DNA of 12,482 bases. Source: Bacilli bacterium. Its GTDB lineage: Bacteria; Bacillota_I; Bacilli_A; RF39; UBA660. The stretch lies in assembly GCA_024683115.1 (NCBI GenBank), contig JAIKYM010000074.1, positions 1 through 12,482 on the forward strand, given 5' to 3'. The translations under genes were made by a program, and so were the position numbers. The number at the start of each line of letters is the position of its first letter. The stretch's first letter is position 1. Below, one piece after another: positions 1-12,482 of the stretch. Below the pieces are notes generated by a model that saw nothing but the letters and a program-made list of their open reading frames with translations, had not been told where the DNA came from and made no database searches.

Positions 1-91
1 GTAATTACATTTTTTAATAATAAATTATTAAAAAACATTAAAAATATATAAAAAATCGTCAAAAATAGCATAGTATTTGATACTTGATATT
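1..91 (+). repeat. Cassette leader repeat, copy 1 (upstream of JAB gene)
   Basis: Aligns without gaps to 923-1013 with 8 mismatches by hand count. It is very A+T-rich and contains the perfect inverted repeat AGTAT-TTG-ATACT at 72-84. The repeat ends 34 nt before the start codon of the JAB gene; copy 2 ends 35 nt before its gene, so position relative to the gene is conserved. It probably holds the cassette promoter and perhaps an operator, but I could not settle on a -10/-35 pair. It begins at the first base of the window and may extend left. Confidence 0.85.
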
Positions 92-124
92 TCTGGTTAA
101 ACTTTTGAAAAAGAGGTGAGATAC

Positions 125-814
125 ATGTCAAATAAAAATCAATATAATTTTAGCAAATTACCACATTCAAAAATAATTATTACTGATGATTTATATCAAA
201 GACTTTTATTTCTAATGGGGAGAAGTGCGTGGGTTGCTAGCGAGCATATGTGCATATTTTATGGAAAAGAAATAGAATCAAATGTTATTCTTTTTGATGA
301 AATGAATCAATATGAAGATTATGATAGTAGAGGTGAGGGTTCCAAAAATCCTTATGATTATTCAGTAGGTCCTGGTGATGGTAAATTTGCAGAAGAATTA
401 GAGACTAGAATTAAATCATCATCAAAAGGGACAATTATTGCAGATATACACACTCATCCATCAAATGTTTGCTTTGGTAATGGAGATGAAGAAGAATATA
501 GATATTTTTCAACTGGTGATATAAAAACTAATCTAAGATGGAACGATTATCTAGAAAAATATGGATTAGAACATGTTGCAGGATTGATAGGTGTAGACAG
601 AATAAATGGAAATATGACAATATCTTTTATTTGGTATAGTAAAAAAGATTCAAAAGTATATCTATTTGATGATGTAGTTGTATATCATAAAGAATTAGAA
701 AAGTATGAATCATTACCTAAAGTAGGCGATATTCAACTACTATATAAAAATTGGGGTTTAGAGGATGTTCCGTTATCACAACAAGTGGAAGAACAATTAA
801 AAAGTTTAAAATAA
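125..814 (+). CDS. JAB/JAMM-domain metallo-isopeptidase-like protein
   Basis: 229 residues from the ATG at 125, which has GAGGTGA at 113-119 in front of it. A GTG three codons upstream lies inside that ribosome site and is less likely. The JAMM zinc-hydrolase pattern is visible: Glu40 in SEHMCIFYG, then HTHP with His109 and His111, then STGD with Ser129 and Asp132. The spacer between HTHP and SxxD is longer than in the textbook motif, about 17 residues. Family members cut isopeptide or peptide bonds next to ubiquitin-like proteins, or process small sulfur-carrier proteins. No E1-like, E2-like or ubiquitin-like gene is nearby, so the substrate is unknown. There is no signal peptide or membrane segment, so it is probably cytoplasmic. 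It is the sole gene of its unit, and the rbgA-start copy begins 16 nt after its stop codon. Confidence 0.75.
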   Translation: MSNKNQYNFSKLPHSKIIITDDLYQRLLFLMGRSAWVASEHMCIFYGKEIESNVILFDEMNQYEDYDSRGEGSKNPYDYSVGPGDGKFAEELETRIKSSSKGTIIADIHTHPSNVCFGNGDEEEYRYFSTGDIKTNLRWNDYLEKYGLEHVAGLIGVDRINGNMTISFIWYSKKDSKVYLFDDVVVYHKELEKYESLPKVGDIQLLYKNWGLEDVPLSQQVEEQLKSLK

Positions 815-818
815 AAGG

Positions 819-865
819 AGTTGATCCAAATGAATGAAAATAAAACTAATATTAACTGGTTGATA
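819..865 (+). repeat. Orphan copy 1 of the rbgA 5' end (core 830-861)
   Basis: Bases 830-861 match the first 32 nt of the rbgA gene (3129-3160) except for one synonymous change (ATT for ATA). The extended block 819-865 matches 2191-2237 with the same single mismatch, so the two orphans share flanks that the functional gene lacks (AGTTGATCCAA before, GATA after). It is preceded by AAAGGAG at 814-820 and could be translated as 14 codons, MNENKTNINWLILI, stopping at 872-874. After codon 10 nothing of RbgA remains. It is read as a recombination scar or attachment site, not a gene. Confidence 0.9.
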
Positions 866-922
866 TTGATTTAGTCTAGCCATTCATGAAACTCCTATAA
901 AATAAGGAAAAAAGATAATTTA

Positions 923-1013
923 GTAATTACATTTTTTAATAAATAATTATTAAAAAGTATTAAAAATAGATAAAAAATGGCCAAAAATAGTATAGTATTT
1001 GATACTTGATATT
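923..1013 (+). repeat. Cassette leader repeat, copy 2 (upstream of SAP-like gene)
   Basis: Ungapped match to 1-91 (8 mismatches by hand count), including the inverted repeat AGTAT-TTG-ATACT, here at 994-1006. It starts 93 nt after the ATG of orphan rbgA copy 1 and ends 35 nt before the ATG of the following gene. A weaker relative lies at about 2319-2360, before the transglutaminase gene: TTAAAATAGATAAAAA followed by AAAAAATGACCA. Confidence 0.85.
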
Positions 1014-1047
1014 GACGGGTAACCAATTAATAAAAGAGGCTGATATT

Positions 1048-1617
1048 ATGGATAGACCAGAATTAAATAAAAAGTTAGATAGTAAAACATTTAGAGATTA
1101 TTATTATTTAAAAGAAGAGTTAATTGCTTTTTGTAGAAAGAATAACTTACAAACTACTGGTAGTAAAATAGAATTAACAGATAGAATATCAAAGTATCTT
1201 GATACTGGAGAAATAATATCTAAGACTTATGATTCCAGGAGAACAAAAATAATAGATGAAATATCTCTTGATAGTATAATAGAAGATAACTTTGTATGCT
1301 CTGAAAAACATAGAGCATTTTATAAAAAAGAAATAGGTAAAAGTTTTTCATTTAATGTTTTATTTCAAAAGTGGCTAAAGAGTAATGCAGGAAAAACTTA
1401 TAAAGAATCAATAGATGTTTATTACAAAATATTAGAAGATAAAAAGAATAATAAAACTACTATTGATAAACAGTTTGAATATAATACATATATTAGAGAT
1501 TTCTTTAATGATAATAAAGATAAGATACTTGAAGATGCTATTAAATGTTGGAAATATAAAAAGAGTATAAAAGGTCATAACAAATATGAGAAAGAAGATT
1601 TAAAGGTGTTACTATGA
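1048..1617 (+). CDS. SAP-domain / DUF6434-like protein
   Basis: 189 residues from the ATG at 1048, preceded by AAAGAGG. A TTG at 1006 would give 14 more residues, but it lies within the shared leader and has no ribosome site. Residues about 20-54 (YLKEELIAFCRKNN...TDRISKYLDTG) resemble a SAP helix-extended-helix motif, which usually binds nucleic acid. Residues about 75-135 (NFVCSEKHRAFYKKEIGKSF, FQKWLKSNAGKTYKE) match what I recall of DUF6434 proteins of Bacillota. It is lysine-rich, with no membrane segment. The next gene overlaps it by 4 nt (ATGA), so the two are translationally coupled. The molecular role is unknown, and DNA or RNA binding is inferred only from the SAP-like part. Confidence 0.7.
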   Translation: MDRPELNKKLDSKTFRDYYYLKEELIAFCRKNNLQTTGSKIELTDRISKYLDTGEIISKTYDSRRTKIIDEISLDSIIEDNFVCSEKHRAFYKKEIGKSFSFNVLFQKWLKSNAGKTYKESIDVYYKILEDKKNNKTTIDKQFEYNTYIRDFFNDNKDKILEDAIKCWKYKKSIKGHNKYEKEDLKVLL

Positions 1618-2033
1618 ATTTAGATAAAATTGAGAAATTTATTGATAAACAAAAAGTAAGTTTTATTTGTTCAGTTGATGATGATAATTGCCCAAATGTT
1701 AAAGCAATGCTAAAGCCAAGAAAAAGAAATGGTTTAAAAGAATTTTATTTTTCTACTAATACATCATCAATGAGAGTAAAACAATATGAGAAAAATCCAA
1801 ATGCTAGCATTTATTTTTATCACAAAGGATTAATTAAATATGTTGGTGTTATGTTAAAAGGTAAAATGGAAGTATTAACAGACCAAGAAACTAAAAATAT
1901 GATTTGGAAAAAAGGCGACACAATGTTTTATAAAAAAGGTGTAACTGATCCAGATTATTGTGTTTTAAAATTTACTGCTACAAGTGGTAGATACTACTCT
2001 AATTTAAAAACTGAAAGTTTTGATATAAAATAA
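1614..2033 (+). CDS. Pyridoxamine 5'-phosphate oxidase-fold (FMN split-barrel) protein
   Basis: 139 residues. The layout fits small split-barrel flavoproteins: an N-terminal helix and strand (FIDKQKVSFICSVDDDNCPN), the KAMLKPRKRNGLKEFYFSTN strand pair, then the KQYEKNPNASIYFYHKG turn and the VGVMLKGKMEVL strand. In this family these segments build the FMN-binding barrel. Such single-domain members are usually flavin- or F420-linked reductases of unknown substrate, not true PdxH, and the length is normal for the group. It is cytoplasmic. Its ATG overlaps the stop of the SAP-like gene, so it should be made with it. A terminator-like hairpin follows 98 nt after its stop. Confidence 0.8.
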   Translation: MNLDKIEKFIDKQKVSFICSVDDDNCPNVKAMLKPRKRNGLKEFYFSTNTSSMRVKQYEKNPNASIYFYHKGLIKYVGVMLKGKMEVLTDQETKNMIWKKGDTMFYKKGVTDPDYCVLKFTATSGRYYSNLKTESFDIK

Positions 2034-2131
2034 ATAGAAAATTAAGAGATTATGATTTGTCATATGACCAAGTAACTATTATGATTAACTTGGTATTGGA
2101 TTAGTAAAACATAATAAATAAGTTAAAAATT

Positions 2132-2161
2132 GACGGAATTATACTAAATTTCGTCTTTTTT
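2132..2161 (+). terminator. Rho-independent terminator after the SAP/PNPOx-like pair
   Basis: Stem GACGGAATT/AATTTCGTC (9 bp with one G-U), a 6-nt loop and a run of six T from 2156 to 2161. It separates the second unit from the promoter-like element and rbgA-start copy that follow. Confidence 0.8.
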
Positions 2162-2162
2162 A

Positions 2163-2171
2163 TGGTATAAT
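2163..2171 (+). promoter_or_regulatory. Extended -10 promoter element before orphan rbgA copy 2
   Basis: TGGTATAAT is a perfect extended -10, directly after the terminator and 30 nt before the orphan rbgA ATG at 2202. It may be the original rbgA promoter, now cut off from the gene by the transglutaminase unit. No good -35 was found at 17 nt spacing. Confidence 0.55.
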
Positions 2172-2190
2172 TTTATTGATTTTAAAAAGT

Positions 2191-2237
2191 AGTTGATCCA
2201 AATGAATGAAAATAAAACTAATATAAACTGGTTGATA
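2191..2237 (+). repeat. Orphan copy 2 of the rbgA 5' end (core 2202-2233)
   Basis: Core 2202-2233 is identical to the rbgA start at 3129-3160 (32/32). The 11 nt before it and 4 nt after it are shared with orphan copy 1 but not with rbgA. The reading frame continues for 30 codons (MNENKTNINWLITI...) to a TAA at 2292-2294, with only a weak ribosome site. RbgA sequence is lost after codon 10. Confidence 0.9.
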
Positions 2238-2320
2238 ACGATTAATTTAAACCCCTGTAGAAAGTATTGTAAAATATGGAAAAACTCAAAATAACATCCT
2301 ACATGTTTTATATAAAAATA

Positions 2321-2329
2321 TGTTAAAAT
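2321..2329 (+). promoter_or_regulatory. Candidate -10 for the transglutaminase-like gene and rbgA
   Basis: TGTTAAAAT fits the TGnTAWAAT pattern seen at other starts in the window. It lies about 100 nt before the ATG at 2431, giving a long leader that includes the hairpin at 2352-2372. No clear -35 is present. Confidence 0.35.
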
Positions 2330-2351
2330 AGATAAAAATCAGTAAAAAATG

Positions 2352-2372
2352 ACCATTTTTAAACAAAATGGT
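2352..2372 (+). promoter_or_regulatory. Perfect 8-bp hairpin in the transglutaminase leader
   Basis: ACCATTTT, a 5-nt loop (TAAAC), then AAAATGGT. No T run follows, so it is not a terminator. It could be an operator or an RNA leader structure. Confidence 0.45.
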
Positions 2373-2430
2373 GGAAGAATTAATAAGGTGATTACAGAAG
2401 TTAACCCCCCTAGAAAATTGAGGTGATAAT

Positions 2431-3108
2431 ATGGGTATAGTATATAGAAATGATAATGGCGAAATTGTTTCAAAGGAAGAATACGAATCTGAATTAGCAA
2501 AATTTCAAATTAATGTTGATGCTCAATATAATATTATAGTTAATGAACTATTAAAAGAAATTAATAATAATGCACATTCAGATAAAGAAAAATTATGGAT
2601 GTTATATGATTATTTAACTTCTGAAAATATGAGTTATGATTTAACAGTACATCCTACTGATACAAGAAGTGCTACTCCACAAAGATATAGTTTTAGAAAT
2701 TATAAGAAATTAACTATAGCGCAAGACAGTAAGTATCCAGCTATATTGAATAATTCAGGTGTATGTATAACATATTCACTTGCATTTGAAGATTTAGCTA
2801 ATAGGTTAAGTATTCCATGTAGAGTAGTTAAAGGTTATACAGGAATGGATCATGCTTGGAATGTAGTTCTAATTGATAATGAAGTAAAACAAATTGATGT
2901 GGCTTATGCTATTATGAATAGAAAAATAAGTGATAAAAAAGATTTTTTCTTAAAAAATTCATTTAATGGTAGAACAATTACTTCATCAATATCTGATTTA
3001 GAAAGAGATATGAGAGAACAACAATACTTAAGAGAACATCCTCAAATAGTAATAAACTCTAGAACTGATGATGGTGAAGAAGAACCAAGAATCACAATAC
3101 ATAGATAA
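2431..3108 (+). CDS. Transglutaminase-like cysteine protease-fold protein
   Basis: 225 residues from an ATG with GAGGTGA 4 nt upstream, the same type of ribosome site as the JAB gene. The transglutaminase-like core is clear: NNSGVCITYSLAFEDLANRL with Cys112, then the GIPxRVV-like SIPCRVVKGYTG, then DHAWNVV with His141, and QIDVAYA with Asp156 completing a Cys-His-Asp triad. Family members form, cut or exchange amide bonds. Many bacterial ones are proteases or peptidases and not cross-linkers. There is no signal peptide, which is atypical of cell-wall-linked members, so it is probably cytoplasmic. The C-terminal 35 residues are polar and acidic. Its stop lies 20 nt before the rbgA ATG with no terminator between, so rbgA is probably read through from this gene. 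The substrate cannot be told. Confidence 0.75.
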   Translation: MGIVYRNDNGEIVSKEEYESELAKFQINVDAQYNIIVNELLKEINNNAHSDKEKLWMLYDYLTSENMSYDLTVHPTDTRSATPQRYSFRNYKKLTIAQDSKYPAILNNSGVCITYSLAFEDLANRLSIPCRVVKGYTGMDHAWNVVLIDNEVKQIDVAYAIMNRKISDKKDFFLKNSFNGRTITSSISDLERDMREQQYLREHPQIVINSRTDDGEEEPRITIHR

Positions 3109-3128
3109 TAATAAAGGAGGTAATACTC

Positions 3129-3160
3129 ATGAATGAAAATAAAACTAATATAAACTGGTT
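3129..3160 (+). repeat. Functional rbgA start carrying the repeated 32-nt core
   Basis: First 32 nt of rbgA, present also at 2202-2233 (identical) and 830-861 (one mismatch). In the orphans homology stops sharply after CTGGTT. The ribosome site AAAGGAGG at 3113-3120 differs from the orphan upstream flank, so the last unit appears to supply the translation signal. Confidence 0.9.
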
Positions 3161-3992
3161 CCCAGGTCATATGGCTAAAACAAAAAGAGAGGTAAGCGAA
3201 TTATTACCTCAAATAGATTTAGTATATGAACTTATTGATGCTAGAATACCTAAATCATCTAAGATAGTCGATATAGATAATTTAATTAAGAATAAACCAA
3301 GAATTCTTATCATGTCTAAAGTTGATTTATGTGATTTAACTGAAACTAATAAATGGAAATCACACTATGAAGAACAAGGCTATAAAGTAGTACTTGTTAA
3401 CTTTAATGATAACAATGATTTTAAAAAGATTGTTACTGCTACAAAAGAAATATCTGATGAGATTAATGAAAAGAGAATTAACAAAGGTTTAAAACCTAAA
3501 GAGATAAGAGCATTAGTTGTAGGTATACCAAATGTAGGTAAATCAACATTTATAAATAAGATGGCAGGTAAGAAGGTTGCCCAAGTAGGTAATATGCCTG
3601 GTGTAACTAAGAATCTTGTATGGTTAAAGACTAACTATAATATTGTTCTTTTAGATACTCCTGGTATTCTTTGGCCTAAGTTTGACTCTAAAGACTTAGC
3701 ATTAAACTTAGCTTCGTGTTCAGCTATTAATATCGAAGTATTAGATAAACATGAAGTAGCATGTCATATATTAAGTAAGTTAAGTAAGAAATATCCAAAT
3801 ATATTAAAAGAAAGATATAATTTAGATAGTTTCTCAAATGATACAATTGAAGATTCATATGAAATAATAGGTAAGAAATATGGTTGTTTGATTAAGGGTG
3901 GAGAAATAGATTATACTAGAGTATCTAATCAAATAATTAATGATGTAAGAAATGAAGCTATTAAGAATATAACTTTTGACAGTAAAGAGTAA
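3129..3992 (+). CDS. rbgA: Ribosome biogenesis GTPase RbgA (YlqF)
   Basis: 287 residues, close to Bacillus RbgA. It is a circularly permuted GTPase needed for late 50S subunit assembly. The N-terminal NWFPGHMAKTKRE (residues 9-21) is the family signature. The G motifs appear in permuted order: G4 as SKVD (63-66; many relatives have NKxD), the G1 P-loop GIPNVGKST (132-140), G2 Thr160 in PGVTK, and G3 DTPG (176-179) followed by ILWPKF. The C-terminal part with KERY and GCLIKGG is the RNA-binding domain typical of the family. Start: ATG with AAAGGAGG 8 nt upstream. It is followed by its own terminator. Its first 11 codons are the repeated core of the upstream array, so expression of this essential-type gene seems to depend on signals brought by the neighbouring accessory unit. 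Confidence 0.97.
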   Translation: MNENKTNINWFPGHMAKTKREVSELLPQIDLVYELIDARIPKSSKIVDIDNLIKNKPRILIMSKVDLCDLTETNKWKSHYEEQGYKVVLVNFNDNNDFKKIVTATKEISDEINEKRINKGLKPKEIRALVVGIPNVGKSTFINKMAGKKVAQVGNMPGVTKNLVWLKTNYNIVLLDTPGILWPKFDSKDLALNLASCSAINIEVLDKHEVACHILSKLSKKYPNILKERYNLDSFSNDTIEDSYEIIGKKYGCLIKGGEIDYTRVSNQIINDVRNEAIKNITFDSKE

Positions 3993-4010
3993 AATAATTA
4001 CTCTTTTTTT
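3984..4010 (+). terminator. Terminator of rbgA, overlapping its stop codon
   Basis: Perfect 9-bp stem AAAGAGTAA/TTACTCTTT with a 5-nt loop, then a T run to 4010. The last two codons and the stop of rbgA form the 5' arm. Confidence 0.92.
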
Positions 4011-4033
4011 ATGATTTATTATTCTGTTAATCT

Positions 4034-4039
4034 TATAAT
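4034..4039 (+). promoter_or_regulatory. Candidate -10 of the serpin gene
   Basis: TATAAT, 20 nt before the ATG at 4060. The implied leader is very short, and no consensus -35 is visible. Confidence 0.45.
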
Positions 4040-4059
4040 TGAATAGAGGAGAGTTATAT

Positions 4060-5610
4060 ATGGAAAAAACACAAAGAAAAAAAGTTGGTTTCTTTTTAAT
4101 TATTACTGCTGTAGTTATGCTTACTTGTGCAGGCATATTATATGTAACAATGGTTGGAAAGAAAGCTGACACTAAGACAAATACAAGTGATAATAAGAAA
4201 TATTTATCTTATAAGATGAAAGGTAATTCATTAGAGGATTTTGACTTATATTTCTTACAATTAGAAAATGAAAAGATTAATAAATTATATAGTCCACTTT
4301 CAATTAAATATGCACTTGAAATGTTAGCTGAAGGAACTAATGGTGAAACTAAAACACAATTAGCTGAATTATTAGGTTCTTATAGTGCTAAAGCGTATCC
4401 TAATAATAAGAATATGTCATTTGCAAATGCAATCTTTATAAAAGATTCTTATAAAGATTCAGTTAAAGAAGATTATATTAAAAACTTAAAACAAAAGTTT
4501 AATGCTAGTGTTTTCTATGATTCATTTAAGACACCAGAACAAATCAATTCATTTGTAAAAAAGAATACATTTGATTTAATTGATAATCTACTTGATGATG
4601 TATCATCTAATGATTTTGTTTTAATTAATGCATTAGCTATTGATATGGAATGGGTTAACAAGATTAAACCTGAAGAAGATGATTATGAAGTAGAATATCC
4701 ACATGAAAGTTACTTTGCATATGTACAAAATCTTAAATACAATGGATATGATCAATTTGATTTTAAAGGTATGGATAAACAAGTTGCTGCTTTAGATTTT
4801 GATTTATCTGTTAATAAGTATGATATTATTAAAGTGCTTGGTGAAGATAATATTAAGAAAACTATAGCAAAAGCTTATGAAGAAGCAAAAGCAGATCCTG
4901 ATAGTGGTTTATGCGGTGATGAAGGAACTACTGAACAAGTAGTAAATAGATTTGTTAAAGAATTAAAAACAAATTATAAATCATTTGATAAATCAACAAA
5001 TTTTGAATTCTATGTTGATGATGATGTTAAAGTATTTGCCAAGGATTTAAAAACTTATGATGGAGTAACTTTACAATATGTAGGTATCATGCCTGAAACA
5101 AAAGAATTAGATGAATTTATCAAAGATACTAAGGCTGAGGATTTAAATAAGATAATAACAAATTTAAAAGAAACTAAATATGATACATTTAAAGAAGGCG
5201 TTATTACTAATATTAAAGGTTCAGTACCAGTATTTAAATTTGAATATGAATTACAATTATTAAATGATTTAAAGAAACTAGGTATTAGTGATGCATTTGA
5301 TCAAAACAAAGCTGATCTATCTAATTTAACTAGTAGTAAGGCTTATATTGATGATGCAGTACATAAAGCTAATATTGAATTTTCTAATGATGGAATTAAA
5401 GCTGCTGCTGCTACATCGATGGGTGGTAAAGGCGGAGATAGTTGTGGATTCGAATATTTCTTTGATGTACCAGTTGAAACTATAGATCTTACTTTTAATA
5501 AACCTTATATGTTCATGGTAAGAGATAAAGATTCTGGTGAAATTTGGTTCATGGGTACAGTTTATGAACCAATTGATGCAGATTCTATCGAATATGGTGA
5601 ATTTGAATAA
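4060..5610 (+). CDS. Membrane-anchored serpin (serine/cysteine protease inhibitor)
   Basis: 516 residues from the ATG at 4060, which has AGAGGAG upstream; an upstream TTG at 4039 overlaps the -10 and is rejected. A basic N-terminus and one hydrophobic segment (about 10-32) make a signal anchor. The Cys at 23 lacks a proper lipobox. Serpin landmarks follow: YSPLSIKYALEMLAEGTNGET (77-97), NAIFIKDSYK...LKQKFNA (123-149), LINALAIDMEW (188-198), the hinge NDGIKAAAATS (443-453) and the C-terminal TFNKPYMFMV...GTVYEP. The alanine-rich, charge-free hinge is what inhibitory serpins need for loop insertion. Counting 14 residues on from the P15 Gly445 puts P1 near Gly459, in MGGKGGDS. The body is longer than a usual serpin of about 370-400 residues, with an apparent insertion near 240-315. 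It probably faces outward and traps extracellular or host proteases. It has its own promoter-like element and terminator. Confidence 0.9.
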   Translation: MEKTQRKKVGFFLIITAVVMLTCAGILYVTMVGKKADTKTNTSDNKKYLSYKMKGNSLEDFDLYFLQLENEKINKLYSPLSIKYALEMLAEGTNGETKTQLAELLGSYSAKAYPNNKNMSFANAIFIKDSYKDSVKEDYIKNLKQKFNASVFYDSFKTPEQINSFVKKNTFDLIDNLLDDVSSNDFVLINALAIDMEWVNKIKPEEDDYEVEYPHESYFAYVQNLKYNGYDQFDFKGMDKQVAALDFDLSVNKYDIIKVLGEDNIKKTIAKAYEEAKADPDSGLCGDEGTTEQVVNRFVKELKTNYKSFDKSTNFEFYVDDDVKVFAKDLKTYDGVTLQYVGIMPETKELDEFIKDTKAEDLNKIITNLKETKYDTFKEGVITNIKGSVPVFKFEYELQLLNDLKKLGISDAFDQNKADLSNLTSSKAYIDDAVHKANIEFSNDGIKAAAATSMGGKGGDSCGFEYFFDVPVETIDLTFNKPYMFMVRDKDSGEIWFMGTVYEPIDADSIEYGEFE

Positions 5611-5634
5611 CTACTGATTATCAGTAGTTTTTTT
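5609..5634 (+). terminator. Terminator of the serpin gene, overlapping its stop codon
   Basis: Perfect 9-bp stem AACTACTGA/TCAGTAGTT with a TTA loop and a T run to 5634. It starts inside the TAA stop. Confidence 0.93.
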
Positions 5635-5647
5635 ATTTATAAATTGT

Positions 5648-5653
5648 TATAAT
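5648..5653 (+). promoter_or_regulatory. Candidate -10 of the rnhB operon
   Basis: TATAAT just after the serpin terminator and 21 nt before the rnhB ATG. It would drive rnhB, the LtaS-like gene and topA together. Confidence 0.55.
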
Positions 5654-5674
5654 GTTCTTTGTGAGGATGATATT

Positions 5675-6316
5675 ATGTTTAAAGTAGATAACATAGATTT
5701 ATTATCTTATGAAAAAGACTTATATAAAAAAGGTATAACTTTAATATGTGGAACAGATGAAGTAGGACGTGGACCTTTGTGTGGACCAGTTGTGGCTGCT
5801 GCATGTATTCTTCCAGTTAATTATTATGTAGAAGGTTTAACTGATTCTAAAAGATTAACAGAGAAAAAAAGAGAGAAGTTATATGATATATTAATTAATG
5901 ATCCAAATGTTCATTATGCAGTTGGTATAGTAGATGAAAGAAAAATAGATGAAATAAATATTAGAGAAGCATCTAAAGAAGCTATGATACAAGCTATTAA
6001 TAAATTAGATATTACACCTGAACATGTTCTTATTGATGCTATGAACTTAGATATTGATATCCCTCAAACAGCTATTATACATGGAGATGCTTTATCGTTA
6101 TCTATTGCTGCAGCATCAGTTATAGCTAAAGTTACAAGAGATAATATGATGGTAGAACTAGATAAAGACTATCCTGAATATGGATTTGGTAAACATAAAG
6201 GTTATCCAACTAAAGATCATATTGAAGCTGTTAAGAAATATGGAGTATTACCTTTTTATAGATTTACTTTTTCACCAATAAGTGATTTAATTAAAGAAGA
6301 CAATAAGGAGGGGTAA
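5675..6316 (+). CDS. rnhB: Ribonuclease HII
   Basis: 213 residues. It cleaves the RNA strand of RNA-DNA hybrids and starts removal of single ribonucleotides from DNA. Family signatures: GTDEVGRGPLCGPVVAAA (26-43) with catalytic Asp28-Glu29; DSKRLTEKKRE (57-67); VLIDAMN with Asp121; HGDALSLSIAAASVIAKVTRD (137-156) with Asp138; and YGFGKHKGYPT (169-179). The fourth metal-ligand position and the helix after it are all present, so it should be active. His replaces the usual Lys before Gly-Asp. Start: ATG with GAGG 8 nt upstream. The ribosome site of the next gene (AAGGAGGGG) lies inside its last codons, and only 5 nt separate the genes. The order rbgA-rnhB is common in Bacillota; here the serpin sits between them. 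Confidence 0.97.
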   Translation: MFKVDNIDLLSYEKDLYKKGITLICGTDEVGRGPLCGPVVAAACILPVNYYVEGLTDSKRLTEKKREKLYDILINDPNVHYAVGIVDERKIDEINIREASKEAMIQAINKLDITPEHVLIDAMNLDIDIPQTAIIHGDALSLSIAAASVIAKVTRDNMMVELDKDYPEYGFGKHKGYPTKDHIEAVKKYGVLPFYRFTFSPISDLIKEDNKEG

Positions 6317-6321
6317 ATATT

Positions 6322-8427
6322 ATGCGCAAAATATTTACGAACAGACTTTTATTAAGTACTTTAGTACTATTTATAATAACTTTTGGGTGTGAATTATATA
6401 TAAGAGTATTAGTTGAAAGTCCTATTAAAAGCTTTGCAACTGTAAGAATAGCTATATCATCTTTAGCTATAGCATTACTTTGGTCTTATATATTTCATTT
6501 CTTTAAAATAGGTATTCAAAGATTCTTTAATATTATATATGTGTTAGTTGTCACTATAGGGTTATTCACTGAAATGTGTTTATATTCATTTATAGGTTTC
6601 TTTATGGGATTAGGTAATGCATCTCAAGGAACTAAAGTTACATCTTATATTAATGATGTTTTACATTCAGTACCTGGTAATTACTACTGGTTATTTGCTT
6701 TCTTAGCATTTGGTTTAATATATTTTATATTTATTGAACGTTTAATAATGAAAAGAAGAAAGTATTTCAAATTTAATAATAAAGCAGTGAAGGTATTAGT
6801 TAAAATACTTCCATTGTTTGTGGTTGCTGGATTATTTGGAGTTCATTATGCAACTGTTAGATCTGAAAAGTTACAAGATCCTTTACAATTAGATCCAAAC
6901 TATGCCGTATGGTTATATCCAAAGAATTCTAACATGTCAGTTAACAACTTTGGTGTTATTATGTATTTATATTCTGATACTGTAAGTATCATGAAGAATG
7001 TTACTGAAGAAGATGTAGCATACTTATATACTTTTGAAGAAATTCAATTAGTTCCTGAAGAGGAAGTAGTTGAACCAGATTATAAAAGAGAAATTGATGA
7101 TACAGCATGGAAAACTTTAGATGAAAATACATCTGATGCAACACTTAAGAAATTAAATAATTATTTCATGAATAGAAATATATCTCAAAAGAATGAGATG
7201 ACAGGAATATTTGAAGGTAAGAATGTTATTATTATGTTACTTGAATCGGTTAATGAAATAGCAATTCTTAATGAAAAGGATTTCCCAACTTTATATAAAA
7301 TGTATCATGAAGGTATAAGTTTTACTAATAACTTTAGTCCAAGAAATAACTGTTCAACAGGTAATAATGAAATGACAGTTATGACATCTTTATTTACTAT
7401 TAATAATACATGTACAGCTAATAGTTATACTAAGAATATTTATCCAGAAGCATATATGTCTATGTTTAAAGAAATTGGATATTCTACATCAGCTTATCAT
7501 GATTACACACAACACTATTATTATAGAGCTACTTATTTACCACATATGGGAGCTCAAAAGTACTATGGTGTTACTGATTTAGGAATGTCATATAATGAAG
7601 TTTATGCTGAATGGCCATCTGATAAAACAATGTTCCAACAAGCTAAAGAAAAGTATATGACTAATACACCATTTGCAGTTTATTTTGCAGGTGTCACTAC
7701 ACATCAAACTTATTATGAACCATCTGAATTTGGTGATAAATATACTTACTTATGGAAGGATACAGATTATCCAACTAACTTAAAGAGATATTTATCTAAG
7801 ATGAAAGAAGTTGATTTAGCTCTTGAAGAATTATTAAAAGAGTTAGAAGAAGAAGGTATTTTAGAGGATACAGTTATAGCTTTATTTGGAGATCATTATC
7901 CATATGGATTAAGTGATTCTAATATTAATACTTACTTAAAAGCTAATGGAGCTAAATATACTGTTAACCATAATTCAACAACAAATCATGATGTTGACAG
8001 AACACCAATGTTAATATATAATTCAGGACTTAAGGAAGGTATAGTAGTTGAAGATTACACAACAATTATTGATTTACTTCCAACACTTTTAAATATGTTT
8101 AATGTTAATTATGATCCTAGATTATACATGGGAACTGATGTATTCAGTAAGTCACATGTATCTAGAGCATACTTCGTCGATGGATCTTGGCAAGATGAAA
8201 ATGCATCTTACTATGCACCGTCTTCAAAATTAACTTACTTTGAAGGAAAAGAACAGTATTCTACAAATATGTTAAAGAGTATTAATCAAGAAATAAACAC
8301 AAGGCAATCTATGTCTGCTAGTGCTATTAGATCAAATTACTTTAAATATTTAGGAGAAGGATTAGAGAAGTATAAGGTTAAACCAACTACTGTAGAACCT
8401 ACGCCCGCACAAACAGAAGAGGAATGA
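6322..8427 (+). CDS. LtaS-like membrane sulfatase (lipoteichoic acid synthase family)
   Basis: 701 residues. About five N-terminal membrane segments (near 10-30, 42-62, 68-97, 121-142, 157-178) precede an extracellular alkaline-phosphatase/sulfatase domain from about 298. Active-site pieces by analogy with LtaS: Glu308 in IIMLLES, the nucleophile Thr346 in NNCSTGNNEM, His461 in TTHQTYYEP, and Asp524-His525 in LFGDHYPYG. LtaS moves glycerophosphate from phosphatidylglycerol onto the growing lipoteichoic acid chain on the outer membrane face. Relatives prime the chain or modify other glycans, so the exact acceptor is not proven. The C-terminus is an acidic, proline-containing tail (TTVEPTPAQTEEE). 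It is co-operonic with rnhB and topA, and its end contains the likely topA ribosome site. Confidence 0.88.
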   Translation: MRKIFTNRLLLSTLVLFIITFGCELYIRVLVESPIKSFATVRIAISSLAIALLWSYIFHFFKIGIQRFFNIIYVLVVTIGLFTEMCLYSFIGFFMGLGNASQGTKVTSYINDVLHSVPGNYYWLFAFLAFGLIYFIFIERLIMKRRKYFKFNNKAVKVLVKILPLFVVAGLFGVHYATVRSEKLQDPLQLDPNYAVWLYPKNSNMSVNNFGVIMYLYSDTVSIMKNVTEEDVAYLYTFEEIQLVPEEEVVEPDYKREIDDTAWKTLDENTSDATLKKLNNYFMNRNISQKNEMTGIFEGKNVIIMLLESVNEIAILNEKDFPTLYKMYHEGISFTNNFSPRNNCSTGNNEMTVMTSLFTINNTCTANSYTKNIYPEAYMSMFKEIGYSTSAYHDYTQHYYYRATYLPHMGAQKYYGVTDLGMSYNEVYAEWPSDKTMFQQAKEKYMTNTPFAVYFAGVTTHQTYYEPSEFGDKYTYLWKDTDYPTNLKRYLSKMKEVDLALEELLKELEEEGILEDTVIALFGDHYPYGLSDSNINTYLKANGAKYTVNHNSTTNHDVDRTPMLIYNSGLKEGIVVEDYTTIIDLLPTLLNMFNVNYDPRLYMGTDVFSKSHVSRAYFVDGSWQDENASYYAPSSKLTYFEGKEQYSTNMLKSINQEINTRQSMSASAIRSNYFKYLGEGLEKYKVKPTTVEPTPAQTEEE

Positions 8428-8433
8428 TAAAAC

Positions 8434-10455
8434 ATGAAGTTAGTTATAGTTGAATCACCAGCAAAAACTCATTCTATAGGAGCTTACCTTGGAGGAGACT
8501 ACAAAGTAGTCTCTTCAAAAGGTCATATAAGAGATTTAGCTACATCTGGTAAATTTGGTTTAGGTATAGATGTTGAAAATGATTTTAAACCATCTTATAT
8601 AATTAAATCTGGAAGAAATAAAGATGTTTCAACATTAAAGAAAGATGCTAAAGAAGCAGATTTTGTATATCTTGCAACTGACCCAGACCGCGAAGGAGAA
8701 GCTATTAGTTATCATCTATATGAAACACTAGGATTAGATGATAAGAAATATGATAGAGTTGTATTTAACGAAATAACTAAGAATGCTGTATTAGAGGCTT
8801 TTGAACATCCTCGTAAGATTGACTATGATTTAGTTAAATCACAAGAAACTAGAAGAATGCTAGATAGAATAATTGGTTTTAGATTATCTAAGTTAATGCA
8901 GTCTAAGACTGAAGGTAAATCAGCTGGACGTGTTCAATCTGTAGCTCTAAAACTTGTAGTTGATAGAGAAAGAGAAATTGAAGCATTTATTCCTAAAGAG
9001 TATTGGGAAATAACAGCTGACTTTGATTCATTTAAAGCATCTTTAGAAAAATATAAAAATGAAAAGTTAGAATTACATAATGAAGAAGAAGTTAATAAAG
9101 TATTATCTTCATTAGGTAAAGAATATAAAGTATCACTTGTTGAAAAGAAAGAAAAAGCTCGTAAAGGTGTTATGCCATTTACTACATCAACATTACAACA
9201 AGCACTTATTAATAAATATTCATATTCGTCAACTAAGACTATGCAAATAGCTCAAAAGTTATATGAAGGTGTTGATATTGGATCTGAAACAGTAGGTTTA
9301 ATAACTTACATGAGAACTGACTCAACAAGATTATCACCAGTATTTACAAATGACGCATTTAAATATATTGAAAAAGAATTTGGTAAAGAATACTTAGGTG
9401 TTGTTAAAAAAGGTAAGAAAACTGAAAATGTACAAGATGCGCATGAAGCCATAAGATGTACATCAGTTACTCGTACACCAGAAAGTATTAAGAAATATTT
9501 ATCAGATGATGAATATAAAGTATATTCAATAATATATGCTAGATCGCTTGCTTGTCTAATGGCAGATGGTAAGATTTTATCAACAACTGTTTTATTAGAT
9601 AACAATGATTATGAGTTTAAGGCAACTGGTACAATTGAAACTTTCGATGGTTTCTTAAAAGTTTATAGACCTTATTTTTCAACAACAGATGAAGAATTAC
9701 CTGAAATTAAAGAAGGAGATATTCTTACAACTGATAAAGTTGAATCTGAACAAAAATTTACAAAACCAAAACCTAGATATACTGAAGCTACATTAATACA
9801 AGAAATGGAAGAACTAGGTATTGGTAGACCTTCTACATATGCAACAACTATGCAATTACTTAAAACTAGAGGTTATGTAAGAGTAATAGAAAAGAAATTC
9901 CATCCTACTGAAATTGGTATTAATATAACTGATAAATTACAATTAGGTTTCTCAGATATTATTAATGTTGATTATACTAAAGAGATGGAAGATGATTTAG
10001 ATAAAATCGCTGACAATGAAATGGATAATATTAAAGTATTAAGAGATTTCTATAATACATTTGAACCACTTGTTGAAAAAGCATTCAAAGAAATTGAAAA
10101 GGATGCACCTGAAGAAACAGGTGAGACTTGTCCTGAATGTGGAGCACCAATGGTTATAAGACATGGTAGATTCGGTAAGTTTGAAGCTTGTTCAAATTAT
10201 CCAGAATGTAAGCATATTAAAAAAGAAGAAAAAGAAACAGTTGAAGTATGTACATGTATAAAATGTGGTAAACCAATTGTTGAAAGAAAAACAAAAAGAG
10301 GTAAAGTCTTCTATGGATGTTCTAACTATCCTAAATGTAAGGAAGCGTACTGGGATAAACCAACAGGTAATAAATGTCCTGTATGTGGAAGTATGATAGT
10401 TGAAGGTAAAGATGGATTACATTGTTCATCTTGCCAATATCCAGAAGGGGATTAA
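8434..10455 (+). CDS. topA: DNA topoisomerase I (type IA)
   Basis: 673 residues. It relaxes negative supercoils by passing one strand through a transient break in the other. The TOPRIM domain opens at MKLVIVESPAKT (Glu7) and has ATDPDREGEAISYH (81-94) with its Asp/Glu metal ligands. The catalytic tyrosine is Tyr292 in GLITYMRTDSTRLS. GIGRPSTYATT (462-472) is another family hallmark. Three C-terminal zinc ribbons follow: Cys566/569/586/592, Cys608/611/629/635 and Cys648/651/664/667, as in many Bacillota enzymes. The ATG lies 6 nt after the upstream stop, and AGAAGAGG at 8415-8422 gives a rather long 11-nt spacing. It is the last gene of the operon. Confidence 0.98.
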   Translation: MKLVIVESPAKTHSIGAYLGGDYKVVSSKGHIRDLATSGKFGLGIDVENDFKPSYIIKSGRNKDVSTLKKDAKEADFVYLATDPDREGEAISYHLYETLGLDDKKYDRVVFNEITKNAVLEAFEHPRKIDYDLVKSQETRRMLDRIIGFRLSKLMQSKTEGKSAGRVQSVALKLVVDREREIEAFIPKEYWEITADFDSFKASLEKYKNEKLELHNEEEVNKVLSSLGKEYKVSLVEKKEKARKGVMPFTTSTLQQALINKYSYSSTKTMQIAQKLYEGVDIGSETVGLITYMRTDSTRLSPVFTNDAFKYIEKEFGKEYLGVVKKGKKTENVQDAHEAIRCTSVTRTPESIKKYLSDDEYKVYSIIYARSLACLMADGKILSTTVLLDNNDYEFKATGTIETFDGFLKVYRPYFSTTDEELPEIKEGDILTTDKVESEQKFTKPKPRYTEATLIQEMEELGIGRPSTYATTMQLLKTRGYVRVIEKKFHPTEIGINITDKLQLGFSDIINVDYTKEMEDDLDKIADNEMDNIKVLRDFYNTFEPLVEKAFKEIEKDAPEETGETCPECGAPMVIRHGRFGKFEACSNYPECKHIKKEEKETVEVCTCIKCGKPIVERKTKRGKVFYGCSNYPKCKEAYWDKPTGNKCPVCGSMIVEGKDGLHCSSCQYPEGD

Positions 10456-10467
10456 TCCTCTTTTTTT
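10446..10467 (+). terminator. Terminator of the rnhB-topA operon
   Basis: Stem AGGGGA/TCCTCT (6 bp with one G-U), loop TTAA and a run of seven T. The topA stop codon (10453-10455) forms most of the loop. Confidence 0.85.
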
Positions 10468-10488
10468 ATTTAGAAGAAATAATATATA

Positions 10489-10497
10489 TGATAAAAT
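10489..10497 (+). promoter_or_regulatory. Extended -10 of the Nudix gene
   Basis: TGATAAAAT, 17 nt before the ATG at 10515. The 12-nt string TGATAAAATATA recurs before the last gene of the window (12138-12149). Confidence 0.5.
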
Positions 10498-10514
10498 ATA
10501 CTTAGGTGGTTGAA

Positions 10515-11090
10515 ATGGAATACAAAAAGATGAGAGATTATTCTCACGAAGAGTTTGTAGAATTAGTAAAAAGTTTAAGTGAAGAAGAATTATTATATTT
10601 GAGTTCTAACTTTGGAGGATATCCTGTCTTATTTAGGATGGCTTTAGATGAAAGAATTTGTCATATTCCATTTATACAAACAGGAGCTGCAATAATTATA
10701 AGAAATCCTCAAGGTCAAATATTATTACAAGAAAGAACAGATAGAAATAAATGGGGATTACCTGGTGGATGCCAAGACCTAGGTGAATCACTTAGAGATA
10801 CAGCAGTTAGAGAAGCTTATGAAGAAACAGGTATTAAACTTGATCCTAATGAGATAATACTAATAGATACTTTATCAGGTGAATCAAGAAAAAATAGTTA
10901 TCCAAATGGAGATATTGTTTATAATAATACTTCTTTATACTTAGGAGATGTTTCTATAGAAGATGCATCAAATTTAAAAGGTGATTCAGAAACAAAGAGA
11001 TTACAATTCTTTAATACAGAAGAAGTACCAGATAATCTAATGGATGCAGACTTAATTAATACTTATAAAAAGTATGTTAGTAAAATGTAA
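10515..11090 (+). CDS. Nudix hydrolase
   Basis: 191 residues from the ATG at 10515, with TTAGGTGG upstream. A GTG at 10506 lies inside that ribosome site. The Nudix box is complete at 85-107 (GCQDLGES...REAYEETGI), fitting G-x5-E-x7-REUXEEXGU, so Mg-dependent cleavage of a nucleoside diphosphate linked to another group is expected. The preceding NKWGLPGG and AAIIIRNPQGQILLQER are the usual strands of the fold. An N-terminal extension of about 55 residues (helical, acidic; DYSHEEFVELVKSLSEEELL) precedes the domain and is like that in some Bacillota Nudix proteins of unassigned substrate. No neighbour points to a substrate. It is transcribed alone; a hairpin without a T run follows. Confidence 0.9.
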   Translation: MEYKKMRDYSHEEFVELVKSLSEEELLYLSSNFGGYPVLFRMALDERICHIPFIQTGAAIIIRNPQGQILLQERTDRNKWGLPGGCQDLGESLRDTAVREAYEETGIKLDPNEIILIDTLSGESRKNSYPNGDIVYNNTSLYLGDVSIEDASNLKGDSETKRLQFFNTEEVPDNLMDADLINTYKKYVSKM

Positions 11091-11095
11091 GGTTA

Positions 11096-11120
11096 TAAGT
11101 GCATAATAGAAATGCACTTA
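11096..11120 (+). promoter_or_regulatory. 9-bp hairpin between the Nudix and XRE genes
   Basis: TAAGTGCAT, a 7-nt loop, ATGCACTTA; perfect stem. There is no T run on either strand, so a simple terminator is unlikely. It lies about 65 nt before the XRE start and just upstream of its -10. It could be an operator for the HTH protein, or an RNA 3' end. Confidence 0.5.
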
Positions 11121-11151
11121 AAAGTTGGTAAAATATTTATATTTAATAATC

Positions 11152-11157
11152 TATAAT
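11152..11157 (+). promoter_or_regulatory. Candidate -10 of the XRE-family gene
   Basis: TATAAT, 26 nt before the ATG at 11184. TTGGTA at 11125-11130 is -35-like, but the spacing of 21 is long. TGGTAAAAT at 11126-11134 is an alternative extended -10. Confidence 0.4.
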
Positions 11158-11183
11158 TAGACTCATGAAAGGAGAGAAGTCCA

Positions 11184-12101
11184 ATGAAATTTGGAGATAA
11201 TTTAAAATCAATTAGAAAGTCAAAGAAAGTATCTCAAGAAGATTTAGCTGATAAGTTAGGTGTGTCTAGACAATCAGTATCTAAATGGGAAACAGGTGAG
11301 AATTATCCATCTATGCAAAATATTGTATGTTTATGTGATATATTCCATTGTAAAATTAATGATTTAGTACATGAAGATTTTGATGATCTAGATTTCATGG
11401 ATGAAGAAATTAAAATGAGTGTAGTTAAATTAAATGAAAAAGAACAAAAAAATGTTAAGACATTAAGTAAGATATTATCTTTAATAGGAAAGATAAGTGC
11501 AATAGTAGTAAGAGTAGGAATTGGTTTCTTAGCAATTGCTATGATATTTATACCAATAGGTTTATCTCATATAGATTTTAAAGATAATCAAATTGAAGTA
11601 TCAGGTAATGTTATTAAAGTTGATAAATTAGATGATGGAATAAGAATATCATCTGCTCAAAATGAACATATTGTTATATCAGATTTTAATACTAGAGATG
11701 TTGAAGGTGTTATGAATGGATATAATAAATTTGGTAAATGGGGAATGATTGGATTAATGGAAGCAGGATTTGCATTCTTAATAGCTTTCATGGTAATTCT
11801 TTCATTAGCATTAACAAGACTAGAAAAATTATTTATAAATATCAATGAAGGTGATACTCCATTTACATTAGATAATGTTGATCACATCAAGAAGATGGCT
11901 ATATATTTAATAGCTTCAATTATTATATCTGCTATTGGTAGTACTATCATTAATATCGCATTCTCATCAGAAGCTATAATTGAGTTTAATCTATTCAATG
12001 TTGTAGAAATAATATTCTTATTTGCAATGTCTTATATATTTGAATATGGAACTAAAATCCAAAAAGACTCAAATGGAAAAATGTATGGAAAAGAAGAGTA
12101 G
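11184..12101 (+). CDS. XRE-family HTH regulator fused to a DUF2975-like membrane domain
   Basis: 305 residues with AAAGGAGAG upstream of the ATG. The N-terminal HTH_3 domain covers about 4-62 (NLKSIRKSKKVSQEDLADKLGVSRQSVSKWETGENYPS...), with recognition helix SRQSVSKWE. A linker is followed by four likely membrane segments (about 103-127, 187-210, 238-259, 268-287), with an extra-membrane stretch of about 60 residues after the first. The second half, RLEKLFININEGDTPFTLDN followed later by IFEYGTKIQKDS, resembles DUF2975, which in other Bacillota often occurs as a separate membrane protein beside a small Cro-like HTH protein. Here both are one chain, suggesting a membrane-tethered DNA-binding protein that senses an envelope signal. 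Targets are unknown; the zinc-ribbon membrane protein next door is a candidate. Confidence 0.85.
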   Translation: MKFGDNLKSIRKSKKVSQEDLADKLGVSRQSVSKWETGENYPSMQNIVCLCDIFHCKINDLVHEDFDDLDFMDEEIKMSVVKLNEKEQKNVKTLSKILSLIGKISAIVVRVGIGFLAIAMIFIPIGLSHIDFKDNQIEVSGNVIKVDKLDDGIRISSAQNEHIVISDFNTRDVEGVMNGYNKFGKWGMIGLMEAGFAFLIAFMVILSLALTRLEKLFININEGDTPFTLDNVDHIKKMAIYLIASIIISAIGSTIINIAFSSEAIIEFNLFNVVEIIFLFAMSYIFEYGTKIQKDSNGKMYGKEE

Positions 12102-12116
12102 TAATACTCTTTTTTT
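12094..12116 (+). terminator. Terminator of the XRE-family gene, overlapping its stop codon
   Basis: Stem AAGAGTA/TACTCTT (7 bp), loop GTAA, T run to 12116. The TAG stop (12099-12101) straddles the end of the 5' arm and the loop. Confidence 0.9.
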
Positions 12117-12137
12117 ATTTATTTAAATCAAAAAAAT

Positions 12138-12146
12138 TGATAAAAT
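12138..12146 (+). promoter_or_regulatory. Extended -10 of the zinc-ribbon gene
   Basis: TGATAAAAT, 16 nt before the ATG at 12163, with the same sequence and nearly the same spacing as before the Nudix gene. Confidence 0.5.
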
Positions 12147-12162
12147 ATAGTTGGAAGTGATT

Positions 12163-12482
12163 ATGATGAAAAAATTAAAATGTACATCATGTGGTGGAAA
12201 TCTTGAAGTAGAAGATAATAATGAATACGCTAAATGCGCATACTGTGATACTAGATATAAATTAAATGAGGATAAAACTATTAATATAAAAATTGATGAT
12301 TCTGTAGCTAAGAGTTTCAAAGGTATGTCTAAATATATGATTATTCCTTTTGTTATGGTATTTATATTTGTGATAGTAATTGGTTGTATTATTTTTAAAA
12401 CAGCTACTAAATCTCAAACTGATTTTGATAAGACTAGATTTAACAATCAATTCATATATAAAAACGGAACTCAATATAAAGT
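12163..12482 (+). CDS. Zinc-ribbon membrane protein, 3' end outside the window
   Basis: Open from ATG 12163 (or 12166, same frame) to the window edge: 106 complete codons, no stop. GGAAGTGA precedes the start. The N-terminus is a rubredoxin-like zinc ribbon, CTSCGG (Cys7, Cys10) and CAYCDT (Cys25, Cys28), about 30 residues long. A polar linker follows, then one membrane segment (about 59-79, YMIIPFVMVFIFVIVIGCII), then the beginning of a polar domain (TDFDKTRFNNQFIYKNGTQYK). Proteins with this layout are common in low-GC Gram-positives and mostly uncharacterised. The zinc ribbon should lie in the cytoplasm and the C-terminal domain outside. It has its own promoter-like element after the XRE terminator. 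Function unknown. Confidence 0.8.
   Translation, partial: MMKKLKCTSCGGNLEVEDNNEYAKCAYCDTRYKLNEDKTINIKIDDSVAKSFKGMSKYMIIPFVMVFIFVIVIGCIIFKTATKSQTDFDKTRFNNQFIYKNGTQYK

Follow-up and report, generated by a model that had tools for sequence, protein, structure and literature searches.

Integrons gather tandem, co-oriented and mostly single-gene cassettes whose cargo falls into many rare groups, growth being inferred at the anchored end of the array, and a CALIN is such an array needing no neighbouring integrase. Tyrosine recombinases work across an overlap of 6–8 bp, and pdif sites are 28-bp sites for XerC/XerD. The gene rbgA (ribosome biogenesis GTPase A) has itself been described as a target: Tn5253 and other streptococcal ICEs integrate at its 5′ end by means of a tyrosine integrase, and they restore the start of the gene, carry tyrosine Int/Xis in one large ICE, and use an 83-bp attB whose share of the coding sequence is limited to the first 20 nt (PMC6079316, PMC4701971). 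CIMEs and tandem ICE/IME accretion, in which integrase-less, att-bounded units are stacked at one target, have been described, as has the 2-bp exchange of Tn4451 (PMC5704250). SCC and the enterococcal cassette chromosome (ECC) use large serine recombinases (LSRs; CcrAB) to bring gene blocks into one chromosomal site, the ECC carrying its own ccr genes (PMC6222049), and the pdif modules of Acinetobacter consist of a gene between recombination sites and are thought to spread as a module (PMC7399989).

We describe here a locus of an uncultured gut bacterium which we read, with a probability of roughly 0.7, as the end, on the rbgA side, of an integron-like array of cassettes, built by a site-specific recombinase that is most likely an LSR. 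As in integrons and CALINs, its units are tandem, co-oriented and mostly single-gene, with rare cargo groups and arrays free of any recombinase. The site encodes the start of rbgA and, conserved as a linear stretch, looks unlike attC, which is a folded single-strand hairpin. It combines this in-frame coding start with a left end that is likewise conserved, rbgA serves as the anchor, LSRs abut that anchor, and the general PF00589 model found no tyrosine recombinase less than 20 kb from any listed site in the genomes common to the site and PF00589 lists. The Tn5253-type ICEs share the 5′-end integration and the restored start, but the units here have no recombinase, stand in long arrays and exchange at codons 9–10, and the recombinases adjoining rbgA are LSRs, unlike the tyrosine Int/Xis at the end of the streptococcal elements. 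CIMEs appear to resemble them in being integrase-less, with att-type ends and a single target; the mostly single-gene content, the up to 18 sites per contig and the sharing across genera set the present units apart. The window's units also differ from the ECC in having no LSR of their own, and the system differs from pdif modules, with their Xer sites, in having a chromosomal anchor and a coding site. The sequence-only reading of this DNA took such a site with repeated cassette capture to be, as far as known, an undescribed system; insertion at this end of rbgA is itself already known from the streptococcal ICEs, while our literature search found no description of long arrays of mostly single-gene cassettes there.

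Three copies of the rbgA start

The window, i.e., the whole 12,482-nt stretch of DNA analysed, contains the 32-nt rbgA start ATGAATGAAAATAAAACTAATATWAACTGGTT in triplicate, at 830–861, 2202–2233 and 3129–3160, always on the + strand. No further copy occurs in the whole 1.04 Mb genome with up to three mismatches allowed, and none of 200 dinucleotide shuffles gave a match, which confirms the three same-orientation copies first noticed from the letters alone. The 11 nt before and 4 nt after the core that the two orphan copies were said to have in common are indeed there (AGTTGATCCAA upstream, GATA downstream); the repeat had in fact been understated, both orphans sitting within a longer one of 100 nt at 81% identity (813–912 and 2185–2284). 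Since positions 1–112 are 85% identical to 923–1034 (1–116 aligning with nt 62–178 of unit B), the contig opens inside the left end of a further unit, whose junction would be expected about 61 nt before contig base 1 as a fourth. The features are as follows.

1–116, + strand: left-end leader of unit A, truncated by the contig start
116–814, + strand: cargo gene of unit A, an open reading frame of 232 aa
813–861, + strand: right end of unit A, ribosome-binding site and orphan rbgA start (codons 1–10), from the repeat comparison
854–858, + strand: exchange window AACTG of unit A, from the comparison of shared units
860–1035, + strand: left end and long leader of unit B (site model match 814–917, E 2.7e-25; leader consensus)
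1048–1617, + strand: cargo 1 of unit B, SAP_new25 + DUF6434 protein (Pfam E 1.1e-21 and 8e-20); listed as an open reading frame at 1006–1617, with an ATG at 1048
1614–2033, + strand: cargo 2 of unit B, pyridoxamine 5′-phosphate oxidase-like protein (Pfam PF01243, E 1.2e-14)
2132–2171, + strand: terminator-like hairpin (2132–2155), then TGGTATAAT, directed at the orphan rbgA start
2185–2233, + strand: right end of unit B, ribosome-binding site and orphan rbgA start, exchange window 2226–2230 (repeat and shared-unit comparison)
2232–2425, + strand: left end and leader of unit C (site model match 2186–2289, E 1.6e-22)
2431–3108, + strand: cargo of unit C, transglutaminase-like protein (Pfam PF01841, E 1.9e-7)
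3112–3160, + strand: right end of unit C, which is the current functional rbgA start, exchange window 3153–3157 (site model match 3112–3160, E 6.1e-11)
3129–3992, + strand: rbgA, the anchor and target gene

The unit A protein has no match in Pfam or NCBIfam; its HTHPSN stretch resembles, by eye, JAB/MPN metalloproteases. Cargo 1 of unit B has homologues outside arrays, and a protein 60% identical to the unit C cargo lies within an array unit of a relative (L195), the two units being 69% identical in DNA. That the units hold one or two genes and lack their own recombinase is supported, and the description of the window as recombinase-free agrees with the open reading frames and families examined. 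The terminator search found one hairpin against 0.2 expected in shuffles. TGGTATAAT looks like a -10 element by eye; the promoter scan did not flag it, and its 18 promoter-like sites show no excess over the 20.7 in shuffles. The middle copy (2202) was considered as the native rbgA start on account of this promoter and dropped, a similar terminator-promoter layout preceding unrelated genes. Rfam, run on window 1–4200, gave two matches, each far below its family's gathering score, and RNAalifold found no structure in the site alignment (first 60 rows of a gapped alignment).

Arrays and shared units in relatives

A site of about 150 nt, made of the rbgA start and the conserved left end, is present in 122 of 386 sampled genomes of the window's family (UBA660), against two chance matches for the reversed control among the rows listed. 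The arrays lie upstream of rbgA on a single strand, with as many as 18 sites per contig. Sixty-two loci, several of them overlapping, combine rbgA with an orphan site (E <= 1e-5); each of their 160 orphan sites lies upstream of rbgA on the same strand, and strands are mixed at none of the 122 loci having at least two sites. An in-frame ATG is open through the Asn-Trp codons at 304 of 331 sites (0 and 67 in the other frames), this set, also used for the array trend below, omitting sites with E above 1e-5, a short context or no A-W-Y-TG ending; sites were picked by pattern or profile, which biases conservation inside the pattern, and identical stretches alone were removed as duplicates. The units have a median length of 894 nt, and 200 of the 261 contain a single open reading frame of at least 70 aa; cargo frames are co-oriented with rbgA in 349 of 356 cases, and the 261 units yield 203 cargo protein groups. 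Conjugation families are absent from the 25 commonest of the 113 Pfam families obtained by scanning 118 of these 203 groups (118 of 195 reference proteins).

Comparison of the regions upstream of rbgA, proposed with the initial observation, revealed relatives with none, one or many units at the same junction, and with differing cargo, which supports the claim that small elements insert at the rbgA start, rebuild it and are captured repeatedly. The relatives did not display this trio of units in a fixed, vertically inherited arrangement. Unit B recurs in another genus (G215) at 94.3% DNA identity over nt 1–1370 of 1372, while the rbgA genes of the two genomes are only 67.7% identical, so that units move horizontally; other shared units were found beside unlike neighbours. 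Two counts run against our model: the left leader differs in 47 of the 76 pairs with shared cargo, and among 66 right ends there are 13 whose break falls inside both units. Where the unit B genes are homologous to copies outside arrays, the homology starts at the ribosome-binding site or close to it. In the arrays, sites are weaker at the distal end (18 arrays, mean Spearman 0.36, p 0.005; two of 20 loci with fewer than four sites excluded), although the trend is negative in six of the 18, and the test is a weak one, combining arrays that have rbgA on their contig with others that lack it, and more than one contig from the same genome.

In a class-level scan, sites occurred in 20 of 54 genomes of the family and in 17 of 341 outside it, each once and with 2–3 mismatches (reversed control, 4). 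Because one locus outside the family (L294) matched the whole site model (E 2.8e-17), the site likely does occur there, rarely. The IMG/VR scan returned three contigs in which the site model matched 25 nt only, possibly by chance.

Recombinases adjoining rbgA

The search for an integrase in relatives, likewise proposed at the outset, led to one class of enzyme, the LSRs, whose elements abut rbgA. In many relatives an LSR gene, carried by a small unit or an ICE, immediately precedes rbgA, and at G264, G112, G123, L153 and L171 LSR genes stand between the last site and rbgA. The rbgA-linked LSRs include a type of 415 aa and a pair of 522 and 566 aa. Small units and ICE encode Resolvase, Recombinase and a zinc-ribbon protein, and the LSRs score 91–94 bits with the CcrB model, whose cut-off is 900. 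Among 30 fetched LSR loci, rbgA is just downstream in 16 and three more contain a site, the distance from the LSR end to the Asn-Trp codons being 203–1100 nt. On genomic context, this position makes an LSR acting in trans the likely agent of unit movement. Against an LSR stand the 11 of 30 loci with neither rbgA nor a site, and the array-bearing genomes G154, G067 and G248, which have no PF07508 match; the window's genome, 88% complete, has none either. Moreover, the commonest cassette end, MNENKTNINW, is at none of the 26 LSR-linked rbgA starts listed (19 distinct places), and the cognate recombinase of most cassettes is therefore not pinned to these LSRs. No circular form of a unit was seen in the draft assemblies.

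The ICE of G187 encodes a MobL relaxase, a T4SS coupling protein and a TraG-type ATPase, and ends in a pair of LSRs at rbgA; an 18-site array flanks its opposite side. The site at the ICE left end, in G187 and G406, is similar to the left ends of units. This shared junction, occupied by an ICE and by LSR-bearing small units, together with the arrays of several genomes with no LSR match and the CIME accretion already published (PMC5704250), gives some ground for viewing the units as CIMEs, that is, remnants of ICEs or IMEs serially inserted at rbgA and decayed by deletion rather than mobile cassettes. We consider this unlikely, even if it fares best among the alternatives: decay fits poorly with such short, mostly one-gene units with the lack of conjugation families among the commonest cargo families, and with a whole unit found in two genera with exact ends and further shared units in unlike surroundings, though the window's own units may be of that kind.

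The point of exchange

Insertion had been placed at codon 11 of rbgA. Shared units correct this to codons 9–10, inside AAYTG, a window of at most 5 nt. Position -7 tracks the left unit (0.87 versus 0.55), -1 the right unit (0.95 versus 0.67) and -4 neither (0.51 and 0.36), in pairs that were selected for alignment up to the junction and are non-independent, members recurring. In these pairs each unit keeps its own left end (+1 to +45) and its own right end (from about -15 outwards), with a changeover that spans a few nucleotides. Such a window suits a 2-bp serine exchange better than the 6–8 bp overlap of tyrosine recombinases, but a serine recombinase requiring a matched central dinucleotide would not predict that -4 is linked to neither side.

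Position -4 acts instead like a heteroduplex position, one of several hints of a tyrosine recombinase, whether a host Xer protein, the kind of enzyme put forward for pdif modules, or an integrase like that of Tn5253. Others are the imperfect inverted halves of the core around AACTGG, discerned by eye, and the streptococcal precedent at the same gene end (PMC6079316, PMC4701971). PF00589 genes do exist in the family: one codes for a 321-aa protein in the G187 ICE, about 8 kb before rbgA, another is on contig C16 of G346, about 25 kb away from a site, and the window's genome has a single match, on a different contig. However, the G187 copy sits between HsdM and HsdS genes, a position that would fit an hsdS-switching enzyme; for the genomes common to the site and PF00589 lists, every PF00589 match is more than 20 kb away from any pattern site, and G006 and G248 have sites and no PF00589 match at all. 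With the narrow exchange window, this leaves a tyrosine enzyme slightly less credible than decay into remnants.

If the repeated sites recombined by homology, as might follow the uptake of DNA, genes would be shuffled with no active site-specific enzyme at present, and such a process could draw on the 100–150 nt of homology per site, the exchange of leaders and the array genomes free of LSR matches. We judge it quite improbable: unit ends stay with their unit across a changeover of a few nucleotides (in pairs aligning to the junction), and the first insertion at rbgA is left unexplained. The possibility that the rbgA start was merely duplicated in tandem and then stayed put, or that the assembly is at fault, suggested by some MAG contigs that start at or within the rbgA start, is refuted by the many genomes with the same architecture and different cargo and by the exact unit found across genera.

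Proposed mechanism and implications

In the cassette-array reading, a unit consists of a left end (TTGATWACGATTTA..., with a leader of about 150–190 nt present or absent), usually one gene, and a right end mimicking the rbgA start, with a ribosome-binding site, an ATG and about ten in-frame codons to Asn-Trp. A recombinase, most likely an LSR supplied by the ICE or the small elements at the same place, would act on the cassettes in trans, probably through a circular intermediate, and join unit to rbgA inside AAYTG. As the right end that arrives codes for an identical peptide, rbgA would be restored and the target regenerated; the next unit could then insert at the identical point, the array extending beside rbgA and presumably growing at that end. 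We also lean, somewhat less firmly, towards regarding this as a second, independently evolved integron, in which an LSR captures mostly single-gene cassettes where an essential gene of ribosome assembly begins; as each cassette would bring its own coding version of that beginning and so regenerate the target, the host gene would survive every capture.

With 203 protein groups from 261 units, the arrays give access to a reservoir of cassette genes, and they may be a source of serine recombinases targeting a conserved bacterial gene. The formation of cassettes becomes testable as well, given where the homology of unit B to its outside copies begins. If the reading is true, it would explain contigs beginning at rbgA, the site would be constrained to remain a working protein start, and gene-cassette capture would take place outside integrons in gut and rumen Bacillota, probably by a different recombinase.

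The Cassette Array at rbgA

The cassette array upstream of rbgA is real, and far larger than the sequence-only reading had stated. As that reading claimed, the start of rbgA is present three times in the window (at 830, 2202 and 3129, all on one strand); it was matched in none of 200 shuffles, and the repeat, although genuine, is longer than was then described. No further copy is found in the window's genome at up to three mismatches. The contig's first base falls within the left end of one more unit, the window being one entire contig out of 180 in an 88%-complete genome of 1.04 Mb. Directly 3′ of rbgA, positions 4039–5610 encode a Serpin-family protein (PF00079, E = 8.6e-48).

When the regions upstream of rbgA were compared among 11 genomes of the genus including the window's own, as had been proposed from the sequence alone, copy number was found to vary and other cargo lay between the copies. 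With the 32-nt start sought at up to three mismatches, copies occur in four of the 11: four in G008, two in G006, one in G001 and three in the window's genome. Three rbgA matches begin at contig base 1 (G006:C2, G007:C24 and G015:C31, at residues 9, 37 and 49 of the query); breakage of assemblies at the repeated start may be the cause.

A site is a junction of about 150 nt, in which a right end copying the rbgA start is joined to the conserved left end of the next unit. The corresponding pattern, with GAT...TTTA following the rbgA start and as many as three mismatches allowed, is present in 122 of 386 family genomes, with counts of 28 in G346 (over several contigs), 17 in G187, 14 in G154, 12 in G264 and 11 in G406; a site profile search yields 18 sites spanning about 15 kb in G187, and 14 in G264. 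An exact pattern search of GTDB contigs returned 104 stretches, and the titles of the 80 listed are mostly Bacilli, Erysipelotrichaceae and other Bacillota MAGs, many from rumen or gut samples. One full-length site match (E = 2.8e-17) lies close to a contig end in L294, a locus of G531, which belongs to a different family in the class.

These arrays are anchored on rbgA. In 62 loci where rbgA is accompanied by one or more orphan sites, several of which overlap or come from one genome twice, all 160 orphan sites lie upstream of rbgA on the same strand, and none of the 122 loci with at least two sites mixes site strands. Distal sites tend to score lower (mean Spearman 0.36, p = 0.005; the correlation is positive in 12 of 18 arrays and negative in 6), and the first site scores below the mean of the remaining ones in 13 of 18 arrays. 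This is expected if arrays grow at the rbgA end, a direction that the score polarity faintly suggests.

Anatomy of Units and Sites

The 261 units have a median length of 894 nt (10th to 90th percentile, 601–1973 nt). A single ORF of at least 70 aa is carried by 200 of them, and 349 of 356 such ORFs are co-directional with rbgA. Their cargo falls into 203 protein groups, of which 133 have a single member; the commonest Pfam families in the 118 groups scanned are acetyltransferases, helix-turn-helix, ASCH, methyltransferase, Rce1, NUDIX and HAD. Some cargo matches PADLOC models, including PDC candidates and RmrA, which does not by itself prove a defence role.

Over 241 sites, conservation sets in at the ribosome-binding site AAAAGGAGTTGATCC, takes in ATGAATGAAAATAAAACTAATATAAACTGG and TTGATWACGATTTAGTCAA, and continues for about 110 nt more. 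A long common leader is found in 182 of the 261 units; many of the others have short leaders that close with the ribosome-binding site of the cargo. The right end reproduces the start of rbgA as coding sequence: an in-frame ATG is open to the Asn-Trp codons at 304 of 331 sites (the other two frames give 0 and 67), with a Shine-Dalgarno-like motif at 247 of these 304. Coding right ends are mostly 9 to 17 codons long and keep frame throughout, as expected if each unit at one time served as the start of rbgA. The cassette architecture is well supported.

Unit Mobility and the Point of Exchange

Unit B, the middle unit of the window with two cargo genes, is 94.3% identical over nt 1–1370 of 1372 to a unit of G215, from another genus; for rbgA, the two genomes show 67.7% DNA and 53% protein identity. 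That exact units move is well supported by such comparisons. Of 76 shared-unit pairs (identity of 88% or more across 300 nt or more), 66 have dissimilar neighbours on the right. Similarity stops between −6 and +20 relative to the junction in both members of 37 of the 66, and inside both units in 13. Exchange was mapped with 55 right-boundary and 22 left-boundary pairs, each aligning up to the junction: position −7 goes with the left unit, −1 with the right unit and −4 with neither, which places the exchange inside AAYTG (rbgA codons 9–10), a well-supported window.

A single exchange site does not readily explain the leader differences among units of the same cargo, the left leader being unlike in 47 of the 76 pairs. 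Two units, at 9987 in G264 and at 9007 in G187, have the same cargo and right end and a left leader of about 27 nt or about 182 nt; in several arrays, e.g., those of G264 and G187, the switch between short and long leaders sits near the cargo's ribosome-binding site.

Unit B DNA fetched 12 loci: the window, two in arrays (G215, G391), and nine with no site in the fetched flanks, which carry one of its two genes. In five of six siteless loci inspected, the point where homology starts coincides with the ribosome-binding site or the start codon or lies close to it, and this may hint at how cassettes are made. Free-standing copies in L283, L284 and L286 show, by eye, an upstream terminator-like hairpin, and a TATAAT-like box immediately before the ribosome-binding site.

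Candidate Recombinases

The enzyme that moves the units is, we infer, a large serine recombinase (LSR). The sequence-only reading had suggested searching relatives for an integrase whose element ends in the core, and a class of enzyme with elements adjoining rbgA was found: among 30 LSR loci fetched, rbgA lies just 3′ in 16, a site in three more (one weak, E = 4e-4), and neither in 11. In G264, a serine recombinase gene occupies the final unit before rbgA, in a frame without the start found in its relatives; matches to it at 1e-30 occur in 122 of 193 family genomes. LSR genes within arrays are partly broken (G264 L216/L217; G013 C5, where L231:8888-9750 matches in two pieces), and intact relatives occur elsewhere. 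One kind, of about 415–421 aa, lies in small units bounded by a site and rbgA (G112, G123); the other comes as two paired proteins, of about 522 and 566 aa. Resolvase, recombinase and zinc-ribbon domains are present in each of the three proteins scanned. Against a simple LSR account, there is no PF07508 match in four array genomes (the window's, G154, G067 and G248), and the commonest cassette end is absent from all 26 LSR-linked rbgA starts, which lie at 19 distinct places.

In G187, the 18 sites are followed by an element of about 38 kb and then by rbgA. Its Pfam content (ParB, SSB, TraG P-loop ATPase, M23 peptidase, MobL relaxase and T4SS coupling protein) identifies it as an integrative conjugative element (ICE), with an LSR pair as its terminal part. 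It also encodes a type I restriction system:

C4, L264:14168-18522 and L265:412-2601: the restriction genes; hsdM and hsdS flank a tyrosine recombinase gene

A ParB-like gene follows a site in G406, G346, G391, G146, G013 and L113 too, and such genes (L113, L226, L223, L243, L231, G187, G406) are related, with 42–100% identity. They mark a single ICE family at the rbgA junction.

Tyrosine recombinases (PF00589) were matched in 28 of 30 genomes searched; G006 and G248 (the latter 93% complete) have no match whatsoever, XerC/D-like included. In the genomes compared, none is found closer than 20 kb to a pattern site; one in G346 (contig C16) is about 25 kb away from a site. The 321-aa enzyme of the G187 ICE is encoded between HsdM and HsdS, some 8 kb ahead of rbgA, in the layout of an hsdS-switching system.

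Relation to Known Systems

The claim that this is not a described system holds in part. The 5′ end of rbgA is a published site of tyrosine-integrase ICEs (PMC6079316 and PMC4701971); among open PMC papers on serine-recombinase or non-integron cassette arrays and on serine recombinases at rbgA/ylqF, mostly the best-ranked ones, no account of the present system was found. PMC5704250 reviews CIME accretion together with IMEs that use serine recombinases, and PMC6222049 treats the enterococcal cassette chromosome. The rbgA arrays are site-specific cassette accretion, which is known as a kind, and there is a serious chance that they are a second integron, distinct in its integrase.
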